Part shown: positions 1 through 64,000 of the stretch, piece by piece
Layout of the letters: each line of letters begins with the position of its first letter
Position numbering within the stretch: the first letter of the stretch is position 1
Assembly (NCBI RefSeq): GCF_003939025.1
Contig: NZ_RQIH01000004.1
Span: 310,001-374,000, forward strand
Source: Rhizobium sophoriradicis
GTDB taxonomy: Bacteria > Pseudomonadota > Alphaproteobacteria > Rhizobiales > Rhizobiaceae
Length of the DNA stretch: 64,000 bases
Direction: 5' to 3'
Program-made: the position numbers and the translations under genes
The notes under the pieces: model-generated
What the model saw: only the letters and a program-made list of their open reading frames with translations
The model's database searches: none
What the model was told of the DNA's origin: nothing

Positions 1-1
1 A

Positions 2-595
2 CGCCTGATCCTGAGCTATGGCGTTGTTGATCAAATGCCTGCTGTTCCGGGCTTTGCGGAAAGCTGGGGCACATCCATTGTGCCCTGCCCCTATTGCGAT
101 GGCTTTGAAGTCGCTGGCCAGCATTGGGGCCTCGTCTGGTCCGGCCCGCAGTCGATGAATCAGGTCAGGCTGTTCCACGACTGGACCGACAGGTTGACGG
201 TCTTCGCCGATGGTCACGACATTGCACCCGATATCCGGGCCGATCTGGCGGGCCGCCACGTACCTGTCGTTGATGGCCGGATCACCGAGATCGCCCGTCA
301 TGGAGCCCATAACGCCATCGTCAAGCGCGATACCGGCCCCGATGTCGCGGTCGACATCCTGTTCGCGCATCCGCGCAACAAGCCGTCCGCAAGCCTGCAT
401 GAATCGCTGGGCCTCGCCACGGTCGATACGCCCCTCGGCATCATCCTCAAGGTTGACGAGCGCCGTCAAACCAGCATGCCCGGCATCTACGCCGCCGGCG
501 ACCTCGCCAACCCCCTCACGCCGCCATCGGTCACCCTGGCATCGTCGCATGGCGCGATGGCGGGCATCTTCGCGCAGCAGTCGATGCTGGTTTGA
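2..595 (+). CDS. Thioredoxin-reductase-like flavoprotein (5' part outside window)
   Basis: The frame is open from the left edge to a stop at 593-595, so only the last ~197 residues are present. The visible part begins in the first FAD lobe (a GVVDQMPAVPGF stretch), continues with CPYCDG (C29 and C32 of the visible part, the redox CxxC of this subfamily), then a middle nucleotide-binding lobe in which a GPQSMNQ stretch replaces a classical GxGxxG, and ends with the second FAD motif GIYAAGDLAN. The CPYC form and the missing GxGxxG match the NAD(P)/FAD-dependent thioredoxin-reductase-like proteins that often accompany redox regulators, not classical TrxB. It probably reduces a disulphide partner in the cytoplasm. 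A glutathione S-transferase follows 84 bp downstream on the same strand, suggesting a detoxification neighbourhood. The substrate is unknown. Confidence 0.8.
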   Translation, partial: RLILSYGVVDQMPAVPGFAESWGTSIVPCPYCDGFEVAGQHWGLVWSGPQSMNQVRLFHDWTDRLTVFADGHDIAPDIRADLAGRHVPVVDGRITEIARHGAHNAIVKRDTGPDVAVDILFAHPRNKPSASLHESLGLATVDTPLGIILKVDERRQTSMPGIYAAGDLANPLTPPSVTLASSHGAMAGIFAQQSMLV

Positions 596-678
596 GAGCA
601 GAATTTGCGTTCTCCGGTCCCAATTAGCCAACCCGAGCGGCGGCGCTCCAATCTAAAGCAAGAAGGGAAGTGATCCTC

Positions 679-1320
679 ATGAATACGACCAGTCCTGGGA
701 TGAGCGTCAAACTTTATGGGACGGCAGGTAGTCCCAACGTGCGGGGGGCGATGCTTGGCCTCGCCGAGAAAGGTGTGGAATACGAGTTCGTCAGCTTGAT
801 GCCGCCGGCATGGAAAACGCCGGAGCATCTTGCGCGGAATCCGTTCGGCAAGGTTCCGGTGCTTGAGCATGATGGCTTCGAAGTCTTCGAAACCCAGGCC
901 ATCTTGCGCTATCTGGACCAGACGTTTCCTGGTCCGGCGCTCCAGCCGACGAACGCGCGCGAAGGGGCGTGTATGAATCAGATCATCGGCATTATCGACT
1001 GCTACCTGGGGCCATCCTGGGGCGGTATTGGGTTCGAGCGAGTGGTCGCGCCAACCTTCCTCGGCCAGCCGACCAACATGGAACGGGTCAACGCGGCCGT
1101 GCCCATGGCACGTAGCTGCGCTGAGGCGCTTGAGCCTCTGATTGCGGCACCCTACCTCACCGGCGAAACCTTTAGTCTGGCCGACATCCGCCTCATGCCG
1201 CATTTCGACCGGCTGCGTATAACGCCAGAGGGCGACGCGATCCTCGATGGCAAGAACAAGCTCGTCCAGTGGTTCGCCCATGTGAGCGGACGCCCGAGCG
1301 CCAAACAAGTCCTGCGGTAG
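679..1320 (+). CDS. Glutathione S-transferase family protein
   Basis: A 213-residue protein of normal GST length. The N-terminal thioredoxin fold starts at VKLYGTAGSPNVRGAMLGL and contains NPFGKVPVLEHDGFEVFETQAI, where the cis-Pro (KVPVL) and the E-T/S pair (FETQAI) bind glutathione. The C-terminal helical domain has the usual FSLADIRLMPHF capping motif. The upstream GTG at 670 is too close to the AGAAGGGA Shine-Dalgarno; the ATG at 679 is better spaced, and an ATG at 700 is a further possibility. It is probably a cytosolic conjugating or peroxide-handling enzyme. It sits between a thioredoxin-reductase-like gene and a damaged methyltransferase gene on the same strand. The substrate cannot be read from sequence. 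Confidence 0.88.
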   Translation: MNTTSPGMSVKLYGTAGSPNVRGAMLGLAEKGVEYEFVSLMPPAWKTPEHLARNPFGKVPVLEHDGFEVFETQAILRYLDQTFPGPALQPTNAREGACMNQIIGIIDCYLGPSWGGIGFERVVAPTFLGQPTNMERVNAAVPMARSCAEALEPLIAAPYLTGETFSLADIRLMPHFDRLRITPEGDAILDGKNKLVQWFAHVSGRPSAKQVLR

Positions 1321-1371
1321 TAATTCGAGGCGTTGTTTCTGGGGCCGCCGTTTTGAGAGCACAGATTGGAG

Positions 1372-1852
1372 ATGAGCATGGCCGTCGAACCGGACAGCGC
1401 GGGTGTGCGCTTCCCACCGCCCTTTATCTATCTGGGAGCGCTGCTGTTGGGGCTGGCGGCGGAGCAGTTCGTCACCCTGCGCTCTTTCGGCATCGACTGG
1501 CGATTGCTGGTCGCGGCGGGCGCGCTGCTGTTCGTTGCCGGCGCGGCGATGATGCTTGCGGCGGCGGGGCTGTTCCGGCGGCTGGGCACCAACATTCCGC
1601 CGTCGCAGCCAGCGACCCTCATCGCAACGACAGGTCCGTATCGGTGGACCCCGCAATCCCATGTATCTCGGCATGGCGCTTATCTATGCCGGTCTTGCGA
1701 TCGGCTTCGACGGGCCGATCGCCTTCGCCTTGCTCCCGTTGGTGCTGATCGTGATCCAGACGCAGGTGATCGCCCGCGAGGAGCGCTATCTCGAAGCGAA
1801 GTTCGGCGACGACTACCGCCGCTACAAGGCCGAGGTTCGCCGCTGGCTCTGA
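1372..1852 (+). pseudogene. Isoprenylcysteine carboxyl methyltransferase-like membrane protein, frameshifted
   Basis: Two frames together encode one small ICMT-family membrane protein. The first frame (from ATG 1372 or 1378) gives two hydrophobic segments and reaches TTGPYRWT. The family motif GPYRxTRNPMYLG then continues only in the +1 frame, as RNPMYLGMALIYAGLAIGF, then a third hydrophobic segment and the conserved ERYLEAKFGDDYRRYKAEVRRWL-type tail ending at 1852. The break falls in a four-C run at 1649-1652; removing one C restores an intact protein of about 159 residues. It is either a recent inactivation or a homopolymer sequencing error. Family members methylate or otherwise modify small substrates at the membrane; the bacterial role is usually unknown. 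Confidence 0.75.
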
Positions 1853-2027
1853 CTATTCCGCCGCTGCCGCTGCGGGGCCTTCTGATAAACCAGCACCGGC
1901 TTCCTTGCCGCTAGCGTTTCGTCGAGCATCGCCGGGGCGCGTGGACTGAACCGCTTCACGGTGATCTCGCTAGGCCGGGTGTATGTCGCAGTCTGGCGCG
2001 GACCAGCGCGCCGCCGGCGCGGGTTCC

Positions 2028-3305
2028 TCAGCCTTGAAACATATAGCTGCTGATCGAAGCCGGTTTCATCTCGATGGAGAAGCCCGGCAGGGTGGGCGGC
2101 ATATAGGCGGCGTTCTCGATCCGGCAGGGGTCCAGGAAGTGTTCGTGCAGGTGATCGACATACTCGATGACGCGGCCGTCCTTGGTGCCTGACACCGCGA
2201 CGTAATCGATCATCGACAGGTGCTGCACATATTCGCAGAGGCCGACGCCGCCGGCATGCGGCCAGACCGGCAGGCCGAACTTGGCGGCGATCAGCAGCAC
2301 CGACAGGACCTCGTTCAGCCCGCCCATGCGGCAGGAATCGATCTGGACGATGTCGATCGCGCCCTCGGCGATGAACTGCTTGAACATGATGCGGTTCTGG
2401 CACATCTCGCCGGTCGCGACCTTCACCGGCGCGATCGCCTGGCGGATCTTGCGGTGGCCGGCGACGTCATCGGGGCTGGTGGGCTCCTCGATGAAGAAAG
2501 GCTTGGCGAAAGCAAGCGCCCTGACCCAGTCGATCGCCTGGCCGACATCCCAGACCTGGTTGGCGTCGATCATCAGGTAGCGGTCGGGGCCGATCACCTC
2601 GCGGGCGATCCTCAAGCGGCGGATATCGTCATCCAGATCGCGGCCGACCTTCATCTTGATATGGTTGAAGCCGGCGTCGATCGCCTCCCGGCAGAGACGA
2701 CGCAGTTTCTCGTCTTCATAACCGAGCCACCCGGCCGAGGTCGTGTAGCAGGCATAGCCCTCCTTTTCGAGGAGAGCGATGCGTTCGGCCTTGCCGGCTT
2801 CTGCCTTCTTGAGAATAGCGATCGCTTCATCGCGCGTCAGGACGTCGGTGAGGTAGCGGTAATCGACGATATCGGCGACTTCTTCCGGCGACATTTCGGC
2901 GACCAGCCGCCAGACGGGTTTACCCGCCTGCTTGGCGAGCAGATCCCAGACGGCGTTGACGACGGCGCCGGTCGCCAGATGAATGGCGCCCTTTTCCGGG
3001 CCGATCCAGCGCAGCTGGCTGTCGCTGGTCAGATGCCGCCAGAATTTGCCGGGATGGGCGAGCACCTCACTGAGCTCGGTGCCGACGACGAGGTGGCGCA
3101 TCGCTTCGATCGCCATGCAGCAAATGTCGTTGCCGCGGCCGATGGTGAAGGTCAGGCCATGGCCGGCAAGATCAGGCGCATCCGTGTCGAGAATGACATA
3201 GGCGGCCGAATAGTCCGGATCGGGATTCATCGCGTCGGATCCATCCAGGCTTTGCGACGTGGGAAAGCGGAGATCGAAGACGCGAAGGTCGGTGATGCGG
3301 GTCAT
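2028..3305 (-). CDS. L-fuconate dehydratase (enolase superfamily)
   Basis: A 425-residue enolase-superfamily protein matching the FucD/ENOSF1 type. It dehydrates L-fuconate (6-deoxy-L-galactonate) to 2-keto-3-deoxy-L-fuconate in the non-phosphorylated fucose pathway. The sequence shows an N-terminal capping domain, the KMKVG catalytic lysine motif ([11 protein letters not shown]), the metal ligands in [19 protein letters not shown] and [10 protein letters not shown], and the C-terminal [16 protein letters not shown] histidine motif. The start is set by GGGAGGAACAAC upstream of ATG 3305. It is transcribed away from a sugar dehydrogenase gene 165 bp upstream on the same strand, and an IclR regulator and a lactonase lie further up in the opposite orientation, completing the pathway context. 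A rhizobial intergenic repeat lies just upstream. Confidence 0.9.
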
Positions 3306-3336
3306 GTTGTTCCTCCCAATTGTGATAGCCGGATCG

Positions 3337-3353
3337 GCCGGCAGCCTGCCGGC
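3337..3353. repeat. Short perfect hairpin in the fuconate dehydratase leader
   Basis: GCCGGCA and TGCCGGC form a perfect 7-bp inverted repeat around a 3-nt loop, 32 bp upstream of the fuconate dehydratase start. There is no T-run, so it is not a typical intrinsic terminator. It could be a leader hairpin or the edge of the adjoining repeat. Confidence 0.5.
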
Positions 3354-3365
3354 GCCTCATCGGCT

Positions 3366-3467
3366 CAAGCGCGTTGCGATCTTTCCGATTCGCTTCTCGC
3401 GCTTTAGGTCTTTGTTTTACCTATGCCGTCGTCGCAAACCGCTGCACAGTTTTGCGCGACATGCGCC
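3366..3467. repeat. Rhizobial intergenic repeat
   Basis: The only sizeable gap between the dehydratase and the dehydrogenase genes. It contains an AAGCGCG / CGCGCTT inverted repeat (3366-3403), a TAGGTCTTTGTTTTAC core and a second imperfect palindrome, GCAAACCG...GTTTTGC, ending in GCGCGACATGC. I recognise this arrangement as a high-copy intergenic sequence of Rhizobium genomes, although no second copy was noticed in this window. It has no coding potential. Confidence 0.55.
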
Positions 3468-3470
3468 GGG

Positions 3471-4205
3471 TCAGATCGTCCAGCCGCCGTCAATGGCGAT
3501 CGCCTGGCCCGAAGTATAGGTAGCGCCGGCGAGATAGACGGCGAGATCGGCGATCTCCTCCGGCGAACCGAGCCGGCCCATCGGCTGGCGGGCGATGAAG
3601 GCGGCGCGGGCCGCATCGTAGTCGCCGCCGGCGCGCATGCGGTCCTGCAGCGACGGGCTTTCCACCGTGCCGGGGCAGATGGCGTTGCAGCGGATGCCTT
3701 CGGCGACATAATCGGCGGCGACGGATTTGGTCAGGCCGATGACGGCGGCCTTGGTGACGCCATAGGCGAAGCGGTTCGGCACGCCCTTGATGCTGGAAGC
3801 GACGGAGGCCATGTTGATGATCGCCCCGTCCTTGCGCTCCAGCATGCCGGGCAGCACGGCCCGGATCGTGCGGATCATCGCCTTGACGTTGAGATCGAGG
3901 GCAAATTCGAAATCGGAATCCTTCATCTCCAGGATCGAGCCCGCATGGACGAAGCCGGCGCAGTTGAACAGCACGTCAACAGCGCCGATCTCGGCGACGA
4001 GGGCCTTGACCGCATCGTCGTCGAGCACGTTGAGTTTATGGGTGGATACCCCGGTTTCCGCCGCAAGCGTCGCCAGCGCCTCGGTGTTGATGTCGGTGGC
4101 GTGGACCTTGGCGCCGGTCGCGGCAAAGGCTGCCGCCGTCGCCCGGCCAATGCCCTGGCCGGCGGCGGTGATGAGAACGGTTTTGCCGGAAAGTCTGTTT
4201 GTCAT
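3471..4205 (-). CDS. SDR dehydrogenase, probable 2-keto-3-deoxy-L-fuconate dehydrogenase
   Basis: A 244-residue classical short-chain dehydrogenase. It has the Rossmann glycine motif TAAGQGIGR (residues ~12-20), D38-type acidic residue in HATDIN favouring NAD, NCAG, the catalytic Ser in NMASVASS and YGVTK (Tyr-x3-Lys), and ends in the usual IDGGWTI. The DHRS6-like sequence (LNVLDDDAV, PGTVESPSLQDRM, SPEEIADLAVYLA) is typical of the enzyme that oxidises 2-keto-3-deoxy-L-fuconate to the 2,4-diketo acid. It is upstream of fuconate dehydratase on the same strand and divergent from the IclR gene. The hydrolase of the last step is not in this window. The start ATG 4205 has only a weak AAGG upstream. 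Confidence 0.82.
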   Translation of the reverse strand: MTNRLSGKTVLITAAGQGIGRATAAAFAATGAKVHATDINTEALATLAAETGVSTHKLNVLDDDAVKALVAEIGAVDVLFNCAGFVHAGSILEMKDSDFEFALDLNVKAMIRTIRAVLPGMLERKDGAIINMASVASSIKGVPNRFAYGVTKAAVIGLTKSVAADYVAEGIRCNAICPGTVESPSLQDRMRAGGDYDAARAAFIARQPMGRLGSPEEIADLAVYLAGATYTSGQAIAIDGGWTI

Positions 4206-4397
4206 GTCACGGGCCTTTTCTGGAATTGTCTACGCGGGACGGTACATGCGGTCATATCTTGGCGAAGGCCGGGCTGAGATGGAATAGCTTGTCCATCAGC
4301 GCCTGCCATTTTCCTTCTTTGCGCGTTGCGGCCCGCCTGAGGCAAGGCGCGATGCCAGCCTCCGTCGTTCCCGCTGATCCGCTGTCTTCAACAGTGA

Positions 4398-4439
4398 TTT
4401 GTCTGTTTATAGACAAACAGACGATTGACCAAGGGTCAA
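4398..4439. promoter_or_regulatory. Nested palindromes in the divergent SDR / iclR promoter region
   Basis: In the 301-bp gap between the dehydrogenase and the IclR gene there are three overlapping or adjacent palindromes. TTTGTCT-N6-AGACAAA spans 4398-4417, GTCTGTTT-N6-AAACAGAC spans 4401-4422, and TTGACC-N3-GGTCAA spans 4425-4439. They are the most likely operator(s) for the adjacent IclR regulator, controlling itself with the lactonase on one side and the dehydrogenase on the other. The rest of the gap (4206-4397, 4440-4506) shows nothing else recognisable. Confidence 0.6.
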
Positions 4440-4506
4440 GCGCGAAGTTTTGCTTTTCCGGCCGCGGTTCTGCGTATATGCAGAATACTATTCACAGGAG
4501 GATGGA

Positions 4507-5292
4507 ATGGAGCCCGACGAGTCAGACCGCTACCGCGCTCCTGCCCTCGACAAGGGCCTCGACATCCTGGAACTGCTTGCCGGCGTCGACAGCGGCCTTA
4601 CTCAGGCGGAAATCGCCAAGCGGCTCGACCGCAGCCCCAACGAATTCTACCGCATGCTCGACCGGCTGGTCCGTCGCGGCTACGTCACCCGGCTGGACGG
4701 CGATCGCTATTCGCTGACGCTCAAGCTTTTCGGGCTTGCGCAACTGCATGCGCCGGTGCGCCGGCTCGCCTCCTACGCCACTCCGCTGATGCGCGATCTC
4801 GCCCAACGCGCGCGTCAGGCCAATCACCTCGCCGTCTTCGATCGCGGCGCCGCCGTTGTCATCGCCCAGCAGGAAGCGCCGGATTATTGGGGATTTTCGA
4901 TCCGCATCGGCGCCCATATTAGCCTCTTCGACACCGGTTCCGGGCATGTGCTGCTCGCCTTCCGCAGTAACGAGGAGCGGGAGATGATGATATCGGAACA
5001 TGTGCGCAATCGCGCCGATATCGAGCTCGGCGGCGAATTCTACGATCGCCTCGATCAGATCCGCGAGCGCGGCTACGAGATGATGGCGAGCGCCCAGACA
5101 TCCGGCGTCTACAATCTGTCGGCGCCGGTGCTCGGACCGGATCGGCGCTGCATCGCCGCGCTGACCTGTCCGTTCATAGCGCTCGTCAATGCGCCGTCGG
5201 CGCCCGACATCACCCAGACGATCATGCTGGTGCAAAAGACCGCCGCCGAACTCTCGCAGCTTGCCGGCGCCGACGTCACCATCCCGGCCTGA
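4507..5292 (+). CDS. IclR family transcriptional regulator
   Basis: A 261-residue IclR-type regulator. The N-terminal winged helix (about residues 10-65: ALDKGLDILELLAG, LTQAEIAKRLDRSPNEFYRMLDRLVRRGYV) is followed by the GAF-like effector domain with the family's YSLTLKLFGLA linker and C-terminal VYNLSAPVLG...AALTCPF. AGGAGG at 4496-4501 places the start at ATG 4507 rather than at the longer in-frame candidates. It lies directly upstream of the lactonase gene (72-bp gap, same strand) and divergent from the sugar dehydrogenase, so it probably senses L-fuconate or a later keto-acid and controls both arms. The effector is inferred from neighbours only. Confidence 0.9.
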   Translation: MEPDESDRYRAPALDKGLDILELLAGVDSGLTQAEIAKRLDRSPNEFYRMLDRLVRRGYVTRLDGDRYSLTLKLFGLAQLHAPVRRLASYATPLMRDLAQRARQANHLAVFDRGAAVVIAQQEAPDYWGFSIRIGAHISLFDTGSGHVLLAFRSNEEREMMISEHVRNRADIELGGEFYDRLDQIRERGYEMMASAQTSGVYNLSAPVLGPDRRCIAALTCPFIALVNAPSAPDITQTIMLVQKTAAELSQLAGADVTIPA

Positions 5293-5363
5293 GCTGACGA
5301 ATTTCTATTTGAACAATCCATTCACTGGGGATAGCTTGCCGCAAGCCAGCCTTGGAGGAAAAC

Positions 5364-6200
5364 GTGCTTATCGACACCCATCTGCATGTCATCGATCGCT
5401 CGGCGCTCCCCTACCCCTGGCTCTCCGGCGTGCCAGCTCTCGACCAGGATTTTCTTTACGAGACCTATGCAGCCGAAGCGCGCCGCTGCGGCATTACCAC
5501 GGCGCTGCATATGGAAGTCGATGTCGATCCGGCCGCCATCCAGGCCGAGACCGACCACATCGCCGCTATCGCCCAAAAGCCCGGCAGCCTGATTGCCGGC
5601 GCCATCGTCTCCTGCCGGCCGGAGGATAATGGCTTTGCCGCCTATCTCGAGCGGCAGAGGGCCAATCCCTTCGTCAAGGGCTTCCGCCGCGTGCTGCATG
5701 TCGTACCCGACGACGTCTCGGAAGGCGCGCTGTTTCGCGAAAACATCAGGCGCATCGGCGGCAGTGGCCTGACCTTCGACCTCTGCACATTGCCGCATCA
5801 AGCCGGCCGCGTCGCTGCTCTCGTCGATCTCGCGCCGGATGTGCAATTCGTCCTCGACCATTGCGGCGTGCCCGATATCCGCTCGGATGCCTTCCAGCCG
5901 TGGAAGGCGGGCATATCGGAGATCGCCCGGCGGCCGAACGTCATCTGCAAGGTCTCCGGCGTCGTCGCCTATGCCGATGCCGAGACATGGACGGCGCAGA
6001 CGCTGCGGCCCTATATCGAACATGTCATCGCAAGTTTCGGCTGGGACCGTATCGTCTGGGGCAGCGATTGGCCGGTGTGCACGCTTGGCGGCGGCCTTTC
6101 CACCTGGGTTGCAGCGACCCATGCCGTGCTCTCCGGCAGCAGCGAGGCGGAGCGCTCCAAGCTGCTCTTCGCCAATGCCCAGCGCCTCTGGTCGTTGTAA
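5364..6200 (+). CDS. Amidohydrolase-2 family sugar lactonase, probable L-fuconolactonase
   Basis: A 278-residue amidohydrolase-2 (COG3618-like) protein. It has the N-terminal IDTHLHVID metal motif, the FVLDHCGVPD His/Cys-region strand, KVSG, and the terminal Asp in WGSDWPVC, the usual set for L-fuconolactonase and 2-pyrone-4,6-dicarboxylate lactonase relatives. The GTG at 5364 is chosen because GGAGG lies 5 nt upstream; the TTG at 5352 overlaps the ribosome-binding site. The genes around it (fuconate dehydratase, ketodeoxyfuconate dehydrogenase, IclR) point to hydrolysis of L-fucono-1,5-lactone. No fucose dehydrogenase or transporter is present nearby, so upstream steps must be encoded elsewhere. 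Confidence 0.83.
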   Translation: MLIDTHLHVIDRSALPYPWLSGVPALDQDFLYETYAAEARRCGITTALHMEVDVDPAAIQAETDHIAAIAQKPGSLIAGAIVSCRPEDNGFAAYLERQRANPFVKGFRRVLHVVPDDVSEGALFRENIRRIGGSGLTFDLCTLPHQAGRVAALVDLAPDVQFVLDHCGVPDIRSDAFQPWKAGISEIARRPNVICKVSGVVAYADAETWTAQTLRPYIEHVIASFGWDRIVWGSDWPVCTLGGGLSTWVAATHAVLSGSSEAERSKLLFANAQRLWSL

Positions 6201-6311
6201 CATTTCGTTTACGCCGTTTCCGGTTGCTTTGCTTGGGGAGTTCGCCGCAAACTTGCGTGCACCATGTTCAGCACCCTGAAATCGGATGATGTACCCCCCA
6301 AAAGTGCTACT

Positions 6312-6328
6312 TTGGCATGCTTTTTGCT
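6312..6328 (+). promoter_or_regulatory. Putative sigma54 (RpoN) promoter
   Basis: TTGGCATG-N4-TTTGCT fits the -24/-12 consensus (TGGCAYR-N4-TTGCW), with the invariant GG (6314-6315) and GC (6326-6327) exactly 10 nt apart. It lies about 145 bp upstream of the XRE regulator start. I saw no TGT-N10-ACA NifA-type upstream site between 6200 and 6311. No other feature was found in this gap (6201-6471). Confidence 0.55.
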
Positions 6329-6471
6329 GCTACTAATATGAAGCGACGCAATGTTTCGGTTTAGGACACCTACTGCCGGACAATTGCTAGCTTTGCGTAA
6401 CTCAGGTAAAAGTTGTCAGACACGGATATGGCGAATAACCTCATCTCCGTGTCCTCAGGAGGGAAAACAAA

Positions 6472-6876
6472 ATGAAAGAAGAACCGCACGCAGTGGATGT
6501 TCATGTCGGGAAGACCATCCGCATACAGCGTCTGCTGCGGAAAGTTTCGCAGACGGAATTGGGCGATCGCGTCGGCGTGACATTCCAGCAGATCCAAAAA
6601 TACGAAAAAGGCTCCAACCGCGTTTCCGCCAGCATGCTGGTTGAAATCGCCGGCGCGCTGAAGGTCGACGTCAGGACGTTCTTCGACGACCTGTCCACTC
6701 CTGATACTGCCAACGACAACCCCGCTCCCAGCGAGGAATTCGTTATTTCGCGCGAGGGCGTCCTTCTCAACGCGGCGTTCTTCTCGATCAAGAACGAAGC
6801 GCTTCGCAAGAAGATCCTGAAGCTTGTCCAGGCAATCGCCCACACCGAACAGATGGACGGTGAAGCGGCCGAATAG
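6472..6876 (+). CDS. XRE-family regulator, PraR-like
   Basis: A 134-residue single-domain regulator. A Cro/C1-type helix-turn-helix occupies residues ~12-66 (VGKTIRIQRLLRKVSQTELG, VTFQQIQKYEKGSNRVSASML), which is the form found in the rhizobial PraR / small SinR-like group. The remaining ~65 residues form an acidic linker and a short helical tail (FFSIKNEALRKKILKLVQAI). A strong AGGAGGG precedes ATG 6472, and a sigma54-type promoter lies upstream. It is transcribed toward the YcaO/TfuA locus, which runs on the other strand, and could regulate it, but that is only proximity. PraR proteins affect biofilm and quorum-sensing genes in Rhizobium; the equivalence here is inferred. Confidence 0.82.
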   Translation: MKEEPHAVDVHVGKTIRIQRLLRKVSQTELGDRVGVTFQQIQKYEKGSNRVSASMLVEIAGALKVDVRTFFDDLSTPDTANDNPAPSEEFVISREGVLLNAAFFSIKNEALRKKILKLVQAIAHTEQMDGEAAE

Positions 6877-6915
6877 GCCGGATCCCTTCACGCGATCCGA
6901 ACGGACGCATGAAGG

Positions 6916-7182
6916 TCAATGGCGATCGATCAGGATCAGATTATCGCTGGCGTCCTTCATTGCGATCTTGGCCTTGCTGCCGAGCAGTTTCTCGAGGTTG
7001 ACGTCTAGCTCCCTGTCCGGATCTATGCCGTCCCAATCGATGACGACCTGCAGCAGCGCCATGTTCGTCAGGTGCATCAGATTACGCAGCTGAAGCTTTT
7101 CAGCCTCCTCCTTGGCTGCCGACAGCAGCCGGAAGATCCTTGCGTATTCACTGCCTGTACCTTCGTTATGTTGTTCAAACAT
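6916..7182 (-). CDS. Small conserved-looking protein downstream of tfuA
   Basis: An 88-residue acidic, mostly helical protein that I do not recognise. It has no signal peptide, membrane segment or cysteine. The middle (EYARIFRLLSAAKEEAEKLQLRNLMHLTNMALLQVVIDW) looks amphipathic. The start ATG 7182 is preceded by a purine-rich GGGGCGGGAC. It begins 65 bp after the TfuA stop on the same strand, so it could be the last gene of the peptide-modification operon or an independent gene. It is convergent with the XRE regulator. The function is unknown. Confidence 0.65.
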   Translation of the reverse strand: MFEQHNEGTGSEYARIFRLLSAAKEEAEKLQLRNLMHLTNMALLQVVIDWDGIDPDRELDVNLEKLLGSKAKIAMKDASDNLILIDRH

Positions 7183-7247
7183 TGTCCCGCCCCTTTGGCC
7201 GTGGAGGCCTCAGATTCCATCACCACTGCATCTTTTCGCCGTGACCG

Positions 7248-7991
7248 TTATACAAGCGTTACAGGAGTCGCATTGCGCGTGACTTCGGCGTGCAAAAGCT
7301 CCCAGTGAGAGGTCGCGGCAAAGTGCCAGTCACGGTTGACAGGCAGGAATTCGTCACGGCGCAGCCATTCCAGCACCAGTCGCGCGTCGTCCCGCTTGCG
7401 TTCGACCCGGTTCTTGCGCAGGGCGGCGAGCAGATAGTCGCGGCGCGCCTTGCGGAAATGGCACTCGTCCACCACCCTCGCATAGGTGCGCTCGGAGAAA
7501 TGCAGGAAACGACCGGAGAGCAGCAGTTTCTTGCGCTCGCCCGACGAAATCTCTCCGCCGGCATGAAGCGCGTTGATCGTCGGTTCGAAATCGACCCAAG
7601 GCACCGAAAGCGGCAGCCAGCCGAGCGCCTGCGGCGCATGCACCAGTGCAACGGCCTCGTCGTCGAGCAGCCGCCCGGACTGGTAATCTTCGAAGATCGA
7701 GCCGAGCCCGACCATGCCGAAAGGCGCGCACTCGGCCGCCCGCAATGCGCCCATGCTGGCGCCGCCGGCAACGGCGACGTCCTGTTCGAGCGCGTAGAGA
7801 ATTTCCTTGTGCCAGACCGACGGCAGCTCACCGAAATAGCCGTCGACCAGGCCGATCGCGGTGGCGCCGTCTTCCACCGCCTTGAGAATGTCGCCGCAGG
7901 CGGCAGGCGGTCGGAAATCGATGCAGGGGGACATGTTTCTCGCTGCGGCAAGACCGCCACCAAGGCTCGGACCGACGAATAGAACCTTCAT
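7248..7991 (-). CDS. TfuA-like protein (YcaO partner)
   Basis: A 247-residue protein with the TfuA core: an N-terminal VLFVGPSL strand, IGLVDGYFGELPSVWHKEIL, and the signature GGASMGALRAAECAPFGMVGLG followed by an FEDYQSGRLLDDEAVAL stretch. TfuA was first described as needed for full production of the Rhizobium peptide trifolitoxin. With YcaO enzymes, TfuA proteins are implicated in backbone thioamidation (thioviridamide-type peptides, methyl-coenzyme M reductase), where they are proposed to deliver sulphur. The start overlaps the YcaO stop by 4 bp (ATGA), so the two are translationally coupled. The last codons contain a 12-bp sequence repeated upstream of the operon (see findings). Confidence 0.88.
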   Translation of the reverse strand: MKVLFVGPSLGGGLAAARNMSPCIDFRPPAACGDILKAVEDGATAIGLVDGYFGELPSVWHKEILYALEQDVAVAGGASMGALRAAECAPFGMVGLGSIFEDYQSGRLLDDEAVALVHAPQALGWLPLSVPWVDFEPTINALHAGGEISSGERKKLLLSGRFLHFSERTYARVVDECHFRKARRDYLLAALRKNRVERKRDDARLVLEWLRRDEFLPVNRDWHFAATSHWELLHAEVTRNATPVTLV

Positions 7992-9253
7992 GATTGGGCT
8001 CCTCTCATGGTGTTGACGGCGCGCATGCCGAGCTGGATGTACTGACCTGATATATCGACCTCCAGGCCGGGTACGATCACCCTGACGACTGAGACAGGCA
8101 GAGCCTGATAATGCGGGAACGGCACGACGACGATCTGCTCGACCCCGGTCGCCGTCAGCCGGTCGGCAATATGGCCGATGGTCTCCTGGATGGTTGCGGG
8201 ACGGTGATGGCCGGGCTGGAAGGCGCGCATTCGGCTATTGCCCTCGCAGAGTTCGACCACCTGCTGCATCGCCGCACTTTTGTCGAGCCGCTGATAGATG
8301 CGCGGCGAGAAATCATCGCGGCTACCGGCGATCGCCGTCAGCCGGCTCTGCGCCGCCTCGGTGATGGCGCGCAGGGCGGCGCGCACGGGATCGGGGTGGC
8401 AGCCGCAACCGCCGCAGACATGGGTCCAGCGCGCATCGACGCGGTCGGACAGATTGCCCGGCATGATGACGGCCAGAAACGCCGGAACGCCGATATCCGT
8501 GGTCATGTCGAGCAGCAGCAGCCGCATGCCGGCGCGCGAAATCCGGTCGGTCATGACATCGATGATCGCATCGCCGAATGAGGCGGGATCGATCCGGCTC
8601 TCCTTGAGGCGCTGCGGCGATTTCAGCTGGGTCAGGGCCCAGGCGTCGCGCTCTACCAGCTCGCAAAGCCCGTGCAGGACCGCTTCGGACGGCGTGTTGC
8701 CGGAGGCCAGCCCGTCGCTCGACTGCTCGAAGCCTGACGGACGCTCGCCGCGATGGTCAAGGCCGACGAGCCACCAGGGAACGAAGACGCTGCTGCCGGA
8801 GAGGATGTCGAGGCCGGAGCACCAGGGGATGGGGCCGCCGCCGATGTCATCGGGTGCGCAACGCGCAACATTGTCGAGATCGATCATGGCGGCGCCTTCC
8901 GCCCGCATGCTCTCGACGGTCGCCTGTGTCAGGTCGGCTGGGGCAATTTCCGCGATCCGCGTCTCGATCGCCTCCATGGCGGCCGATGCCATGGCGGCAT
9001 CATTGTCGATGCCTTTGCCCTGGAAGACCGAAAGCGTATGGCTGTTCGGCCTCGTCGCGAAGGCGACGGGGATGTTCAGCACGTCGAGGGCGGTCAGCAG
9101 GCCGACGCGCGTAATGCCGAATTCGCGCAGATGTGGCCTGACGGCGGCCAATGTCTGCGCCGGCGTGACCGCACGGTCATGATAGTCGCTGACGCCGGCC
9201 GATGATCGTTCGAGGTCATCGGCTAGCGTTTCAAGGTCGGCGAAGGCGGACAT
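7988..9253 (-). CDS. YcaO-domain ATP-dependent cyclodehydratase/thioamidase-like enzyme
   Basis: A 421-residue YcaO protein. The ATP and Mg-binding motifs are intact: S90-x3-E94-x2-E97, E198-x2-E201 within LCELVERDA after SSDGLASGNTPSEA, and E299-x2-Q302-x-R304 in the RAITEAAQSRL segment. YcaO enzymes phosphorylate a peptide backbone amide to form azolines or, with TfuA, thioamides. The enzyme has an unusual local cysteine set, CGGCGC (C280, C283, C285), which may bind metal. No E1-like or F-protein partner domain is fused or adjacent, and TfuA follows with a 4-bp overlap, favouring the TfuA-dependent type. AGGAA upstream of ATG 9253 lies just after the stop of a 47-residue peptide gene, so the three form a tight operon. 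Confidence 0.92.
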   Translation of the reverse strand: MSAFADLETLADDLERSSAGVSDYHDRAVTPAQTLAAVRPHLREFGITRVGLLTALDVLNIPVAFATRPNSHTLSVFQGKGIDNDAAMASAAMEAIETRIAEIAPADLTQATVESMRAEGAAMIDLDNVARCAPDDIGGGPIPWCSGLDILSGSSVFVPWWLVGLDHRGERPSGFEQSSDGLASGNTPSEAVLHGLCELVERDAWALTQLKSPQRLKESRIDPASFGDAIIDVMTDRISRAGMRLLLLDMTTDIGVPAFLAVIMPGNLSDRVDARWTHVCGGCGCHPDPVRAALRAITEAAQSRLTAIAGSRDDFSPRIYQRLDKSAAMQQVVELCEGNSRMRAFQPGHHRPATIQETIGHIADRLTATGVEQIVVVPFPHYQALPVSVVRVIVPGLEVDISGQYIQLGMRAVNTMRGAQS

Positions 9254-9266
9254 ACCTATTTGTTCC

Positions 9267-9410
9267 TCAGCGGAACTTCAGGGCGTGTGTCAGATTTTCC
9301 AGCGCATTCGCAGTGATGTTGAGTTCGTCCTGCTTCATCGCTGCCTTGGCTGCAGCGGAGAAACGCGGCTGGGAGGGGATTGCGGCATTGGTTTCAACAG
9401 TGGCTTTCAT
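9267..9410 (-). CDS. Candidate precursor peptide for the YcaO/TfuA locus
   Basis: A 47-residue ORF starting at ATG 9410 with GGAG 7 nt upstream and ending 13 bp before the YcaO start. It begins MKATVETNAA, contains no Cys or Gly, is rich in Ala (11 of 47), and ends in an amphipathic LENLTHALKFR segment. It resembles no RiPP family I know; trifolitoxin's precursor is different in length and sequence. Its position, size, good ribosome-binding site and coupling to the modification genes argue that it is the substrate, with thioamidation of the backbone not requiring Cys or Ser. It could instead be a small accessory protein. No leader-peptidase or exporter gene is adjacent. Confidence 0.65.
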   Translation of the reverse strand: MKATVETNAAIPSQPRFSAAAKAAMKQDELNITANALENLTHALKFR

Positions 9411-9431
9411 TTTCCATCTCCAATGACATAG

Positions 9432-9446
9432 GGCAGCCGGGCTGCC
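9432..9446. promoter_or_regulatory. Inverted repeat in the leader of the peptide gene
   Basis: GGCAGC-N3-GCTGCC is a perfect 6-bp inverted repeat 22 bp upstream of the candidate precursor start, in the 104-bp gap after the BTAD regulator. It may be an operator or a leader hairpin. There is no T-run on either strand. A 12-bp sequence AAGCGTTACAGG at 9483-9494, also present at 7254-7265, lies in the same gap. Confidence 0.4.
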
Positions 9447-9514
9447 GTTAACCATTGGAGGGGAACACCACCTGCGTCATTTAAGCGTTACAGGCTTCGT
9501 TAAAAGGCCTTTAA

Positions 9515-11467
9515 TCAGGGAAGTCCGGCCAGTTGCAGGCCATGAATCAGCGTTTCGGTGTACCGGGGATCGCGATCGGGCACGAAATGGCGGATGTCTT
9601 CGCTGCGGAAATCCGGGAAATTTTCCAGAACGACGCCGGCATAAGTGCCGGCCTTTTTCACGTCACCCGCCATAGCATGGGCGGCGGCGAGCAGTCGGGC
9701 GGTAGCCTGCTTGGACTTCACCGGCTCAAGCGCTTCGATCGTCTGCTGGTATTCTCCGCGATCGAAATGAATGCCGCCGCGATTCCAGTAGTAATAATCG
9801 GGGGGCAAGGGATTAAGCTTGAAAGCGGCCTTGTTCAGATCCAGCGCTTTGTCAAAGTCACCGTAGTGGCAGAGCGCATCGGCATAATCGGCGAGGATAT
9901 CGGCATCGTTGGGATTGAGATCCTGGGCCTGCTGGAAATATTCCAGGCTTTCGTCGAAACGGCGGCGGTACAGCGCCACGAAGCCGAGCTCGCGGAAGGC
10001 GCGGCCGCTGTTCGGGTCGGACTGCTGGGCGAGCCGCGCGGCACCATTGGCCTCGTCGAGCAGATCGGTGTCCTGCATGCCGCGGATCAGCCATTCCATG
10101 CCGAGCGCGCGCGACACGCCGGCATGAGCGGCCGAGAAGTGTTCATAACGATTGAGCGAGGATTTGAACCATTTGCGCGCCTGGCGCAGATGCTGCAGAT
10201 CAGTCTGGGCGATCAGCCGCTTGCCTTCGAGATAGAGACGGTAGGCCGACGGCGGCGCGTCGCCGATCGGCATCGCCAGTTCGTGGCGCTCGATGGTGTC
10301 GGCGAGCGTGGAAACGATCCGCCGTGTCAGATGCGCGAAGGATTCGCTGATCTTCTGCATGACCAGCGGCAGTTCCAGCGCCCAGATAACCTCCGACGTC
10401 GTCGTCCGCGTCAGCCGGCAGGTTGCGTAGACATCCTCGTCGCGGCCCTGGATGGTCACGTAGACCGCATAATCGAAGTTGAGATCGAGCGGCCCGGGGA
10501 CGGCGCGCGCCGGATCGGCTGAGCGACTGAGAATCTCGAGGCTCGTATGGGCTGCGATCACCTTGAAGCCGCGCTGCTGGCTGAGGCCGATGGTGACATC
10601 TTCGAGAAGAGCCCTGCCGACGCGCTCCATCAGCGGATCGGTAAAAATGCTTTCGGGCGGCAGGATGATGATCCGCGGCTGACCGAGCGCATCGGCGAAG
10701 CCACCGAGCGCGGAAGGGCGCTCGGCCGCGGCTGCCTGTGCTGCCGGAACCAGGCCGAGTTCGCGGGCAAGCGCAGTGGTGCTTTCCTCCGGCTCGGTGT
10801 CGAAGTCGTCCTTCAGCTGGCTCTTGCACTTCAGATAGGCCTGACGGGCCGCGGCCGGATCGTTCATCCTGACATAGAGGCGCATCAGAGCGCGATAGGC
10901 CGTCTCGCTGGCAGGGTCGAGTTCCAACAGCCGCCTGGCAAGCGCGACCTGCTCGTCATCCGACCTGTCTTGCGATGTTTCGATCAGCCGGGTCAGATGG
11001 ACCGAGCGCCATTCGTCGATGCGCTGGCGTTCAAAGGTCAGCCAGTCCTCGGCGCCTTGCGTCGGCGATTTGGCGCCTTCCAGCAGTTCGCCGTTCAGCA
11101 TATTGCTGTCTTCGGGGGCGAGCGGCCCTTTCTGTTTCAGGATATGAACATCGACCTCCCAGCCATCCGCAAGCCCGATATGGGTTCGGGTCGCGGCAAG
11201 CAGCGGCGGAAGGTCGGCGGGGATACTCTGCTCAATGCGCGACAGCAGCTGGCGCAGGCTGCCGGCCCGTTTTTCCGGCAGTTCCGATTGCCAGAGCTGA
11301 CGCCTGACGGTTTCGCGGTCGAGTTCGAGATTGGCTTCGGCGGCGAGCATGGCGAGGAGAAAATAAGACTTCTCCGGCAAGGGGAGTTCCCTCCCCGCTG
11401 CCAGCAGCCTCGGTCTCCCGAGCAGGCACAGCCTGTTCTTCGACATCTGTCCGGATGTCCGTTGCAT
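9515..11467 (-). CDS. BTAD-domain transcriptional activator with C-terminal TPR region
   Basis: A 650-residue cytoplasmic regulator-like protein. Residues ~10-90 form an OmpR/SARP-type winged helix (LCLLGRPRLL...LPEKSYFLLAMLA, TVRRQLW, SLRQLLSRIEQSI). Residues ~130-245 form a BTAD helical domain (LLEGAKSPTQGAEDWLTFERQRIDEW, LLELDPASETAYRALMRLYVRMND). A TolB-like/cyclase-associated region follows (IIILPPESIFTDPLMERVGRALLEDVTIGLS), and TPR repeats run from ~430 to 620 (FRELGFVALYRRRFDESLEYFQQAQDLNPNDADILADYA). The gene precedes the peptide/YcaO/TfuA genes on the same strand with a 104-bp gap, making it the best candidate for a pathway-specific activator. An internal ATG at 11446 is an alternative start. 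Confidence 0.85.
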   Translation of the reverse strand: MQRTSGQMSKNRLCLLGRPRLLAAGRELPLPEKSYFLLAMLAAEANLELDRETVRRQLWQSELPEKRAGSLRQLLSRIEQSIPADLPPLLAATRTHIGLADGWEVDVHILKQKGPLAPEDSNMLNGELLEGAKSPTQGAEDWLTFERQRIDEWRSVHLTRLIETSQDRSDDEQVALARRLLELDPASETAYRALMRLYVRMNDPAAARQAYLKCKSQLKDDFDTEPEESTTALARELGLVPAAQAAAAERPSALGGFADALGQPRIIILPPESIFTDPLMERVGRALLEDVTIGLSQQRGFKVIAAHTSLEILSRSADPARAVPGPLDLNFDYAVYVTIQGRDEDVYATCRLTRTTTSEVIWALELPLVMQKISESFAHLTRRIVSTLADTIERHELAMPIGDAPPSAYRLYLEGKRLIAQTDLQHLRQARKWFKSSLNRYEHFSAAHAGVSRALGMEWLIRGMQDTDLLDEANGAARLAQQSDPNSGRAFRELGFVALYRRRFDESLEYFQQAQDLNPNDADILADYADALCHYGDFDKALDLNKAAFKLNPLPPDYYYWNRGGIHFDRGEYQQTIEALEPVKSKQATARLLAAAHAMAGDVKKAGTYAGVVLENFPDFRSEDIRHFVPDRDPRYTETLIHGLQLAGLP

Positions 11468-11710
11468 CCCTGGTTCTCACCCCTGAAAGCCATGGCGCGC
11501 AAACGTAGCGGTCGCGTGACCATGTTAGAGCTATACGAGCGCCGCGCATAGCGGTTTTTGCTATAATGAGAAGAAGTTTCAGCGAATATTTGCAATTTCC
11601 CGTATCGCTCGCCGGAAAGATGCTTCGCCAACACTTGCCGAATGAGGTGCTGTGGGCGTTCTGCGGCGACGAATTGTTTGAGCCGTCGCCGGCCTTTATA
11701 GCCGGCAGAG

Positions 11711-11762
11711 TAGAACAGGATGATTTTAGGCCGGATCGGCCTAAAATATAAATCCTGTTCTA
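11711..11762. repeat. Nested intergenic palindrome between nadC and the BTAD gene
   Basis: A 52-bp structure with outer arms TAGAACAGGAT / ATCCTGTTCTA and inner arms ATTTTAGGCCG / CGGCCTAAAAT around a GAT loop. It lies 10 bp after the nadC stop, so it may act as the nadABC terminator. The sequence resembles short palindromic repeats common in Rhizobium intergenic regions. The rest of the 305-bp gap (11468-11710) shows no convincing gene; it must hold the BTAD promoter. Confidence 0.65.
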
Positions 11763-11772
11763 AAGCAAATAG

Positions 11773-12669
11773 TTAGAGAACATGCGCAGCCCGTTCCGGA
11801 CATTTTTCGGTCGCGGCCGATTCAACGAAATCGAGGCCGATGTCCAGGACCGGGGCGCTATGCGTCAGCCAGCCGACCGAAATGAGGTCGACGCCGGCAG
11901 CGGCGATTGCGGCGGCCGTTGCCGGTGTGACCCGGCCGGAGGCCTCGGTGATCGCCCGGCCGGCGACGATGGCGACGGCCTGGCGCAGCTGATCCGGCGT
12001 CATATTGTCGAGCAGAACGGCGTCGACGCCGGTCTCCATCGCCTCGCGCAGCTGATCAAGCCTGTCCACTTCGACCTCGATCTTCACCAGATGGCCGACG
12101 CTAGCCCGGGCTCGGCGGATCGCCTCGGCAACGCCGCCGGCAATCGCCACATGATTGTCCTTGATCAGCACCGCGTCATAAAGTGCGAAACGGTGATTCA
12201 TGCCGCCGCCCGCCCGCACCGCATATTTTGCCAGCGCCCTCAGCCCCGGCGTCGTCTTGCGGGTGCAGGCGACGGAGGCTTTGCTGGCGCTGATGGCGGC
12301 GGCGATCTCCGCCGTCACGGTGGCGATGCCGGAGAGATGGCCGAGGAAATTCAGCGCGGTTCGCTCGGCGGTGAGCAGGCCGCGCGACGGACCTTGTATG
12401 GTGGCGATCACGTCGCCTGGTTTGACCGCGTCGCCATCCTCGACATGGCGTCGCAGGACGATCTCGGGATCGACGAGCGCGAAAGCGAGCTCGGCCGCGT
12501 CGAGACCGGCGATCACGCCCGGCTGACGGGCGGCCATCACCACTGTCGAGCGGTGCTCGCGGGGGATGACCGCTGCCGAGGTGATGTCGCCGGCAAGGCC
12601 GAGATCCTCGAGCAATGCCGCCCGCACCAGTGGCTCGACGATCAGGCGCGGAAGGGGAACGAGTCTCAT
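11773..12669 (-). CDS. nadC: Nicotinate-nucleotide pyrophosphorylase (quinolinate phosphoribosyltransferase)
   Basis: A 298-residue enzyme converting quinolinate and PRPP to nicotinate mononucleotide, third step of de novo NAD synthesis. It shows ALLEDLGLAGDITS, the RTALNFLGHLSGIATVT substrate-site helix, CTRKTTPGLRALAKYAV, GGGMNHRFALYDAVLIKDNH (catalytic region), EVEVDRLDQ, LLDNMTPD and SGRVTPATAAAIAAAGVDLISVGWLTHSAPVLDI. The true start is ATG 12669, one base after the nadB stop, rather than the longer reading. It is the last gene of nadABC, with a palindromic repeat immediately downstream. Confidence 0.95.
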   Translation of the reverse strand: MRLVPLPRLIVEPLVRAALLEDLGLAGDITSAAVIPREHRSTVVMAARQPGVIAGLDAAELAFALVDPEIVLRRHVEDGDAVKPGDVIATIQGPSRGLLTAERTALNFLGHLSGIATVTAEIAAAISASKASVACTRKTTPGLRALAKYAVRAGGGMNHRFALYDAVLIKDNHVAIAGGVAEAIRRARASVGHLVKIEVEVDRLDQLREAMETGVDAVLLDNMTPDQLRQAVAIVAGRAITEASGRVTPATAAAIAAAGVDLISVGWLTHSAPVLDIGLDFVESAATEKCPERAAHVL

Positions 12670-12670
12670 C

Positions 12671-14212
12671 TCAAGCACTCCTGGCAAGGGCATAGGGCGG
12701 TGTTGCGCGGGCGATTTCCAACGCTTGGGAAAGGCGCATCCGTCGGCGCTGCGCATCGGCGAGCGTCAGCGGAAAATCGGTGCGGGCATGGGCGCCGCGC
12801 GATTCCATCCGCAGGCCGGCAAAGACGGCGATCAACAGCGCGACGATGGCCGGATCGGCGGCAGGGCCGTCACTTTCGGCAAGCGGCAGCAGGGCGGCGG
12901 TCGCGTTCTGCACGGCACCCCCATTGCGCAGCACGCCGAGATGGCGCGAGACGATCGGCCGGACGAGCGATGCGTCGGCCGAAACCGGCAGTCTTTCGGA
13001 TTGGAAGGGACTGCCGGTGCGTGCCGGCATGCCCGCTATGTCGCGTGCCGCCCGCATGCCCATCACCGCCGCCTCCAACAGTGAATTGCTGGCCAGCCGG
13101 TTTGCGCCGTGCAGGCCGGTCGAGGCTGCCTCCCCGGCAACCCAGAGGCCGGGAACCGAGCTGCGGCCGTTGGCATCGGTCGCGACGCCGCCCATGTGGT
13201 AGTGAACGGCCGGGCGCACCGGAATAAGGTCTTTCGCCGGATCGATTCCGGCTTCGCCGCAAAGGGCCGCGATGACGGGGAAGCGTATGGCGAACCGGCT
13301 GCCGAGCGCCTCGCGGGCATCGAGGAAGACCCTGCCGCCGCGGGCGATCTCGGCGCTGATGGCGCGCGCCACGACATCGCGCGGCGCAAGCTCGGCGCCC
13401 GGGATGCGGGCCATGAACCGTTCGCCGCGTTCGTTGACGAGCAGGGCCCCCTCGCCGCGCACTGCCTCGCTGACCAGCGCTAAGGGTCTGCGGCGTGAAT
13501 CGAGCGCGGTCGGATGGAACTGGACGAATTCCATGTCGGCAAGGTCAGCACCTGCCCGTGCTGCGAGCGCAATGCCCTGGCCGTAATTGCCGATCGGATT
13601 GGTGGTCGCATCATAAAGGCCGCCGATGCCGCCGGTGGTGAGCACCACCTTGCCGGTCGGCAGGATGGCGGCTCCACCCGCGGTCGCGCAGAGCAGGCCG
13701 GCGACCTCGTCGCCGTCCATCAGAATCCGCCGCGCTTCGAAGCCTTCGAGCACGGATATGGCGGGCGTCTGCGCCACGGCCCGCACCAAGGCGGCGATGA
13801 TTGCCGCACCCGAGCCGTCGCCTTCGGCATGGACGATGCGGCGGCGGTTATGGGCCGCCTCCAGTCCGAGCGAGAATTCTCCCGCCGCATTGCGGTCGAA
13901 GCGCACGCCGGCCTGTTCCAGTGCTGCAATTGCCGACGGGGCATCGGCGATGATGCCGGCCGCGACGGTCCGATCGCAGAGCCCGTCGCCGGCCGCAAGC
14001 GTATCGGCCAGATGCAGCGCCGCGCTGTCGTCGGCGCCGATGCTGGCGGCAATGCCGCCCTGCGCCCAGGCGCTCGAGGTCTGTGTGCCGAGGGCGGCGC
14101 GGGTGACGATGACGGAGGGCTCCGGCGCCAGCGTCAGTGCGGTCATCAGCCCGGCCAGGCCGCTGCCGACGATGACGGTGCGCCCGGCAAGATGATCGAG
14201 ACGTTCGCTCAT
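12671..14212 (-). CDS. nadB: L-aspartate oxidase
   Basis: A 513-residue FAD enzyme oxidising L-aspartate to iminoaspartate, which NadA condenses to quinolinate. It shows the N-terminal dinucleotide motif [80 protein letters not shown], the active-site region [11 protein letters not shown], and [20 protein letters not shown]. It is slightly short of the E. coli form at the C-terminus, as usual in alphaproteobacteria. The start overlaps the nadA stop by 4 bp and the stop is 1 bp before nadC, so the three are coupled. Confidence 0.95.
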
Positions 14213-15180
14213 ATCGCCAGCATCCTTTCGACGGCGCGCCGCGCCGCTGCGGCGATTGCCGGATCGACCGTCACTTCATGGCGGTTTTCCTCAAGCGCGG
14301 CGCGGATATTGGCGAGCGTGATGCGTTTCATATGCGGGCAGAGATTGCAGGGGCGGATGAACTCGACGTCGGGATGGTGCACGGCGACGTTGTCACTCAT
14401 CGAGCATTCTGTCAGCAACACCACGCGGGCCGGCTTCTGCCTGCCGACATAATTGGACATCACGGCGGTGGAGCCGGCGAAATCGGCCTCGGCCACCACG
14501 TCGGGCGGGCATTCCGGATGGGCGAGTACCGTCACGCCAGGATGGTTTTCGCGCAGCTGGCGGACATCGTCGGCGGTGAAAAGTTCGTGCACCTCGCAAT
14601 GCCCATGCCAGGCGATGATCTCGACATCGGTCTCGCGGGCAACATTGCGCGCAAGATATTCGTCCGGGATCATCAGCACCTTCGGCACGCCGAGCGATTC
14701 GACCACCTGTTTGGCATTGCCGGAGGTGCAGCAGATGTCGGAGGCGGCCTTCACCGCGGCCGAGGTGTTGACATAGGTGACGACGGGCACGCCGGGATGG
14801 GCCTGGAACAAAAGCGCGATATCCTCCGGCGTGATCGAATCCGCCAGCGAGCAGCCGGCGCCGAGATCCGGGATCAGCACGGTTTTCTCAGGGTTCAACA
14901 GCTTGGCGGTCTCGGCCATGAAGTGCACGCCGGCGAGCACAATCACGTCGGCATCGACCTCAATCGCCTTGCGGGCGAGGGCCAGACTGTCGCCGACGAT
15001 ATCGGCCACGCCGTGAAAGATTTCCGGCGTCTGGTAATTGTGGGCGAGGATGACGGCGTTGCGGCGGCGCTTGAGTTCGAGGATAGCGTCGACGTCTTTT
15101 TCGAACATCATCCATTCGGCTTTGGGAATGACGCGGCTGACGCGCTCATAGAGCGAGGATGCGGAAACAGGATGATTCAT
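14209..15180 (-). CDS. nadA: Quinolinate synthase
   Basis: A 323-residue [4Fe-4S] enzyme that condenses iminoaspartate with dihydroxyacetone phosphate to quinolinate. The three cluster cysteines can be placed in [17 protein letters not shown] and [10 protein letters not shown]; conserved histidines are in [10 protein letters not shown] and [11 protein letters not shown]. It is first gene of nadABC. ATG 15180 is preceded by AGGAGCCGGCC. A palindromic operator lies 15-33 bp upstream, and the NadQ-type regulator gene ends just beyond it on the same strand. Confidence 0.95.
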
Positions 15181-15194
15181 GGCCGGCTCCTAAT

Positions 15195-15248
15195 TATGCT
15201 CTATCTGAGCATATCATAGGCAAAGAGATATTCTCGTTGTGAGCATAT
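15195..15248 (-). promoter_or_regulatory. NadQ-type operator upstream of nadABC
   Basis: TATGCTC-N5-GAGCATA (15195-15213) is a perfect palindrome directly in front of nadA. A second half-site, TGAGCATAT, lies at 15240-15248 at the very end of the regulator gene. The shared GAGCATA sequence, its position and the neighbouring regulator make it the probable repressor site for NAD biosynthesis. Confidence 0.65.
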
Positions 15249-15249
15249 G

Positions 15250-16176
15250 TCAATTGCGAGAGAGTGGTAATTTCGTTCCGGCGAGTGCCCGTTCCTCGAG
15301 CACGGTGTGGCGAAAGCGGAAAAGCTTGGCCGGCCGGCCGCCGGTTTCGCTTTCGGTGGCGCCGGTTTCCTCGACCAGTTCCTGCTGTTCGATCAGGCGG
15401 CGGAAGTTCTGCTTGTGCAATGTCAGCCCGGCGAGCGCCTCGATGGTGCGTTGCAGCCGCAAGAGGGTGAAACTCTCCGGCATCAGCTCGAAGACGACGG
15501 GGCGGTATTTGATCTTGGCGCGCAGCCTGGCGATGCCGGTCGCGAGAATCCGGCGGTGATCGGCAAACATTGCACGGCCGAGATTGGCCTCGGCTGCACA
15601 TCCGGCTTCGGCCACCAGCCCGGCTTCATAGAGCAGTTCGTAGCGTTGCAGCGCCAGATCCTCGTTCCAGCCGCCGTCAAGCCCGAAGGTGTAATCGGCG
15701 CGGCGATGGCGGTGATCACGCCGGGCCGGATCGGCATCCGCCCAGCTCTTCAGACGCGTTATGATCTCGCCGAGCACGGCCGGCCGGCCCTGTCGGTGGT
15801 CTTCCCAGGGGAAATAGTCGTACCAGCCATGCCATCCCGGCCGGCCGGCGCCCGCCTGCTCGTTGACAAGACCGAGATAGCTGATCGAGATCGTCCGCCC
15901 GCCGGGAATATCGTTGTTCCGGTCGCGGTCGGCGAAGGTGTAGAGCTGTTCGAGATAGCCGACCGGGTGCTCCGTCTGCTCCTGCACCCATTCGCGCAGA
16001 CCCGATTGCAGCGTGCGATGGCCCATTTCGAAGGGGCCCGACGGCAGCGCATTGCCGGAACGGATGGTCATGACGCGCGGCTCATCCCCCGTCACCGCGA
16101 CGAGCACCGCAATCAATTCCGCATGCGCAAAGCCGATCGTCACAGGGGACCGAATACTCCGTTCCGAATGGGTCAT
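15250..16176 (-). CDS. nadQ: NAD biosynthesis regulator, NadQ/NrtR-like (Nudix-fold plus winged helix)
   Basis: A 308-residue protein with an N-terminal Nudix-like fold (VTIGFAHAELIAVLVAV, GHRTLQSGLREWVQEQTEHPVGYLEQLYTFADRDR, ISISYLGLV) that lacks a canonical catalytic Nudix box, and a C-terminal winged-helix half (FELMPESFTLLRLQRTIEALAG, LHKQNFRRLIEQQELVEETG, GGRPAKLFRFR). This is the architecture of NrtR and of the alphaproteobacterial NadQ group, repressors of nadABC that sense NAD-related metabolites. It lies directly upstream of nadA, separated by the GAGCATA operator. The exact start is uncertain: ATG 16176 or GTG 16185, neither with a good ribosome-binding site. Confidence 0.8.
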   Translation of the reverse strand: MTHSERSIRSPVTIGFAHAELIAVLVAVTGDEPRVMTIRSGNALPSGPFEMGHRTLQSGLREWVQEQTEHPVGYLEQLYTFADRDRNNDIPGGRTISISYLGLVNEQAGAGRPGWHGWYDYFPWEDHRQGRPAVLGEIITRLKSWADADPARRDHRHRRADYTFGLDGGWNEDLALQRYELLYEAGLVAEAGCAAEANLGRAMFADHRRILATGIARLRAKIKYRPVVFELMPESFTLLRLQRTIEALAGLTLHKQNFRRLIEQQELVEETGATESETGGRPAKLFRFRHTVLEERALAGTKLPLSRN

Positions 16177-16302
16177 TCCTGACACAGGCGGGGGCGGAAG
16201 CCAATGGAGCGGGAGCCACTTCGCGGGCCTTCCACATCTCTCTTGTCTCTCGTGAAGATGCCTTTTCGCTTGCGTTCAAGGCGTGTGTCGCGGGCGCTCC
16301 TC

Positions 16303-16454
16303 ACCCCCTCATCTGCCCTACGAGCATCTTCTCCCCGCTGGGGGAGCAAGCCGCACGGTGGCCATTCCTACAGCAAAGGTATCAAGAGGCGAGAGACGCC
16401 GCCACAATTCCCCCTCCCCGGCGGGGAGAAGATGCCGGCAGGCAAATGAGGGGG
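16303..16454. repeat. RIME-type palindromic intergenic repeat, copy A
   Basis: Two arms in inverted orientation, ACCCCCTCATCTGCC...GCATCTTCTCCCCGC on the left and GCGGGGAGAAGATGCC...AAATGAGGGGG on the right, separated by ~60 bp. The same arms appear at 58170-58308 and 60733-60892. This is the pattern of the Rhizobium-specific intergenic mosaic elements. It fills most of the 341-bp gap between the NAD regulator and the panB-like gene; the remainder shows nothing else. Confidence 0.75.
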
Positions 16455-16517
16455 CGAGCGACGGTAGGAGCGAGTGCACTGAGCCTAGGCGAAGGCAACA
16501 ATCATACAGGCACTACC

Positions 16518-17330
16518 TCAGTTATTCCCCGTCTCGGTCGCCAGCCGATCCAGGAAAGCCTTCAATTCGCTTTCCTCGATACCGACGAGATGGCGCTTTT
16601 CCGGGTAGGCTCCGGACCTGACATCATCGGCGAATTCAGTGAAGGCGGCGATGCGCTCGCGCTGCAGCCGGTCATATTCGGCGGCGAAGTTGCGGTAGAC
16701 CTTGGCATGGCGCGGATAGTGGTCGCGGTGGGCGCCGAGCACGTCGTCGGCGAAGAGATATTGGGCGTCACAGCCGCTACCGGCTCCCATCGAGATCATC
16801 AGCATCGAGGTGTTGCTGCTGATGGCGGCTGCCACCTCCCCTGGCACGACTTCGATTTCGGCGGCGAAGGCGCCGGCTTCTTCCAGCGCCTTGGTTTGCC
16901 GCCAGATTTCGGCCGCACTCGCCGCCGTCTTGCCGACGGCGCGGAAGCCGCCGGTCCAAGTCGCCTTGGACGGGATCAGCCCGAGATGGCCGCAGACAGG
17001 AATGCCTTCGTCGCGCAGCCGCCGGATCGTCTGCAGGCTGGCGGCGCAATAGACGGCATCACCGCCCGCTCTCAGAGCCGCAAAGGCAGCGCGCAGATAG
17101 TCTTCCGCCGAGACATGGTCGCCATATTCGAGCCCGGGTATGGCAAAGGGCGTGGGCGCGATCTCGCGGAAAACCGGGCCGAGCAGCGAAGGCGGCACCG
17201 AGACGATGTCGATCCCTGCCTTTTCGGCCGCTTCCGCCTCCTCCAGCGAGGTGACACGCAGCATGGTAAGCTGCCGCTTGCCCTTTTCCGCCAGCAGGTC
17301 GGCGACGGTCGCGCGCTTATGTTTCTTCAT
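16518..17330 (-). CDS. PanB-like paralogue of ketopantoate hydroxymethyltransferase
   Basis: A 270-residue TIM-barrel protein clearly related to PanB (VADLLAEKGKRQLTML, VCGHLGLIPSKATWTGGFRAVGKT, AEIEVVPGEVAAAI, MGAGSGCDAQYLFADDVLG, SGAYPEKRH). Several residues that bind Mg and ketopantoate in E. coli PanB are replaced: GDSLG becomes PPSLL, and MVKIEGG becomes AVYCAAS. The catalytic-base glutamate (IEVVP) and the CGHLGL histidine remain. It is probably a paralogue with a different substrate rather than the pantothenate enzyme. AAAGGA sets the start at ATG 17330. It ends a run of minus-strand genes with the mocDEF-like oxygenase set, 29 bp away, which may point to its pathway. Confidence 0.75.
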   Translation of the reverse strand: MKKHKRATVADLLAEKGKRQLTMLRVTSLEEAEAAEKAGIDIVSVPPSLLGPVFREIAPTPFAIPGLEYGDHVSAEDYLRAAFAALRAGGDAVYCAASLQTIRRLRDEGIPVCGHLGLIPSKATWTGGFRAVGKTAASAAEIWRQTKALEEAGAFAAEIEVVPGEVAAAISSNTSMLMISMGAGSGCDAQYLFADDVLGAHRDHYPRHAKVYRNFAAEYDRLQRERIAAFTEFADDVRSGAYPEKRHLVGIEESELKAFLDRLATETGNN

Positions 17331-17359
17331 CGTCAATTCCTTTGAATATATCGGGCGGC

Positions 17360-18586
17360 TCAGGCGGCCAGGAGAGATTTCAGTTTGACGTCATTGGCTC
17401 GCAGCGCCGTGGGGTCCGGATGGGCACGTGCTGCGATCAGCATTTCGGCGAGACGGATATCGCGCGCCACCGCATTGCCCGGGCCGATGCCGCTGGCGGC
17501 GATCAGCCGTCCGTCGGCGTCGAGATGGAAAAGAATGAAAGCGCCGGCGCCGAGGTCGCGACGCTGATGCGTGGCCGCCCCTTCGGCAAGGCCAGATATC
17601 TGCAGCGTCATGTCGTATTGATCCGACCAGAACCACGGCACGGATGTAACGGCTTCGTTGAGGCCGAGCATGTTGGCCGCGGCCAATGTGCCCTGTTCCT
17701 GGGCGTTGCGCCAGGATTCGAGCCGCACCCGCCGGCCGCCATAGATCGGCAGCGGAAAGGAGCAGCAGTCGCCGGCGGCAAAGACATCCGGCGCCGAGGT
17801 CCTGAGATAGCTGTCGACGGCAATGCCGTTTTCGATCGTCAGCCCCGCCCTATCGGCGATCTCGACATTCGGCCGCGCGCCGATGCCGACGAGAGCAAGA
17901 TCGGCTTCGATCACCTCGCCGCTCGACAATCGGATGCGGGCTTTCCCGCCTTCCGCCGTCAGCGCCTCGATGGAGACGCCGCAGCGGATATCGACGCCTT
18001 CGGCGCGGTGGCGCTCGGTGAGCAGATGAGCGATCTCCTCCGGCACGCCGCGCTTCAGCACGCGTTCCAGCCCCTCGATGACCGTGACTTCAGCGCCGAG
18101 CAGGCGCGCCGTCGCCGCAAGTTCCAGACCGATGAAGCCGCCCCCGATGATGGCGATATGCTTCCCCGGCCGCATGGTCTCGCGCAGCGCCGCCGCATCA
18201 TGATGCGTCCTCAGCGAACGGATATGGGCGCTGTCTTCCGGTGCGCCGGGGAACGAACGCGCGGCGGCACCGATTGCCAGCAGAAGCTTGTCATAGGAAA
18301 ACGTCGTCCCATCGGAAAGGGTGACGGTCCTGGATGCCGTGTCGAAATGCCTGGCTTCCAGGCCGGTCAGCAGCCGGATGCCGCTCTCGGCGTATTTTTT
18401 CGCCGCAGCGATGAATTTCGGATTGCCCGCATCGGCGATGCCGGCCTTTGAAAGCGGCGGCCGCTCGTAGGGATGAAGGGGTTCGGCGCCGATAAGCGTT
18501 ATGTCGCCGTCAAAGCCTTTTTCCCGCAGCGCGAAGGCGGCGCGGGCCCCGCATTCGCCGGCACCCAGTATCACGAAATGAGCCAC
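17360..18586 (-). CDS. Ferredoxin reductase, MocF-like
   Basis: A 408-residue FAD/NAD(P)H-dependent reductase of the rhodocoxin/putidaredoxin-reductase type. It shows the N-terminal FAD motif VILGAGECGARAAFAL, HPYERPPLSK, LLLAIGAAAR, the NAD(P)H motif IAIIGGGFIGLELAAT, the second FAD motif VFAAGDCCSF, and a C-terminal reductase tail beginning VPWFWSDQYD. It would pass electrons to the adjacent Rieske ferredoxin. The start is GTG 18586 with GGAGG 6 nt upstream. Gene order desaturase-Rieske-reductase equals mocDEF of rhizopine catabolism. Confidence 0.88.
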   Translation of the reverse strand: MAHFVILGAGECGARAAFALREKGFDGDITLIGAEPLHPYERPPLSKAGIADAGNPKFIAAAKKYAESGIRLLTGLEARHFDTASRTVTLSDGTTFSYDKLLLAIGAAARSFPGAPEDSAHIRSLRTHHDAAALRETMRPGKHIAIIGGGFIGLELAATARLLGAEVTVIEGLERVLKRGVPEEIAHLLTERHRAEGVDIRCGVSIEALTAEGGKARIRLSSGEVIEADLALVGIGARPNVEIADRAGLTIENGIAVDSYLRTSAPDVFAAGDCCSFPLPIYGGRRVRLESWRNAQEQGTLAAANMLGLNEAVTSVPWFWSDQYDMTLQISGLAEGAATHQRRDLGAGAFILFHLDADGRLIAASGIGPGNAVARDIRLAEMLIAARAHPDPTALRANDVKLKSLLAA

Positions 18587-18597
18587 AACAGCCTCCG

Positions 18598-18912
18598 TCA
18601 GAGCGAAATGAAGACGATGTCGCCTTCGACCTTGACCGGGTAGGTCTTGAGATTGACGCAGACCGGGGCGCCCTTGGCCTCGCCGGTCCTATAGTTGAAG
18701 CGGCCGTTATGTTTCGGACATTCGATGATCTCATCCATGACGAGCCCGTCGGCGAGGTGGATATGTTCGTGGGTGCAGAGCCCGTCGGTCGCGAAGAACT
18801 CGTCGTCGGGGCTGCGGTAGACCGCAAAGGTGCGCCCGCCATGATCGAAGCGGATGACATCCTCCTCATCGATCTCGTCCTTGCCGCAGACTTCAATCCA
18901 GTTTCCGCTCAT
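18598..18912 (-). CDS. Rieske-type [2Fe-2S] ferredoxin, MocE-like
   Basis: A 104-residue Rieske ferredoxin with cluster ligands CTHEH and CPKHNG, spaced as in bacterial oxygenase ferredoxins, and a terminal KTYPVKVEGDIVFISL strand. It carries electrons from the reductase 11 bp downstream to the desaturase-like oxygenase 21 bp upstream. AGGAGGAGAAAG precedes ATG 18912. It is most like MocE of rhizopine (scyllo-inosamine) catabolism and related small ferredoxins. Confidence 0.9.
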   Translation of the reverse strand: MSGNWIEVCGKDEIDEEDVIRFDHGGRTFAVYRSPDDEFFATDGLCTHEHIHLADGLVMDEIIECPKHNGRFNYRTGEAKGAPVCVNLKTYPVKVEGDIVFISL

Positions 18913-18933
18913 CTTTCTCCTCCTGATTTTCGA

Positions 18934-20022
18934 TTACTGCGCCGCCGGAGCGAGTTCGTTGTGGAATTCCTCGCGATAGGGCCGCGCGGTGGCCGGCAGT
19001 TCGCGCCTCAGGAAATAATCCTCGTTGCGCAGCTGGCGCAGGAATGCCGGGATCATCTCGCGATAGCCCGACCAGATCGATGGGTTCGGAGCCGGCAGGT
19101 CGTGCTTGATCATCGCGTGCAGCTTCGGCAGCGCGTGGTAAGGCACCATCGGGAACATGTGATGTTCGACGTGGTAGTTCATGTTCCAATAGATGAAGCG
19201 GCTGATCGGGTTCATATAGACCGTGCGGCTGTTCAGCCGATGGTCGATCACATTGTCGGCGAGTCCGCCATGCTGCAGCAGTCCCGTCAGCACGTGATGC
19301 CAGGCGCCGTAGAGACGCGGCAGGCCGATCAGCATCAGCGGCAGGATCGAACCCATGGCGATCGCGGCGGCGAACGTGGCGACATAGATCGCCAGCCAGA
19401 TGCGGGCGATGCGGATCGCCTTCGGCTGCTCCATCTCCGGAATGAAGGTCTTTTCCGCCGCGCCGATGATGCCGGCGGCATTGCGCAGCATGTCGATCAT
19501 CGCATGCCAGACATCGAGGATGCCGAAGAAATTAAGGACCAGCCGCAAGAGGTCCGGCGGGCGCATGACGGCGATCTCGGGATCGCGGCCGACGATGACG
19601 GTATCGGTGTGATGGCGCGCATGGCTCCAGCGCCAGGTCACCGGATTGCGCATGATCATGAAGCAGGCGATCTGGTAGACGGCATCGTTCATCCAGCGCG
19701 TCTTGAAGGCGGTGCCGTGGCCGCATTCGTGCCAGCGGCTGTCGGAGGCCGAGCCGTAAAGCACGCCATAGGCGAGGAAGAAGGGCAGAGCGATCCACGA
19801 GCCCCAGAAATAGACGCCGAGCCCGGCCAGGACCAGCATGCTGCCGAGCCAGATGACCGTGTCACGGATACCAGGCGCATCGGAGCGCTGCATCAGCGCC
19901 TTCATCTCCTTGCGCGGAATATCGGTGTGGTACCATTGCGCTGCCGCCAGTCCCGTCTCGACGGCGGTGCGGCCGCTTTCGCCGAGCAGGTCGTAGTCAC
20001 GCTTCTTAGTCTCGGTCGCCAT
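18934..20022 (-). CDS. Membrane fatty-acid-desaturase-like oxygenase, MocD-like
   Basis: A 362-residue membrane di-iron protein. The three histidine boxes are HECGHG, HARHH and HVEHH (in NYHVEHHMFP), with hydrophobic helices between (TVIWLGSMLVLAGLGVYFW, IALPFFLAYGVLYG, LAIYVATFAAAIAMG). ATG 20022 with GGGAGGCGGAGA is preferred to the longer reading. MocD of the rhizopine pathway belongs to this family and works with a ferredoxin and reductase, which are the next two genes. The substrate could be a rhizopine-like amino-inositol or a lipid. It is divergent from a LacI regulator 107 bp away. Confidence 0.86.
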   Translation of the reverse strand: MATETKKRDYDLLGESGRTAVETGLAAAQWYHTDIPRKEMKALMQRSDAPGIRDTVIWLGSMLVLAGLGVYFWGSWIALPFFLAYGVLYGSASDSRWHECGHGTAFKTRWMNDAVYQIACFMIMRNPVTWRWSHARHHTDTVIVGRDPEIAVMRPPDLLRLVLNFFGILDVWHAMIDMLRNAAGIIGAAEKTFIPEMEQPKAIRIARIWLAIYVATFAAAIAMGSILPLMLIGLPRLYGAWHHVLTGLLQHGGLADNVIDHRLNSRTVYMNPISRFIYWNMNYHVEHHMFPMVPYHALPKLHAMIKHDLPAPNPSIWSGYREMIPAFLRQLRNEDYFLRRELPATARPYREEFHNELAPAAQ

Positions 20023-20086
20023 TCTCCGCCTCCCTAATGCTGTTGCCGGGAGGATAGGTTGACTTTGGACGAGGCTCAATGCAGGC

Positions 20087-20103
20087 TTGATGTAATCTAT
20101 CAA
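20087..20103. promoter_or_regulatory. Imperfect palindrome between mocD-like and lacI-type genes
   Basis: TTGAT-N7-ATCAA lies in the divergent 106-bp gap, 26 bp before the LacI start. Its TATCAA half resembles the TCTATCAT half of the stronger palindrome downstream of the regulator gene. It is a plausible operator for control of the desaturase operon. Confidence 0.4.
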
Positions 20104-20128
20104 AAGCCATCAAGAGTGGCTAGCATCC

Positions 20129-21181
20129 ATGAGCGAATCCATCAGGAACACCATGCGCCGCCCCACCATCTCCGACCTTGCCCGCGCCTCGGGCGTCAGC
20201 GTTGCCACCGTCGACCGCGTACTCAACGCCCGCCATCGCGTGCGGGAGGAAACAGCCAGGCGCGTCTATGATGCGGCGCAGGAGATCGGTTACCACGCCG
20301 TCGGCCTCATCCGGCAGCGCGTCTTCGAGGACCTGCCGCAATACAGGCTCGCTTTCCTGCTGCAGAAACCAACGCAGGCCTTCTACCAGAGCTTCGCCCG
20401 TGAAATCGAGGCGGCGGCGCGCGCCGTCACCACGGCCCGCCTTCAGATCCAGATCGAGTACCCCGCTTCGGCGACCCCTGCCGCCATTGTCGAAAAGATC
20501 AAGCTGTTAGGCGCCCGCAACCAGGCAGTCGCCGTCGTGGGCCCGGACTATCCGGCTGTGACGACGGCGGTGGAAGAGTTGAAGGACCGCGGCATTCCCG
20601 TGTTCTCGCTGCTTTCCGATCTCGCCACGGGCGTGCGTGACGCTTATGTCGGCGTCAACAACCGCAAGGTCGGTCGCACGGCCGCCTGGACGATCGCGCG
20701 CACCGCCCTCAAGCCAGGCAAAGTCGCCTGTTTCGTCGGCAGCCACCGCTTCCACGGCCACGAGTTGCGGGAGATCGGCTTTCGCTCCTATTTTCGTGAG
20801 AATGCCCCGCAATTCGATGTCATTGATACGCTGATCAACCTCGAAACCGCCGAAATCACCCATGAGGCAACCCTGACACTGCTGCAGAAGCATCCCGATC
20901 TCGTCGGCCTTTACGTCTGTGGCGGCGGCATGGAAGGGGCGATTACTGCATTTCGCGAAGAAGGCGTCGGCGGCCGCGTCGTGCTTGTCGTCAACGAACT
21001 GACGCCGGAGAGCAAGGCCGGCCTTGCCGACGATATCGTCACCATGGTTGTGGCGACACCCCTGCCGGCCCTCTGCAAAGAGCTCTTATCGCTGATGCTG
21101 GGTGCGATCGAACGTCGTGAGGCTGTCGTTCCCGGCCAATCCTTCCTGCCTTTCGATATCTATATCTCCGAGAATATCTGA
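20129..21181 (+). CDS. LacI-family transcriptional regulator
   Basis: A 350-residue LacI/GalR regulator. The N-terminal HTH and hinge helix (TISDLARASGVSVATVDRVLNARHRVREETARRVYDAAQEIGY) are followed by a periplasmic-binding-protein-like effector domain (YRLAFLLQKPTQAFYQ, VAVVGPDYPAV, GVNNRKVGRTAAWTIAR, LVGLYVCGGGMEGA). It is divergent from the mocDEF-like genes and upstream of an inosose-isomerase-like gene on the same strand, so it probably responds to an inositol or amino-inositol derivative. ATG 20129 or ATG 20153 may be the start; the ribosome-binding site is weak for both. Confidence 0.9.
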   Translation: MSESIRNTMRRPTISDLARASGVSVATVDRVLNARHRVREETARRVYDAAQEIGYHAVGLIRQRVFEDLPQYRLAFLLQKPTQAFYQSFAREIEAAARAVTTARLQIQIEYPASATPAAIVEKIKLLGARNQAVAVVGPDYPAVTTAVEELKDRGIPVFSLLSDLATGVRDAYVGVNNRKVGRTAAWTIARTALKPGKVACFVGSHRFHGHELREIGFRSYFRENAPQFDVIDTLINLETAEITHEATLTLLQKHPDLVGLYVCGGGMEGAITAFREEGVGGRVVLVVNELTPESKAGLADDIVTMVVATPLPALCKELLSLMLGAIERREAVVPGQSFLPFDIYISENI

Positions 21182-21184
21182 AGC

Positions 21185-21202
21185 ATGATAGAATTCTATC
21201 AT
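21185..21202. promoter_or_regulatory. Perfect 18-bp palindromic operator
   Basis: ATGATAGAATTCTATCAT is a perfect palindrome starting 3 bp after the LacI gene stop and followed by a TTGACA-like box at ~21209. It is typical in size and symmetry of a LacI-family operator and would control the isomerase gene that begins at 21345. Confidence 0.65.
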
Positions 21203-21344
21203 TTCGGTTGACATTCTTTCAGCAATGAGGGCGGGCGGCGGCGATGCCCGATGGATTGCCGCAGGAATTCCGATAGAGATTCGCAGGCCCATTCACGAGG
21301 AACTGCTCCGCTGATGTCGCGGAGATGAGGAGGATATATCCGTC

Positions 21345-22157
21345 ATGACTTCCATCCGCTTTGCGCTCAACCATATGGCCGCGCCGTCGCTTGCCATCGA
21401 TGATTTCTTCGCGCTGGCAAAGTCGCTCGGCATCGGAGAGGTCGAGATCCGCAACGACCTTTCCGGCAACGCGATTCTCGACGGCACCAAACCCGAAGCG
21501 ATCAAGCAAGCCGCCGAGGGCCACGGGCTGACGATCATCTCGATCAACGCGCTGCAGCGCTTCAACGAGTGGAATGAAACCCGCGCCAGGGAGGCGCAGG
21601 AACTGATCGATTATGCCAGCGCCTGCGGCGCCAAGGCGCTCGTCCTCGTTCCGAAGAACGACGGCACCGGCTGCGCCGATGGCGAGCGCCAAGCCAACCT
21701 GCGCCAGTCCCTGACGGCGCTGAAACCGATGCTCGATAAAGCCGGCATTATCGGCCTCGTCGAGCCGCTCGGTTTCGAGATCTGCTCGCTGCGCTCGAAG
21801 ACCGAGGCGGCCGAAGCGATCAAGGAACTCGGCGCGCAATCGACCTTCAAGCTCGTTCACGACACCTTCCACCATCACCTTGCCGGCGAAGCCGCGACCT
21901 TCCCGGAGCTTGCCGGCCTCGTGCACATTTCCGGCGTCGGTGACCCCGCTGTTTCCGTGGCCGATATGCGCGATTCCCACCGCATGCTCGTCGACGGCGA
22001 CGACCGGCTCGACAATGCCGGGCAGATCAAGGCGCTGCTGCAGGCGGGCTACAAGGGTCCGTTCTCCTTCGAGCCCTTCGCAGCCGAAGTTCATGCCGTC
22101 AAGGACCCGGCCGGCGCGCTTCGCGCCAGCATGGATTATCTCACCGCACGGGTTTGA
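21345..22157 (+). CDS. Xylose-isomerase-like TIM barrel, MocC/IolI-like
   Basis: A 270-residue sugar phosphate isomerase/epimerase-fold protein. Motifs are FALNHMAAPSLAIDDFFALAKSLGIGEVEIR, ACGAKALVLVPKN, VEPLGFEICSLRS (metal Glu), LVHDTFHHHLAG (metal Asp/His), VHISGVGDP, and FSFEPFAAEVH (final Glu). IolI and the rhizopine protein MocC share this fold and these ligands, and act on inosose-type keto-inositols. The LacI gene is just upstream and mocDEF-like genes are divergent, so it is probably part of a rhizopine or inositol-derivative route. GAGGAGG precedes the start. Confidence 0.82.
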   Translation: MTSIRFALNHMAAPSLAIDDFFALAKSLGIGEVEIRNDLSGNAILDGTKPEAIKQAAEGHGLTIISINALQRFNEWNETRAREAQELIDYASACGAKALVLVPKNDGTGCADGERQANLRQSLTALKPMLDKAGIIGLVEPLGFEICSLRSKTEAAEAIKELGAQSTFKLVHDTFHHHLAGEAATFPELAGLVHISGVGDPAVSVADMRDSHRMLVDGDDRLDNAGQIKALLQAGYKGPFSFEPFAAEVHAVKDPAGALRASMDYLTARV

Positions 22158-22204
22158 GACTGAAAGCCACGCGACGCTGTCAATGAAGCGTCGCCCCCAT
22201 CGTC

Positions 22205-22240
22205 GATACGGTCGGCCGCTGGCGAGCGGCCGACCGTATC
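22205..22240. terminator. Long hairpin between convergent genes
   Basis: A perfect 16-bp stem (GATACGGTCGGCCGCT paired with its complement) around a GGCG loop, lying between the convergent isomerase gene and cobM. Its symmetry suits a bidirectional terminator. There is only a weak T-rich tail. Confidence 0.75.
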
Positions 22241-22243
22241 ACT

Positions 22244-23002
22244 CTATTCGCGGCCCCTGAACCGGCGCTGATAGGCGGGGTCGTAGAGCGAGCTCTCGCG
22301 AAAATCCTCTGCCGCAAGCGATGGGCCGACGAAGATGATCGCCGTGCGTTCGATCGGCTCGACCGCAACCTTTGCCTCGATATCGCGGAGTGTTCCCCGC
22401 AGCACGCGCTCGTCCGGCCAGGAGGCCTTGACCACGATCGCGACTGGGCAGTCGGCGCCGTAGAGCGGCGTCAATTCCGCCACCACCTGCTTCAGCGCAT
22501 GGATTGCCAGATGGATCGCCAGCGTGGCGCCGGTGGCGCCGAATTTCGCCAGCGTCTCGTCGTTCGGCATCGGCGAAGCGCGGCCGGAAACGCGGGTGAG
22601 CACCAGGCTCTGGGCCACGACCGGGATGGTCAGCTCGCGCCGGAGCGCTGAGGCGGCGGCGGCAAAGGCCGGCACACCGGGCGTCATCGTATAGGCGATG
22701 CCGTGTTTTTCAAGCCGGCGCACCTGCTCGGCGACCGCGCTCCAGACCGAGAGGTCGCCGGAATGCAGCCGTGCGACATCCTGGCCGGCTGCAGCGGCGC
22801 TGAGATATTCCGCCTCGATCTCATCGAGCGACATCGGCGCGGTATCGACGATACGCGCATCCGCCGGGCAATATTGCAGCAGTTCGGGGGAGACGATCGA
22901 ACCGGCATAAAGACAGACCGGGCACCGGGCGATCAGATCGCGGCCACGCACTGTGATCAGATCCGCAGCCCCCGGCCCCGCGCCGATGAAATGCACCGTC
23001 AT
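22244..23002 (-). CDS. cobM: Precorrin-4 C11-methyltransferase
   Basis: A 252-residue SAM-dependent uroporphyrin/precorrin methyltransferase that makes precorrin-5 in the aerobic B12 pathway. It shows [49 protein letters not shown], the [18 protein letters not shown] substrate-loop, and [12 protein letters not shown], all typical of CobM. ATG 23002 overlaps the end of cobL context: AAAGGATGACGGA contains both the cobL stop and the ribosome-binding site. It is the last gene of the cobL-cobM pair. Confidence 0.95.
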
Positions 23003-23006
23003 TCCG

Positions 23007-24239
23007 TCATCCTTTCGTCCAGCGCCATTGCGTCACCGGCATGGCCGGCCGCCAGCCGCTCATGCTGCCGATGGCGCCGGCGCGTGCTATTTCGATCCGT
23101 GTCAACGAGCCGCCGCGGATTGCATGTTCAGAGAGCAGCACGGCTTCCATTTCCAGCGTCACGGCATTGGCGACGAGCCGCCCTCCCCGCTTCAGCGCCG
23201 CAATCGCGGCATCGACGATGCCAGCCTCGCTGCCGCCGCCGCCGAGGAAGATCGCATCCGGTTCGGGCAGGCCCATAAGCGCGCCGGGTGCCGCGCCCTC
23301 GACGACGGCGAGATGCGGCACACCGAAGGCGGATGCGTTGCGGGCGATCCGCGCCGCCCGCTCCGGCGATTGCTCGATGGCAATCGTCTTCAGCGACGGA
23401 TCGGCAAGCATCCATTCGATGCCGATCGATCCCGAGCCGGCGCCGATATCCCAGAGCAGTTGACCGTGCCGCGGCGCGAGCGCCGACAGCGTCATCGCTC
23501 GGATTTCGCGTTTGGTGATCTGTCCGTCATGCTCGAACAGTTCGTCCTCGAGCCCGGCGACGAAAGGCAGAATGCGCGCCCCCTCCCCTGCCGCGACATG
23601 GAGGGCGCAGACATTGAGGGGATCGATGTTCGCAAGATCGAAATCCGCCGCGATCGCGCTTCTGCGCCGTTCCCGCGAGCCGCCCAGAGCCTCCAGAACG
23701 GTAAGCTGCGACTGACCGAAGCCATCGGCGGCAAGCAGGTTTGCCAGCTCGCGAGGCCCGTTCTCGTCCGACGTCAGCGCGATGATGCGCCGTCCAGGGT
23801 GCAGATGCGGCCGCATCAGTTCGATCGGCCTGCCATGCAGCGAAATCGCCGCGACGTCCTGCAGCGGCCAGCCAAGGCGCGAGGCGGCAAGGCTGAAGGC
23901 CGAAGGCGCCGGGATGGTGCGCATCTCGTCCGCCGCCACGTGGCGGGAAAGCGTTGCGCCGACGCCATAAAGGAACGGATCGCCGGAGGCGAGCACGACG
24001 ACGGGGGTGCCGCGTCTTTGCATGACGGCGTCGACCGAGCGCTCGAACGGGCTCTGCCAGGAAAACCTTTCGCCCGTGACCAGCGACGCGGCCAGCGCAT
24101 GGTGCCGTGCGCCGCCGAAGACGGCCGGTGCGCTGGCGATCAGCCGCCTTGCCTCCTCGCCGAGGCCTTCTGGACCATCTTCACCGATGCCGATAATAGT
24201 CAGCCAGGGCTGATTGCCGGGAGGAGAGAGATCAGACAT
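23007..24239 (-). CDS. cobL: Precorrin-6Y C5,15-methyltransferase (decarboxylating)
   Basis: A 410-residue two-domain enzyme. The N-terminal CbiE-like methyltransferase ([55 protein letters not shown]) and the C-terminal CbiT-like decarboxylating methyltransferase ([65 protein letters not shown]) give precorrin-8x. Its ATG (24239-24237) shares two bases with the cobK ATG on the other strand, so each gene's promoter must lie inside the other gene. This excludes the longer reading of cobL. Confidence 0.95.
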
Positions 24240-25008
24240 GAGACGACCTCGCATTCTGATCCTCGGCGGCACGAGCGAGGCGCGCTTGCTGGCCGAAGCG
24301 CTCGCGGCGCGTGACGATTGCGACGTTCTTCTGTCGTTGGCAGGTCGTACCGAAAAACCGGCTGCGCAGCCGGCTCCGGTCCGCATCGGCGGCTTTGGCG
24401 GCGCCGCGGCGCTCGCCGATTTCCTGAAGGGGGGCGGATATGAGCTGCTGATCGACGCCACGCATCCCTTCGCCGAGCGCATCACCGCCAATGCCGCTCA
24501 TGCTGCCGAGGCCACCGGCATAAGCGCGATCGCTCTCAGTCGTCCCGAATGGCGGCGTCTGCCGGGCGATCATTGGCGGGAGGTGCGGAGCATTCCGGCG
24601 GCCATCGAGGCGCTTGGCCCCTTGCCCCGCCACGTCTTCCTGGCAACGGGCCGGCAGGGTGCGCATCATGCGGAAGCGGCAGCGCAGCATCACTATCTCG
24701 TCCGCAGCGTCGACCCCGTCGAGCCGCCGCTTGCGCTTGCGAATGTCGATTATATTCTCGATCGCGGTCCGTTCACGCTGGAAGGCGAATTGGCTCTGCT
24801 GAGGCAGCATCTTATCGATGTCATCATTGCCAAGAACAGCGGCGGCGCCGCCACCTATGCGAAGATCGAGGCGGCCCGCCTGCTCGGCATCGAGGTGATG
24901 ATGGTCACGCGTGCGCAGGCGTCCATGGTCAAGACGGTCGAAACGGTCGAGGCGGCGCTGGCGGCGGTCGATCACCTCTTCCCCTCCGCCATGAAACGCG
25001 GGGTATAG
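24238..25008 (+). CDS. cobK: Precorrin-6A reductase
   Basis: A 256-residue NADPH-dependent reductase of precorrin-6A. Motifs are ILILGGTSEARLLAEAL, LLIDATHPFAERITANAA, ALSRPEWRRLPGDHW, VFLATGRQGAHH, YILDRGPFTLEGELALL and IAKNSGGAATYAKIEAARLLGIEVMMV. It is the only plus-strand gene of the cob cluster. GGAGGAGAGAG lies upstream of ATG 24238. Its 3' end overlaps the 3' end of cobJ by 37 bp in convergent orientation. Confidence 0.95.
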   Translation: MRRPRILILGGTSEARLLAEALAARDDCDVLLSLAGRTEKPAAQPAPVRIGGFGGAAALADFLKGGGYELLIDATHPFAERITANAAHAAEATGISAIALSRPEWRRLPGDHWREVRSIPAAIEALGPLPRHVFLATGRQGAHHAEAAAQHHYLVRSVDPVEPPLALANVDYILDRGPFTLEGELALLRQHLIDVIIAKNSGGAATYAKIEAARLLGIEVMMVTRAQASMVKTVETVEAALAAVDHLFPSAMKRGV

Positions 25009-25736
25009 ACGAGATCCGGCCTGCCGGGCCGCGTGACGATCCGCGTTTCGGCCGAGCCGATGATGATGCAGGTCGCCATATCGGCCATCGAGGCATCCGC
25101 CTGGGACAGCGGCTGTACGGCGATACGTTCGTCCGGCCGCCCGGCCGCGCGCCCGAAAATGACCGGTGTCGCTGCCGGCAGATGGTCGCGCAACAGCTTG
25201 AAGGCCTCGCCGAGCTGCCAGGGCCGCGCCCGGCTGATCGGATTATAGATGGCGATGACGAAGCCGGCCCTGGCCGCCAATTCGAGGCGGTTTTCTATTA
25301 TATTCCAAGGCTTTAGATTGTCGGATAGCGAGATGGCGCAGAAATCGTGGCCAAGCGGTGCCCCGGCTCTCGCGGCCACCGCCAGCATCGCCGTGATGCC
25401 GGGCAGGATGGTGAGATCGACCGCGCGCCAGGCGGCTGGTCCGTTCTCGATCGCCTCGCAGACGGCGGCAGCCATGGCGAAGACACCGGGATCGCCGCCA
25501 GAGACGACGCAGACCTTGGCGCCACCCGCGGCCATCGAAAGTGCCGCCCCTGCCCTGTCGAGCTCTTCGCGATTGTCCGAGGCATGGCGCAGCTGATCGT
25601 GGCGGAGCTGCAGCCTGTCGAGATAGGGTCCATAACCGAAGAAATCCGTCGCTGCGTCGACGGCGGCCAACGCTTCGGGCGTCATCTGTTCGGGATTACC
25701 GGGGCCGGTGCCGATCACGAAAAGCGCGCCGCTCAT
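24972..25736 (-). CDS. cobJ: Precorrin-3B C17-methyltransferase (ring contraction)
   Basis: A 254-residue SAM-dependent methyltransferase converting precorrin-3B to precorrin-4. It shows LFVIGTGPGNPEQMTPEALAA, DFFGYGPYLDRL, VVSGGDPGVFAMAAAVCEA, ILPGITAMLAVAARAGAPLGHDFCAISLSDNLKPW, FVIAIYNPISRARPWQ and GSAETRIV. The start overlaps the cobI stop by 4 bp (ATGA). The last 37 bp overlap the end of cobK. Confidence 0.95.
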   Translation of the reverse strand: MSGALFVIGTGPGNPEQMTPEALAAVDAATDFFGYGPYLDRLQLRHDQLRHASDNREELDRAGAALSMAAGGAKVCVVSGGDPGVFAMAAAVCEAIENGPAAWRAVDLTILPGITAMLAVAARAGAPLGHDFCAISLSDNLKPWNIIENRLELAARAGFVIAIYNPISRARPWQLGEAFKLLRDHLPAATPVIFGRAAGRPDERIAVQPLSQADASMADMATCIIIGSAETRIVTRPGRPDLVYTPRFMAEGKR

Positions 25737-26464
25737 CGGCGGCCCTCCCAGCCCGGCACCAGGACAAGCGAAAAATACGGCGCATCGCCGTCGGCCCTGT
25801 CGGCAAGCTTTGCCATGGCCGCATTCGCCATGGTGCCGCGTTCGACATAGACGGCTTCGCCGAGTCGTCCGGCAGTTTCCAGCGCCCGGCGGATTTTCGG
25901 CAGATTGCGGCCGACCTTCATGATGACGGCGGCCTGCGTATCGGCCAGGCGGCGCGTCAGCTCGGCCTCGGCCATCGTACCGGGCAGTACGGAAAGCACG
26001 TCGTCGCCTTGGACGATCGGCATGCCGGCCAAGGACCAGCAGCCCGACATGGCGCTGATGCCGGGGATCACTTCGGTCGGGTAGCGCTGGGAAAGTCTGA
26101 CATGCAGGTGCATGTAGGAGCCGTAGAAGAGCGGATCGCCCTCGCTGAGCACGGCGACGGTCCGCCCGGCATCGAGATGGCCGGCGATTGCCTCGGCAGA
26201 CCGGTCATAGAACTGGGTGATCAGGCTCAGGTAACGCTCGTCGTTCTTGTCGATCTCGGTGGTGACGGGATAATAGAGCGGCAGCAACGTCACGCCGGAT
26301 TTCAGCAGCGGCTCGACGATCGCCTTGCCGTTGCCGCCCCTGCCCTCTTTGGCGAAATAGGCGATCACGTCGGCATCTTCGATGGCGCGGACGGCTTTAA
26401 GGGTCAAGAGCTCCGGGTCGCCGGGACCCGTGCCGACGCCGATCAGGCGGCCTTGTCTTGTCAT
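25733..26464 (-). CDS. cobI: Precorrin-2 C20-methyltransferase
   Basis: A 243-residue methyltransferase giving precorrin-3A. It shows LIGVGTGPGDPELLTLKAVRAI, VLSEGDPLFYGSYMHLHVRL, VIPGISAMSGCWSLAGMPIVQGDDVLSVLPGT and AVIMKVGRNLPKIRRAL. The ATG at 26464 overlaps the cobH stop by 4 bp, ruling out the 87-residue N-terminal extension that is open in this frame. It lies in the cobGHIJ run of overlapping genes. Confidence 0.95.
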   Translation of the reverse strand: MTRQGRLIGVGTGPGDPELLTLKAVRAIEDADVIAYFAKEGRGGNGKAIVEPLLKSGVTLLPLYYPVTTEIDKNDERYLSLITQFYDRSAEAIAGHLDAGRTVAVLSEGDPLFYGSYMHLHVRLSQRYPTEVIPGISAMSGCWSLAGMPIVQGDDVLSVLPGTMAEAELTRRLADTQAAVIMKVGRNLPKIRRALETAGRLGEAVYVERGTMANAAMAKLADRADGDAPYFSLVLVPGWEGRR

Positions 26465-27093
26465 AGGCCCGGCCTCGCCAGCGCATTGATGGCGGCCGCC
26501 GTCATGGCGCTGCCGCCGAGCCGGCCGCGCACGATGGCAAAGGGGACGCCATAGGAATTTTCCGCCAGCGCATCTTTCGATTCCGCCGCGCCGACGAAAC
26601 CAACCGGCATGCCGAGGATAGCAGCGGGTTTGGGGGCGCCATCGCGCAGCAGTTCGAGCAGGTGGAACAGCGCCGTCGGCGCATTGCCGATCGCGACGAT
26701 GCTTCCGCCGAGCCGGTCGAGCCACAGATGCATGGCGGCGGCCGAGCGCGTATTGCCGGTCTTAACCGCAAGCTCCGGCGTGGCGGGATCGCGCAGCGTG
26801 CAGATCACCTCATTCAGCGCCGGCAGCCGCGCCCGCGTAACGCCCTGAGCGACCATTTCCGCGTCGCAAAAGATCGGCGCCCCACCTTTCAGCGCCGCGC
26901 GCGCCGCGCTGACGACATCGGCGGAAAACACAAAATGCTCCGCCGCTTCGACCAGCCCGCAGGCATGGATCATGCGCACGGCGATGTCGGCTTGATCTTC
27001 GGTGAAGCGCGAAAGATCGGCCTCGGCGCGGATGATCGCAAAGGAACGCTCATAGATCGCGTCGCCGCTGCGGATATAATCGTAGTCTGGCAT
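26461..27093 (-). CDS. cobH: Precorrin-8X methylmutase
   Basis: A 210-residue enzyme that moves the C11 methyl to C12 to give hydrogenobyrinate. It shows YDYIRSGDAIYERSFAIIRAE, RMIHACGLVEAAEHFVFS (active-site His in MIHACG), PIFCDAEMVAQGV, GNAPTALFHLLEL and GMPVGFVGAAESKDALAE. It starts 2 bp after the cobG stop and overlaps cobI by 4 bp. Confidence 0.96.
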   Translation of the reverse strand: MPDYDYIRSGDAIYERSFAIIRAEADLSRFTEDQADIAVRMIHACGLVEAAEHFVFSADVVSAARAALKGGAPIFCDAEMVAQGVTRARLPALNEVICTLRDPATPELAVKTGNTRSAAAMHLWLDRLGGSIVAIGNAPTALFHLLELLRDGAPKPAAILGMPVGFVGAAESKDALAENSYGVPFAIVRGRLGGSAMTAAAINALARPGL

Positions 27094-27095
27094 TG

Positions 27096-28478
27096 CTATT
27101 CCTGTCGCAGCGCCTTCGAAACGCCGGTTGCGCCAAGCCGTGTAAGGCAGGCGGCAGCCGATTCGCCAGCGCCTCTGTTGTCTTCAATGGACCGGGCGAG
27201 CCTCTCTATAGCGAAATCGATCCGACCGCCAGCGATCCGTTCATCCGGCCGATCGATTGCCAACCCGTTGAGGATCAGATCGTAACCTTCAGCCGTGCCG
27301 GTCAGCGTCAGCGCCGGGCGCGCATGCGCGCAGCCCTTGGCACAGCCGGAGAGATGCAGCGTCAGCGAGCCGTCGAAGAGGGCGGGCGCCGCGGCCAGGA
27401 TGCGGCGTGCCAGCGTTCTTGTCTCGTAAAAGGCGGAGCCGCAGGCACCGGCGCCGGCGCAGGCGGCGATCTGCTCGGCTTTCTCGCCGGGTTGCGCGCT
27501 GAAGCCATATCTGGCGGCCGCAGCCTCGATCGCCGGCACTCTCTCTGCCGGCAAGCCGAGGAAGAAGAAACCGCGACCCGGCGCCAGCCGGATGGCCGCT
27601 GCGCTTGCGGCGGCGGCGAGATCGAGCAGGGCGGTCAGATCGGACGCCCTCGTCTGCCCGAATTCCGGTCGCACGCCGAGCACGGCCTTGCCGTCCGCCA
27701 GCCTATGCACACCCGATAGCGGCATCCTTGTCGTGCAGGGCTGAATGGGTCGGATGGCGGCCATGGCGGGAAAATGGGTTCGCAGCAGCATCGGATCGAT
27801 ATCCCGTGCCCGCCTGCCCTGCCCGAGCATTACCAGCAGGCTCAGGATTTCGCCGACGGCTGAGACGGCCGCTTCCGCAGGACCGACTGCGACCGGGGTT
27901 GCGGTCGCACCATCGCCATTGATGGCGACCAGCCAATGCGACTGCGATAGTGCGACGACACGGATATCGGCGGAAAGCGCCGATAAGCCGAACACCCCAC
28001 TGCCGTCGATGACGATCGACAGTTTCGGCGCAAGCCCCGGCGAGGCAAGCAGATCCTGAAGCTTGCTGCGCAATGCCAGTTCCATTGCAGCCGGATCGCT
28101 CACCTCTTCCGGGTCGATGCCGTGCAGCGGCGAGATCTCGATTGCCGGCCCGTCCGGCACCGTGATGCCGGCGGCGTCGATATCGGCGGCGAGCTTTCCC
28201 ACCGTCTCGGCCCGCAGCCCGCGGATCTGCAGATTGCCGCGCGCGGTGATCTCGAGAATGCCGTTTCCATGCGCCGCAGCCGAGTGGGCAAGGGCGGAGA
28301 ATTGCGAGAGCGTCAACGCGCCGCCGGCCGGCCGCAGCCGCACGAGCAGGCCGTCGCCGGTCCGCATCGGCGCGGCAAGGGCGGGGCAGGTGCCGCGCGC
28401 GCGCTGCTTCGCCGCCGCGCGGTCATGACCGTCGGTCGCCTGTCCCTTGTCGATCGCCTTGGCGGTCTCTATGCCCAT
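27096..28478 (-). CDS. cobG: Precorrin-3B synthase
   Basis: A 460-residue nitrite/sulphite-reductase-type oxygenase that forms precorrin-3B with O2, the marker step of the aerobic route. It has two ferredoxin-like half domains (RLRPAGGALTLSQFSALAHSAAAHGNGILEITARGNLQIRG) and [4Fe-4S] cysteines in CAGAGAC and SGCAKGCAH. The start is taken at ATG 28478 with GAGG upstream. It is the head of the cobGHIJ genes, 71 bp downstream of cobF. Confidence 0.94.
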   Translation of the reverse strand: MGIETAKAIDKGQATDGHDRAAAKQRARGTCPALAAPMRTGDGLLVRLRPAGGALTLSQFSALAHSAAAHGNGILEITARGNLQIRGLRAETVGKLAADIDAAGITVPDGPAIEISPLHGIDPEEVSDPAAMELALRSKLQDLLASPGLAPKLSIVIDGSGVFGLSALSADIRVVALSQSHWLVAINGDGATATPVAVGPAEAAVSAVGEILSLLVMLGQGRRARDIDPMLLRTHFPAMAAIRPIQPCTTRMPLSGVHRLADGKAVLGVRPEFGQTRASDLTALLDLAAAASAAAIRLAPGRGFFFLGLPAERVPAIEAAAARYGFSAQPGEKAEQIAACAGAGACGSAFYETRTLARRILAAAPALFDGSLTLHLSGCAKGCAHARPALTLTGTAEGYDLILNGLAIDRPDERIAGGRIDFAIERLARSIEDNRGAGESAAACLTRLGATGVSKALRQE

Positions 28479-28549
28479 TCTCAATCCTCGGTCCGTTTCT
28501 TACATGATCGCGGCGTGCGCGGCAAAACATGGTGGAAACGCTCGACCGG

Positions 28550-29314
28550 CTATTCCTCAAAATCCCGGCCCTTGCGCAGGAGATAGATGTCCATGATCCA
28601 GCCATGCCGCTGCCGGGCCTCGCTCCTGAGTGTCAGGATATCGGCCGCGACATCGCCGAGCCGTCCTGACCGGACGATCTCGTCCTTGGTACCGAGATAA
28701 GCGCCCCAGAAAATCTCAGCATTGGGGTCGTCGATCTTGGCAAAAGCCTGTTCGCCGTCGAGCATGACGACCGTCGAGGGCGCCTGGAGCCCCTTCCGCG
28801 CCAGCCGGCGCCCCGTGGTAATTTCGATCGGCCTGCCGACGAGATTGACCGGGATCTTGTGGCTGGCCGCCAGGACCTGGATGCTGGTGATGCCGGGAAC
28901 GACACTGTAATCGAAATCCACGTCGACTTGCTGCCGCACCCGCTCGACGATGCGGATCGTGCTGTCATAGAGACTGGGATCCCCCCAGACCAGAAAGGCG
29001 CCGCTGCCATGCTCGGGCAGGCCGGCGATCAGCTTTCCATAGATATGGGCGATCTCGCCATGCCAGGTGTCGACGCTTTGCGCGTAGCTTCTGTCGGCCG
29101 TCTGTCTCTGCGGCACTGCGAATTCTGAAATCCTGATCCCCGGCCGTGTGATATATCGCTCGCAGATCTCGCGGCGGACTTCGGCAAGCTCTTCCTTGGC
29201 GGCGCCCTTGAGCGGCAGGAAGATCACGTCGGCGGCGTTCATCGCGTTGATTGCCTGTATGGTGACGTGCTCCGGGTTGCCCGTGCCGATACCGATGATA
29301 TGGATGTGCTTCAC
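28550..29314 (-). CDS. cobF: Precorrin-6A synthase (deacetylating)
   Basis: A 254-residue SAM-dependent methyltransferase that adds the C1 methyl with loss of acetate. It shows KHIHIIGIGTGNPEHVTIQAINAM, VIFLPLKGAAKEELAEVRREIC, FLVWGDPSLYDSTIRIVERV, VVPGITSIQVLAASHKIPVNLVGRPIEITTGRRL and IFWGAYLGTKDEI. GTG 29314 with GGGAG 7 nt upstream is the best start, which removes a ~104-residue open extension running through the intergenic parS site. No cobalamin riboswitch was found upstream. Confidence 0.92.
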   Translation of the reverse strand: MKHIHIIGIGTGNPEHVTIQAINAMNAADVIFLPLKGAAKEELAEVRREICERYITRPGIRISEFAVPQRQTADRSYAQSVDTWHGEIAHIYGKLIAGLPEHGSGAFLVWGDPSLYDSTIRIVERVRQQVDVDFDYSVVPGITSIQVLAASHKIPVNLVGRPIEITTGRRLARKGLQAPSTVVMLDGEQAFAKIDDPNAEIFWGAYLGTKDEIVRSGRLGDVAADILTLRSEARQRHGWIMDIYLLRKGRDFEE

Positions 29315-29382
29315 GCCAATACTCCCATGATTCCTGGCGGTCTTGCCGAAAAAGCCGGATCGCCGCAAGGGCAGGGCAGGGA

Positions 29383-29398
29383 GTTGGCCGCGGCCAAC
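29383..29398. promoter_or_regulatory. parS centromere site, upstream copy
   Basis: GTTGGCCGCGGCCAAC is a perfect 16-bp palindrome that fits the GTTNNNNGCNNNNAAC form of repABC parS sites. It sits between cobF and repA and is repeated exactly at 30759-30774 within repB; both share the flank AG...CT. It would be bound by the RepB protein encoded downstream. Confidence 0.88.
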
Positions 29399-29515
29399 TG
29401 GGCCGACGATGAGGCCCTGGCCCCTATTGTTGCCGCAAATCCCGAATCGTGTCACTTTCAATACGCTTTTTGGCGCTATGTTGACAGAAAAGCGCATCGA
29501 AAAGGATTGGGTGTT

Positions 29516-30712
29516 TTGGACAACATTAGCGTATCGACGACAGATGTGCGGATTGAGCGGCATGCGAACCAGCTTTCGCGGCAATTGAAGCTTCTCCGCG
29601 ACAAGCTGTTTCCGCCGCTCTCGCAAAAGACGCTGCGGACATTCTCCTCCGGCGAGGCCGCCCAGATGATCGGTGTGTCCGACGGCTATCTTCGCCAGCT
29701 TTCGCTTGATGGAAAGGGGCCGCAGCCGGAGCTTTCCCAGAATGGCAGGCGCTCCTATACGCTAGGCCAGATCAATGAATTGCGCCATTATATGGCGAGG
29801 CTGAAGCCGAAGGACGCGCTATCCTATCTTCCCTGGCGGCGCCCCGGCGAGAAGCTGCAGACGGTTGCCGTCACCAATTTCAAGGGCGGTTCGGCCAAGA
29901 CGACGACGACACTCTATCTGGCGCAGTATCTGGCGCTGGCCGGTTACCGGGTGCTCGCCATCGATCTCGATCCGCAGGCCTCGCTTTCCTCCATGCTGGG
30001 CGTCCAGCCCGAATTCGATCTTTCCGATGGCGATACGCTGTATGGCGCCATTCGCTACGATGCCGGTCGCAAGCCGCTGAAGGATATCGTCCGCAAGACC
30101 TATTTCGACGGGCTCGATCTGGTGCCGGGCAATCTCGAGCTGATGGAGTTCGAGCACGAGACGCCGCGGGCGCTCAACGATCGCCAAAAGCCGGCCGAGT
30201 TGTTCTTCCGCCGCGTCGGCGTGGCGATTGCCGAGGTCGAGGCCGAATATGACGTCGTGGTGATCGATTGCCCGCCGCAGCTCGGCTATCTCACCCTCGG
30301 AGCCGTCTGCGCCGCCACATCGCTGCTCATCACCATCCATCCGCAGATGGTCGATGTCGCGTCCATGTCGCAGTTCCTGCTGATGACCTCGGATCTGCTC
30401 TCCGTCGTGCGCAAGGCCGGCGGCGACCTGCAACACGACTTCATCAAATATGTCGTCACTCGCCACGAACCTTTCGACGCCCCCCAGTCGCAGATCGTCG
30501 CGCTGTTGCGCAGCCTGTTCGGCGATGACGTGTTGACGGCAACCATTCTCAAGTCGACGGCGATTGCCGATGCCGGCCTGACCAAGCAGACGCTCTTCGA
30601 AATCGAGAAGGGGCAGGTGCGCCGCTCGACTTACGATCGGGCGTTGGAATCGGTCAATGCCGCCAACAGCGAGGTTCTTGCCGGCATTCACAAAGCCTGG
30701 GGCAGGACATGA
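29516..30712 (+). CDS. repA: Plasmid partitioning ATPase RepA (ParA)
   Basis: A 398-residue ParA-type protein of a repABC replicon. An N-terminal DNA-binding region (FSSGEAAQMIGVSDGYLRQLSLDGKGPQPELSQNGRRSYTLGQI) precedes the deviant Walker A, FKGGSAKTTTTLYLAQYLA, with Walker A' in IDLDPQASLS and Walker B in VVVIDCPPQLG. It drives plasmid segregation and represses the operon together with RepB. The best start is TTG 29516, with AAAGGA nine bases upstream; no in-frame ATG is well placed. A TTGACA box at 29481 may be the -35 element. It overlaps repB by 4 bp. Confidence 0.93.
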   Translation: MDNISVSTTDVRIERHANQLSRQLKLLRDKLFPPLSQKTLRTFSSGEAAQMIGVSDGYLRQLSLDGKGPQPELSQNGRRSYTLGQINELRHYMARLKPKDALSYLPWRRPGEKLQTVAVTNFKGGSAKTTTTLYLAQYLALAGYRVLAIDLDPQASLSSMLGVQPEFDLSDGDTLYGAIRYDAGRKPLKDIVRKTYFDGLDLVPGNLELMEFEHETPRALNDRQKPAELFFRRVGVAIAEVEAEYDVVVIDCPPQLGYLTLGAVCAATSLLITIHPQMVDVASMSQFLLMTSDLLSVVRKAGGDLQHDFIKYVVTRHEPFDAPQSQIVALLRSLFGDDVLTATILKSTAIADAGLTKQTLFEIEKGQVRRSTYDRALESVNAANSEVLAGIHKAWGRT

Positions 30713-31707
30713 GCAGACGCGATCGCCTGAAAGGTCTTTTCGACGATACGGCGCAGGAGTTGGCCGCGGCCAACTACGAAGAGTCTTCTTCGCGCGGATC
30801 GGCCGGGCCGGTCCGGACGATGGCGCTGACCCTCGGCCGCATGGAGGAAGAGAGCAGGGCGATGCAGGAGGCTTTGCTCTCCGGCGAACGCATCGTCGAA
30901 CTCGATCCCGATCTGATCGATTCCTCTTTCGTCCGTGACCGGCTTGCCGACCAGCCGCTCGATATGGAAGACGAGCTGGTGCAGTCGATTGCCGAGAACG
31001 GCCAGGAAGTGCCGGTGCTCGTTCGTCGCCATCCCGACAACGAGGCCCGTTACCAGATCGCTTATGGCCATCGCCGCCTGCAGGCCGTCAAGCTGCTTGG
31101 GCGCAAAGTGCAGGCGATCGTCCGCCAGCTCGACGATACCGATGTCGTCATCGCTCAGGGCATCGAGAACTCGGCGCGCCGCAATCTTTCCTATATCGAG
31201 CGCGCTGTCTTTGCCCTCAATCTCGAGCTCAAGGGGTTTGAGCGCCCTGTTATCATGAAGGCGCTGTCGACCGACAAGACGGAGCTGTCGAAGCTGTTGT
31301 CGGTCGCAAAAGCCATCCCGGCCGAGATCGTCCGCTCCGTGGGAGCTGCCCCAGGCATCGGACGGCGTAAATGGATGGCGCTTGCCCAGGACTGGAACGG
31401 GATGACGGCGGCGCGGCTTGCGAAGCTAGTCGCCTCCGAACGGTTCATGACGGAAGAGAGCGACCGCCGTTTCGAACTTTTGGTTGCCGAGCTCGCCCGG
31501 AAAGAGGCGAAGCCGGAGCCGGCGGAATATGACTGGAAGCCGAAGAGCGGCGGCAGCAAGATTGCCGGCCGAATCAGAAGCGCCGGCAATTCTTTCACGA
31601 TCGCGTTGAAGACCGGCGATGCGCCGGATTTCGGCGCTTACATTTCACGCCGTCTCGATGAGCTTTACGAAGCCTATCGGGCCGGCAAGTTGCAAGCAGG
31701 AGAGTAG
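30709..31707 (+). CDS. repB: Plasmid partitioning protein RepB (ParB)
   Basis: A 332-residue ParB-family protein. The ParB/Sulfiredoxin-like domain (VRDRLADQPLDMEDELVQSIAENGQEVPVLVRRHPDNEARYQIAYGHRRLQAVKLLG) carries the GHRR CTPase motif. A helix-turn-helix segment for parS binding follows (YIERAVFALNLELKGFERPVIMKALSTDKTELSKLL), then a C-terminal dimerisation region. Translation is coupled to repA by the ATGA overlap. A copy of parS lies inside the coding sequence near codon 17. Confidence 0.94.
   Translation: MSRRDRLKGLFDDTAQELAAANYEESSSRGSAGPVRTMALTLGRMEEESRAMQEALLSGERIVELDPDLIDSSFVRDRLADQPLDMEDELVQSIAENGQEVPVLVRRHPDNEARYQIAYGHRRLQAVKLLGRKVQAIVRQLDDTDVVIAQGIENSARRNLSYIERAVFALNLELKGFERPVIMKALSTDKTELSKLLSVAKAIPAEIVRSVGAAPGIGRRKWMALAQDWNGMTAARLAKLVASERFMTEESDRRFELLVAELARKEAKPEPAEYDWKPKSGGSKIAGRIRSAGNSFTIALKTGDAPDFGAYISRRLDELYEAYRAGKLQAGE
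30759..30774. promoter_or_regulatory. parS centromere site, internal repB copy
   Basis: A second exact copy of GTTGGCCGCGGCCAAC, located within the first 70 bp of repB, where it encodes LAAAN. Two identical palindromes bracketing repA make this the probable partition locus. Confidence 0.85.
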
Positions 31708-31717
31708 GCCGCAAAAG

Positions 31718-31767
31718 AAAAAAGCCTCCGAACGTTGCCGCCGCGGAAGCCTTTCTCATATCTGGAC
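31718..31767 (-). ncRNA. Antisense incompatibility RNA (ctRNA) between repB and repC
   Basis: The minus strand of the 154-bp repB-repC gap has TTGACA (31802-31797), a 17-bp spacer, GATTCT as -10, and about 10 bases later a ~50-nt transcript that ends in a hairpin (GCTTCCG pairing with CGGAGGC) followed by six T residues. This is the standard small counter-transcribed RNA of repABC plasmids that represses repC. Ends are estimated from the promoter and terminator. Confidence 0.8.
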
Positions 31768-31861
31768 AATCTGAGAATCGCACTTCCTCGAATCACTGTC
31801 AAGCGTCTTCGGCATCCTTTTGGGTGGTAGGTTTCTTTTGCCTTGAAAAAAGGTGAGGGAC

Positions 31862-33076
31862 ATGGAGCCTCAATATATATCGACGCCCTTTGGGCGGCGA
31901 TCGATGACGCTTGGCATGCTGGCAAGTCAGGAAAGCGCCAGCAAGGTCGATCCGGACGCATCGGTCGACAAGTGGAAGATCTTTCGTGCGCTCTGCGAGG
32001 CTAAGGACATGATCGGCGTGTCCGATCGCGCGCTCGCTGTTCTCAACGCGCTGTTGACCTTCTATCCCAAGAACGAGATTGCCGAGGCCAACGGTTTCGT
32101 CGTCTTTCCTTCGAATGAGCAGCTGTCGCTGCGCACCCATGGCATGGCCGGCACGACGCTGCGGCGGAACCTGGCGATGCTGGTGGAGGCCGGCCTGATC
32201 ATCCGGCGCGATAGCCCGAACGGCAAACGGTTTGCCCGCCGCAATGGTGAGGGCGGGCTTGGCGAGGCCTTCGGCTTCAGCCTGGCGCCGCTTTTAGCGC
32301 GCGCCGGCGAGATCGAAGCGCAGGCGGCCCAGGTGATGGCCGACAGGCTCGAATGGAAGCGTCTGAGAGAGCGTCTGACGCTCTGCCGACGTGACATAGC
32401 CAAACTGATCGAGATCGCGCTGGAAGAGGAAATTGCGGGCGAATGGATCGAGATGCAGAAGCATTTCGATCTGCTCTCGGCCAGCCTGCCGCGTCGGCCG
32501 TCGGCGGCGGAGATGAAAAGCCTCCTGACGGATCTCGACGCGTTCCGCGGAATGATCATCAAGACGCTGGAATCGAAAACGAAAACAGAAAAAACAGACG
32601 CCAATGACAGCCAAAACGGTCGGCACATACATAATTCAAACCCACACCCCATATCTGAACTTGAACCAAGCTTCGAAACGAAGCAGGGCGCAAAGCCGGA
32701 GGAAGAAGCGCGGGCGTGGCGGGAGCCGCCAAAATCCTTCCCGCTTGCCATGGTGTTGCAGGCCTGCCCCGAGATCATCGCTTATGGGCCGGGCGGCGGG
32801 ATCGGCAGCTGGCGGGATCTAATGGCCGCGGCCGTCATCGTCCGCTCGACACTGGGCGTCAGCCCGAGCGCCTATCAGGAGGCCTGCGAAATCATGGGGC
32901 CGGAAAACGCCGCCACGGTGATCGCCTGCATTCTGGAGCGAGGCGGCCATATCAACTCGGCCGGAGGCTATCTGCGCGACCTGACCCGAAGGGCGGAGCG
33001 CGGCGAATTCTCGCTCGGGCCGATGCTGATGGCGTTGATGCGGGCAAATGGTCCGCTGGCGAGGAGAACCGGGTGA
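31862..33076 (+). CDS. repC: Replication initiator RepC
   Basis: A 404-residue RepC, the initiator of repABC replicons. The N-terminal half has winged-helix-like segments (TPFGRRSMTLGMLASQ, WKIFRALCEAKDMIGVSDRALAVLNALLTFYP, LSLRTHGMAGTTLRRNLAMLVEAGLIIRRDSPNGKRFARR) and the C-terminal half the conserved PSAYQEACEIMGPENAATVIACILERGGHINSAGGYLRDLTRRAERGEFSLGPMLMALMR. ATG 31862 follows AAAGGTGAGGGAC. Its expression is expected to be limited by the antisense RNA in the leader. Confidence 0.95.
   Translation: MEPQYISTPFGRRSMTLGMLASQESASKVDPDASVDKWKIFRALCEAKDMIGVSDRALAVLNALLTFYPKNEIAEANGFVVFPSNEQLSLRTHGMAGTTLRRNLAMLVEAGLIIRRDSPNGKRFARRNGEGGLGEAFGFSLAPLLARAGEIEAQAAQVMADRLEWKRLRERLTLCRRDIAKLIEIALEEEIAGEWIEMQKHFDLLSASLPRRPSAAEMKSLLTDLDAFRGMIIKTLESKTKTEKTDANDSQNGRHIHNSNPHPISELEPSFETKQGAKPEEEARAWREPPKSFPLAMVLQACPEIIAYGPGGGIGSWRDLMAAAVIVRSTLGVSPSAYQEACEIMGPENAATVIACILERGGHINSAGGYLRDLTRRAERGEFSLGPMLMALMRANGPLARRTG
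32565..32670. other. AT-rich segment within repC, probable origin of replication
   Basis: About 100 bp in the middle of repC is markedly A-rich (GAAAACGAAAACAGAAAAAA and CACATACATAATTCAAACC) against a GC-rich gene. In studied repABC plasmids oriV lies in such an AT-rich stretch inside repC. The exact limits are inferred. Confidence 0.6.
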
Positions 33077-33204
33077 CCGATTGGCCAAAAAGCCTCGCGC
33101 CAGCTGCGAGGGTTAGAAGGAGATGCGGCATGTCGATGAGACCTTAACGCTCTTTCTTCCCCACAGCTTTTGTTGAAATACACCGTTAACCATGTCATAG
33201 TGAC

Positions 33205-33229
33205 GGAAGAAAAGACGTCTTTTGCTTCC
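33205..33229. promoter_or_regulatory. Palindrome upstream of the plasmid-associated gene
   Basis: AAAAGACGTCTTTT (33210-33223) is a perfect 14-bp palindrome, extended to an almost symmetric 25 bp by GGAAG and CTTCC. It lies 28 bp before the next gene in the 180-bp gap after repC and may be its operator. The same AAGACGTCTT core occurs at 54235-54244. Confidence 0.45.
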
Positions 33230-33256
33230 ATTTGTGGAAAACCGTAAAGTTTAACA

Positions 33257-34393
33257 ATGCGCTATGATATTGACGGTGCGATGCTTCAAAACCTGCTTCC
33301 AGCTCTTGCTGCGGCAGAGGACGGATTGGCGCGGCTGGACGAGCGGGTGTTGCGCGCGCCGGTCGGCGAGGGATTTGCCGAGCGCAGTCATTTCTTCGAT
33401 GCTGCCGGCGCGCTCTGGGTCGCCGGCGAACTCGTGCATGTCGAGGATCTCGTTTTGCACGACGCGCATATGGATAGCCGCGCGCCGAGCCACGAGCTGA
33501 CGATCGCCCATTCGGTGCTGCGGACGCGTCGGCGCATCTGGACCGGGGAACCTTCCTGGGCGATCGGAGCGTCGGGCCTTGCAACGCTGACGGCAGCCAT
33601 GGGGGAAGGGGAGGGGGCCGCGCTGGAAAGCAAAAGCCCGGCGATCGAGGTCGACACCGAGGAAGAGGGCGAGGATGAAGACGGGCCGCTCGCCGCCGAG
33701 ATGGCGGAGATCGATGCGCTGCTTGCCCGCTCGCAGAAGCTCATCGACATCCATACGGGCAAGGCGCCGGCCAGCGAGGCGGTGGCCGCAATGTCCTCAG
33801 CCAAGCGCAACGACGACCCGCTCGGCCTGCTCGGCGACGAGGAATGGGACGAGGAACAGCGGCTTGCGGAGTGGCGAAACGTCTTGCCATTGGCCGACAG
33901 CCTGCCGCCGGTTCTCGGCGCCGTCATTCTGTTCGAGGCCTGGGACAGGATCGAGCCGCTACGGCGTCAGCATTGGCTCGGTGGTCTTCTGGTCGCAAGT
34001 TATCTACGAGCCCGCGGCAAGGTCGCCTCGCATCTCTTTTCCTTTTACGGCGGGCTGAAACTGGTGCGTCACGAGCGGCGTCGGGCACGTGACCGGGCCA
34101 CCCGGCTGCAAGCCTTTCTGGAGGCGATGCATCTGGGTGCCGCGGCCGGTCTCAAGGAAATCGACCGGTTGTCGCTGGCACGCACGCAGATGGAGTTGCG
34201 CTATCGCGGCCGCCGTTCGAACAGCAGCCTGCCGGACCTTGCCGATTTCATCCTGGCGCGGCCGATGGTCTCGGCGGCGATGATCGCCCGCCATCTCAGG
34301 ATTACGCCGCGCGGCGCGCTGAACCTCGTCAATGAAATCGGCATTCGCGAAATCACCGGCCGCGGCCGCTATCGTGCCTGGGGTATCATTTGA
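33257..34393 (+). CDS. DUF1612 / RHE_PE00001-family protein adjacent to repC
   Basis: A 378-residue protein of a rhizobial plasmid-associated family (DUF1612 with a C-terminal helix-turn-helix). The N-terminal part includes FAERSHFFDAAGALWVAGELVHVEDLVLHDAHMD and APSHELTIAHSVLRTRRRI. A very acidic linker follows (EVDTEEEGEDEDG), then a helical core, and the C-terminal HTH (FILARPMVSAAMIARHLRITPRGALNLVNEI, ITGRGRYRAWGI). Such genes often sit beside repABC. The biochemical role is unknown; resemblance to Fic-partner or phage-type regulators is not clear enough to assign one. A hairpin terminator follows. Confidence 0.8.
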   Translation: MRYDIDGAMLQNLLPALAAAEDGLARLDERVLRAPVGEGFAERSHFFDAAGALWVAGELVHVEDLVLHDAHMDSRAPSHELTIAHSVLRTRRRIWTGEPSWAIGASGLATLTAAMGEGEGAALESKSPAIEVDTEEEGEDEDGPLAAEMAEIDALLARSQKLIDIHTGKAPASEAVAAMSSAKRNDDPLGLLGDEEWDEEQRLAEWRNVLPLADSLPPVLGAVILFEAWDRIEPLRRQHWLGGLLVASYLRARGKVASHLFSFYGGLKLVRHERRRARDRATRLQAFLEAMHLGAAAGLKEIDRLSLARTQMELRYRGRRSNSSLPDLADFILARPMVSAAMIARHLRITPRGALNLVNEIGIREITGRGRYRAWGII

Positions 34394-34401
34394 AAAGAAA
34401 A

Positions 34402-34432
34402 CGGCCGGGCGTGAACCCGGCCGCTTCGTTTT
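34402..34432 (+). terminator. Intrinsic terminator after the DUF1612 gene
   Basis: CGGCCGGG-N6-CCCGGCCG forms a strong 8-bp GC stem followed by CTTCGTTTT, 8 bp after the stop. It also separates this gene from the convergent BI-1 gene. Confidence 0.8.
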
Positions 34433-34514
34433 GAGATGAGCACCCGATCTGCCATCCTGTCACAGACTGCAGACCGGGCGCTCTTGCGCTTCCATTGCCC
34501 CCGGAAGCGCGGTC

Positions 34515-35225
34515 CTATTCCCGCTCGCCCGTGAAGTTGAGCAGAAGCGTGAAGATGTTGACGAAGTTCAGGTAGAGCGAGAGCGCACCGAAGACGGCGA
34601 GCTTCTGGTTCGATTCCTGATCGTAATTTTCCGAATATTGTTCCTTGATGTTCTGCGTGTCGTAGGCGGTGAGGCCGACGAAGACGACGATGCCGATCAC
34701 CGAGATGGCGAACTGCAGCGCGCTCGAACCCAGGAAGATGTTGACGATGCTGGCGATGATGACGCCGAAGAGGCCCATCATCAGGAACGAGCCCATGCGC
34801 GACAGGTCACGCTTCGTCACATAGCCGTATAGGCTGGTGGCGCCGAACATCGTGGCGGTGATGAAGAAGGTCCGCGCGATGCTCATCCCGGTGAAGACCA
34901 GGAAGACGGAGGCGAGCGACAGGCCCATCACGGCGCAGAAGGCCCAGAAGGTGATCTGCGCAGTGCTCGCCGACATCGCCTGGATTCGGAACGAGAAGAA
35001 GAAGACGAAGGCGAGCGGCGCCAGCATCACCACCCACTTCAGCGGCGAGCCGAAGATCGGCACGTAAAGCGCCGGCGTCGAACCGACGACGAAGGCGACG
35101 AGGCCGGTGATGACAAGGCCGAGAGCCATGTAGTTGTAGACGCGCAGCATATGCTGGCGCAGGCCCTCGTCAAAGACGGCCTGGGAGCCGGCAACGGTGC
35201 CGTAACGGGAATTGATCGGGTTCAT
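34515..35225 (-). CDS. Bax inhibitor-1 / YccA family membrane protein
   Basis: A 236-residue protein with seven hydrophobic segments (for example MALGLVITGLVAFVVGS, WVVMLAPLAFVFFFSF, ISVIGIVVFVGLTAYDTQNIKEQ). The conserved pH-sensor acidic residue is in TAYDTQNIK, and the C-terminal LYLNFVNIFTLLLNF is diagnostic of the BI-1 family. The protein resides in the inner membrane and is thought to act in Ca2+ leak or stress tolerance. ATG 35225 is preceded by GAGGAGATCAGC. Confidence 0.92.
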   Translation of the reverse strand: MNPINSRYGTVAGSQAVFDEGLRQHMLRVYNYMALGLVITGLVAFVVGSTPALYVPIFGSPLKWVVMLAPLAFVFFFSFRIQAMSASTAQITFWAFCAVMGLSLASVFLVFTGMSIARTFFITATMFGATSLYGYVTKRDLSRMGSFLMMGLFGVIIASIVNIFLGSSALQFAISVIGIVVFVGLTAYDTQNIKEQYSENYDQESNQKLAVFGALSLYLNFVNIFTLLLNFTGERE

Positions 35226-35245
35226 GCTGATCTCCTCGGTTAGAA

Positions 35246-36013
35246 TTAATAGAGCGAGCGGGCGAGCCGTTCGGCCGCCTGATCGAGATTGAGACCGCTA
35301 TCATCGGCGATCAGCGCGTAAGCGACCTCGCCGATCTGCCAATAGGCGGCTTCTGCTTTGTCAAGCGTGAGATGGCTGACCGGCTTGACCTCGAAAGCGC
35401 CCGGACGGACGGCGAAAAGCGACAGCCGCTTTCCATCCGACTGCTCGATCGCCATCTCGACGCTCGGGCCGAATTCGGACGGGAAGATCTGCACGTCGGC
35501 GATCTTCCAATCCCTAGGCAGTTCGGGCATCACGATCGCGGTGGCCGCGCGGATTTCGTCGGCGCTGTAAGTGGTCGGTGGCTGCGAAGGCATGGTTTCG
35601 CGCAGGACCGCGGTCTGATAGGCGCGGACGGCATCCTCGACATAGGCGGGCGCTGGAACGGAGGCCGCCACCTCGGTCGCCGAGAATGCACCGAAGGAAT
35701 TGTGCGCCACCCAGCCGGCGGTCACCAGAATACCGACGGCGGCGATGCGCTGCATCGAATGGAAAATGCGGCCGTACGAAAGGCCGCGTTCCAGCCGGCG
35801 GGCGGCATCGCGGGTCTCGGGACGGCCGAAGGCTCTTTCGCCGGCAAGCGACAGGCGCAGTTCACCCTTCATGCTGAGATCGGCCATCACCTTGGCGGCA
35901 ATCGCCGGATTCTCAGAAAGATAGGACTCCACCTGGATGCGGCGGGCGACATCGAGCTCGCCGTCCACATAGGCGTCGAGATCGGCATCGACGATCGGAT
36001 CAACTGCTTTCAT
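35246..36013 (-). CDS. Anti-sigma factor (transmembrane, zinc-finger-like)
   Basis: A 255-residue anti-sigma-like protein. The cytoplasmic N-terminal segment (DADLDAYVDGELDVARRIQVESYLSENP) resembles the anti-sigma domain but lacks an HxxxCxxC zinc motif. One membrane segment (IAAVGILVTAGWVAHNSFG) lies near residue 100, and a periplasmic C-terminal domain follows. It overlaps the sigma factor gene by 14 bp, so the pair is translationally coupled, and it probably holds the sigma factor inactive at the membrane until a signal is sensed outside. Confidence 0.8.
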   Translation of the reverse strand: MKAVDPIVDADLDAYVDGELDVARRIQVESYLSENPAIAAKVMADLSMKGELRLSLAGERAFGRPETRDAARRLERGLSYGRIFHSMQRIAAVGILVTAGWVAHNSFGAFSATEVAASVPAPAYVEDAVRAYQTAVLRETMPSQPPTTYSADEIRAATAIVMPELPRDWKIADVQIFPSEFGPSVEMAIEQSDGKRLSLFAVRPGAFEVKPVSHLTLDKAEAAYWQIGEVAYALIADDSGLNLDQAAERLARSLY

Positions 36014-36539
36014 TGCCGTTCCCTCCGATTAATCTCAGATGCGAAACGCGCGGCGTCTTCTCCTCGAATTCGCGCAGCTGTGTGCGGGCGCGGGAGATGC
36101 GCGACATCAACGTGCCGATCGGGATGCCGAGCGCATTGGCGGCTTCCTGATAGGAAAGATCTTCGATTGCCACGAGATGCAGCGCCTCGCGCTGTTCCTC
36201 CGGCAGATCGAAGAAGGCGTCTCGCACCTGCTGCAGACGCACGGCATGCTCCTGGCCGGCGGGCAGAGACTGCTCGGCTTCGACAGCCGCTTCATCGTGG
36301 CGCCGTGTCAGCGACCGGTTCTGGCGAAGTCGATCGATATGGGCATTGTGCAGAATCGAAAGCAACCAGGTACGCAGGTTGCCGCCGCTGCGGAAGCTTT
36401 TTCGCTTTTCGAAGGCGCGCACCAGCGCATCATGCACCAGATCCTCTGCCTCGTCCGAATTGCGCACCAGCGCACGCGCGTAGCGCCTCAGCGCTGCGAG
36501 CTGCCCGATGACGTCAAAAGGACGGTCTTTGCGTTCCAT
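36000..36539 (-). CDS. ECF-type RNA polymerase sigma factor
   Basis: A 179-residue group-4 sigma factor. Region 2 (LRRYARALVRNSDEAEDLVHDALVRAFEKRKSFRSGGNLRTWLLSILHNAHID) contacts the -10 element, and region 4 (LPEEQREALHLVAIEDLSYQEAANALGIPIGTLMSRISRARTQL) contacts the -35. ATG 36539 is preferred to the longer frame. A GGAAT-N17-CGTATA-like arrangement upstream at ~36568-36541 could be its own autoregulated promoter. The target genes are unknown. The cognate anti-sigma gene follows. Confidence 0.92.
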   Translation of the reverse strand: MERKDRPFDVIGQLAALRRYARALVRNSDEAEDLVHDALVRAFEKRKSFRSGGNLRTWLLSILHNAHIDRLRQNRSLTRRHDEAAVEAEQSLPAGQEHAVRLQQVRDAFFDLPEEQREALHLVAIEDLSYQEAANALGIPIGTLMSRISRARTQLREFEEKTPRVSHLRLIGGNGNESS

Positions 36540-36714
36540 GATTGAGTATACGCAAACACGCGGAATTTTATTCCCCGGCGGGCAAAAAATCATCCGGACG
36601 GGACATCACTGCCGAAAATCCGGCCCGGATACGATGAGGGCCTTAAATCGGCGATTGTTTATGACAATTACATGACAGATCATCACGCCGCTGATTTGGA
36701 GGGGAAGATACACA

Positions 36715-37023
36715 ATGAAGGAAAAGAAGCGGGTCTACGAAGCTCTCGTGGACGGCGCCATGGAAGGGCTGACGGGTGAGGCGCTATATGATTTCGTCAA
36801 GATGCGTTGTCCGAAGGCCACCAGCAAGAAGATCGTCCGGGCCTCGCTTCTCGCCCTGACCGATCCGCATCTCAAGGACCGCAATATTCTCGACGTGATC
36901 TACGCGCTGGCGATCAAGCACCGCCTCGACGACGGTGTACTCGATGACGGCGACGAGGATGATGCTGCAGAGCCGGCGCCGTTCTCTCACGCGGTCATCC
37001 AGGACACATCTCGACCTTCCTGA
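36715..37023 (+). CDS. Conserved hypothetical protein (102 aa)
   Basis: A basic-then-acidic small protein. The first ~75 residues are helical (VYEALVDGAMEGLTGEALYDFVKMRCPKATSKKIVRASLLALTDPHLKDRNILDVIYALAIKHRL), and the tail is rich in Asp and Glu (DDGDEDDAAEP). It has no signal peptide or cysteine motif. GGAGGGGAAG precedes ATG 36715. It lies between the sigma-factor gene (divergent) and cueR (convergent, 5 bp). I do not recognise a known function. Confidence 0.75.
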   Translation: MKEKKRVYEALVDGAMEGLTGEALYDFVKMRCPKATSKKIVRASLLALTDPHLKDRNILDVIYALAIKHRLDDGVLDDGDEDDAAEPAPFSHAVIQDTSRPS

Positions 37024-37028
37024 AAGGC

Positions 37029-37418
37029 TCAGCGGCCATCTGAAAGCTCTTCGAGAATCGGACAGTCCGGCCGGTCATTGCCGTGGCAGGCATGCACGAG
37101 GTGCTCCAGCGTGCGGCGAAGTTCCGTCAGCTCACGGATCTTGCGGTCGATCTCACCGAGTTTGCTCTCGGCTATATCCTTGACGTCGGCGCTCGCCCGA
37201 GCCTTGTCTTCATAGAGCGCCAGCAATTGCCGGCATTCCTCGACCGAAAAGCCGAGACCGCGCGAGCGCTGCAGGAAACGCAGTTTGTGAACGTCGCTCG
37301 CAGCGTAGTCGCGATAGCCGTTTCCGCCCCTTTCGGGGCGGATCAGGCCGATATCCTCGTAATAGCGGATCGTCTTCGAAGGCAGGCCGGACCGCTCAGA
37401 TGCCTCGCCGATATTCAT
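37029..37418 (-). CDS. cueR: Cu(I)-responsive MerR-family regulator
   Basis: A 129-residue MerR-type activator. N-terminal HTH (MNIGEASERSGLPSKTIRYYEDIGLIRPERGGNGYRDYAASDVHKLRFL), a long dimerisation helix, and the metal loop HACHGNDRPDCPIL with two cysteines eight residues apart, as in CueR. The second ATG (37418) is chosen because AGGAG lies 6 nt upstream and overlaps the copA stop. It activates the copA promoter by untwisting the 19-bp spacer found at 39983-40013. It is cotranscribed behind copA. Confidence 0.93.
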   Translation of the reverse strand: MNIGEASERSGLPSKTIRYYEDIGLIRPERGGNGYRDYAASDVHKLRFLQRSRGLGFSVEECRQLLALYEDKARASADVKDIAESKLGEIDRKIRELTELRRTLEHLVHACHGNDRPDCPILEELSDGR

Positions 37419-37427
37419 CGTCATCTC

Positions 37428-39947
37428 CTATAATTTTGCAAAGCGCAGCCTCAGCGCATTGGCGATCACCGACACCGACGACAGGCTCATTGCCGCCGCT
37501 GCGATCATCGGCGACAGCAGCAGGCCGAAGACCGGATAGAGCACACCGGCGGCGACCGGGACGCCGAGGGCATTATAGCCGAAGGCGAAACCGAGATTCT
37601 GGCGGATATTGCGCATCGTCGCCGCCGCCAGCCGCCGCGCCCTGACGATGCCGTTGAGGTCGCCCTTGACCAATGTAATGCCGGCACTTTCCATCGCCAC
37701 ATCGGCGCCGGTGCCCATGGCGATGCCGACATCGGCAGTAGCAAGTGCCGGCGCATCGTTGACACCGTCGCCGGCCATGGCGATGACGGCGCCCTTCGCG
37801 CGCAGTTCCTCGATCAGCGCCTTCTTGCCTTCCGGCAACACGTCGGCGCGGACCTCGTCGATACCGAGGCTCTTCGCCACCGCCCTCGCCGTGCGCTCGT
37901 TATCGCCGGTCGCCATGATGATCTTCAGCCCGCTTTCGTGCAGCGCCTTGATGGCGGCTGATGTCGTCGGCTTGATCCGGTCGGCGACGGCAACGAGGCC
38001 GGCAAGCTTGCCGTCGACCGTGACGAACATCACCGTCTTGCCATCGCCGCGCAGCGCTTCTGTCTTCTCCGACAACGCCGACGGATCGACGCCGAGATCG
38101 GCGAGCATTGCGGCATTGCCGAGCGCCACGCTCGTAGTGGCGGCAAGGCCCTTGACACCCTTGCCGGTCTTAGCCTCGAAGCCGGTGACCTCGACGAAGG
38201 TGGCACCGCGCTCTTCGGCGCCGGAAACGATCGCTTCGGCCAGCGGATGTTCGGAGCCGCGCTCCAGGCTTGCCGCCAGCGACAGCAGCCGGTTTTCTTC
38301 GATGCCGCCGAAGGCGACGATGTCGGTGAGAACAGGCTTGCCTTCGGTCAGCGTGCCTGTTTTGTCGACGATCAGCGTGTCGACCTTGGAAAAGCGTTCC
38401 AGCGCTTCGGCATCCTTGATCAGCACGCCTTCCTGAGCGCCGCGCCCGGTCGCGATCATGATCGACATCGGCGTCGCAAGACCGAGCGCGCAGGGGCAGG
38501 CGATGATCAGAACGGCGACGGCGGCCAGCAGCGCATTGGCCAGGCTCGGTTCCGGCCCGATCGCGGCCCAGACGATGAAGGCAAGGATGGCCGCGACGAC
38601 GACGGCCGGCACGAAGACGGCCGACACCCGGTCGACTGCGCCTTGGATTGGCGCCCGCGAGCGTTGCGCCGCGGCGACCATGTCGATGATGCGCGACAGC
38701 ACTGTGTCTGCGCCGACTTTCTCGGCCGACATGACGAGGGAGCCGTTCTTGTTGATCGTACCGCCGGTCAACCCGTCGCCCGTCGTCTTCTCGACCGGCA
38801 AGGGCTCGCCTGTAATCATCGATTCATCGACGGTCGACTGGCCCTCGAGGACGGAGCCGTCCACCGGAATGCGTTCGCCGGGACGCACGCGCAGCCGGTC
38901 GCCGGCCTGGATGTCGTCCACCGGCACGTCGCTTTCGCTGCCGTCGGCATTGATGCGGCGCGCCGTCTTCGGCGCGAGATCAAGCAGGGCGCGGATCGCC
39001 GAGCCGGTGCGTTCGCGCGCCTTCAATTCCAGCACCTGGCCGACGAAGACGAGCGCGACGATGACGGCGGCCGCCTCGAAATAGACCGGCACGGCGGCGC
39101 CGTGGCCGCGAAAGCTCATCGGGAAGATCCCGGGCGCAAGCGTGGCGACGAGGCTGTAGAGATAGGCGGTGCCGACGCCGAGACCGATCAGCGTCCACAT
39201 GTTCGGGCTGCGGTTGACGAGGGACGCCCAGGCGCGGCGGAAGAAGGGCAGGGCCGCCCACAGCACCACCGGCGTTGCCAGCAATAGCTCGATGTAGGTC
39301 GCCTGCGGTTCGCCGATCGCTTCGCGGAGCGGCAGGCCGAGCATCGGCCCCATGCCGAGCGCCAGCAGCGGCAGGGCAAGGATGGCGCTGACCCAGAGCC
39401 GTCTGGTGAAATCCACAAGTTCCGGGTTCGGGCCTTCGTCATCAGGAGGAATACCCGCCGGTTCCAGCGCCATGCCGCATTTCGGGCAGTCGCCGGGACG
39501 GTCGCTGACGACCTCAGGATGCATCGGGCAAGTATAGAGCGTGCCCTTCGGCGCCGGCTTTGCGGCCGGGCGGTTGCCGTCGCGATAGGCCGTGGGGTCG
39601 GCTTCGAACTTGGTCTTGCAGCCGGCCGAGCAGAAGTAGAATTTTTCGCCGTCGACCTTCAGAAAATGTTTTGCCGTCGAACGATCGACGGCCATGCCGC
39701 AGACAGGGTCCTTCGCTGTCAGGTAATCCTGCGGCGTCGCCGCGAATTTCGTCCGGCAGCTCTCGGAGCAGAAATGGTGGATGCGGCCAGCATGCGTAAG
39801 CGAGGGCTTGCCGGCCTCCGGATCGACGGTCATGCCGCAGACGGGATCACGAATGACCGTGTCGGCGGCTTTCTCCCGAGCATGGCTGCAATGGCTATGA
39901 TCATTGCCATGGGTGTGACCGTGATGGTGGTCGTGTTTTTTGTTCAT
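37428..39947 (-). CDS. copA: Copper-exporting P1B-type ATPase
   Basis: An 839-residue Cu+ exporter of the inner membrane. The order is a His-rich N-terminus ([20 protein letters not shown]), two YHS-type metal domains ([18 protein letters not shown], each with FCSxxC), a CPMHP...CPKCGM zinc-ribbon-like domain (residues ~138-165), membrane helices with CPCALG, phosphorylation [18 protein letters not shown], and the hinge [10 protein letters not shown]. No classical HMA domain is present, so the YHS pair replaces it. It is regulated by CueR from the adjacent promoter and exports excess copper to the periplasm. Confidence 0.95.
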
Positions 39948-39982
39948 GCTTATCTCCGATGCCCCAAGGGCAGTTGGAGAGA

Positions 39983-40013
39983 CTTATCGACCTTCCAGCA
40001 ACTGGAAGGTCAA
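39983..40013 (-). promoter_or_regulatory. CueR-type copA promoter
   Basis: On the minus strand: TTGACC (-35, 40013-40008), a 19-bp spacer and GATAAG (-10, 39988-39983). The 23-bp palindrome GACCTTCCAG-CAA-CTGGAAGGTC fills 39989-40011. The over-long spacer and palindrome are the hallmarks of MerR-family activation. Confidence 0.92.
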
Positions 40014-40294
40014 GTGCTAATTTCGGCGAGATTGATTTTTCGACGGCCGCCGCTCGCTTCCGGAGCGGGTGGGGGGCTTCACATAAAATGGCACAGATAT
40101 ACGCTAAGCGCTTTGGACATCGGAAACTCCGATCTTTTGGCGCAACGGCCGCAGCCCTCCGGCCGTCGTGGAGGCGCGATCCGAGAGCGCAGGCCCCTGT
40201 CAAACAAGATGTTTTGCCGACAGGCAGCTTTCCGACGAACTGCAGCGCGACCAATGTCCGGAAAGCCGTGGCGGACATTCGTGCTTTCGAGACT

Positions 40295-40801
40295 TCAGTT
40301 ACCTTTAATGCGTGCCCGAAGCTTGAGGAGATAAGACCTGGCCTTCCAAGCGAATAGCGCAAAGCTGATGTTTACAGCCACTGCAACGGTGACAACGGTC
40401 GCAAGCGCCCACAGACTGCCGCTTAAGAAGCTGCCGATAGTCAGTAGCAAGACATCTGCGACGATCAGCACTCCCCATCCTGGTCCGGCGTTAATTTGAC
40501 GTTGCAGGGACAGCAGCGACGCGCGCCGAGATTGCTGAAGCTCCATCGCCCGGGCTATAAACTTGTTGAGCGGATAATTGGCTTCCCGATCCTTGATCGA
40601 AAAGCACACCTCCAACTCGTACTGGACGTCATCCAGAAAAGCGCGGAACCTACGAAGCCCTCGAAAGCTGTCGTAGAGCGCACCCTTCCTTTTGGGATCG
40701 GCCAACAAAAAGTCGAGAAAGTGGTCTTCGTCGTAGGGTGCGCCCGGCGTCGCGCGGTGCTTCTCGAAAAGGCGAAGAATTTTAGTTCGGGCTTCAGTCA
40801 T
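40295..40801 (-). CDS. Small two-helix membrane protein within the inverted-repeat element
   Basis: A 168-residue protein I do not recognise. A charged N-terminal half (KILRLFEKHRATPG, GALYDSFRGLRRFRAFLDDVQYELEVCFSIKDREANYPLNKFI) is followed by a probable helical hairpin in the membrane (VLIVADVLLLTIGSFLSGSLWALATVVTVAVAVNISFALFAW) and a basic tail. ATG 40801 with GGGGAAG upstream is preferred over the longer frame. It lies inside the TIR-flanked unit, likely in an operon with the ORF upstream. The function is unknown. Confidence 0.6.
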   Translation of the reverse strand: MTEARTKILRLFEKHRATPGAPYDEDHFLDFLLADPKRKGALYDSFRGLRRFRAFLDDVQYELEVCFSIKDREANYPLNKFIARAMELQQSRRASLLSLQRQINAGPGWGVLIVADVLLLTIGSFLSGSLWALATVVTVAVAVNISFALFAWKARSYLLKLRARIKGN

Positions 40802-40830
40802 GCTTGCTTCCCCAACGTCCAACTCGTTGT

Positions 40831-41058
40831 TCAATGATAATCCTTGCAAAAACCCGTTGCGCCGATTTCCGCATGTTTGATTGTTACGCCAGTCCGAACG
40901 TCTCCTTTTTCACACACCCACACCGTTAGCGGATTCTGTCCGGACGCGGCAACCTTGCCGTCGAACCTGCGGCAGATTCCGACGGAGGATCGGACGCGTC
41001 GAAGGTGGCAAGCGGCTATTCCTGCTCCAATGTGCGACAAACAGGTGTTTTTAGACAC
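40831..41058 (-). CDS. Small ORF within the inverted-repeat element
   Basis: A possible 75-residue protein starting at GTG 41058 (AAGGA a few bases upstream) and ending 30 bp before the membrane-protein gene. It has six cysteines, with a C-terminal half (FDGKVAASGQNPLTVWVCEKGDVRTGVTIKHAEIGATGFC) that looks protein-like. It might be a small secreted or metal-binding protein, or a decayed remnant. I recognise no family. Confidence 0.35.
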   Translation of the reverse strand: MSKNTCLSHIGAGIAACHLRRVRSSVGICRRFDGKVAASGQNPLTVWVCEKGDVRTGVTIKHAEIGATGFCKDYH

Positions 41059-41123
41059 CCGCCATCCTTAGCGTATATCTTTGCCCATTTTATGTGACGG
41101 ACCCGGGTGGCTTGGCGCCATCC

Positions 41124-43733
41124 TCAGGTCGGGCCGATCAGCCCGAGGGGCTGGCTTCCGAGCAAGGCGGCAACCGAGATGCTGCCGCCGGGCTCGATGG
41201 GTTTTCCGGTCAGCAGATCCGCCTTCGACCCGTGAAGAGGGGAGGGCGCCGCGATCGCCGTGTCCTCCCAGAACTCCGGACCGGCAAAAAGCACGCCGGG
41301 ATCGAGCCAGCCGAACATCATTCGGGGCACGGCGACGATTGCGAAATCGCCTTTATGCACCCGGGCAAAGGCGAGCAGATGGTCGCGGCGGCTGCCCGTC
41401 GCCTTCAACGGCAGATAATCGCCTTTCAAAAACAGAGCCGGGTGCCGCCGGCGCAGCTGCAGGCCAATGCTGACGATGCGCTGCTTCAACGCCGCCGCCT
41501 GTAGCTTGGCGATTGGTCCGGCTTCAGCAAGCCAGGCAGCCAGCTGTTCGTGGTCGACAGGTCGGCGATTGTCGGGATCGACAAGACTGAAATCGAAACC
41601 TTCCGCGCCCTGGTAAATGTCGGGAATGCCCGGTGCCATCAGCTTGAGCAGTGTCTGCGACAGGCTGTTGACGTAGCCCGCCGCAATGAAGGGCTGCAGC
41701 ACCCTTTCGAAATCTTCGAGAAAGGCGTCATTGTCCGGCGACACCAGCGCCGCAGCATAATTGGTGACGGCCTCCTCATAAGCGTCATCCTGTTCCGTCC
41801 AGGCGGTGCGCAATTTCGCCTCGCGCACCGCCTTGACCGCGTAGTCGGTAAAGCGGGCGCGCAGCTCTTCCATCTGCCCTCTGTCGAAATCCTCCGGCCA
41901 GACGCCGGCAAGCGCCTGATAGAGCATCCATTCGGTATTCGGCTCCGGTGCCGCACCATCCGGCAGATCCTTCAGCCACGCCCGGTTCATCTCACGCCAA
42001 CGCGCCACCGCCTGGGCAAAAACATCCGCGCCCTCGCTCAAGGCATAGAGCCTTGCGCGTGCATCCTCGCCGCGCTTGGTGTCGTGGGTCGCCGTTGCCG
42101 AAAGCCCATGCGGCTGCAGCCGCGCCCGCTCGGCCATGCGGCGGTGGAAGCCGTCCAGGCCCTCGGGCGGCTTGCCCGGTTCGCTGCCGACTTCGTTTGC
42201 GGCAAGCAGCCGGTTATAGCGGTAGAACAGCGTATCCTCGGTCGCCTTCGCCATGACCGGCCCGCTCAATTGCTGGAAGCGGATCCGGAATTCATGAGCC
42301 GCATCACCGTCGATCCTGCCTTCGAGAAGCTTCAGCACATGATCGAGCGCGCGCCGGTCGTCGAATTGTTCTCCCATGACTTGCGATGCGGTCGCGGCAA
42401 GGACAGCCGAATCCTGCCAGGATAGCGGACCGCCGTCGCCATAGGTGCGGTAGACGGGAAAGGCGATCAGCAGCGCGCTGATAGCGGAGGCGATCTCTGC
42501 TCTGTCGAGTTCGGGAAAGATGCCGGCCGCGATCGTTGTCAGCCTGCCGGTCTCCCCGGCGAAATTGCGCTCCACCATCTGTCGCCTGGCAAGCCGCCGA
42601 CCCTCTTCGTGATCAGCCGTCTCGCCGGCGAGGCGGCGATAGGCATCGTCCAAGATGCGCAGTCCGCCGGCATCGATGAAGAGTTCGCTTAGCGCGGCAA
42701 TGAATTCATATCCTGTGGTGCCCGCGACCGGCCAGCTCTCCGGCAACACCTCGCTTGCTCCGAGGATCTTTTCCACCACGATATAGATATCGGCTCCGAC
42801 CGCTGCCCGAAGCCTGTCGAGATAGGCCTTGGGTTCGGCGAGCCCGTCGACATGATCGATGCGCAGCCCCTGCACCTTGCCCTGGCGCACCAGCTCGAGC
42901 ACCAGCCGATGGAGGTCGTCGAACACCGGGGGATCTTCGACGCGGGTGCCGACCAGTCCGGTCACTTCGAAAAAACGGCGATAGCTCAGATGCCGCGCCG
43001 CCTCCTTCCAATGGGTGAGGCGCCAATGCTGTTCCTCATGCAGGCTTCTGAGAAAGTCATGATCGGACGAAACGTCCTCGAGTTTTTGCCGGAGGATCGC
43101 CCGATCGCCGCCTTCGAATAGGATATCGCGCAGCGCGCGAGCAAAATCCGCCCCCGATGTGACGGCCGCCTCCGCCATTCGCATGGCGACTGGATCGTCG
43201 AGGCGGTTGGCGAGCGCACCGTAGCTGCTGGGGTTCAGCGGCAATAGGGTCTGGAAGTAAGCCAAGCCAAAGTTGCCGTGCGTCTCGTCGAGCACGAGAC
43301 GCAATTCGCCTGCAGCCAGCGCCTCTTCGAAGTTCTGGCCGAGCTGCGGCAGGGTCAGCGGCTCGCTCCAATCGATATCGAAGTGGCCGGCATAAGCGCT
43401 TTGCCGACCGAACGTCAGGACGTCGCGCCACCAGCCGTTTTCCGGCGAGGCGGCCATATGGTTCGGGACGATGTCGAGGATGAGGCCCATGCCCGCCGAG
43501 GCGAGGTGCTCGGTCAGCCGGTCAAAGCCTGCCCGGCCGCCGAGCGCGGGGTCGATGTCGTTGGCGTCGGTGACGTCATAACCATGGGTCGAACCGCTGA
43601 CGGCGGTGAAGATGGGTGAGGCGTAAAGGTGGCTGATACCGAGCGTCTTGAGATAGGGAATAAGAGCGCAGGCGCGATCGAAGGTCATGCCGTTGCGGAA
43701 CTGTATCCGGTAGGTCGCTGTCGGAAGTGTCAT
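41124..43733 (-). CDS. treY: Maltooligosyl trehalose synthase
   Basis: An 869-residue GH13 enzyme that rearranges the terminal alpha-1,4 bond of maltooligosaccharides to a trehalosyl end. It shows ATYRIQFRNGMTFDRACALIPYLKTLGISHLYASPIF, GSTHGYDVTDANDIDPALGG, GLILDIVPNHMAAS, GLRIDHVDGLAEPKAYL, KILGASEVLPESWPVAGTTGYEF and LMAPGIPDIYQGAEGFDFSLVDPDNRRPVD. The partner treZ is not adjacent. An EcfG-type stress promoter lies just upstream, suggesting induction with the general stress response. Trehalose protects rhizobia against desiccation and salt. Confidence 0.95.
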   Translation of the reverse strand: MTLPTATYRIQFRNGMTFDRACALIPYLKTLGISHLYASPIFTAVSGSTHGYDVTDANDIDPALGGRAGFDRLTEHLASAGMGLILDIVPNHMAASPENGWWRDVLTFGRQSAYAGHFDIDWSEPLTLPQLGQNFEEALAAGELRLVLDETHGNFGLAYFQTLLPLNPSSYGALANRLDDPVAMRMAEAAVTSGADFARALRDILFEGGDRAILRQKLEDVSSDHDFLRSLHEEQHWRLTHWKEAARHLSYRRFFEVTGLVGTRVEDPPVFDDLHRLVLELVRQGKVQGLRIDHVDGLAEPKAYLDRLRAAVGADIYIVVEKILGASEVLPESWPVAGTTGYEFIAALSELFIDAGGLRILDDAYRRLAGETADHEEGRRLARRQMVERNFAGETGRLTTIAAGIFPELDRAEIASAISALLIAFPVYRTYGDGGPLSWQDSAVLAATASQVMGEQFDDRRALDHVLKLLEGRIDGDAAHEFRIRFQQLSGPVMAKATEDTLFYRYNRLLAANEVGSEPGKPPEGLDGFHRRMAERARLQPHGLSATATHDTKRGEDARARLYALSEGADVFAQAVARWREMNRAWLKDLPDGAAPEPNTEWMLYQALAGVWPEDFDRGQMEELRARFTDYAVKAVREAKLRTAWTEQDDAYEEAVTNYAAALVSPDNDAFLEDFERVLQPFIAAGYVNSLSQTLLKLMAPGIPDIYQGAEGFDFSLVDPDNRRPVDHEQLAAWLAEAGPIAKLQAAALKQRIVSIGLQLRRRHPALFLKGDYLPLKATGSRRDHLLAFARVHKGDFAIVAVPRMMFGWLDPGVLFAGPEFWEDTAIAAPSPLHGSKADLLTGKPIEPGGSISVAALLGSQPLGLIGPT

Positions 43734-43766
43734 GAGCCCGTCTGACGTTGGAGGGAGATTTCTTCC

Positions 43767-43792
43767 AACGGTTGCCTCCGGGCTTTGGTTCC
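43767..43792 (-). promoter_or_regulatory. EcfG (RpoE2)-type general stress promoter of treY
   Basis: On the minus strand GGAAC (43792-43788), a 17-bp spacer and CGTT (43770-43767) match the GGAAC-N16/17-CGTT consensus of alphaproteobacterial EcfG sigma factors exactly. It ends 33 bp before the treY start and sits just after the pbpC stop. Confidence 0.75.
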
Positions 43793-43793
43793 T

Positions 43794-45875
43794 TCAGTCG
43801 ATGAAAACGCCCACACTTGCGGCTCGTCCGGCTGAATCGATGACGGTCAGCTTCGAATAGCCGCCGCCATCGGGCTGCCATTGTTGGGTGCGCCGACGCG
43901 ATAGGTCAGGCAGCGGCTTGCCGTTTGCAAGCCAGCGGAAGGGCGCGCGGCCGCCCTGCAGCTTCAGCATCAACGGCGATAGATCGCCGCCTTTTGCGCC
44001 GAGATCGATATGGGCGCCTTCGGGCGGATAGACGATCTGCGGCGCGGGTTCGCGCCCGGAGGCGACGAGCAGGCCGCTGGCATTCAGCGCAAAACGCCGC
44101 TGGCTGATCGGAAGCTCCGATTGGGCGATGCGGACGGCCCCGGCGGGGGGCCGCGGCAAGGGTGTCGTCGCGATACCTGATTTGGCAAAAGCTTCGAACA
44201 GGATGGGTGCTGCGGTGCCATAGCCGGTCAGACCCGGCACGGCGCTGTTGTCGGGCCGGCCGACCCAGACGCCGAGCACATAGCGCCCGTCATAGCCGAC
44301 CGACCAGGCGTCGCGGTAACCGTAGCTGGTGCCGGTCTTGTAGGCGATGCCGCGCTGCGGCGCGCCGGCGGGGGGAATGACGCCGGAGAGGATATCGGCG
44401 ACGTTCCAGACCGCGACCGGCTCCAGCAGCGGTTCGCCGTCGAGCTTATCAGGTGTGCCGGTTATGCCGTCGCCGAGCCGTGCCGGCTGGCCGCGATCGG
44501 CGAGCGCCGTATAGAGCTGCACCAGATCCTTGAGCGTGATGCCGACGCCGCCAAGACCGATCGCAAGACCGGGCGTCTCGTTCGGCGGCAGAACCGGGCG
44601 CACCTCGGCACGGCGAAAGCGCACCATCAGCCGTGACGGGCCGACGGCGTCGAGCAGCTTGACGGCGGGCACGTTCAAGGAAAGCTGCAAGGCCTCGCGC
44701 ACGGTGACGTCGCCCTGATAGCTCATGTCGAAATTGCGCGGCCGGTAGCCGAAGAAATCGGCCGGCCGGTCTTCGATGATCGTCTCCTGAGAGACAAGGC
44801 CCTGTTCGAAGGCGAGCCCGTAGATGAAGGGCTTCAGCGTCGAACCGGGCGAGCGGTTGACGCGCGTCATATCGATCCAGCCGGAGCGGCTGGCGTCGAA
44901 ATAATCGGCCGAGCCGACCTCGCCGACGATCGTGCCGGTCTGGGCATCGGCCATCACCATGGCGAGCGAAAGCTTCGGTCCGAGCTTCATGGCCGCCGCC
45001 CGGGCGACCGCTTCCAGCCCTTGTTGCACCTGCTTCTTCAAGGTCGTCCGATGCTTGAGGACATCAGGCTTCTTGCGAAGCGCGGCTTCCGCGACATGGG
45101 CGGCCAATGCCGGCAGCTGCATGCGCCGCATGGGGATCGCGACAGCTTCGGCCCGCTCCGCCTCGCCATCGCCGACGGCCTCGGCCACTGCGGCCCGCTC
45201 CAGCACGCGTTTGCGCGCCCCTTGCGCCGCCTGGAGATTGCGGTCCGGCCGGCGCCGTTCCGGCAATTGCGGCAGGGCGACGAGCAGGGCGGCTTCGGCG
45301 ACGGTCAGGCGGCGCGGCTCCTTGCCGAAATAGGCGAGGCTTGCAGCGCGCACGCCCTCCAGATTGCCGCCATAGGGCGCATGCGTGAGATAGAGATCGA
45401 GGATCTCGTCCTTCGACAGCCGCCGTTCGATCTGCACGGCGCGGGCGAGCTGCAACAGTTTTGCCGCAAACGAACGTTCCGCGCGCGGCTCGATCAGCCG
45501 CGCCACCTGCATCGATAGCGTCGAGGCGCCGGAGACGATGCGGCCGTTGCGGACGAATTGCAGGCTGGCTCGCCCGAGGGCCCAGACGTCGACGCCGCCG
45601 TGATCGTAGAAACGCTGATCCTCATAGGCAACAAGCATGCGCAGGAATTGCGGATCGACATCGGCGGCCGTCGTTTTCAGCCGCCAGCGGCCTTCGGCCG
45701 TCGCGAAGGCGCGCAGCAGCTGCCCGTCGGCATCCAGCACTTCCGGGGAAACCATATCCGCCTTGTCGAGCGGCGGCGGAAAGGCCTTGTCGGCGGCGTT
45801 GAGCGCGAAGAGGGCCGCGCCGGCAAGAAGAATGCCGGCGGCGGACCCGATCGCAAACTTGTGCCATCGTCTCAT
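43794..45875 (-). CDS. pbpC: Penicillin-binding protein 1C
   Basis: A 693-residue bifunctional peptidoglycan synthase. A short membrane anchor (ASAAGILLAGAALFAL-like, residues ~10-28) is followed by the glycosyltransferase-51 domain (AYEDQRFYDHGGVDVWALGRA, SGASTLSMQVARLIEP), the transpeptidase with SPGSTLKPFIYG (catalytic Ser, SxxK) and KTGTSYGYRDAW, and the C-terminal BiPBP_C domain (LQGGRAPFRWLANGKPL). Its start overlaps the alpha-2-macroglobulin stop by 4 bp. This pairing is conserved in Proteobacteria and is thought to couple cell-wall repair to protease trapping. Confidence 0.94.
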   Translation of the reverse strand: MRRWHKFAIGSAAGILLAGAALFALNAADKAFPPPLDKADMVSPEVLDADGQLLRAFATAEGRWRLKTTAADVDPQFLRMLVAYEDQRFYDHGGVDVWALGRASLQFVRNGRIVSGASTLSMQVARLIEPRAERSFAAKLLQLARAVQIERRLSKDEILDLYLTHAPYGGNLEGVRAASLAYFGKEPRRLTVAEAALLVALPQLPERRRPDRNLQAAQGARKRVLERAAVAEAVGDGEAERAEAVAIPMRRMQLPALAAHVAEAALRKKPDVLKHRTTLKKQVQQGLEAVARAAAMKLGPKLSLAMVMADAQTGTIVGEVGSADYFDASRSGWIDMTRVNRSPGSTLKPFIYGLAFEQGLVSQETIIEDRPADFFGYRPRNFDMSYQGDVTVREALQLSLNVPAVKLLDAVGPSRLMVRFRRAEVRPVLPPNETPGLAIGLGGVGITLKDLVQLYTALADRGQPARLGDGITGTPDKLDGEPLLEPVAVWNVADILSGVIPPAGAPQRGIAYKTGTSYGYRDAWSVGYDGRYVLGVWVGRPDNSAVPGLTGYGTAAPILFEAFAKSGIATTPLPRPPAGAVRIAQSELPISQRRFALNASGLLVASGREPAPQIVYPPEGAHIDLGAKGGDLSPLMLKLQGGRAPFRWLANGKPLPDLSRRRTQQWQPDGGGYSKLTVIDSAGRAASVGVFID

Positions 45876-48800
45876 TGTTGCGCCGCTACGACCTCCATCT
45901 TGCCGGTCGCCGTGCGGGCCGAAAACTCCGGCCGATACATATCCTCGACGCTTGCTGCCGGATGGTCGTAGGTGCCGGGGGTGACGGCGCGCACGACATA
46001 GGCGACGTTGAATTCGCGATTGTCGCCGGCCGCACCGTTGAAGGCGGCGACGAAGCGGTCGTAGCGGAATTCCGTATGGGCAGCGGAGATTTCGCCGATC
46101 CAGTCGAAATTCGTCATCTGGGCGCTGTCGACGAGGTTGGGATTGTCGATCTCGAAACCGGCGGGCAGGAGATCGGTGATGACGATGCGCGACGGCCAGT
46201 CGTTGGTCTCGCGCACATGGATGACGACTACGTAGCGTTCGTTCTGCTTCGCCTCGCTGACATTCGCTTGCTCGCCGTCGAGCGTGTAATAGCTGCGCTC
46301 GATGAGGAAGCCATCGCCGCCGGCCGGCAGCGGCACGGTCGGGGCGGCAACGGTCGTAACGATGGCCGAGACCGCGTCTTTCGTCTGGTTGGTCAAGGTC
46401 AGCGGATGGTCGGCGAGTGCCTCGCCGGCCATCCGGGCCATATAGGCGCCGGTGTGCGCCGCGCCATTGACGTCGATCTTCAGGCCGTCATCACCGCCCT
46501 GGATGGCGCGCGCGGCAAGCAGCATCCAGGTTTCTTCCTGGGTGCTCTTGTATTTGCTGCGACCCCATTCCTTGGCGACGGCCTTGGCAAGATCCGGGAT
46601 GACAGGCGGAACCGGCCGGCTTTCGGCAGCAAGCGCCAGGATCGCCGCGCCGTCGCGCAGGATCGTGCCGTAATCGGTCCGCGACAGGTTCACGCGCGAC
46701 ACCATCGACTGCTGCGACATCTGCAGTGCGTCGACGAAGATGTTCTTCGAACGTTGGGCGTCGCCATAAAGCGCCAATGCGGCGGCGATATGCGCCTTGG
46801 CGAGCGGCGTCGGGAAGTCGTTGATCATTGTATCGGCGTAATAACGCAGATCGCTGATCGCGGCCTTCTTGTTGCGGGCAAGGACATAGACGGCATAGGC
46901 GATCTGGTCGCCCTGGCCCTTGATGTCGGTGGTGTAGGAGAGCGTATTCTGCAGGTTTTCGAGTGCCTGCACGAAGGCCCTTTCCGGCACGTCATATTTC
47001 ATTTCGCGGGCTCGCGTCAGGAAATCGGTGACGTAGGAATCGAGCCAGACGTCGCCCGAATCCGGCCCCCAGAGGCCGAAGCTGCCGGCCGAGGCCTGAT
47101 AGGAGAGCACGCGGTAAATCGCATCCTGCACGCGCTTCTGCACGTCGGCGTCGTTTTCGATGCCGGCCTGTTTCGCCACTTCGGCGAAGTAGAGCAGCGG
47201 CAGCGCCCGGCTGGTGGTCTGCTCGGCGCAGCCGAAGGGATAGCGGTCGAGCGTCATCAAGAGCGCCGGAATGTCGAAGGCGGCCGAACGGGTAACGTTG
47301 ACGCTGATTGCCGCCCCGGGCAGCACGCTGTCTGCAAGCAAGTTCTTGTCGACGGTGAGTTTTGCCCCCGGCTTCAGCGCCAGCACCCTCCGTTGGGTGA
47401 TCGGCAGGGCTGCCGGGCGTACCGGCACGTCGACGGTCTGGTCGAGCGACAGGCCGGAGGCGTCGGAGAGGTTGATCGAGACGCTGCCTGCGCCCGGCTG
47501 CTTGCCGATGAGCGAAAGCGTCAGTTCCGTCTTTGCGCCGGCCGCGAGGCTGATCGTCTGCGCGGCTGAGGCCTGCTCGATGCCGACCGCCTCATCGCCG
47601 GTCAGCTGCAGTTTGAAGTCGCCGGCCGGCGCATCGGTATTGGCAATGTCGAGGCGCAGATCGGCCTTGTCGCCGGGGGCCAGGAATTTCGGCAGGCTCG
47701 CGGTGACGACGACGGGATCACGGATGATGACATCCTTGACGCCGTGGCCGACACCGGTCTTCGACCATGCCACAGCCATGACGCGCGCCGTACCGTTGAA
47801 TTGCGGGATATCGAAGGAGACGTTGGCCTTGCCTTCGGCGTCGAGCTTCACCGGGCCGGAGAAGAAGGCAACGAGCTTCTGCGTCGGCGGGCTTGCCTGC
47901 AACGCAATGGCGCCGCCGTCGCCGCCGGTCCTGAGCTTGCCGGTCGCACCCAGCGAACCGTCGATCAGCCGGCCATAGAGGTCGCGGATCTCAAGGCCGA
48001 GCTGGCGCTGGCCGAAATACCAGTCCTCCGGATTCGGCGGTTCGTAGCGCGTCAGGTTGAGAATGCCGACATCGACGGCGGCAACCGTGACATAGGCATC
48101 CTCATTGGCGCCCGCACCAGCCACCTGCAGGCCGATGTTCAACGGTCCGCGCGGCAGCATCTTTTCCGGTGTGTCGAGTTTGACCTGCAGAGCGCGCTGT
48201 TCGGGATCGACCTTCAGCCATTGGATGCCGATCGAGCGCATCGGCATGTGGCTGTCCTGCGCGTCGCCGGGACGGAAGAGGGTCGCGGTCACATAGGCGC
48301 CGGCGCCCCAGTCTGATGTGACGGGGATGTCGACCTCGCCGCCGCTCTCGCCGATCGTCGCATTCTGCACGGCGACGAGCTTTTCGGTTCCTGATGTTAC
48401 CATCAACTCGCCGCCGTAGCGCGAGGTGACTTTCAGCTTGGCCGTCTCGCCGATCTTGTAGCTGTCCTTGTCGAGGGCGATTTCCAGCCCGTCCGGCGTT
48501 TCGGTCGAGGTCGAGGCGACGAACCAGCCGGCGTCGAATTCGACGCTCGAGGTCGGGCCGTCGGCATCCGGGCTTTCCACTTCGAGGCGATAACGGCCCC
48601 ATGTTACCGGCACGGAGATCTTGCCGCCGTCCAGTGTCGCATCGACGCTGCCGTTGGAAATCTGCTCGGCGGTATAGACCGGCTCGTATTTCCACGCCGT
48701 TCCCTCGCGATACCATTGGTATTCGCGGTTGAGGCTGTAGAATTTCCAGCGCAGGCCCTTGCTCTCCTGCTTCTTGCCATCGGCGCTGACGCCGATCACC

Positions 48801-51343
48801 GTGAAGTTGGCGATCGAATTCTCGGGCAGTTCGTCGGAAAATTCCGGCTTGATGCCGATCGAAGCGCGCTCGTTCTTCACCGGAATGACAAGCGAGCGTT
48901 CGATGGCGCGTCCGCCCGCTTCCTGCATCCTGATATAGACGGTGGCGTTGAGCAGCTGCGTCGTCGCCGGCAGCTCGCCGACGGTGAGATCGGTCGAAGC
49001 TTGCCCGTTTTCGTCGAGCCCCGGCAGACCGTCGATCGGCAGGCGGGAATCTTCGCTCGCCTCTTCGTCGGCGAGACCGAACAGAAAGCCCTTATAGGCG
49101 GCGTTCTCACGCGTCGGTTTGACGACGACATCGCCTTCAAGCGTCAGGCCGGCGGCCGGGGCGCCATAGAGATACTTGCCCGAAATGGTGACATTCGCCG
49201 GCGTATCCGGGCCGATTTCCTTGGCCTCGGTCTTGATCTCCATGTCGGTGCGATCGGGCACGAAATCATCGACGAGGAAACTCTTGCTGGCGATCGCACT
49301 GCCCTTGGGATCGGTATAGATGTTCATCGTCCAGGTGCCGCGCATGGCGTTTTCCTGGGTGGCGAAATCGATGGAATAACCGCCGAGGTTGCTGGTCTGG
49401 CTGACGATCCGCCGGTCTTCGACGCCGTCCGGGCGGCTGAAAATGAAGGTGAGCGGCAGGTTTTCGATGGCGTTGCCGTCGGTGTCGCGGGCAAGCGCCT
49501 GGGCATGCACCGTTTCGCCGGCCCGGTAGATGCCGCGTTCGGTGAAGGTCAAGACGTCGATCGCGCCGGGTGCGGCGCGACCGGTGACGCCGCGGTCGGA
49601 GAGGTCGAAGCCGGCCCGGGTCATATCGAGGAAGACATAGTCCGACGTGCCGTTCCTGGCGGCGATGACGGCGGGCGTCAGCGCCGCCGTGCCGCGGATC
49701 AGGCCGGCGGTGAAAGTGGCGCGGCCGTTTTCGTCTGTTGTCGCGGTGCCGAGCACTTCATTGTTCTTGGCAAGCAGCTGCAATTCGACGCCTGACATCG
49801 GCTTGGCCGAGGCAAGCGAGCGGGCGAAGACGTTGAGCCCGTCCGTGCCGGCATAGGTGGTGATGCCGATATCGGAGACGAGGAACCATTGCGTCGCCTG
49901 CGAATTCCACTCCTGCGCCGGGCCGTTCGGCGCCGTTGCCGTCATGACGTAGATGCCGGGCTTGCGCTCCGGCAGCGCCTCGTCGACCGGGAAGCTGGTG
50001 ACGATGTCCTTGTTCAGCTCGTTGGCGATCTCGATCGAGCCCTGCCAGACGAGTTCGCCGCTCTGGTCCTGGATGTTCTGGGCGCTGTAGCCGTCGAGCT
50101 GGCTGAGGAACTGCGAGTTCGTCAACAGCGGCGCAATGGCGCGATCGCCGATGCGGTAGAGCTTGAGGTTGGCCGACGTCATGTTGACCGAGACGATCGG
50201 GATGCCGCGGCGCGCCGTCGAGGGCAGCACGAAGCTGTCGCCGGTAAACCGCACCATCTGACTGCGGTCCTTGATATAGACGTCCACGGTGACAGGTGCG
50301 TCGAGGGTCTCGTCGACGGACGACGGCAGCCCGGTGCGGAAGGCGATCTTGTAGGTCTCGCCATGCGTCAGTCCTTCGACGCAGATCTGCTTGTCTTTGG
50401 TTTCCAGCGCCTTGGGGGCCGCGCCGTTGAGCGTCACAAAGGGCGTATAGTCGGTGGTCTTGACGAGCGCTTCGGAGAAGGTGGCGCAGGCGCGCGGCGT
50501 GGCGCTGTCGGCGTCGACCGTGTGTTCGGTGATGCGGAAGCCCTGCGTCGCCTTCAGCTGCAGATAGGCCGCCTGCACATCGTCGGAGGCAACGAGCGCC
50601 AGGCTCGCCTTGTAGGCGTAGAGGGCAGGGCGGTAATTGGCGTTTCGGTCCAGGGCGTCGGCGAGCACGGCGAGCGCCTCGGCGCGCTTAGGCTTGGTGC
50701 GGGTCAGCTCGTAGCCGTTCAGCGCGTCGAGCACGGCCTGGCCGCTCGTGCCGGTCTGGGCGCTGCCGAGCGTAGCGGCGGCGCGGGCGGTTTCGAGCCA
50801 GAGATCGGCATCCCCGGGCGTGATCGACAGTGCGCCATGAAAGGCGATCAGCGCGTCGGTCAGATTGTTGGCGGTCATGTCGAGACGGGCGCCGGCCGTC
50901 AGGCTGTCGACGCTCTGGCCCTGCTGGGCGTCGGTTAGGGCAAGATTGTCCCTGAAGTCGTGGGCCTGCTGGATCAGGTCGTCGGCCAGGAAGGTCAGCC
51001 GCGGCGCCGCGCCGATATCCGGCTCCTTCTGGGCGGCGGTCTCAACGATCTTGCCGGCGATGGCGCCGGGGAAGGCGTTCATCGTCTTGAAATCGGATTT
51101 CAGGAAGCACCATTTCACCTTGGGATTGTAAGTGAAGGCCTTGCAGCTCTTGTCGCCGATGCAGGAGGTCTTGCACTGATCGAGCGAGACGTTCTGCTCG
51201 GTGCGAAGATCGAAGCCGAAGAAATCGGCGTCCTTGATCGTCTGGATGTCACGCTTGGTTTCCGCAGCGGCGGCTGGAAAACTGACGGCGATCATCGACA
51301 AAAATGCGATGCTGGCGAAAGCGAAGAACGAGCGCACGGACAT
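45872..51343 (-). CDS. Bacterial alpha-2-macroglobulin family protein
   Basis: An 1823-residue periplasmic protein (YfhM type). A signal peptide (residues ~1-27, FPAAAAE cleavage region) is followed by a Cys-rich PAN/apple-like module (LDQCKTSCIGDKSCKAFTYNPKVKWC, residues ~50-85), a helical TPR-like stretch, then macroglobulin domains (GIYRAGETVHAQALARD, PQFNGTARVMAVAWSKTGVG). The thioester motif GCAEQ lies near residue 1370 and the receptor-like C-terminal domain follows. It is thought to trap host or foreign proteases and to protect the envelope together with PBP1C. ATG 51343 follows GGGGGGAACCT. The N-terminal PAN module is not usual in the E. coli protein. Confidence 0.93.
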   Translation of the reverse strand: MSVRSFFAFASIAFLSMIAVSFPAAAAETKRDIQTIKDADFFGFDLRTEQNVSLDQCKTSCIGDKSCKAFTYNPKVKWCFLKSDFKTMNAFPGAIAGKIVETAAQKEPDIGAAPRLTFLADDLIQQAHDFRDNLALTDAQQGQSVDSLTAGARLDMTANNLTDALIAFHGALSITPGDADLWLETARAAATLGSAQTGTSGQAVLDALNGYELTRTKPKRAEALAVLADALDRNANYRPALYAYKASLALVASDDVQAAYLQLKATQGFRITEHTVDADSATPRACATFSEALVKTTDYTPFVTLNGAAPKALETKDKQICVEGLTHGETYKIAFRTGLPSSVDETLDAPVTVDVYIKDRSQMVRFTGDSFVLPSTARRGIPIVSVNMTSANLKLYRIGDRAIAPLLTNSQFLSQLDGYSAQNIQDQSGELVWQGSIEIANELNKDIVTSFPVDEALPERKPGIYVMTATAPNGPAQEWNSQATQWFLVSDIGITTYAGTDGLNVFARSLASAKPMSGVELQLLAKNNEVLGTATTDENGRATFTAGLIRGTAALTPAVIAARNGTSDYVFLDMTRAGFDLSDRGVTGRAAPGAIDVLTFTERGIYRAGETVHAQALARDTDGNAIENLPLTFIFSRPDGVEDRRIVSQTSNLGGYSIDFATQENAMRGTWTMNIYTDPKGSAIASKSFLVDDFVPDRTDMEIKTEAKEIGPDTPANVTISGKYLYGAPAAGLTLEGDVVVKPTRENAAYKGFLFGLADEEASEDSRLPIDGLPGLDENGQASTDLTVGELPATTQLLNATVYIRMQEAGGRAIERSLVIPVKNERASIGIKPEFSDELPENSIANFTVIGVSADGKKQESKGLRWKFYSLNREYQWYREGTAWKYEPVYTAEQISNGSVDATLDGGKISVPVTWGRYRLEVESPDADGPTSSVEFDAGWFVASTSTETPDGLEIALDKDSYKIGETAKLKVTSRYGGELMVTSGTEKLVAVQNATIGESGGEVDIPVTSDWGAGAYVTATLFRPGDAQDSHMPMRSIGIQWLKVDPEQRALQVKLDTPEKMLPRGPLNIGLQVAGAGANEDAYVTVAAVDVGILNLTRYEPPNPEDWYFGQRQLGLEIRDLYGRLIDGSLGATGKLRTGGDGGAIALQASPPTQKLVAFFSGPVKLDAEGKANVSFDIPQFNGTARVMAVAWSKTGVGHGVKDVIIRDPVVVTASLPKFLAPGDKADLRLDIANTDAPAGDFKLQLTGDEAVGIEQASAAQTISLAAGAKTELTLSLIGKQPGAGSVSINLSDASGLSLDQTVDVPVRPAALPITQRRVLALKPGAKLTVDKNLLADSVLPGAAISVNVTRSAAFDIPALLMTLDRYPFGCAEQTTSRALPLLYFAEVAKQAGIENDADVQKRVQDAIYRVLSYQASAGSFGLWGPDSGDVWLDSYVTDFLTRAREMKYDVPERAFVQALENLQNTLSYTTDIKGQGDQIAYAVYVLARNKKAAISDLRYYADTMINDFPTPLAKAHIAAALALYGDAQRSKNIFVDALQMSQQSMVSRVNLSRTDYGTILRDGAAILALAAESRPVPPVIPDLAKAVAKEWGRSKYKSTQEETWMLLAARAIQGGDDGLKIDVNGAAHTGAYMARMAGEALADHPLTLTNQTKDAVSAIVTTVAAPTVPLPAGGDGFLIERSYYTLDGEQANVSEAKQNERYVVVIHVRETNDWPSRIVITDLLPAGFEIDNPNLVDSAQMTNFDWIGEISAAHTEFRYDRFVAAFNGAAGDNREFNVAYVVRAVTPGTYDHPAASVEDMYRPEFSARTATGKMEVVAAQQ

Positions 51344-51553
51344 AGGTTCCCCCCAAAGGATACAGGCGATGCTGGCTCTGACTGGCCGCACTCTCCTCAC
51401 TCCTCACGAGATTGTCAACTCAACTTGAGGGTTGTTTCACCTTCGCACAGGGGGCTTTCTTCGAGCTGTCACATCGGCGTGAGCAACCGCTTTGTGATTT
51501 GCCGCATTTGCAAGGGTGAGCAAGGATTTGGGCGACCCTTTGGAGGTAGCCCG

Positions 51554-52258
51554 ATGTCCATCTCTTCCAACCGTCGGCGCCTCGCCACGTTCCTTGCCGT
51601 CGCGGCCGTTTTGCTCGGTGCGGATGTAGCCGCCGCTGCCGAAGAGGCGGTCGTGATCCCGCCGCCTGCTATCGACGAAGCCCCCGGCTCGGGCACGCAG
51701 ACCGCCATTTTCGCCGGCGGCTGCTTCTGGGGCGTCCAGGGCGTCTTCCAGCATGTGAAGGGTGTCGAAAGCGCCGTCTCCGGTTATGCCGGCGGCACGG
51801 CCAAAACGGCGCAGTACGAAATCGTCAGCACCGGCTCGACAGGCCATGCCGAAGCCGTCGAGGTGAAGTTCGATCCGAAACAGGTCAGCTACGGCAGGTT
51901 GCTGCAGATTTTCTTCTCCGTGGCGCATAACCCGACGCAGCTGAACTTCCAGGGACCGGACCGGGGCACCCAATATCGCTCGGCGCTGTTCGTCCTCGAT
52001 CCGCAGCAGCGCAAGGTCGCCGAGCGTTATATCGATCAGCTCGACAAGGCGCATGTCTTCCCGCGGCCGATCGTCACCAAAGTGTCTGAAACCACCGGCT
52101 TCTATCCTGCCGAAGCCTATCATCAGGATTTCCTGACGCTCAACCCGACCTATCCCTATATCGTCTATAACGACCTGCCGAAAATCGAGAACCTGAAGTC
52201 GCTGTTTCCCGCCGACTACCGCAGCCAGCCGGTCCTCGTCGGCAAGACCAGGGGCTGA
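51554..52258 (+). CDS. msrA: Exported peptide-methionine (S)-S-oxide reductase
   Basis: A 234-residue MsrA with an N-terminal signal peptide (LATFLAVAAVLLGADVAAAAE), so it acts in the periplasm. The catalytic Cys is in GGCFWGVQGVFQ, and other family motifs are GYAGG, GSTGHAEAVEV, HNPTQLNFQGPDRGTQYRSALF and EAYHQDFL. It reduces methionine-S-sulfoxide in oxidised envelope proteins. TGGAGG sets the ATG 51554. It is divergent from the macroglobulin gene and convergent with an L,D-transpeptidase gene. Confidence 0.95.
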   Translation: MSISSNRRRLATFLAVAAVLLGADVAAAAEEAVVIPPPAIDEAPGSGTQTAIFAGGCFWGVQGVFQHVKGVESAVSGYAGGTAKTAQYEIVSTGSTGHAEAVEVKFDPKQVSYGRLLQIFFSVAHNPTQLNFQGPDRGTQYRSALFVLDPQQRKVAERYIDQLDKAHVFPRPIVTKVSETTGFYPAEAYHQDFLTLNPTYPYIVYNDLPKIENLKSLFPADYRSQPVLVGKTRG

Positions 52259-52266
52259 TTGACCCG

Positions 52267-52806
52267 TCAGGGCATGATGTCGATGGGTGTACGGTCGGGG
52301 ACGCGAGCCCAGATATCGCGCATTTCCGCATTGGTGACGGCAATACAGCCATCGGTCCAATCCCAAAGGCGATGGGCTTCGCCAAGCAGGCCCCAGCCAT
52401 TGGGCAGCCCGTGAATCATGATGTTGCCGCCGGGCGGAAAGCCGTTCACATTCGCCGCGCGCTGCTCTTCCGGCTTCGGATAGGAAATATGCAGGCTCAG
52501 ATGCGCCATCGATTTCGGATTGCGCCAATCTATTTCGTAGCGCCCTTCAGGCGTCTTCTCGTCGCCTTCGCGTTGTTTGGGGCCTGCATCGGCAGCACTG
52601 CCCAGAGAAATTTGATAGGTCGCGATGGGAGCGTCGCCTTTAAGGAGAACCATGCGGCGTTCGGATTTATAAACGCGAATAAGATCGGCGCGCTGGTCCA
52701 CCGGTGCGTCCGGAGGCGGCGAGCCTGAGCCGATGCTGGCCATCACCTTGGTATAGGCGAAAAGGCCAACGGCCACGATCGCCAGCACGACAACCTTGTT
52801 TCTCAA
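52267..52806 (-). CDS. YkuD-type L,D-transpeptidase
   Basis: A 179-residue membrane-anchored or exported protein. A hydrophobic N-terminus (VVVLAIVAVGLFAYTKV) precedes the YkuD catalytic domain with IRVYKSERRMVLL, HGLPNG and the active-site WTDGCIAVTN (Ser/Thr-x-Gly-Cys). It crosslinks peptidoglycan or attaches proteins to it. The start is uncertain: TTG 52806 has GAGG seven bases upstream, while the TTG at 52818 also fits the frame. No ATG precedes the domain. Convergent with msrA. Confidence 0.88.
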   Translation of the reverse strand: MRNKVVVLAIVAVGLFAYTKVMASIGSGSPPPDAPVDQRADLIRVYKSERRMVLLKGDAPIATYQISLGSAADAGPKQREGDEKTPEGRYEIDWRNPKSMAHLSLHISYPKPEEQRAANVNGFPPGGNIMIHGLPNGWGLLGEAHRLWDWTDGCIAVTNAEMRDIWARVPDRTPIDIMP

Positions 52807-52971
52807 GCCGATCCTCAATCATCGAGCCAATGAATAATCATATCGTGTCATCGCGCCCTCAACTAGAGGTGCGCGCCCAAGATCGGCAATTGTTTTTTGC
52901 CTTGCCGGCGGCCTGTTAAGAATTCATCAACGTTAACAATATGTTAAATCAGGAAAATCGCGTTTCACTGC

Positions 52972-52996
52972 GGAACATATCTGCAAGTTCCTCGTT
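52972..52996 (+). promoter_or_regulatory. EcfG (RpoE2)-type general stress promoter
   Basis: GGAAC (52972-52976), a 16-bp spacer and CGTT (52993-52996) match the EcfG consensus exactly. It lies 80 bp upstream of a response-regulator gene, the only gene in this direction. The rest of the 258-bp gap shows no gene. Confidence 0.75.
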
Positions 52997-53076
52997 TCGA
53001 CAATGAGCTTCGGGCAGGCACAGCGGCCGGAGCGGATCCTTCTTTCGAAGTATGTGCGTAACAAGGGGGCGGTATC

Positions 53077-53517
53077 ATGGCCACCAATGTCGTGCGGCGC
53101 TGGCAGCGAGATGATCTCATGAACCAGCGCGTCTTGATCGTCGAAGATGAATTCCTCATCGCACTCGATCTCGGCGCGACGGTGGAAGGCATGGGCATGC
53201 AGGTCGCCGGCTTGGCGAATGATCGCGAACAGGCGCTGCGGCTGGCGCCGTCGGCCGATATCGCCTTCGTCGACGTCAATCTTGCCGATGGCCCGACAGG
53301 TCCCGAGCTCGGCAGGCGGCTGGCGGAAGAGCATGGCATCGCCGTCGTGTTCATGACCGGCAATCCCGAGACCGTCGCCGACGGCGTCAAGGGCGCGGTC
53401 GGGGTCGTCCAGAAGCCGGTCATGCCTTCGGTTGTCGAACAGCTGGTGAAATATCTTGCCGCGCGCCGCGCCGGAATGTTCGCCGTCGTGCCGGCGCAGA
53501 TGACGGTTTTTGGCTGA
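53077..53517 (+). CDS. Single-domain response regulator receiver protein
   Basis: A 146-residue CheY-like receiver without an output domain. Acidic residues are in RVLIVEDEF, the phosphoacceptor Asp in IAFVDVNLADG, the Thr in VFMTGNPE and the Lys in VVQKPVMP. AAGGGGGCGG precedes ATG 53077, though ATG 53119 (just before the receiver) is possible. It follows an EcfG-type promoter, so it may be a phosphate sink or partner in the general stress response. Its stop abuts the convergent TetR stop. Confidence 0.9.
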   Translation: MATNVVRRWQRDDLMNQRVLIVEDEFLIALDLGATVEGMGMQVAGLANDREQALRLAPSADIAFVDVNLADGPTGPELGRRLAEEHGIAVVFMTGNPETVADGVKGAVGVVQKPVMPSVVEQLVKYLAARRAGMFAVVPAQMTVFG

Positions 53518-54222
53518 TCAGCCGGATACGGCTGCCAGTTGCGGCTGAGCGCCGGACTTGTTCGCCGCCGGTCGGCCATAGGCCCTGAGAAAAGTACGAA
53601 CGGCATTGCGGGCCGCCTTTTCCAGCTCCGCGTCGGTTGGTGTTCCCCCGAAAAGCGTCAACATCTGCAGGTCGGCATTGCCGAGCGCGACGAACTGCCG
53701 GGCGGCGACGTCGAAATCGTCGATGACGAGCGCTCCTTTTTGCGCCAGCCGCGCGAGAAGCGCGGAAAGCGCGGTGGTCAGCTTGCCGGGCCCCTGCTGG
53801 CGCCAGCTTTCGAAGAGATGCGGGTATCGCTCTCCCTCCGTCTGCACCAGCTTGCGCAGGAATTTTCCGTCCTGATTGCAGATGCAATTCTTGTTGAGGC
53901 GCACGACGAAGGCGGTCAGGTCGTCCTCCAGATTATCGGCGTCATCAGGGAAGGCCGACAAGACGGAGAAGAGCATGGCATTGGCGCGGTTCATCACGTC
54001 CTCGACGACGGCGACGAACAGCGTTTCCTTCTCGCGGTAATGATTGTAGATCGTCTGGCGGGAGACACAGGCGACGGCGGCGATCTCGTCGATGCTGGCT
54101 GCGGCGAAACCCTGTCGGCAGAAAACGTCGGCTGCGGCATCGAGGATTGACATGCGCTTGGCACATTGCCCGCGCTGGCTATGCCCCGTCATCCGGACTG
54201 CCGGTGTCATGCGATCTTTCAT
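53518..54222 (-). CDS. TetR-family transcriptional regulator
   Basis: A 234-residue TetR repressor. The N-terminal HTH (ILDAAADVFCRQGFAAASIDEIAAVACVSRQTIYNHYREKETLFVAVV) is followed by an AefR/TetR_C-type ligand domain. It is divergent from a Bcr/CflA efflux gene, which is the likely target. Palindromes in the 207-bp gap are candidate operators. The start may be ATG 54222, ATG 54210 or an upstream TTG; no clear ribosome-binding site decides. Confidence 0.88.
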   Translation of the reverse strand: MKDRMTPAVRMTGHSQRGQCAKRMSILDAAADVFCRQGFAAASIDEIAAVACVSRQTIYNHYREKETLFVAVVEDVMNRANAMLFSVLSAFPDDADNLEDDLTAFVVRLNKNCICNQDGKFLRKLVQTEGERYPHLFESWRQQGPGKLTTALSALLARLAQKGALVIDDFDVAARQFVALGNADLQMLTLFGGTPTDAELEKAARNAVRTFLRAYGRPAANKSGAQPQLAAVSG

Positions 54223-54234
54223 GAGAGCGAAGAT

Positions 54235-54299
54235 AAGACGTCTTGACGTTTTAGACAATGGCGTCTAGTTTTACATCAGTGTCCAAATTTATTGACACT
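54235..54299. promoter_or_regulatory. Palindromes in the tetR / efflux divergent promoter
   Basis: Three inverted repeats in a row: AAGACGTCTT (54235-54244), TAGAC-N6-GTCTA (54252-54267) and AGTGTC-N10-GACACT (54278-54299). The second and third have the size of TetR-family sites. They probably control both genes. Confidence 0.5.
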
Positions 54300-54429
54300 C
54301 CTGCTTCCCAGCTGAAGATGTGAGCTCCCAACTTCGTCTTCGCGCGAACAATTATCATTGAACCCTAAGAGCACTGCGGCGAAACGACGATCCGGCGTCT
54401 TTGCTGCGCTTTTATGAAAGATCACCATT

Positions 54430-55629
54430 ATGACGGCTTCCTTCTTCCGCATTGCCCTCATTCTCGGCCTTTTATCGGCCATCGGCCCCTTTGCCATCGA
54501 CATGTATCTGCCTGCGCTGCCTTCGATCGGCCAGGATCTTCATGCCGACAATAACGTCACCCAGCTGACCCTTCTCGCCTTCTTCATCTCCTTTGCGCTC
54601 TCCCAGCTCGTCTACGGTCCGATCTCGGACATGTGGGGCCGCAAGCTGCCGCTCTATCTCGGCATCGGCCTTTTCGCGCTCGCCTCGATCGGCTGTGCGC
54701 TTGCGACGGATATCGAGACGCTGATCGCCTTCCGTTTCATCCAGGGCATCGGCGGTGCGGCCGGCATGGTCATTCCGCGCGCCATCGTCCGCGACATGCA
54801 TACCGGCGTTCAGGCGGCGCGCCTGATGTCGCTGCTCATGCTGGTCTTCTCGATCTCGCCGATCCTGGCGCCGCTGACCGGCAGCGCCGTCATCGAGTTT
54901 TACGGCTGGCGCGGCGTGTTCTGGGCCGTGACAATGGCGGCCTTGATCGGCCTCGTCCTGCTCTCCACCCAGCTTGACGAGACCCGCCCGGCCACTGAGC
55001 GCAGCGGCAGCGGTCTCGGGAGCGCCATGGCCGCCTACCGGCTGCTGCTTTCCGACCGCAATTTCCTGACGCTGACCTTCATCGGCGGCCTCGGCATTTC
55101 GAGCTTCCTCGTCTATCTCGCCAACTCGCCCTTCGTGCTGATCCAGCATTACGGGCTGACGCCGACGCAATACAGCTTCGCCTTCTCGATCAACGCTGTG
55201 TCCTTCTTCGCGGTATCGCAGGCGACGGGCTGGCTCGGCGAGCGTTTCGGCCTGGTGCGCGTCATGCGGCTTGCCGTCAGCGCTTTCGCGCTGGCCATGA
55301 TCGTCATGGCCATAGTGATGGCCTCAGGCTTCAACCAGCTGCCGGTTATGGCGACCTTCCTGTTCATCGGCTACGGCTTCCTCGGCCTCGTCATCCCGAC
55401 GAGCGCGGTGCTTGCCCTTGAGGATCACGGCGCAATCGCCGGCACCGCCTCGTCGCTGATGGGCACGCTGCATTTCGTCATCGCCGCCGTCGCCATGGTG
55501 ATCTCGAGCCTGTTCTTCGACGGCACCGCCGTTCCGATGGCCGCCGGCATCGCCGTCTGCGCCTTCTTGGCCTTCGTGCTAACCCAGGCAACGATCGGCC
55601 GCCGTGCCGCCGTCGCCGCTGCCGAATAG
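54430..55629 (+). CDS. Bcr/CflA-type multidrug efflux transporter
   Basis: A 399-residue major facilitator protein with 12 hydrophobic segments. Motif A is in LSQLVYGPISDMWGRKLPLYLGIGLF, motif C-like in LVFSISPILAPLTGSAVIEFYGWRGVFW, and the N-terminal IDMYLPALPSIGQDL is typical of the Bcr/CflA drug:H+ antiporter family. Inner-membrane exporter, probably repressed by the adjacent TetR. The substrate is unknown. A hairpin follows 12 bp after the stop. Confidence 0.93.
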   Translation: MTASFFRIALILGLLSAIGPFAIDMYLPALPSIGQDLHADNNVTQLTLLAFFISFALSQLVYGPISDMWGRKLPLYLGIGLFALASIGCALATDIETLIAFRFIQGIGGAAGMVIPRAIVRDMHTGVQAARLMSLLMLVFSISPILAPLTGSAVIEFYGWRGVFWAVTMAALIGLVLLSTQLDETRPATERSGSGLGSAMAAYRLLLSDRNFLTLTFIGGLGISSFLVYLANSPFVLIQHYGLTPTQYSFAFSINAVSFFAVSQATGWLGERFGLVRVMRLAVSAFALAMIVMAIVMASGFNQLPVMATFLFIGYGFLGLVIPTSAVLALEDHGAIAGTASSLMGTLHFVIAAVAMVISSLFFDGTAVPMAAGIAVCAFLAFVLTQATIGRRAAVAAAE

Positions 55630-55640
55630 TCAAAGACCAG

Positions 55641-55664
55641 CCGCACCCGATCACCCGGGTGCGG
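55641..55664 (+). terminator. Hairpin after the efflux gene
   Basis: CCGCACCCG-N6-CGGGTGCGG forms a 9-bp GC-rich stem 11 bp after the stop. There is no long T-run, so it may be a weak intrinsic terminator. Confidence 0.55.
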
Positions 55665-55717
55665 CCACTAATCTGGGTTGTGGCATCGGAGAAAATACCT
55701 CGCTTAATTGAATATTG

Positions 55718-55882
55718 GCGGCCGGCGCTATCTACGTGCGCTGGATCAAGGATGAGTGCGGCAGCATGATCGCGCCGATGTTCTTCCTGGCTGCCTGCCT
55801 TGCGGCCGGCGCCCTGCTGGTCTTCTTCGTGACGCGTCAGCTGTCGAGCCGGGAAGCTGCGGCGGCACCGAGCCGGATTTGA
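55718..55882 (+). pseudogene. C-terminal remnant of a membrane transporter
   Basis: Fifty-four codons followed by a stop encode a plausible terminal helix region of a major-facilitator-type transporter (YVRWIKDECGSMIAPMFFLAACLAAGALLVFFVTRQL followed by a short hydrophilic tail). An in-frame stop lies 6 bp upstream and there is no start or promoter. It is probably the leftover of a deleted gene. Confidence 0.4.
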
Positions 55883-55891
55883 GGCGCCTCT

Positions 55892-56929
55892 TCAGGACGT
55901 CAGCGTGAAGGCGTCGCTTTCGCCGGGAACCAGCTCCATCGGCCAGATCCTGTTGCGGGCGCCCTGCGGATAGTGCTCGGCATAGGCCGGCATGGTGGCG
56001 AGCAGGGTTTCGCCGAGCTGGGCGCCGAGATCGCGCAGCGACATGCGGAAGGAGGTCAGCGTCGGCTGCAGGAAATGCGTGCGCGACTCCTCGCGGAAGC
56101 CGACGACGGCGAGGTCGCGGCCGGGCAGGATGCCGGCCTCGGCCAGCCTGCGGTAAAGTCCGATCGCCATCAGCTCGTGGATCAGGATGATCGCCGTCGG
56201 CCGGTCTTCGATCATCAGCAGTTCGTGGCCGGCCTGATAGCCGCCCTGTTCGCTCGACTTGACCCGGATGACCAGCGCCGGGTCGAAGGCAAGGCCGTGG
56301 CGCTGCAGCGCCTGGCGGTAGCTGTCGAGGAAGATGTAGCCGAGATTGATGTCGGAGGAGGGGGCCGCCACCGCAATCCGCCGATGGCCCTTGGCGACGA
56401 GCCGGTCGACGCCGCGTGCCGCCACGCCTTCGAAATCGAGGTCCATCCAGGTATAGCTGCCGCCGGACGCGCTCCGGCCGAGCGCCACGAAGGGGATGCG
56501 GGCCTTTTCCAGAAGCTCGATGCGCCGGTCGGTGCGCCGTGTCGCCGAGATGATCAGCGCATCGACGAGGCGTCGCGCCACCATGCGCTTCAGATATTCG
56601 TGCGGATCCTCGTCGTCGGGGCAGGGCAGCATGACCAGATCGAGCTTGTGGCGGGAAAAGACGCTCTGCAGCCCGTCGGTGACGCCGAGGAAGAAGTCGT
56701 CGCTGTTTTCGACCGTCTCGCGGCTGACCTCGAGCATCAGCCCGATGACATTGGTCATGCCCTGGCGCAGGCTGCGGCCCGACTGGTTGGCGACGTAGCC
56801 AAGCTCTTCGGCGGCGGCGAGCACCCGCCGGCGCGTTTCCTCATTGACGTCGGGCTTGCCGTTCAGCGCGCGGGACACGGTTCCGATCGAAATGTCGAGA
56901 TGCTCGGCGAGCTGGCGAATTCCCTTCAT
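55892..56929 (-). CDS. LacI-family transcriptional regulator
   Basis: A 345-residue LacI/GalR regulator. HTH (IRQLAEHLDISIGTVSRALNGKPDVNEETRRRVLAAAEELGYVANQSGRSLRQG) and a ligand domain (NVIGLMLEVSRE, DALIISATRRTDRRIELLEKARIPFVALGRS, WMDLDFEGVAARGVDRLVAKGHRRIAVAAPSSDINLGYIF, AVVGFREESRTHFLQPTLTSFRM). It probably senses a sugar. The transporter remnant next to it on the other strand could be what is left of its former target. A second LacI gene lies 34 bp upstream on the same strand. Confidence 0.9.
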   Translation of the reverse strand: MKGIRQLAEHLDISIGTVSRALNGKPDVNEETRRRVLAAAEELGYVANQSGRSLRQGMTNVIGLMLEVSRETVENSDDFFLGVTDGLQSVFSRHKLDLVMLPCPDDEDPHEYLKRMVARRLVDALIISATRRTDRRIELLEKARIPFVALGRSASGGSYTWMDLDFEGVAARGVDRLVAKGHRRIAVAAPSSDINLGYIFLDSYRQALQRHGLAFDPALVIRVKSSEQGGYQAGHELLMIEDRPTAIILIHELMAIGLYRRLAEAGILPGRDLAVVGFREESRTHFLQPTLTSFRMSLRDLGAQLGETLLATMPAYAEHYPQGARNRIWPMELVPGESDAFTLTS

Positions 56930-56963
56930 CTCTGGCGATCTTCCTCCCTTGCAGCGCCGCGCG

Positions 56964-58058
56964 TCATCGCCCTTCTTGCCACAGGACGGCGTCTGCGAAA
57001 AGCCGTGGGGGAAGAGGTTGCGGTCTGAAGCTCTGGCGGATGACGAGTTCGGGAATGACGCGTTCGTAAGCCGGCGGCGAATCCGGGTTTTCCAGCCGCC
57101 GTTCCAACAGCGCGACGGCGCGTTGCGCCATGATCAGCGGGTCCTGGCGGAAGGTGGTCAGCTGATAGCTCAGCCAGGCGGATTCCGGCACGTCGTCGAA
57201 GCCGATGACGGCGACATCCTCGGGGATGCGCAGCTGCGCTTCCCGGCGCAGGACATCCATCAGCCCGAAGGCGATCTGGTCATTGGCGCAGAAGACGGCG
57301 TCGGGCTTTGTTTTTTCCGCAAGCAGCGCGCGCCCGGCGGTGACACCGCCGTCATAATCGGAATCGCCGCCGCGGGCGAGGGTGACGGGTGCACCAAGCG
57401 TCTCCGCCGCCGAAAGGAAGGCGCTTTCGCGTTCGACGATCGCAGGCGTTCCCGTATTGGAGCCGATGACCGCCAGCCGCCGCCGGCCGCTGTCGTAAAA
57501 CGCCGTCGCCGCCTTGCGTGAGGCTTCGGAGTTGCCGGCGCGCACGTGGTCGGCGCCGGGCTCCGACCGGCCGATGACGACGAGCGGCTGGCCGTTTCGC
57601 TGTGCGAGATCGAGGAAGCTTGCCGGCGGCGAACCGGAGAGAATGATGATGGCCTCGGCGCGGTGACCGATCAGCATCTTCTGGGCTGCGAGCAGTTCCT
57701 CTTCCGTCTGACCGGTGTTGATGAGGATCGGAATGCTGCCGCGCCGAATCAGCGATTTGGCAAGGGCTGCGGCGAGATGTGCGCGAAAGCCGACTTCCGG
57801 CCGGGTCGCGACGATGCCGACGAGGCGGCTCTGATTGGCGAGCACGCCGCGCGCGAGATCATTGACGTGGTAGCCGAGTTCGTCAGCCGCCCGCAGCACC
57901 TTTTCGCGCGTGGTCGGGGCGACGCTTGCGCCCGGCGTGAAGGTGCGCGAGACCGCCGAGCGTGAGACGCCCGCCAATTGCGCCACCTGCTCGGCGCTGA
58001 CGAAGCGCATGCGTTCTTTTTTCGGCGCTTTGCCGGCATTCACGGGACCATCGTTCAT
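56964..58058 (-). CDS. LacI-family transcriptional regulator
   Basis: A 364-residue LacI-type regulator with a basic N-terminal extension (NAGKAPKKERMRFVS) before the HTH (AEQVAQLAGVSRSAVSRTFTPGASVAPTTREKVLRAADELGYHVNDLARGVLANQSRLVG). The effector domain shows IPILINTGQTEEELLAAQKMLIGHRAEAIIILSGSPP, AVIGSNTGTPAIVERESAFLSAAE and VAVIGFDDVPESAWLSYQLTTFRQD. This reading is close to GntR-like LacI members of rhizobia. Upstream is a RIME repeat; no target gene is adjacent apart from the other LacI gene. Confidence 0.9.
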   Translation of the reverse strand: MNDGPVNAGKAPKKERMRFVSAEQVAQLAGVSRSAVSRTFTPGASVAPTTREKVLRAADELGYHVNDLARGVLANQSRLVGIVATRPEVGFRAHLAAALAKSLIRRGSIPILINTGQTEEELLAAQKMLIGHRAEAIIILSGSPPASFLDLAQRNGQPLVVIGRSEPGADHVRAGNSEASRKAATAFYDSGRRRLAVIGSNTGTPAIVERESAFLSAAETLGAPVTLARGGDSDYDGGVTAGRALLAEKTKPDAVFCANDQIAFGLMDVLRREAQLRIPEDVAVIGFDDVPESAWLSYQLTTFRQDPLIMAQRAVALLERRLENPDSPPAYERVIPELVIRQSFRPQPLPPRLFADAVLWQEGR

Positions 58059-58169
58059 CGGCCCTCAGCTATTGCGCGTCTCTGACAGGCAGATGACAGA
58101 CGGCGGTGCGGCGGGCGGAATTTTTGCTGAGAAAAACCGAGGCTGCAGGATTTTGGGAGATGGCGGCTC

Positions 58170-58308
58170 GCCCCTCATCCGCCTGCCGGCACCTTCTCCC
58201 CGCTCGCGGGGCGAAGGGGTCAAGCTGCGAGCTTTCCGTTCCCCACAGACCTCTCACAGGGCACGTCCCCTCGCCCCGCTTTACGGGGAGAGGGTTAGGG
58301 TGAGGGGC
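58170..58308. repeat. RIME-type palindromic intergenic repeat, copy B
   Basis: GCCCCTCATCCGCCTGCCGG...CTTCTCCCCGC at the left and GGGGAGAGGGTTAGGGTGAGGGGC at the right, related to copies A and C. It fills the middle of the 305-bp gap between a LacI gene and a glycine-zipper gene. Confidence 0.7.
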
Positions 58309-58363
58309 AAATCGCAGTAAAGCGGCGATACATCGGATCAAAACCGCTGCAAAAACTTCAGGT

Positions 58364-58678
58364 CTACTCGCAGACCCGTACGGTTTCAGTATGATAGCCG
58401 CCGTCATAGCGGTTGCGGACGTCACGGTCCTCATACCAGCATCTCGAAGCCGGCTCGACATAACGAGGACCATCGACATAGCGCGGGCCTTCATCAACGT
58501 AACGCGGGCCGCCATTGGCGATTGCGCCGCCAATCAGGCCGCCGACGACACCTGCGGCTACGCCGCCGGCGATGATGCGGCCGGTATCGTCGTGATGACG
58601 GTCACGCGCGGCAGCGGGCTGAATGGCGGATCCAACAAGGGCCGTCGCGATCAACAGGCTGCTAATAATTCTCTTCAT
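58364..58678 (-). CDS. Exported glycine-zipper protein
   Basis: A 104-residue secreted or outer-membrane-associated protein. A signal peptide (ISSLLIATALVGSAIQPAAARD) is followed by a charged RHHDDTGR segment, a glycine zipper (IIAGGVAAGVVGGLIGGAIANGG), three PRYVD-type repeats and a C-terminal region with two cysteines (SRCWYEDRDVRN, TVRVCE). GAGGAGAATGTC precedes ATG 58678. Small proteins of this kind are common in rhizobia; the function is unknown, though the glycine zipper suggests membrane insertion or oligomerisation. Confidence 0.8.
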   Translation of the reverse strand: MKRIISSLLIATALVGSAIQPAAARDRHHDDTGRIIAGGVAAGVVGGLIGGAIANGGPRYVDEGPRYVDGPRYVEPASRCWYEDRDVRNRYDGGYHTETVRVCE

Positions 58679-58782
58679 GACATTCTCCTCAGTGGCACTC
58701 GCCCTCCGGATAAAAGAGAAATGCGGCATCAAATCGTTGGTTCGTTCAAACTTTGCGACAGGCGTTAATGCATCATCCCATA

Positions 58783-60681
58783 TCAGGTCGCCGACTCCGT
58801 CGCCGTCGTCTCCTCCAGCACATCTTCGGGAATATCGTCGAAAGAGGCATAGTTGAGGTTGTAGAGCCTGGAATACAGCTTGCCGTTCTTCATCAGCTGG
58901 CGATGGTCGCCGCTCTCGATAATTTCGCCGTTCTGCAGCACGATGATGCGGTCGGCCTCGCGGATCGTTGCCAGGCGATGAGCGATGACCAGGCCGGTGC
59001 GGTTTTCCAAGAGCTTCACCAGCGCCTTCTGGATCAGCATCTCCGTATAGCTGTCGATATTGGCCGTCGCCTCGTCGAGCACCAGGATCTTCGCGTCCGC
59101 CACCAGCGCACGGGCAAAGCTCAAAAGCTGGCGCTGGCCGAGCGAAAGATTGCCGCCGCGCTCCCCGAGAATGCTGTCGTAGCCATCGGGCAGGCGCATG
59201 ATGAAATCATGGGCGCCGACGGCCTTCGCCGCCTCGATCACCTGTTCGCGCGTCGCCTCAAGCTTGTGGTAACGGATGTTTTCGAAGACGGTGCCGGTGA
59301 ACAGGAAAGGCTCCTGCAGCACCATGGCGATCTGCGCCCCGAGCGAATCCTGCGTCAGGTCACGCACATCGTGGCCGCCGACCAGCACCTGGCCCTGCTG
59401 CACGTCGTAGAAGCGGTGGATCAGCGACATGCAGCTGGATTTTCCGGAGCCCGTCGGCCCGACCAGCGCCACGGTCTCCCCGGGATTGACCTTGAAGCTC
59501 ACATGTTTCAGCACCGGATGCTTCGGATTGTAGCCGAAGACGACATCCTTGAATTCCACCGAGCCGTCCATGTCGCGCGACAGGGTCTTGGCGTCGGGCG
59601 CGTCCTTGATGTCAACAGGCACGTCGAGCACTTCGGTCAGCCGCTGACCCGACGCCATGGCCCGCTGCATCACCGAATATTGCAGGGTCAGCGACCGGAT
59701 CGGGTCGAAGAAACGCTGGATGTAGAACAGGAAAGCCACGAGCACGCCGACGTCGAGCGCCTGGTTGAGAACGCGGGCGCCGCCGACGACGATAACGAGC
59801 GCCATTGCCACACCGGTCAGGCTGTCGACGATCGGCACCATCACCTGCGCATAACGCGCCGCCGTCAAATGCGTCCTGAGGTTGGCATGCGCCTTGTCGT
59901 CGTAGAGCGTGAAGTTGACGCCCTGCCTGTCCATGCTCTGGACGGCGCGCACGCCGTGGATGGCTTCGGCGAGCGCGCCGTTCGCCACCGAATTGGTCTC
60001 GTGCGCAGCCATGAAGGACTTGCGGGCGAGCGGCAGCCAGAACAGCCGGACGATGAACAGCACCGGCAGCACCGAAAGCGTCAGCAGCCCCAGCTTGAAA
60101 TCGAGATAGAGCATCACGAAAACGATGCCGAAGAGCAGCACGATGTCGCCGACCGAGAGCACCGAGGTTTCGAGGAATTCCTGCATCGAGTTGACGTCGC
60201 CCTGCAGGCGCGACATCAACCGCCCCACTTCGGTCTTGTCCATGAAGGAGAGCGAGACGCGCTGGAGATGCGAAAACATTGCCTTGCGGATGTCGAAGAG
60301 CACCTCTTCCGCGACATTGCCGACCAGCGTCTCCTGCGCGTAGCTCGCCGCATAATTGACAAGGATGGCGATGGCGAAGGCGGCGATCGCCGACATCAGC
60401 GCCGAAGCATTGCCGCCCGGCGACATGCCGTGGTCGATGGCGTAACGGATGATCAGCGGGATCAGCAATTGCATCGTCGTGAAGGTCAGGACCGCAACGA
60501 TCGCCCAGAGGACCTGGGTGCGGTAGGGATGGACGAAAGCCCAGATGCGCTTGACGATGTTGCCGTCGAAGGCCTTGCCGAACATCTCCTCCTCGACGCG
60601 GTGCGAACCGACCACGGCCCGCGGCGGGCGGCGGCCATCCTCGCGAACGTCGGGACGCTCGGTTTCCAGTTCCTCGGCCAT
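58783..60681 (-). CDS. ABC exporter half-transporter (second subunit)
   Basis: A 632-residue type-IV ABC exporter with an N-terminal six-helix membrane domain and a C-terminal ATPase. Walker A is in VGPTGSGKSSCMSLIHRF, the signature is LSLGQRQ (Gly-to-Leu at the third place), Walker B is ILVLDEATANID with catalytic Glu, and the H-loop is IAHRLATIREADRI. AGGAGGAATGTG sets ATG 60681. It is the second of two adjacent exporter genes separated by a RIME repeat; together they look like a heterodimer. Confidence 0.9.
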   Translation of the reverse strand: MAEELETERPDVREDGRRPPRAVVGSHRVEEEMFGKAFDGNIVKRIWAFVHPYRTQVLWAIVAVLTFTTMQLLIPLIIRYAIDHGMSPGGNASALMSAIAAFAIAILVNYAASYAQETLVGNVAEEVLFDIRKAMFSHLQRVSLSFMDKTEVGRLMSRLQGDVNSMQEFLETSVLSVGDIVLLFGIVFVMLYLDFKLGLLTLSVLPVLFIVRLFWLPLARKSFMAAHETNSVANGALAEAIHGVRAVQSMDRQGVNFTLYDDKAHANLRTHLTAARYAQVMVPIVDSLTGVAMALVIVVGGARVLNQALDVGVLVAFLFYIQRFFDPIRSLTLQYSVMQRAMASGQRLTEVLDVPVDIKDAPDAKTLSRDMDGSVEFKDVVFGYNPKHPVLKHVSFKVNPGETVALVGPTGSGKSSCMSLIHRFYDVQQGQVLVGGHDVRDLTQDSLGAQIAMVLQEPFLFTGTVFENIRYHKLEATREQVIEAAKAVGAHDFIMRLPDGYDSILGERGGNLSLGQRQLLSFARALVADAKILVLDEATANIDSYTEMLIQKALVKLLENRTGLVIAHRLATIREADRIIVLQNGEIIESGDHRQLMKNGKLYSRLYNLNYASFDDIPEDVLEETTATESAT

Positions 60682-60732
60682 CACATTCCTCCTGCGGCCT
60701 CACATCGGGTGGCCCGCACATCAATTGCTTGT

Positions 60733-60892
60733 CCACTTCTCCCCAGCGGGGAGAAGGTGCCCGAAGGGCGGATGAGCTACACGGCACGCCCTCATTTGCC
60801 CTTGGCTTCCGCTCAGCGCACTCGTCGCTATCGCTCCTCGCCCCCTCATCGCCTCGCTCTGCTCGCACTTCTCCCCGACGGGGAGAAGTGGG
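60733..60892. repeat. RIME-type palindromic intergenic repeat, copy C
   Basis: CTTCTCCCCAGCGGGGAGAAGG at the left and ACTTCTCCCCGACGGGGAGAAG at the right, with GCCCTCATTTGCCC and CCCCCTCATCGCC segments in between. It lies between the two ABC exporter genes and does not contain a gene. Confidence 0.7.
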
Positions 60893-60895
60893 GCG

Positions 60896-62749
60896 TTACG
60901 CACTCAGCACTTCATCGCCCGGCCGTACCTGCAGGTCGTAGAGCGCCTTGTACCGCCCGCCGAGCGCAAGCAGCGCCTGATGGGTGCCCCGCTCGACGAT
61001 CCTTCCGTCTTCGACGAACAGGATCTGGTCGGCATGCATCAGTGAGCTCAGGCGATGGGCGACGATGATCGTCACGCGATCGGCGGCATAGCGGCGCATG
61101 GCGCTGCGGATGCGCTGTTCGGTGGCGGCATCGATCGCTGCGGTGGAATCGTCGAACACCATCACCGCCGGCTTCAGCATCAGGGCGCGGGCGATCGAAA
61201 GACGCTGCCGCTGACCGCCGGACAGCGACACGCCACGCTCGCCGACGACGGTGCCGTAACCGGTGGGCAGGCCGAGCACGTAATTGTGCAGCTGGGCGCT
61301 TTCGCTGGCGCGTTCGATACGGCTTTCCTTGGCCCAGGGGTCGCCATAGGCGATGTTGTTTTCGATCGTCGTCGTGAACAGGAAGGAATCCTGCTGCACG
61401 ACGGCAACGGCGCGGCGCAGCGACTGCAAAGTCGCCTTGCGGATATCCTGGCCGTCGATGGTAATCCTGCCGCCGCTGACGTCGTAGAAGCGCGGAATCA
61501 GATGGGCGATCGTCGACTTGCCGCTGCCGGGAGGGCCGACGATGCCGATCGTCTGGCCGCGCTGGGCTTCGAAAGAGACATCGTGCAGCACGGTGCGCTT
61601 TTCCGAGCCGGGATAGGCGAAGCTGACATTCTCGAAGCGCAGCACGCCGTCGGTCACAGCCAGCTCCCTGGCATCCGGCGCGTCCTTGATTGCGATGTCG
61701 AGGTCGAGCAGGTTGAAGAGCCGGGTGCCGCAGGTGGAGGCGCGGGCAAAGGCATTGACCATCAGGCCGAGCTGGCGCACCGGCATCTGCAGGATGGTCA
61801 TGAAGGTCAGGAACGAGGCGAGTGTGCCAACGGTGATCTCGCCCGACATGACTTTGCCGCCGCCGATCCAGAGCACCAGGCCCATTGCCGCGAAGAAGGA
61901 GAAGGTCATGGCGCTGGTATTGGTGACGCGGATGCCGACGCGCTGATGGGCGAGCGCCAGCGCGTTCTTCGAGGCTGCCTCGAATTTCGTCAACTCGTGC
62001 TCCTGCGCGGCAAAGGCGCGCACGACGCGGATGCCGCCGAGATTCTCCTCCATGATGCGGGTCAGCACCGACAGTCGTTCCTGCAGGTCGAGCCAGGTGG
62101 CGCGCAGCTTGAGCTGCGTCACCGACGAGCGCCAGCCGACGAAGGGCACGAAGGAGAGCGCCAGAAGCCCGAGCACGACATCGGTCGACAGCAGCATATA
62201 GGCGCCGATTCCGATCAGGATCGTGAGCAGGATCATGCGGACCAGCGCGGTGGAAAAATACATGCGCACCCCTTCGAGATCGAGCATGCCGACGGTGATC
62301 AGATCGCCGGAATGGACCGTGTCGTGAAAGCTGAAGGAGAGACGCTGGATTTTTTCGTAGCAGGCCAGGCGCAGCTCGTAGCCCATGTGGTGGCCGACGG
62401 CTTCGCTGTAGTAGTTCTGCACCATGGTGAAGAGGCCGCGCAGCACGCTGGCGCCGAGCAGGAGCAGCGCCGTCGTCAGCAGCGCGTCCTGCGCCGCCTG
62501 GCCCGCCGTACCGCCGCCCATCGCCATCTGCGTGTGGTCGACGGCCTCGCCGAGAAGGCGGGGGATCATCAGCTGGAAGGTCGAGGCGACGAGCGTGGCG
62601 CCGATCGCAAAACCGGCCTGCCAGGGGTGGCGGAAGGCCATCACGGTGATGCGCACCAGTGTATAGAGGCCTCGGCCCCAGCCTGCCGCAGTTGCAAGCG
62701 CCATCGAAGCCGAAGGCTTCGTCGCGCGGGTTGACGCTTCGCTGCTCAC
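60896..62749 (-). CDS. ABC exporter half-transporter (first subunit)
   Basis: A 617-residue ABC exporter with membrane domain and ATPase. Walker A is VGPPGSGKSTIAHLIPRF, the signature is the canonical LSGGQRQRL, but Walker B is VMVFDDSTAAID, where the catalytic Glu is replaced by Asp. H-loop: IVAHRLSSLMHADQI. The GTG 62749 is used as the start, ahead of conserved helices; the open frame reads farther upstream. It pairs with the next gene. Substrate is unknown; lipid or drug export are usual for this class. Confidence 0.86.
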   Translation of the reverse strand: MSSEASTRATKPSASMALATAAGWGRGLYTLVRITVMAFRHPWQAGFAIGATLVASTFQLMIPRLLGEAVDHTQMAMGGGTAGQAAQDALLTTALLLLGASVLRGLFTMVQNYYSEAVGHHMGYELRLACYEKIQRLSFSFHDTVHSGDLITVGMLDLEGVRMYFSTALVRMILLTILIGIGAYMLLSTDVVLGLLALSFVPFVGWRSSVTQLKLRATWLDLQERLSVLTRIMEENLGGIRVVRAFAAQEHELTKFEAASKNALALAHQRVGIRVTNTSAMTFSFFAAMGLVLWIGGGKVMSGEITVGTLASFLTFMTILQMPVRQLGLMVNAFARASTCGTRLFNLLDLDIAIKDAPDARELAVTDGVLRFENVSFAYPGSEKRTVLHDVSFEAQRGQTIGIVGPPGSGKSTIAHLIPRFYDVSGGRITIDGQDIRKATLQSLRRAVAVVQQDSFLFTTTIENNIAYGDPWAKESRIERASESAQLHNYVLGLPTGYGTVVGERGVSLSGGQRQRLSIARALMLKPAVMVFDDSTAAIDAATEQRIRSAMRRYAADRVTIIVAHRLSSLMHADQILFVEDGRIVERGTHQALLALGGRYKALYDLQVRPGDEVLSA

Positions 62750-63328
62750 GGTATTTTTTCCAATAGATGTTTGCTCGGACGCTGGCCCGAAAAGACGGCA
62801 AATCCATGAAGGGATTGAAAGCACCGTCAGTTTTGCCGATTCCAATTGGCGGTTCAAGTAAAGAATTCACCAACTGGTTATTTTTGCGTGAGGCCGCCTC
62901 GCATGCCCTGAACGATGTCGGCCTCACCTCCCGGCCAATCGCCTATTGGGTTGGAGAGGCGATGGGCTCCACCAATTTCGTCGATCTCGCCAAGGTGCCG
63001 AAGCTGGCACGAAAAGCAATATTTGGGCGAGGGCAGCTGAGACCGCGTTGCTCCGGAGTGCTCAAGTTCTCCTATTATTCAATAGCTTGCCCCAAGAGAC
63101 AACAAAACTCTTGCCAGGCGCGCCATTTGGCGCTTTCATACACGACAAGATTGATAGACTAATGGCGAGGGTGATTATTCCTCTCGTTCTGGGTTCGCCT
63201 GATCGAACCCCGATGCTGCGGCAGCTGTCGTGAATGGCCGCATGACCCTCATCAACGCGTGACCCGATGTTCATGCGTTGAAACCTCGATCGACCCCAGG
63301 GTGCTGATGAAGCCGCAAAGGAGTTGCG
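62750..63328. other. 579-bp stretch without a confident gene; possible decayed ORF
   Basis: A plus-strand frame (from 62809) reads like protein to about 63030 (FTNWLFLREAASHALNDVGL, AYWVGEAMGSTNFVDLAKVPKL). A second frame then continues plausibly to 63233 (LLLFNSLPQETTKLLPGAPFGAFIHDKIDRL). The two could be pieces of one frameshifted gene. I could not assign a family and saw no clear ribosome-binding site. Confidence 0.3.
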
Positions 63329-64000
63329 ATGACGGTTCAGGGACTTTTTTCCGGAAGGGCCAATGCGGCGGCGCAGATATCAGTCGTCCCGCGCGTTGCA
63401 ATCGTCGGGCGCGGCTTCTCCGGCATGATGACGGCCATCGCGCTGATGAAGACGGTGCGCACGCCCTTCCACCTGCAGCTGTTCGATCCGAATTCGTCGG
63501 TCAGCGGCGGCCAGGCGCTGGCCTCTGCCCGCGCCTCGACGATCCTCAATACCCGCGTGCGCGATCTCTCGGTCGCAGTCGGCGACAGCGATGATTTCAA
63601 CGACTGGCTCTGTAGCAACGCCGCCTTCCGCGCTGCCGTGCCGGCTGCCATTCCGGGTTTCCGGCAGATCTTCGTGCCGAAGGAAATCTTCAGCGATTAC
63701 GTCTACCAGCGCTTTTCCGAAGCGCTGGCGGCGCGCCGGGACATCACCGTTCAGGTCTGCAACGATCCTGTCGTGGCGATCCGCCGAAGCCACGGCAACC
63801 GCTTCCTGCTCGAAAGCGCCAATCCGGCCAATCCGCTGTTCGATACGGTGATCCTCGCCACCGGCTACGGCCTCAGCGATCCGCATGCTGAGGAGCCGGA
63901 TGTTTCGCCGATCCGCGCCCAGCGCCTTGTCGCGCGGCCGCATGCCGTGCTGCTCGGCAGCGGCATCCGCGTCGTCGATCAATTGCTGCAGCTTCGCGAT
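63329..64000 (+). CDS. FAD/NAD(P)-binding protein (3' part outside window)
   Basis: The frame starts at ATG 63329 behind AAAGGAG and is open to the window edge (224 codons), so the C-terminal part is missing. Residues ~23-40 carry the dinucleotide motif VAIVGRGFSGMMTAIALM. Then come a QLFDPNSSVSGGQALASARASTILNTRV segment and the ATGYGL motif around residue 185. This pattern is typical of COG4529-type FAD/NAD(P)-binding proteins related to hydroxyacylglutathione- or HpnW-like families, mostly uncharacterised. It is transcribed alone in this window, divergent from the ABC exporter genes. Confidence 0.85.
   Translation, partial: MTVQGLFSGRANAAAQISVVPRVAIVGRGFSGMMTAIALMKTVRTPFHLQLFDPNSSVSGGQALASARASTILNTRVRDLSVAVGDSDDFNDWLCSNAAFRAAVPAAIPGFRQIFVPKEIFSDYVYQRFSEALAARRDITVQVCNDPVVAIRRSHGNRFLLESANPANPLFDTVILATGYGLSDPHAEEPDVSPIRAQRLVARPHAVLLGSGIRVVDQLLQLRD

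What the first reader, a model, noticed from the sequence alone, without database searches (positions are those of the whole stretch)
40079..41097. 1-kb unit bounded by 31-bp inverted repeats and carrying unknown small proteins
The ends are nearly identical inverted repeats with an outer TCACAT. Inside are a two-helix membrane protein and a Cys-rich ORF, but no transposase. It may be a non-autonomous mobile unit or a toxin-immunity-like cassette inserted between copA and treY.
Basis: seen in the sequence. Interest (0 to 1): 0.6.

Follow-up and report, generated by a model that had tools for sequence, protein, structure and literature searches.

The report
Stranded Tn3-type cassette carrying one gene
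A 1-kb piece of DNA sits between two ordinary Rhizobium genes; it appears to be the cut-down remnant of a large Tn3-type jumping gene that lost its own transposase and carries one small membrane-protein gene of unknown function, a known kind of element with an unknown passenger.

Summary
The unit is real and slightly larger than reported: 40072-41104 (1033 bp), with 37/38-bp Tn3-type inverted repeats and a perfect 5-bp target duplication (GGGTG). Its left end keeps the last 22 codons of a Tn3-family transposase gene; its right end matches the opposite end of the same transposon subgroup (Acetobacter, Novosphingobium). A related Rhizobium genome has the uninterrupted site with one copy of the target. 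It is therefore a non-autonomous Tn3-family element: a mobile insertion cassette, or TIME derivative. The genome holds one copy, and no cognate transposase was found. Two of 148 genomes of the genus carry it, and five named plasmid records, all at this site: it looks like one old insertion, now stranded. It carries one credible gene (40295-40801, minus) for a 168-aa protein with a conserved N-terminal part and two predicted C-terminal membrane helices, without a match above cut-off in four family libraries and with two remote relatives found. The 'Cys-rich ORF' is frameshifted in three of seven sequences and is probably not a gene, so the toxin-immunity reading is not supported. A new member of a known kind; mobility is inferred from anatomy, not shown, and the passenger's function is open.

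The parts
40067..40071 (.). target-site duplication GGGTG, left copy
   Evidence: identical to 41105-41109; single copy (GGGCG) in the empty site of G015/L016
40072..40108 (+). left terminal inverted repeat, 37 bp (one base short of the 38-bp form)
   Evidence: a G next to 40089 that the window, Kim5 and CC511 lack is present in IE4771, K102, IE4803 and R. bangladeshense
40104..40176 (-). remnant of the 3' end of a Tn3-family tnpA (last 22 codons and stop recognisable)
   Evidence: 18 of 22 residues identical to the end of the Acetobacter TnpA; DNA of 40072-40176 85.8% identical over 106 aligned positions
40188..40260 (+). res-like relic, tentative: resembles the stretch upstream of tnpR in the Acetobacter transposon
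   Evidence: Smith-Waterman 111, 0 of 200 shuffles as high; the two tiles over it rank first of 1102 window tiles. Against: with the Novosphingobium res 7 of 200 shuffles as high and not among the 8 best tiles listed
40295..40801 (-). passenger gene, 168 aa: conserved N-terminal part and two predicted C-terminal membrane helices
   Evidence: annotated as hypothetical protein in RefSeq records; no indel in 7 sequences; remote relatives in G373 and Persicobacter
40807..40813 (-). ribosome-binding-site-like GGGGAAG, 5 nt before the ATG
   Evidence: seen in the sequence
40831..41058 (-). the 'Cys-rich ORF': probably not a gene
   Evidence: frameshifted in 3 of 7 sequences; no family match
41027..41104 (-). 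cargo-side end of the same Tn3 subgroup, including the 38-bp right terminal inverted repeat at 41067-41104
   Evidence: 83-86% identical over 65-73 bp to ends in Sphingobium cloacae, Sphingopyxis terrae, Acetobacter pasteurianus 386B and Novosphingobium EMRT-2; aligned
41105..41109 (.). target-site duplication GGGTG, right copy

Best explanation
The unit is a non-autonomous Tn3-family element (a mobile insertion cassette, or TIME derivative with one passenger gene). Shown by sequence: both ends of one Tn3 subgroup, a 3' fragment of that subgroup's tnpA, a 5-bp target duplication, and an empty site in a relative. Inferred: an ancestral transposon lost tnpR and most of tnpA while a small membrane-protein gene lay between its ends; a TnpA supplied in trans by an intact transposon moved it by replicative transposition into the copA-treY gap in the R. 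etli / sophoriradicis / bangladeshense group; the cointegrate was resolved by TnpR at a res relic or by host recombination. It is now stranded: one copy, no cognate transposase found, and one repeat short of a base in this lineage. The passenger probably sits in a membrane with its N-terminal part in the cytoplasm; what it does is not known.
For: Repeats and target duplication. Ends match annotated Tn3-family transposons. The Acetobacter TnpA has the Pfam Tn3 DDE domain at E = 6.3e-140 and its 6862-bp transposon is flanked by TGATA on both sides. tnpA remnant, 18 of 22 residues identical. Empty site with one copy of the 5-bp target in a 93%-identical relative. Whole element in 2 of 148 genomes of the genus (repeats) and in 5 plasmid records, all at the same locus. 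G+C 55% against 66% (copA) and 63% (treY). Passenger frame kept: 0 of 9 indel events fall in its 507 bp, P = 0.002.
Against: No movement was observed: one copy in the own genome, the same site in every carrier seen. No TnpA of this subgroup found: in the own genome one Tn3 match of 64 profile positions; in the genus the best full-length TnpA is 42% identical to the Acetobacter one, fragments up to 53% (at most 5 candidates scored per genome). The Novosphingobium EMRT-2 transposon shows no matching 5-bp duplication. The passenger has 13 amino-acid-changing and 2 silent changes, more than the neutral ratio (chance of so few silent ones 0.13), so no sign of overall purifying selection; its density of changes is not significantly below that of the rest of the element (15 of 507 against 26 of 526, P = 0.11). 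The res-like stretch lies opposite to the orientation that a simple deletion of the Acetobacter layout predicts and is not supported by the Novosphingobium res.
Confidence: 0.93

Rival explanations
1. An ordinary intergenic region of Rhizobium with a chance inverted repeat and small spurious ORFs.
For: Single copy, the same place in every carrier.
Against: 47 of 148 genomes of the genus have the joined flanks in one piece across the junction at 76% identity or more, without the insert (my count of the listing; 146 of 148 have some match to the joined flanks, many of them short and to one side only). Ends match Tn3 transposons; 5-bp duplication.
Confidence: 0.02
2. A toxin-immunity or toxin-antitoxin cassette: two small genes kept together because one protects against the other.
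For: A small membrane protein and a second open frame beside it; a Tn3-family transposon with a toxin-antitoxin system, Tn4662a, is described (abstract of PMC4133298).
Against: The second frame is frameshifted in 3 of 7 sequences; no family match above cut-off for the frames searched.
Confidence: 0.04
3. A refinement of the best explanation, not an alternative to it: the passenger is a selected accessory gene, for example a one-gene membrane effector or immunity factor, and the cassette spreads among bean-nodulating Rhizobium partly by homologous recombination through its flanks.
For: Frame free of indels; residues 10-79 free of amino-acid change in 7 sequences, longest change-free run 70 codons, permutation P = 0.009, within the part shared with the remote relatives. 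Between the window and R. bangladeshense the element is 96.8-98.2% identical and most flanking segments 89.5-96.2%. The two remote relatives lie about 90 bp from a tRNA-Leu gene and near a transposase frame (IS256-type by recall).
Against: 13 amino-acid-changing to 2 silent changes. The cueR segment is also 98.2% identical, and against IE4803, K102 and CC511 the element is not clearly more alike than its flanks. Relatives are few: 1 other of 297 genomes of the order, none among the 397 other genomes of the phylum sample, 1 plasmid record outside Rhizobium.
Confidence: 0.3

Closest known systems
TIMEs and TIME derivatives (TIME-RES, TIME-COMP), Szuplewska et al. 2014, PMC4133298
   Same: 38-bp Tn3-family inverted repeats, no transposase, 5- or 6-bp duplications, usually one copy per genome; TIME-RES (1186 bp) is likewise a one-module derivative (seen: abstract, section 22 and the first parts of sections 21 and 26)
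   Different: Simple TIMEs are about 262 bp without ORFs, mostly in Pseudomonas, with repeats like those of the Tn5044 subgroup; this one is 1033 bp, has a tnpA remnant and carries an unrelated passenger; trans-mobilisation is not shown here
Tn3-family mobile insertion cassettes of Xanthomonas (PMC6304161)
   Same: Genes flanked by long Tn3-family repeats without transposition enzymes, whose transposition must depend on a cognate transposase from a related transposon (seen: one passage of the Conclusion)
   Different: The Xanthomonas passengers are linked with pathogenicity (title and recall); this passenger is a membrane protein without a known family
Tn3-family transposon of Acetobacter pasteurianus 386B plasmid Apa386Bp2 (record NZ_HF677572.1, 7185-14046)
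   Same: Both ends and the tnpA 3' end are homologous (85.8% over 106 bp, 84.8% over 66 bp); 5-bp duplication
   Different: 6862 bp, with annotated tnpA and recombinase genes and other cargo
364-bp element of Komagataeibacter nataicola NZ_CP118673.1 (134834-135197)
   Same: Same inner repeat sequence, 5-bp duplication AACCT, no gene listed inside it (the gene table of this collection is incomplete)
   Different: No passenger listed; size near that of a simple TIME

Membership tests
Tn3-family derived element | about 38-bp terminal inverted repeats homologous to those of Tn3-family transposons | tested here: met
Tn3-family derived element | 5-bp target-site duplication | tested here: met
   GGGTG on both sides; single copy in the empty site
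TIME / Tn3-type mobile insertion cassette | no transposase gene of its own | tested here: met
   only the last 22 codons of tnpA recognisable; no other frame of transposase size inside
TIME / Tn3-type mobile insertion cassette | can be moved by a Tn3-family transposase in trans | not testable with these tools
   needs a transposition assay; no cognate TnpA found in the own genome
Tn3-type mobile insertion cassette | passenger gene between the repeats | tested here: met
   40295-40801, no indel in 7 sequences
simple TIME | about 260 bp and without ORFs (PMC4133298) | tested here: not met
   1033 bp with one gene: at most a TIME derivative
TIME-RES | carries tnpR and a res site | tested here: not met
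   no recombinase match among the frames searched; a tentative res-like relic only
toxin-antitoxin / toxin-immunity cassette | two conserved adjacent genes, one of them a recognised toxin or antitoxin | tested here: not met
   one conserved frame; no family match above cut-off

The most novel reading that the evidence does not exclude
The passenger belongs to a rare, undescribed family of small membrane effectors or immunity proteins (conserved N-terminal part with a C-terminal membrane hairpin) that travels on quite different vehicles: a Tn3-type cassette in Rhizobium, the neighbourhood of a tRNA-Leu gene in another genus of the order, and the neighbourhood of an insertion sequence on a Bacteroidota plasmid. 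The cassette would then be a one-gene defence or competition module.
Probability: 0.15. Interest if true: 0.5.

Novelty: new member of a known kind. Interest (0 to 1): 0.3.

Why it matters
It is a Tn3-type cassette in Rhizobium with an unusually complete set of marks (both ends, transposase stub, target duplication, empty site), so it shows how such a cassette can arise from a large transposon and persist after the transposase is gone. It also supplies a pair of ends for a trans-mobilisation test and a passenger protein that the family libraries searched here do not describe. It does not change what is known about the kind of element.

Tried and rejected
Chance repeat or ordinary intergenic region: rejected by empty sites and end homology. 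Two-gene toxin-immunity unit: rejected because the second frame is broken in 3 of 7 sequences. Recently active multicopy element: not supported, one copy in the own genome, repeats in 2 of 148 genomes of the genus and 1 of 385 of a class sample, the own genome. Partner transposase in the genus: 47 of 148 genomes have a Tn3-type TnpA match at E <= 1e-30, but the best full-length one is 42% identical to the Acetobacter TnpA, so none is shown to be a partner.

Leads that went nowhere. Family libraries for the passenger: sub-threshold Pfam DUF1435 (E 0.15) and NCBIfam VPAMP_CTERM (E 0.14), nothing in PADLOC or PHROGs. For the G373 relative, TgpA_N at E 0.0052, below its cut-off. Solved structures: best E 0.086. 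Phages: no match. Viral contigs: none. Structure model: mean pLDDT 48, pTM 0.30, so no fold search was made and its all-helical prediction carries little weight. Terminator scan: none; promoter scan: 1 match against 0.4 expected, and on the + strand, not that of the passenger. The left interior folds only slightly better than shuffles (z -1.5). The genus of G373: matches in 2 of 37 genomes, itself and one weak match at E 0.0062. res test: against the Acetobacter res the right interior and the passenger also scored above most shuffles (7 and 11 of 200 as high), well below the left interior (0 of 200). Papers: searches found 0 papers, and one search found 1 (PMC6409357, listing only, about Pseudomonas by its title), so no Rhizobium report of such an element was found in the held library with these terms. 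Searches served to find precedents (listings); PMC6542083 was seen in passages only. An earlier count said 10 indel events; after merging adjacent columns there are 9, the number used here.

Full report
What is there. Aligned outwards they run 7 bp further on both sides: GGGGGCTTCACATAAAATGGCACAGATATACGCTAAG (37 bp, 40072-40108) and GGGTCCGTCACATAAAATGGGCAAAGATATACGCTAAG (38 bp, complement of 41067-41104). Directly outside both lies GGGTG. The unit is thus 40072-41104, 1033 bp, with a 5-bp target duplication.

What the ends are. A search of plasmid records gave matches in 12 records: five whole copies in Rhizobium and seven end-only matches in other Alphaproteobacteria. The left end is homologous to the tnpA end of a transposon of Acetobacter pasteurianus 386B (85.8% over 106 bp) and of Novosphingobium EMRT-2 (84.9% over 86 bp), and it still encodes the last 22 residues of the transposase, 18 of them identical to the Acetobacter protein. 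The right end is homologous to the opposite end of the same two transposons (84.8% over 66 bp and 83.1% over 65 bp) and to ends in Sphingobium cloacae and Sphingopyxis. The Acetobacter element is 6862 bp, carries annotated recombinase and Tn3 transposase genes, and has TGATA on both sides; its TnpA has the Pfam Tn3 DDE domain. The Novosphingobium element shows no matching duplication. The two ends of the unit and the four ends of these transposons align over the whole repeat. So the unit has the two different ends of one Tn3 subgroup and a stub of its transposase, as expected from internal loss.

Empty site and distribution. The joined flanks give some match in 146 of 148 genomes of the genus, many of them short and to one side only. 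By my count of the listing, 47 genomes span the junction in one piece at 76% identity or more, and some more distant ones at 64-68%. In G015 (93% identical) the junction reads TCCGGAGCGGGCGGC, one copy of the target and no insert. In the own genome and in G008 the flank matches break at the junction with the element between; G010 also breaks there, with about 140 bp of other sequence and no match to the element. The G008 locus lies letter for letter in a record of R. bangladeshense strain 1002. The repeat pattern is found in 2 of 148 genomes of the genus and in 1 of 385 of a class sample, the own genome. Five plasmid records (Kim5, CC511, IE4771, K102, IE4803) carry the element at the same place. 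(three candidates scored per genome) also listed three genomes with short weak matches only (G046, G059, G081). The simplest reading is one insertion event, not an active multicopy element.

How it spread. Between the window and R. bangladeshense the element is 96.8-98.2% identical, most flanking segments 89.5-96.2%, cueR 98.2% and a 14-bp gap 86%. Against IE4803, K102 and CC511 the element is not clearly more alike than its flanks. Local recombination between species is possible but not shown.

Stranding. The own genome has one Tn3 TnpA match, of 64 profile positions, and the best full-length TnpA in the genus is 42% identical to the Acetobacter one, with fragments up to 53%. The left repeat lacks one G in the window, Kim5 and CC511 that the other four sequences have, so the end seems to have decayed after insertion in this lineage.

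res relic. The stretch 40188-40260 resembles the region before tnpR in the Acetobacter transposon (score 111, 0 of 200 shuffles as high), and its tiles rank first among 1102 tiles of the window. With the Novosphingobium res the score is 72 (7 of 200 shuffles as high), and no tile of this stretch is among the eight best listed. The orientation is opposite to that expected from a simple deletion. I treat it as tentative.

The passenger. The minus-strand gene 40295-40801 is annotated as a hypothetical protein in the RefSeq records. In seven sequences (six distinct, since Kim5 equals the window here) it has no indel, while 9 indel events fall in the other 526 bp of the element (P = 0.002). Changes are 13 amino-acid-changing and 2 silent (chance of so few silent ones under neutrality 0.13), so there is no sign of overall purifying selection; but none of the 13 falls in residues 10-79 (longest change-free run 70, permutation P = 0.009). 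This lies within the part shared with two remote relatives: a 174-aa protein of G373 (27% identity, E 1.8e-6) and a 105-aa frame of Persicobacter (33%, E 1e-12; aligned). The first lies about 90 bp from a tRNA-Leu gene, the second near a transposase frame (IS256-type by recall). No family library gives a match above cut-off, and the best solved-structure match has E 0.086. The structure model is poor (pLDDT 48). Hydropathy is high across residues 105-154, enough for two membrane helices.

The Cys-rich ORF. 40831-41058 on the minus strand is frameshifted in CC511, K102 and R. bangladeshense (3 of 7). It is probably not a gene, and with it the toxin-immunity reading loses its second partner.

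Comparison with what is known. Tn3-derived miniature elements (TIMEs) and their derivatives have 38-bp repeats, no transposase, 5- or 6-bp duplications and usually one copy per genome (PMC4133298: abstract, section 22 and the first parts of sections 21 and 26 seen; PMC13367494: abstract and passages seen). Genes between Tn3 repeats without transposition enzymes are called mobile insertion cassettes in Xanthomonas (PMC6304161, one passage seen). The present unit fits the latter description and the wider TIME family as proposed, except that trans-mobilisation is untested. A 364-bp element with the same inner repeat and a 5-bp duplication exists in Komagataeibacter nataicola.

Verdict. The kind of element is known; the passenger protein is not.

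Noticed in passing
L058 535-898 (NZ_CP118673.1 134834-135197): A 364-bp element in Komagataeibacter nataicola with the same inner repeat sequence and a 5-bp duplication AACCT: apparently a simple TIME of the same Tn3 subgroup.
   Followed up: partly
L014 1255-1779: Remote relative of the passenger (174 aa) about 90 bp from a tRNA-Leu gene in another genus of the order; a search of 37 genomes of its genus found it there and one weak match.
   Followed up: partly
L046 2989-4543: Persicobacter plasmid frame related to the N-terminal part of the passenger, followed by a transposase frame; apparently cut off before the membrane helices.
   Followed up: no
L048, L049: Ends of the same Tn3 subgroup lie near copper genes in Sphingobium cloacae and Novosphingobium EMRT-2. 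In the window the element happens to lie next to copA, but there the copA-treY order is also present without it in relatives.
   Followed up: no
40072-41104, compared with L015: The element is somewhat more alike between the window and R. bangladeshense (96.8-98.2%) than most flanking segments (89.5-96.2%), which hints at local recombination; the other strains do not show it clearly.
   Followed up: partly
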